Source: Dehalococcoidales bacterium (GTDB lineage: Bacteria > Chloroflexota > Dehalococcoidia > Dehalococcoidales > UBA5760). From it: DNA of 6,037 nucleotides. Within the stretch, counting starts at the first letter, position 1. Each line of letters begins with the position of its first letter. The stretch is taken from assembly GCA_028710655.1 (NCBI GenBank), contig JAQTTS010000133.1, forward strand, positions 1 through 6,037, given 5' to 3'. Made by a program: the position numbers and the translations under genes. This document shows positions 1 to 6,037 of the stretch, one piece after another. The notes beneath the pieces were generated by a model. The model searched no databases. It worked only from the letters and a program-made list of their open reading frames with translations, and was not told the origin of the DNA.

Positions 1-43
1 TTGCAGAAAGTGGGTTAGTCAGAAAAGCCACCCTGGAAGTCTG

Positions 44-57
44 GTGGACCAGTCCAC
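44..57. promoter_or_regulatory. Perfect 6-bp inverted repeat, operator-like
   Basis: GTGGAC-CA-GTCCAC is a perfect dyad with a 2-bp centre. The centre and flanks (AC-CA-GT) match the dyad AGTAC-CA-GTACT found in both promoter cassettes, so it may be a related binding site. It could also simply reflect the high frequency of CCAG/CTGG words here. Confidence 0.4.
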
Positions 58-83
58 AGGCTGAGAGCCTCTGCCAGTCAGTT

Positions 84-140
84 CAGGCTGGAACAGGCAT
101 GCAGTTTACTATTAGTGCCTCAGTTTGGGAGGCCTAGATT
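84..140 (+). repeat. 57-bp dispersed repeat, copy A
   Basis: Plus-strand partner of copy B at 4664-4720, sharing ACAGGCA, AGTTTACTATTAGTG and GAGGCCTAGATT at identical spacing (45 of 57 identical). It lies in non-coding DNA beyond the terminator and points rightward, so copies A and B face each other across the VRR-NUC to helicase segment. A local GCCTC/GAGGC hairpin (117-133) occurs only in this copy. No target-site duplication is evident outside the two copies. Confidence 0.7.
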
Positions 141-152
141 TGGACCTCAGAC

Positions 153-234
153 AGCCACTTTCAGGCACAAAATAAGGGGGCTGCAGTTTTTAGGCTGTAA
201 CCCCCTTATCTCGGGTTGGACTGGTAAAGTGGCT
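153..234 (-). terminator. Nested hairpin terminator at the end of the module
   Basis: The core hairpin is 172-209: ATAAGGGGG pairs with CCCCCTTAT (9 bp), then one C/A mismatch, then TGCAG/CTGTA (5 bp with one G-U), with an 8-nt loop. Reading the minus strand, the stem is followed by TTTG, so the U-run (TTATTTTG) is short but present; on the plus strand the stem is followed by CTCGGG, so termination would be leftward. An outer pair of arms, AGCCACTTT (153-161) and AAAGTGGCT (226-234), encloses the core and overlaps the stop codon of the last reading frame. Confidence 0.7.
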
Positions 235-673
235 AGCTTTTCTGGAGCTTCTTGACCAGTCGTTCCAGGTCTTTGGAGCCTCTCTTCCAGACCCAGCGTT
301 CCTTGGATTCGTGGTCCGGGAACATTTCGCGGAGGGTCTTCCGGAGGACCTTGGGGTCGATATTCAGTTCGGCTGCCAGTTCTTTTGCGGAGACCTCATT
401 GGTGGTGGCGTCAGTTGCCTTGGTTCCCTTTCCCTTGGTCTCTGCCGGGGCGGGGGCTTTCTCTGCCTTCTTGGTTTTCTTCTCCGGGGCAGGAGCCTCT
501 GTCTTGGTGGCTGCCTTCTTCTCGGCCTTCTGGGCTTTCTTGGACTTGGGAGCCGGGGCCTTGGTCTCTTCCTCGACTACCTCTTCCAGTTCCTCCACTG
601 CCTCTTCCATGACTTCCTCGGGTTCCTGGGTCTTCTGGGCTGCCTTTGCTTCTTTCCTGGACTTCTTGGACAT
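233..673 (-). CDS. Downstream in-frame cistron starting at 673: charged Ala/Pro/Lys protein with HTH-like C-terminus
   Basis: 146 residues if translated from the ATG at 673, which has AAGGAGGA 7 nt upstream. The N-terminus MSKKSRKEAKAAQK looks like a natural protein start. Residues 17-37 are acidic (EPEEVMEEAVEELEEVVEEE). Residues 38-85 are a low-complexity Lys/Ala/Pro region with repeated APAP and KKAEK motifs, resembling histone H1-like or other nucleic-acid-binding tails. Residues 92-143 (NEVSAKELAAELNIDPKVLR ... DHESKERWVWKRGSKDLERL) are a compact unit of the kind seen in phage and actinobacterial proteins, with a helix-turn-helix-like SAKELAAELNIDPKVLRK segment and a W-x-W hairpin. DNA binding is likely but inferred. 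It could be an independent protein, the C-terminal domain of a longer product, or both. Confidence 0.65.
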   Translation of the reverse strand: MSKKSRKEAKAAQKTQEPEEVMEEAVEELEEVVEEETKAPAPKSKKAQKAEKKAATKTEAPAPEKKTKKAEKAPAPAETKGKGTKATDATTNEVSAKELAAELNIDPKVLRKTLREMFPDHESKERWVWKRGSKDLERLVKKLQKS

Positions 674-1075
674 TTTCTTTTCCTCCTTTTTATTTTTGAG
701 TCCGAGCCTTGCCAGTTGCTTGTCCTGTAACTGCCTGATTCGTTCCTGCGCTTCCTCGAGTGTCTTGACTGTGTCCAGATGCTCTACTGTGCCATCCTCG
801 TCCCTCCTTATAATTTTACCTGTGGTCTCGTCCCAGTTCCAGCCTCCCTTGGGTTTGTTATCCAGTCCTATCATCTGTATTCCTCCTTCCTTCATTATTA
901 GAGCTATCTCCCGGGCATTCAGTAAGTGGTCTGAGTTGGCTTCCTGGATAATGGCTTTCAGATTTGGTGCCAGATGAGCATAGCGTGTCTGATAGGTCTC
1001 CGGATGCATATTGGCTACTTCCACTAGAAGCCTTCTGCATTCCTTTCTCTGTGAGATTTGATTCTGTATTTCCAT
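233..1075 (-). CDS. Downstream in-frame cistron starting at 1075, unknown function
   Basis: An ATG in the helicase frame lies 7 nt after GGAGGAGG and directly below a promoter cassette, so it is very likely a separate translation start. Its frame runs on to 233 (280 residues) because no stop precedes the next start at 673. The segment unique to it is the first 134 residues, which I do not recognise. Residues 5-60 look helical (RKECRRLLVEVANMHPETYQ, then NAREIALIMKEG). Residues 76-100 contain a Trp/Gly patch (KGGWNWDETTGKIIRRDEDG) like a small beta hairpin. Residues 103-134 are a charged, probably coiled-coil helix ending KNKKEEKK. Its first residues (M-E-I-Q-N-Q) resemble those of the nuclease-like gene after copy 2 (M-A-Q-N-Q), mainly because the shared DNA extends past the ATG. 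No function assigned. Confidence 0.6.
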   Translation of the reverse strand: MEIQNQISQRKECRRLLVEVANMHPETYQTRYAHLAPNLKAIIQEANSDHLLNAREIALIMKEGGIQMIGLDNKPKGGWNWDETTGKIIRRDEDGTVEHLDTVKTLEEAQERIRQLQDKQLARLGLKNKKEEKKMSKKSRKEAKAAQKTQEPEEVMEEAVEELEEVVEEETKAPAPKSKKAQKAEKKAATKTEAPAPEKKTKKAEKAPAPAETKGKGTKATDATTNEVSAKELAAELNIDPKVLRKTLREMFPDHESKERWVWKRGSKDLERLVKKLQKS

Positions 1076-3148
1076 CTGATGTCCTCCTCCACTATCCAGT
1101 ATAAGAGACTGACTGGGATTTGTAAATGGTCTGGGGCCCGTTTTGCCAACTTTATTTTGTGGTACTTTAGTACTGGTACTTTTGATAGGACTGGAGCGGA
1201 GCCCCTTCAGTCTGTCAACAATCTGGGTGGCCATGTCCCCCTTATCCTTTAATATCTGGAGGACGTCTGCGTCCACAGTGCCTTCCGCCAGTATATGGAT
1301 GTAGGTCACTGGATTCCGCTGGCCTATTCTGTGCAGTCTGGCTTTAGCCTGGTCGTAGTCTGCAAAGCTGAACGTGGTGGAATAGAAGATGGCTGTGTCA
1401 GCTGCGGTCAGAGTGATGCCCAGTCCACCTGTTTGAATCTGGATTATAATGTCCTTCACAGTGGGGTCATCCTGGAAGTCAGACACCACTTGCCCTCGGT
1501 CCTTGGTGGCTCCGTAGAGCGTTACTGGATTCCGTCCGAGTGACTGACTGACTTTGCGGATGGCTTCAATCTCTGGCACGAAGCGGGCGAAGATAACCAC
1601 CTTCTTGTTGGATGGCAAGTCCTCCAGTAAGTCCTTCAGGGCGTTCAGTTTGGCAGAGTCAAATTCTTTGACCACCTTGTCCTCAGTAGGCAGGAAGCCT
1701 CCGGTAATTTGCTGCAGCCTGAGCAGCTGGGTCAGGATGATAGGAGCGGTGGCGACCTCTGTGTCTGAGAACTTGACCATGAAGTCCTCTTCCATCTGTT
1801 CGTATATGTCCATCGTCTCCGATGACAGTTTGACGAAGAGCTCCTGGTCTGTGGTCTCTGGCAAATCCAGAGCTTCAGCCTTGGTGACTCTGAAAGCGAT
1901 GGAGTGTGCCTTGCGAGCTAGCTCTTCCAGATTCTTATAGCCGAGAACCTGGTAGCCTCCGTAGCCCCCCATTGTAGCATATCTGTCGCGGAAGCTGATG
2001 TAGCGTCTGCCGAAGATGTCAGGATTGAGGAATCTGTATTGCGACCAAGTATCCAGAGGACCCTGAGTGATGGGTGTCCCAGTCAGAATCAGCTTGTAGG
2101 TGGTCTGGTCACCCAGTTTGAACATGGCTTTGGATTGCTTGGCTCTGCCGTTCTTAATCTTCTGGGACTCGTCTACCACTATCATGTCTGGCTTCCACTT
2201 CAGTAGCAGGTCAATGCAGCGCCAGGTGGACTCATAGTTGATGAGTGCTACCAGAAGCCGCCCAGGAGATGAGAACGTGAGGTCGAGCTTTCTCTGGTCA
2301 TTATCCTTCTTGGTGAGGTCCAGAAGCCTGTAGGGATAATCTGCGTGCTTCTGGAACTCGTTGTGCCAGACTGGTATCACAGAGAGTGGGGCAACCACCA
2401 GTAACTTCTTGACCTGGTCCTTCTGGAATCTGTAGCCAGCCACACCGATGGCCGACAGAGTCTTGCCTGTGCCCTGTTCCATCAGAAGCGCTGACTGGTC
2501 TGCTGCTACTCCCACCTGGAAGGCATCGTCCTGATGCTTGTAGGGCTTGGTCTTTACTGGCAGCTTCTCGGTCTGACCATTGCCGTCCTTGATATTCTGG
2601 ACTGCCTCTATTTGCTTTGCCTGCTTGAACAGACCGACCAGAACTTCTCGGGCCTCAGGACTGGGTGTGATGGTCTTGTCTACCAGATAAGGAAGCAATC
2701 CGTTGAGGACTTCAACGCAGGGGAAGTAATACCAGACTTTCAGGTCTGGGTTCCACCTGGCTCCGTGGATGGCTTTGGCTTCCTCTCTGAAGGACTTGTG
2801 GGAGTGCAGAGCCAGCCGCTTTCCTCTCTGGGATGGTATTTCACTAAGGTCCAGGTTCATGGGCCCTAGCTTGGCTCTAGCGGTCTCTGAGGTGGATTCT
2901 CCAGTATTCTCAGGAGGCTTAATAATCTGATTGTAGTCGATGCCATAGGACTCAAGCTGCCTGATGTACTTCCTGAGCAGCTTGTGCAGAGCCCCCTCCT
3001 GCTTAGGTGACAGACTGGATTGCTCCATCAGAGAGCGGACGAAGTAGGAATCAAACTTGTTGAATCCTACCCCATCTAGAGTTCTGGCACCATCGCAGCG
3101 GCTGAGAACTGCTGCCGCTGCCTGTCTCACTGTGATTCGTTCTGCCAT
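233..3148 (-). CDS. SNF2-family helicase, open frame extended through two downstream start sites
   Basis: 971 codons. Residues 1-100 are an N-terminal region I do not recognise. Residues 104-150 (EEAKAIHGARWNPDLKVWYY) resemble the DUF5710-like 'GARWD..K.WY' unit seen in front of phage SNF2 helicases. The ATPase core follows: motif I EQGTGKT (224-230), Ia VVAPLSVIPVWHNEF, II VVDESQ (DESQ at 326-329 instead of DEAH), III LTGTP (355-359), IV KKVVIFARF (about 515), V QTGGLGITLTAA (572-583), VI QAKARLHRIGQ (600-610). This is a complete SWI2/SNF2 translocase, probably remodelling DNA-protein complexes or forks. The core ends near residue 650. The frame then runs through a promoter cassette and an in-frame ATG with its own GGAGGAGG (residue 692), then another at residue 826, and stops at TAG. 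The natural helicase could be about 690 residues, but no stop codon is visible there. The start uses the TAATG overlap with DUF2786 and a modest GAGG. Confidence 0.93.
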   Translation of the reverse strand: MAERITVRQAAAAVLSRCDGARTLDGVGFNKFDSYFVRSLMEQSSLSPKQEGALHKLLRKYIRQLESYGIDYNQIIKPPENTGESTSETARAKLGPMNLDLSEIPSQRGKRLALHSHKSFREEAKAIHGARWNPDLKVWYYFPCVEVLNGLLPYLVDKTITPSPEAREVLVGLFKQAKQIEAVQNIKDGNGQTEKLPVKTKPYKHQDDAFQVGVAADQSALLMEQGTGKTLSAIGVAGYRFQKDQVKKLLVVAPLSVIPVWHNEFQKHADYPYRLLDLTKKDNDQRKLDLTFSSPGRLLVALINYESTWRCIDLLLKWKPDMIVVDESQKIKNGRAKQSKAMFKLGDQTTYKLILTGTPITQGPLDTWSQYRFLNPDIFGRRYISFRDRYATMGGYGGYQVLGYKNLEELARKAHSIAFRVTKAEALDLPETTDQELFVKLSSETMDIYEQMEEDFMVKFSDTEVATAPIILTQLLRLQQITGGFLPTEDKVVKEFDSAKLNALKDLLEDLPSNKKVVIFARFVPEIEAIRKVSQSLGRNPVTLYGATKDRGQVVSDFQDDPTVKDIIIQIQTGGLGITLTAADTAIFYSTTFSFADYDQAKARLHRIGQRNPVTYIHILAEGTVDADVLQILKDKGDMATQIVDRLKGLRSSPIKSTSTKVPQNKVGKTGPRPFTNPSQSLILDSGGGHQMEIQNQISQRKECRRLLVEVANMHPETYQTRYAHLAPNLKAIIQEANSDHLLNAREIALIMKEGGIQMIGLDNKPKGGWNWDETTGKIIRRDEDGTVEHLDTVKTLEEAQERIRQLQDKQLARLGLKNKKEEKKMSKKSRKEAKAAQKTQEPEEVMEEAVEELEEVVEEETKAPAPKSKKAQKAEKKAATKTEAPAPEKKTKKAEKAPAPAETKGKGTKATDATTNEVSAKELAAELNIDPKVLRKTLREMFPDHESKERWVWKRGSKDLERLVKKLQKS
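681..688 (-). promoter_or_regulatory. Shine-Dalgarno site for the ATG at 673
   Basis: AAGGAGGA lies 7 nt before the ATG in an A-rich context (AAAAATAAAAAGGAGGAAAA), close to ideal for initiation. It also encodes Lys-Lys-Glu-Glu in the open upstream frame. The match could in part be a by-product of a Lys/Glu-rich stretch, so it supports the internal start but does not prove it. Confidence 0.6.
1080..1182 (-). promoter_or_regulatory. Promoter/leader cassette, copy 1, inside the helicase frame
   Basis: Same architecture as the copy at 4208-4310: dyad AGTACCAGTACT (1169-1180), CAAAATAAA, then TTTACA (1121-1126), 17-bp spacer, TATACT (1098-1103), then GTGGAGGAGGACA with GGAGGAGG at 1083-1090. Counted by hand, 80 of 103 positions match the other copy with no gap. 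This copy has a third AGTACC just after the dyad. The likely transcript start is about 1091, so the ribosome binding site would be the first thing on the message. It would supply the two small downstream reading frames independently of the helicase. Confidence 0.75.
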
Positions 3149-3858
3149 TAGCTTAACCTCGGAACGGTGGTTGTCTCCAGTTTGCGCCTGATGGATATGT
3201 CCACCTGCTTTCCTGCTTCTCTGCCTGCCATCAGTCCGTCGATGGAACTGGTGCCTTGATGGACTCTGGCTTCACGGACCTTGGGGAAGTTGACCTGGAT
3301 GTACTCCTGGATGGCTTCACTGTTGCTTACCACCAGAGCCGTGGACTTGACTGACTGCTGCCCCAGAGCCTCCCACTGTTCATAGAGCCGAGCTCTTATA
3401 ATCTGAACGGCTCCCTCGTAGAATCCTCTGCGGAAGACTGGCTTCCTCTCCCAGCCTGTGTATTCTCTGACGGCCTTGACAGCCATCTGGTGAAGCTGGA
3501 TAGTGAGCCAGTGGAAGAGCTCCTGGCATACCTCTGTATTGTGCTGCTCACCGATGAACAGAACTCGATTGGACCAGTAGAGCAGGTCACAGAAGTTGTA
3601 GCGAGCCAGAGCGGAAGCCAGATGAATCTGCCATTTGCCATCGTTCTTCCGGGCAGTCAAGTCCTGCTCGGTGCGAATGATTCTGTCTGACTTCCGCTCC
3701 TTCTCATCTGTCTGGACTTCTGCCATTGTCAGGTTGTACTTGAACAGAAGTTCCTGAGCCTTGGCCGCTGCTAGAGCTGCCTCATGCTCGCTGCTGGACC
3801 TCGAGAGGGCCAGGCATTTCCGAATTATTTCCAGGATGCTTTCTCTGTCTCTAGCCAT
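3148..3858 (-). CDS. DUF2786 domain protein
   Basis: 236 residues. Residues 5-46 (ILEIIRKCLALSRSSSEHEA, then ALAAAKAQELLFKYNLTMAEV) match the DUF2786 signature well: an N-terminal helical unit with a short Ser-rich break before EHEAA. The remainder resembles the longer domain that follows DUF2786 in many phage and bacterial proteins (KWQIHLASALARYNFCDLLY ... FIGEQHNTEVCQELFHWL ... RGFYEGAVQIIRARL). The biochemical function of the family is unknown to me; these proteins are common in phage replication regions and have been suggested to act on DNA. The start is strongly supported by a perfect AAGGAGGT site (3867-3874), 8 nt from the ATG. The stop TAA shares a base with the helicase ATG, so helicase translation is probably coupled to this gene. 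Confidence 0.88.
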   Translation of the reverse strand: MARDRESILEIIRKCLALSRSSSEHEAALAAAKAQELLFKYNLTMAEVQTDEKERKSDRIIRTEQDLTARKNDGKWQIHLASALARYNFCDLLYWSNRVLFIGEQHNTEVCQELFHWLTIQLHQMAVKAVREYTGWERKPVFRRGFYEGAVQIIRARLYEQWEALGQQSVKSTALVVSNSEAIQEYIQVNFPKVREARVHQGTSSIDGLMAGREAGKQVDISIRRKLETTTVPRLS

Positions 3859-4201
3859 TGTTGCGAACCTCCTTCATCTGGCTGATTCTGACTGACTGCT
3901 TCAACGTTCCTTTATAGACCCTAATATCGTCCTCACTGAAGATGACGACTGCAATCAGGATTGCCCGCAGACCATATTTGCGAGCGAAGGACCGCTTCCG
4001 CTTCATGGAAGAGTCACAGATGTGAATCTTCAGGTCTTTGCTCAGTCCGCTCATGGCTTTGACTTCGTAGGCAACTCCTGCACCGAAGTCCAACACATCG
4101 AAGGGAGCCTTGTGGCTAGTGGGGCTTCCGCCGGTTAGCTTTGCCACTGTGGCTTCTCCTATCCTTCCGAGTTGATGTCTGGCTGTCTGATTCTGTGCCA
4201 T
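3851..4201 (-). CDS. Small PD-(D/E)XK nuclease-like (resolvase-like) protein
   Basis: 116 residues. I do not recognise a precise family, but the pattern fits the PD-(D/E)XK fold: an N-terminal helix with GRIGEATVAKL (Glu16), then KAPFDVLDFG with Asp35 (or Asp38) as the metal-binding acid, then VAYEVKAM with Glu46 and Lys48 as the E-x-K pair, and later a hydrophobic strand, LRAILIAVVIF. Small Holliday-junction resolvases and restriction-like nucleases share this order. The basic stretch KRKRSFARKYG (67-77) could contact DNA. The start follows GGAGGAGG and lies directly under its own promoter. The gene begins inside the VRR-NUC gene in another frame and ends by an 8-nt overlap (ATGGCTAG) with DUF2786. 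The alternative is a non-catalytic DNA-binding protein with this fold. The nuclease activity is inferred. Confidence 0.65.
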   Translation of the reverse strand: MAQNQTARHQLGRIGEATVAKLTGGSPTSHKAPFDVLDFGAGVAYEVKAMSGLSKDLKIHICDSSMKRKRSFARKYGLRAILIAVVIFSEDDIRVYKGTLKQSVRISQMKEVRNNG

Positions 4202-4622
4202 CTGATTTGTCCTCCTCCACTATGGATTCTACCACAGTGAAAGGGACTTGTAAATGGTCTGGAGCACTTTCTTCTGGATTTATTTTGGGGTCATTTAGTA
4301 CTGGTACTTTAGTCTGACCCCGCAATTTGTAGAAGTTCTTCTGGAGGTATTTCAGGACCTCTTTGACTGAGGTAACCACCACAGCCTTGCCTTCCGCGCT
4401 CTTGATGCGGTCCAGTTGCAGCTTCTGGTAGTTGGTCACCCCATCCTTATTCTCTGGGGTCTTTACCTCGAACGCGATGAACCTGCCACGCAGACAGCCG
4501 AGGATGTCAGGCACTCCACGCTCTTGAAAGGGCCCGGTGTGTATTTTATACCAGACCCCCATCGGATATTCAGATTTTAGCCTTTGCAGGATTTTACGGA
4601 CCAAATTGGCTTCAGTTGCCAT
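4116..4622 (-). CDS. VRR-NUC domain nuclease with a long C-terminal tail overlapping the next gene
   Basis: 168 residues. Residues 1-98 are a standard VRR-NUC (PD-(D/E)XK) domain: Glu4 in the first helix, GVPD at 36-39, FEVKT at 51-55 holding the E-x-K catalytic pair, and Gln66 in a YQKLQLDRI segment typical of the family. These small phage nucleases are thought to cut branched or single-strand-containing DNA. The start is taken at 4622 because a GAGGAGG site lies 4 nt upstream. An earlier in-frame ATG at 4679 lies inside the leader hairpin and lacks such a site. Phage VRR-NUC proteins are usually about 90-100 residues. Here residues 101-168 form an unrelated, increasingly Ser/Arg/Lys-rich tail. 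Its DNA contains a complete promoter cassette, and it runs 86 nt into the next gene before stopping at TAG. The tail may be tolerated read-through coding rather than a functional domain. Confidence 0.88.
   Translation of the reverse strand: MATEANLVRKILQRLKSEYPMGVWYKIHTGPFQERGVPDILGCLRGRFIAFEVKTPENKDGVTNYQKLQLDRIKSAEGKAVVVTSVKEVLKYLQKNFYKLRGQTKVPVLNDPKINPEESAPDHLQVPFTVVESIVEEDKSDGTESDSQTSTRKDRRSHSGKANRRKPH
4208..4310 (-). promoter_or_regulatory. Promoter/leader cassette, copy 2, inside the VRR-NUC gene
   Basis: On the minus strand the cassette has four parts. First is the dyad AGTACCAGTACT (4297-4308) within a 17-base invariant block. Second is an A-rich stretch, CAAAATAAA. Third is a sigma70-type promoter, TTTACA (4249-4254), 17-bp spacer, TAGAAT (4226-4231). 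Fourth is GTGGAGGAGGACA, whose GGAGGAGG (4211-4218) is the ribosome binding site of the gene starting at 4201. Transcription from this promoter would begin around 4219-4221, giving a leader of under 20 nt with the ribosome binding site at its very 5' end. A second copy with the same internal spacing lies at 1080-1182. This copy would drive the small nuclease-like gene, DUF2786 and the helicase. Confidence 0.75.
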
Positions 4623-4635
4623 GTTTCCTCCTCTG

Positions 4636-4687
4636 GGAGCCCATCGAGAGGCTGCAGGATGACAATCTAGGCCTCTCAATGGACTCC
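4636..4687 (-). promoter_or_regulatory. 17-bp RNA stem-loop in the leader of the VRR-NUC gene
   Basis: The arms 4671-4687 and 4636-4652 pair along 17 consecutive positions around an 18-nt loop. Two pairs are G-U in the minus-strand transcript; on the plus strand the same positions would be A-C mismatches. The structure is therefore complete only in the RNA of the gene's own strand. The 3' arm ends about 3 nt before the AGGAGG ribosome binding site of VRR-NUC, and no U-run follows, so it is not an ordinary terminator. Possible roles are an RNA processing site separating the Sak4/DUF669 message from the next genes, a translation control element, or a protein-binding hairpin. It overlaps repeat copy B. 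Confidence 0.7.
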
Positions 4688-4720
4688 ACTAATAGTAAAC
4701 TACGTGCCTGTTTCAGGCTG
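4664..4720 (-). repeat. 57-bp dispersed repeat, copy B (inverted relative to copy A)
   Basis: Read on the minus strand from 4720 to 4664, this aligns without gaps to plus-strand 84-140, with 45 of 57 positions identical by hand count. The best-kept blocks are ACAGGCA, AGTTTACTATTAGTG and GAGGCCTAGATT; the last two are separated by exactly 11 variable bases in both copies. It starts 2 nt after the DUF669 stop codon and fills most of the gap before VRR-NUC. Conserved blocks at fixed spacing suggest a protein-binding or promoter/leader element rather than a degenerate gene. A small perfect hairpin, GCCTG-TTT-CAGGC, lies at 4706-4718. I do not see a convincing -35/-10 pair in it. Confidence 0.75.
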
Positions 4721-4722
4721 GC

Positions 4723-5475
4723 TTATTTCCGGGACTTCTTCTTCTTTTTGTCTGCCTTCTTGCTACTGGTCTTCTTGGCTTTGACCGTGACCTCAGTGGC
4801 AATCAGGTCCTCGTCCTCGTCGTAGGCTCCTTTGATAACAACAGTGGCTCCGACCTCTGGCTCGCCGTCGACCTCAGCGTCCTCGGTATAGACGTCCACC
4901 TCTTCGTCATCAATGACCACAGTCAGAACGTCGTCTTCCATCTCCTTGATGGTTCCGGTGTATTCCTCTTCCTCTCCAGAATCCTCTCCGCCATCTTCAC
5001 CGGTATCGGCTTCGCCAGCGTCTTCCTCACCGGCGTCGTCAGAGCCTTCGCCCTCATCAGAGCCAGACTCATCGCCTTCGTCTTCGAGATTCCAGACGTC
5101 AACCACGACGTTCTTCTCTTTGCCTTTGTATTTCTCGATTTCGACGCTGACGCCCATCTCCAGTCCTTTATAAGACGGGAGGTCCAGAGCCATCTTGGAC
5201 TTCGGAACCTCGACGCCCAGAGCTTCCAGGACTGCCCGGAGATTCCACAGGGACTGCTTCGTCAGACTGGTGATATACCAGAGCTTCTTGCCCTTGTATT
5301 CACCAGAGGGAATCTTCAGCTCCCAGTTCAGGTATGGGCCTTTGTCTCCCTCCTCCTGCTCGATGTCTTCCACCCTTACGTGGTAGTCACCTTCCGGAAT
5401 GAGTTCTCTGGTCTCGACATCGGTGAAGTCCACCGTCACCAGTTTGCCTGTCTTCTTGTGAGTTTTCTTTGCCAT
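4723..5475 (-). CDS. DUF669-type phage ssDNA-binding-like protein with a charged linker and extra C-terminal domain
   Basis: 250 residues in three parts. Residues 10-130 resemble DUF669, the SSB-like protein found next to Sak4-type ATPases: VDFTDVETRELIPEGDYHVRV, then a GPYLNWELKI segment, a KGKKLWYITSL segment and NLRAVLEALG. Residues 131-171 are an almost pure Asp/Glu/Gly/Ser linker. Residues 172-232 form a compact beta-rich unit (YTGTIKEMEDDVLTVVID ... VGATVVIKGAYDEDEDLIATEVTV) that looks like the small OB-like DUF5666 fold. The tail is Lys-rich (KKADKKKKKSRK). The start is fixed by the TAATG overlap with the Sak4-like gene and by AAGGAG about 10 nt upstream, so the two are probably translationally coupled. 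The role in single-strand binding is inferred from family and neighbourhood. The fused second domain and acidic linker are unusual; acidic tails of SSB proteins usually recruit partners, but here the acid stretch is internal. Confidence 0.82.
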   Translation of the reverse strand: MAKKTHKKTGKLVTVDFTDVETRELIPEGDYHVRVEDIEQEEGDKGPYLNWELKIPSGEYKGKKLWYITSLTKQSLWNLRAVLEALGVEVPKSKMALDLPSYKGLEMGVSVEIEKYKGKEKNVVVDVWNLEDEGDESGSDEGEGSDDAGEEDAGEADTGEDGGEDSGEEEEYTGTIKEMEDDVLTVVIDDEEVDVYTEDAEVDGEPEVGATVVIKGAYDEDEDLIATEVTVKAKKTSSKKADKKKKKSRK

Positions 5476-6037
5476 TAGAGTTCTTCTCCTTTCATTACTT
5501 TTATTATTTTGTCGAAGCTTGGGTCCAGGATTGAGCCTGGAGTCTTGTGTGTCTTGGGCGACCGTATCTTGGTGATATAGTAGGGATGCGGACCAATCCT
5601 CAGCATGTATCCAGTCAGTTCAACAACCTTACCTCCTTTTACTTTTTGTCTCTGTCGGATATAGGTATTGCCAATGACCTTGACGGCAGCATTAAGCGAC
5701 CTTGCCACAGAGGGAGACACAGCTGGTCCGACTTCCGGCTCCAGTCTTCCTTCTTCCTGTGATACCTCCTCGTCTTCATCAGAAGTGTTCTTCACTCTGT
5801 CTGGTGCAAGGAAGACCACGTGCATAGGCAGGTCTCTGAAGTTCATCAACCAGGTGTTCATCAGACCGGCGACTTCACCCCAGTTCCGTCTCGACAGACT
5901 GTCAGCCTCTCCGACGTTGTTGTCTGCCTTGACCTTGTCTATTGCGAGGTTCTGCATACCGTTCACTGTGTCCAGAACTGCCGTCTTATATGATTCTGGA
6001 TTCTTCTTGAGTGCCCAGTATACGTCTTCGACATCAG
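5475..6037 (-). CDS. Sak4-like RecA-fold ATPase (AAA_24 type), 5' end missing
   Basis: This frame is open to the right edge of the window, so the visible 186 residues are the C-terminal part of a longer protein. The N-terminal Walker A region lies outside. Near the start is a Walker B-like segment, TAVLDTV, followed by a region ending in WGEVAGLMNTWLMNFRDLPM and then HVVFLAPDR. This resembles phage Sak4/AAA_24 nucleotide-binding proteins, in which a hydrophobic strand ends in the Walker B Asp and a later strand gives VVFTAHE-like sequence. The C-terminal part (PSVARSLNAAVKVIGNTY, then YYITKIRSPKTHKTPGSI) fits the same family. Sak4 proteins are known as ATP-dependent single-strand annealing/recombination factors, commonly encoded beside an SSB-like protein, as here. 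A GTG at 5966 could be taken as a start, but coding similarity continues upstream of it, so it is not the real start. The stop codon TAA shares one base with the next ATG. Family call fairly sure; exact activity inferred. Confidence 0.83.
   Translation of the reverse strand, partial: DVEDVYWALKKNPESYKTAVLDTVNGMQNLAIDKVKADNNVGEADSLSRRNWGEVAGLMNTWLMNFRDLPMHVVFLAPDRVKNTSDEDEEVSQEEGRLEPEVGPAVSPSVARSLNAAVKVIGNTYIRQRQKVKGGKVVELTGYMLRIGPHPYYITKIRSPKTHKTPGSILDPSFDKIIKVMKGEEL

Follow-up and report, generated by a model that had tools for sequence, protein, structure and literature searches.

The window analysed here (the whole stretch of 6,037 nt from a Dehalococcoidales bacterium contig) raises the question of why two phage enzyme genes should carry closely similar DNA near their 3′ ends. 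The repeat is real: minus-strand 1182-1080 and 4310-4208 align without gaps and are identical at 80 of 103 positions (78%), while in 20 dinucleotide shuffles of the window no 103-base self-match exceeds 53 of 103. The genes concerned and the two copies are:

233..3148, minus strand: SNF2-family helicase ORF, 971 aa; Pfam helicase domains end at residue 609
4116..4622, minus strand: VRR-NUC-like endonuclease ORF, 168 aa from ATG 4622
3851..4201, minus strand: 116-aa gene behind copy 2 (MAQNQ...), nuclease-like by eye (FDVxDF..AYEVK)
1080..1182, minus strand: copy 1 of the cassette, located within the 3′ tail of the helicase ORF
4208..4310, minus strand: copy 2 of the cassette, located within the 3′ tail of the VRR-NUC-like ORF

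A repeated element at two gene boundaries

The sequence-only reading that singled out these copies placed them inside coding DNA. This is literally so, but both lie in 3′ tails beyond the conserved enzyme domains, directly before the next start codon: the helicase region past residue 609 is a tail with the candidate promoter and internal starts, and the last ~70 residues of the VRR-NUC-like ORF span the control region and extend over the beginning of the gene that follows. Comparison of the frames confirms the further claim that helicase and nuclease read the shared block in different phases. The proposed layout is also borne out, each copy having TTTACA-N17-TAxAxT, 7 bases, GGAGGAGG and a start codon:

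1169..1180, minus strand: AGTACCAGTACT dyad, copy 1; 12 of 12 identical between copies
4297..4308, minus strand: AGTACCAGTACT dyad, copy 2; 12 of 12 identical between copies
1121..1126, minus strand: -35 hexamer TTTACA, copy 1; 6 of 6 identical between copies, kept in the relative L001
4249..4254, minus strand: -35 hexamer TTTACA, copy 2; 6 of 6 identical between copies
1098..1103, minus strand: -10 hexamer TATACT, copy 1; 4 of 6 identical between copies, TATAAT in L001
4226..4231, minus strand: -10 hexamer TAGAAT, copy 2; 4 of 6 identical between copies
1083..1090, minus strand: Shine-Dalgarno-like GGAGGAGG, copy 1; 8 of 8 identical between copies
4211..4218, minus strand: Shine-Dalgarno-like GGAGGAGG, copy 2; 8 of 8 identical between copies

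The N17 spacers agree at 10 of 17 positions and the 7-nt gaps after the -10 at 5 of 7. Beyond GGAGGAGG, the start codon follows after 7 nt in copy 1 (ATG 1075) and after 9 nt in copy 2 (ATG 4201); by position, the leader would be ~16-18 nt. The explanation we favor, with considerable confidence, is that each copy is a promoter of the sigma-70 type that brings its own ribosome-binding site, placed in the 3′ tail of the upstream gene and driving the next protein or proteins.

The start of the 116-aa gene recurs in relatives: of the 23 homologs aligned (of 45 listed), 12 begin with MAxNQ at the corresponding position. A search with its sequence matched no phage record; it did find one distant viral contig (L209), where the DNA upstream of the homolog shows by eye no likeness to the window. 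Rfam gave no match.

Candidate promoter core and dyad

Both cores, TTTACA-N17-TATACT and TTTACA-N17-TAGAAT, resemble sigma-70-type promoters (hexamers near TTGACA/TATAAT, 16-18 nt apart) at 10 of 12 positions each, the type of factor being assumed. The pattern TTTACA-N17-TANANT, which was written after the sites had been seen, has exactly two occurrences in the window, and 200 shuffles contain none. Two unrelated sites in the window (3476, plus strand, and 1470, minus strand) also score 10, and the window holds 8 promoter-like sites vs. 2.6 in shuffles. The sequence GGAGGAGGA-N7-ATG, with up to two mismatches, is not above chance (2 in the window, a number reached by 71 of 200 shuffles). Neither 1080-1182 nor 4208-4310 contains a terminator-like site or stem.

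The copies had been described as a modular early promoter ending in a ribosome-binding site. What stands of this is the sigma-70-type core that ends in a ready ribosome-binding site, and whose -35/N17/-10 pair appears to recur at the same gene boundary in relatives; the AGTACCAGTACT dyad does not stand as a conserved module, neither its spacing nor its presence being kept there. By codon reading it would lie ~9 nt before the -35 in the homologs P0003 and P0008 vs. 42 nt in the window, and the peptide TSTK, which would encode it, is found in 4 of 16 tails with PF[TR]. As conservation is absent, the dyad was set aside as a conserved operator. The "early" timing was a guess, and is not supported.

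Searches of viral_contigs with the dyad...TTTACA...GGAGGAGG cassette gave no match, at the window spacing or with a shorter distance from dyad to -35, and the 22.9-kb record of L001 (which begins inside the DUF2786 gene, without the place of copy 2) holds no further full cassette. A regulon of dyad-controlled promoters is not supported by these searches of viral_contigs and the L001 record, and is unproven rather than refuted. The 16-base core CCAGACCATTTACAAR matched 40 stretches, 6 of them with A2 and T6 of the -10 at N17: one (L227) is L001's own site, four share one other identical sequence, and one is weak.

Comparison with DNA relatives

The DNA-level comparison rests on two relatives, with L001 informative at the copy-1 place only. 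L001 (IMG/VR) is the nearest, 89% identical over 2,277 bases; its helicase tail keeps CCAGACCATTTACAAA and TTTACA-N17-TATAAT, while the surrounding stretch differs by indels. The more distant L008 has TTTACA-N17-TAGAAT at 5700-5728, between a nuclease stop (5638) and a helicase start (5735); no promoter-like site was found in its helicase tail. The helicase alignment comprised 42 viral loci and the best 80 of 279 genome loci; among the 33 of these 122 that were inspected, the long tail is confined to L008 and to L007, which lies on the L001 contig. For the nuclease, the alignment comprised the best 80 of 140 viral loci, of which L129 (on the contig of L008) was inspected.

Repeated small promoter modules at gene boundaries, varying among relatives, recall the mobile regulatory cassettes of T4-type phages, which Arbiol et al. 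2010 reportedly described as a promoter joined to a stem-loop/terminator, and of which a genome is said to carry several, with genes being exchanged at these sites. The two copies here might likewise be mainly recombination sites at which genes are swapped, a reading that is compatible with the promoter explanation but, as the principal account, unlikely. In its favor are the presence of two copies and a ~67-residue segment between the promoter and MIGLDN in the window, absent in the homolog P0001 and with other short segments at that place in P0005 and P0006. Against it, neither copy has the terminator-like stem of the T4-type cassettes, the L001 record (without the copy-2 region) has no further full copy, and there are just two copies in 6 kb.

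It is also rather improbable that the copies are a relic of segmental duplication or gene conversion with no present function. The ungapped likeness over 103 bp would fit this, as would P0001, which lies on a 39-kb contig, is 98% identical in the helicase and lacks the segment MEIQNQ...MKEGG, its right half differing there; this stretch is therefore rearranging. A relic accounts for the likeness, however, not for the conservation: relatives that do not share the 103-bp likeness still have the promoter core and pairs of AGGAGG and start at these boundaries. For the likeness itself, the preferred reading is a duplication, or gene conversion, between two promoter sites.

Codon-level conservation in protein relatives

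More relatives can be compared through what their codons permit, and here too the DNA rather than the protein seems to be kept, as had been suggested: the -35/N17/-10 arrangement recurs both in the DNA of L001 and L008 and, at the codon level, in tails. The codons of all 15 distinct PFT/PFR helicase tails permit TANNNT at N17 (the -35 being fixed by PF[TR]), vs. 2 of 15 at N16, none at N18, and at most 7 at any other spacing from 8 to 30. The HLQ nuclease tails fit N17 in 7 of 7 cases, and fit N24 in 7 of 7 as well. Back-translation to TTTACA, N17 and at least 5 of 6 bases of TATAAT finds 12 places in 1,612 tail codons vs. 1 in 13,072 core codons, counted over 22 helicases, a set made up of the window and the 21 homologs that have both anchor and tail; the 99 other homologs listed give 13 places in 68,906 codons, of which 12 fall by position in cores and 1 (P0029) in a tail. 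The proteins used for this codon inference are mostly unnamed; since they share ancestry, and several are nearly identical, these counts are not independent.

The promoter-like segment is absent in 8 of 26 anchored helicases (P0004, P0016, P0022, P0037, P0060, P0071, P0073, P0079); in this list, "the last four but two" end at the place of the segment. The 26 are the window and 25 of 120 homologs listed, the other 95 being covered by the back-translation scan alone. HLQ is present in 7 of 19 nuclease sequences, including the window; P0122, P0123, P0129, and P0130 have a tail without it, and P0131-P0138 have no tail at all.

Such agreement might instead arise if the tail peptides (PFT..., HLQ...VES) were conserved protein motifs, for example for binding a partner, with the likeness to a promoter as a by-product. 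PFT is indeed found in 15 of 16 PF[TR] tails, and HLQ-x5-[VI]ES in 7 of 19 nuclease sequences. However, this DNA yields unrelated peptides in three different frames, the -35 being read as FT, as IYK (P0007) and as HLQ (nuclease tails). The residues over the -10 are chemically mixed (D/L/F/Y; I/R/M/K/S/N; I/L/M/F) yet agree in the base they allow, permitting xxT-Axx-xTx in 16 of 16 tails, and L001 keeps exact hexamers amid an indel-rich stretch. Conserved peptides are thus a very improbable source of the pattern.

Internal starts and predicted C-terminal products

The sequence-only reading missed that the helicase copy opens onto in-frame starts. Within the helicase ORF of the window, only three in-frame starts (1075, 874, and 673) have a perfect AGGAGG 5-12 nt upstream, the actual spacing being 7-8 nt; the products predicted from them use the helicase frame and stop:

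233..1075, minus strand: predicted C-terminal product, 280 aa, from ATG 1075
233..874, minus strand: predicted internal product MIGLDN..., 213 aa, from ATG 874, AGGAGG 7 nt upstream
233..673, minus strand: predicted internal product MSKKSRK..., 146 aa, from ATG 673, AGGAGG 8 nt upstream

At the place matching ATG 874, L001 has TTG with AGGAGG, and starts similar to ATG 673, also with AGGAGG, are found in L001 (156 aa) and L008 (140 aa). In 67 long-tailed helicases, Shine-Dalgarno-compatible Met codons number 54 of 195 in tails vs. 7 of 639 in cores, an excess which suggests that the helicase gene probably also makes C-terminal proteins. Among the 49 proteins with such a Met in the tail, 37 are without the PF[TR] segment; the promoter is therefore not general. 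That the long ORF is an artefact of assembly or sequencing, fusing separate genes, can be rejected with near certainty: the three internal starts with good ribosome sites do resemble separate genes, and P0007 stops soon past the promoter-like segment, but L001, P0001, and many other homologs listed are similarly fused.

If both copies are promoters with built-in ribosome-binding sites, the upstream reading frames would have stayed open through them, and the tails of both upstream proteins would be largely a translated shadow of control DNA. Copy 2 would give a short-leader message for the 116-aa nuclease-like gene, followed by the DUF2786 and helicase genes. From copy 1 we infer a message within the helicase gene, yielding one to three C-terminal proteins (from ATG 1075, 874, and 673) made beside the full-length helicase.

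A broader proposal, on which we are evenly divided, is that a large family of phage SNF2 helicase genes has two outputs: the full-length protein with a C-terminal, probably DNA-binding tail, and the tail alone. The latter would be made by way of internal ribosome sites and, in one clade, also of a separate promoter lying within the open frame. The listed helicases are ~43-98% identical; a frame staying open through such signals over deep divergence would mean that selection acts on the fusion and on the separate short form alike. The role of the short form may be to adjust helicase dose or loading, or to regulate these promoters.

Pfam gives no match for the MEIQNQ and MIGLDN pieces, and only matches below the cut-offs for the last 76 helicase residues. 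The predicted structure of these 76 residues has a pLDDT of 69 and a pTM of 0.45, with a best PDB match at E 0.35 (RacA, then pSK1 Par DNA-binding domains). We lean toward a last domain of helix-turn-helix type, perhaps DNA binding; this is a lean, not a result.

Comparison with known systems

The arrangement appears to be a variation on known embedded promoters and in-frame internal starts; no earlier report of it was among the matches listed in the literature searched, which covered few subscription papers. If the promoter explanation is true, one DNA stretch would serve as both code and control, and the control DNA would leave a peptide shadow readable from protein databases alone, with residues that agree in an allowed base, across frames, betraying the promoter. 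This would offer a route to embedded promoters and internal starts in protein sets without DNA, and suggests that separate C-terminal proteins are concealed within the helicase annotations of this phage family.

Genes for two-polypeptide phage endolysins use an in-frame internal translation start, several of the short forms being the C-terminal binding part alone (PMC9430671). Here the gene encodes an SNF2 helicase instead, the internal starts number up to three, one clade has a promoter within the frame as well, and the two products are predicted. Embedded promoters are known from phage T4, for example those of gene 32 inside segG (PMC2988022). The likeness is that the promoter of the next gene lies within the coding DNA or 3′ region of the preceding one; the examples given for T4 belong to the middle and late classes and are linked to homing endonucleases. 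Unlike in those, the frame in the window continues through promoter, ribosome site and start, and at copy 1 it leads, without a change of frame, into the next protein.

Cluster K mycobacteriophages have many copies of SAS/ESAS repeats directly adjoining start codons, and 17-bp imperfect repeats beside SAS (PMC3203893). They too are repeated sequences tied to translation starts, partly with upstream inverted repeats, but in the window there are two copies, the dyad is 12 bp long and lies ~95 nt ahead of the start, and the core is sigma-70-like. Finally, the recX promoter of Mycobacterium tuberculosis lies inside recA and is lost in a relative through a change in the -10 (PMC3062782). There, too, a promoter within a recombination gene drives an overlapping downstream gene, but the case is bacterial, with a single site and another gene family.

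Repeated promoter-like blocks within genes

The 103-bp ungapped repeat proposed by the sequence-only reading stands, with 80 of 103 positions identical and a best of 53 in 20 dinucleotide shuffles. The features concerned are:

Minus strand, in gene order: Sak4-like AAA protein, DUF669/SSB-like protein, VRR-NUC-like endonuclease, 116-aa protein, DUF2786 protein, SNF2 helicase
4310-4208, minus strand: copy 2, within the nuclease tail, ending six bases upstream of ATG 4201 (116-aa gene)
3851-4201, minus strand: 116-aa protein
1182-1080, minus strand: copy 1, within the helicase tail, ending four bases upstream of ATG 1075, which is in the helicase frame
875-1075, minus strand: MEIQNQ segment of the helicase, about 67 residues between copy 1 and the MIGLDN segment

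Since the copies end directly before ATG 1075 and ATG 4201, both lie at gene boundaries, the upstream frame nonetheless remaining open throughout. Identity is concentrated in the dyad (12/12), the −35 (TTTACA, 6/6) and the Shine-Dalgarno-like GGAGGAGG (8/8). The variable bases had been placed mostly in spacers; this holds for the promoter spacer (10/17 identical) and the upstream spacer (15/23), but the −10 varies too (4/6). The block is indeed read in different phases by helicase and nuclease, as had been claimed.

The window contains two instances of TTTACA-N17-TANANT, a pattern composed once the sites were known, whereas 200 shuffles yield none. A looser scan gives 8 promoter-like sites (2.6 in shuffles); two of the 8 are unrelated to the copies yet, like them, score 10/12. 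With mismatches allowed, GGAGGAGGA-N7-ATG is no more frequent in the window than expected by chance.

The VRR-NUC label is based on a PHROG endonuclease family (1.9e-17); Pfam VRR_NUC falls under its cut-off (E 0.022). For the 116-aa protein, 45 proteins are listed at E ≤1e-5, the window's own among them, and 12 of 23 aligned homologs have a MAxNQ start at the ATG 4201 residue. It matches no PHROG family at 0.01, and in Pfam only DUF3981, below cut-off (E 0.064); by eye, its FDVxDF...AYEVK motif resembles a PD-(D/E)XK nuclease.

Promoter elements permitted by homologous proteins

Beyond L001 and L008, two viral-contig relatives with DNA, helicase homologs were available as proteins only (best 120 of 954), so that the test concerns the DNA permitted by codons; because the homologs share ancestry, its counts are not probabilities. 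A FYSTTFS-type anchor located the tail in 25 of the best 120 homologs and in the window's protein. Sixteen of these 26 helicases have PF[TR], the peptide encoded across the −35, past the helicase domain; in two (P0007, P0017) a similar segment is read in a different frame, and eight have no PF[TR]-like segment.

In the 22 tailed anchored helicases, codons permit TTTACA-N17 followed by at least 5/6 of TATAAT at 12 sites among 1,612 tail codons, vs. one among 13,072 core codons. The 99 other listed homologs have 13 such sites among 68,906 codons, all of them in cores but for one in the tail of P0029. Ten of the 22 lack the strict match: P0001, P0013, P0018 and P0114 have a weaker −10 beside PFT, in P0003 the peptide is PFR, in P0017 the −35 would be TGGACA, and P0004, P0016, P0022 and P0037 are without any such segment.

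Spacings of 8 to 30 were compared in the 16 PF[TR] tails, 15 of them distinct, with the −35 set by that peptide. Codons permit TANNNT at N17 in each of the 15 distinct tails, at N16 in two, at N14, N18 and N20 in none, and at remaining spacings in at most seven (N22); P0007 and P0017 are compatible at N17, not at N16 or N18. Nuclease tails with HLQ, their peptide across the −35, are compatible at N17 in 7/7, and likewise at N24, because the peptides resemble one another. The −10 residues of the 16 PF[TR] tails (D/L/F/Y, then I/R/M/K/S/N, then I/L/M/F) are chemically mixed, yet all permit T, A and T, and the −35 DNA is read in three frames across homologs (FT, IYK, HLQ). TSTK, the peptide that would encode the dyad, is present in 4 of the 16.

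Internal starts and a possible mechanism

The window's helicase frame has a perfect AGGAGG 5-12 nt upstream of exactly three in-frame starts (ATG 1075, 874 and 673), all downstream of the putative copy-1 promoter; L001 has three such starts and L008 two, every one in the helicase tail. Among 67 long-tailed helicases from the window and the best 120 of 954 homologs, several of them nearly identical, AGGAGG (permitted at 5-10 nt) is compatible with 54 of 195 tail methionines vs. 7 of 639 in cores. At least one compatible tail methionine is found in 49 of the 67, and none in 18; the peptides upstream are mostly GGxxxM-like or KE[DE]xxM-like, one DNA word in two frames. PF[TR] is missing from 37 of the 49, so the predicted internal ribosome site is more widespread than the promoter, which belongs to the window's closest clade.

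Assuming a sigma-70-type factor in the host, both copies probably function as promoters that bring their own ribosome site, and C-terminal helicase products would arise from copy 1. The component features are each known singly: passages in the literature describe promoters embedded in T4 genes (PMC2988022) and in recA (PMC3062782), in-frame two-polypeptide genes (PMC9430671) and repeats linked to starts (PMC3203893). Among the papers listed in the literature searches, we found none that reports, for this SNF2 helicase family, a promoter kept within an open frame running on into the next protein.

Relatives and the origin of the copies

DNA-level comparison covers L001 and L008. L001 (IMG/VR), 89% identical to the window across 2,277 bases, has CCAGACCATTTACAAAGGGCCCTCAGTCCCTTATAAT, that is TTTACA-N17-TATAAT, at the copy-1 place, with several indels around it; GGAGGAGG is absent there, and a different AGGAGG precedes the next start. 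Its record starts within the DUF2786 gene, limiting the comparison to the copy-1 place, with the copy-2 place outside the record. The L008 helicase tail has no promoter-like site; TTTACA-N17-TAGAAT lies between its nuclease stop and helicase start, so the post-nuclease site occurs also as a plain intergenic promoter-like site.

Judged by peptides, six nuclease homologs (P0121, P0124-P0128) have their own version of the −35 and −10, as do helicase tails; in several nuclease homologs DGTES overlaps the next start. The P0001 helicase, 98% identical to the window's yet 63 residues shorter, lacks the MEIQNQ segment (no match in a Pfam search), and the right half of copy 1 differs. This suggests that copy 1 acquired its right half, and with it the new start, from copy-2-like sequence via duplication or gene conversion.

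Other repeats

A 57-bp element, CAGCCTG.AACAGGCA..AGTTTACTATTAGTG...GAGGCCTAGATT, has two inverted copies in the window, in the gap past the helicase gene (84-140, plus strand) and immediately upstream of the nuclease gene (4664-4720, minus strand), and is also in L001 (about 3148-3204, minus strand). Adjoining it is a GGGGGCTGCAG...TGTAACCCCC stretch (window about 170-215, plus strand; L001 about 3079-3120), which by eye resembles a two-way terminator and is absent from the terminator-scan results; at this stretch in L001, the helicase abuts opposite-strand genes, structural by eye. Other viral contigs (L213, L228, L241, L245) share an identical promoter-like CCAGACCATTTACA-N17-TATAAT upstream of GGAAATTCGCAATG, apparently unrelated.
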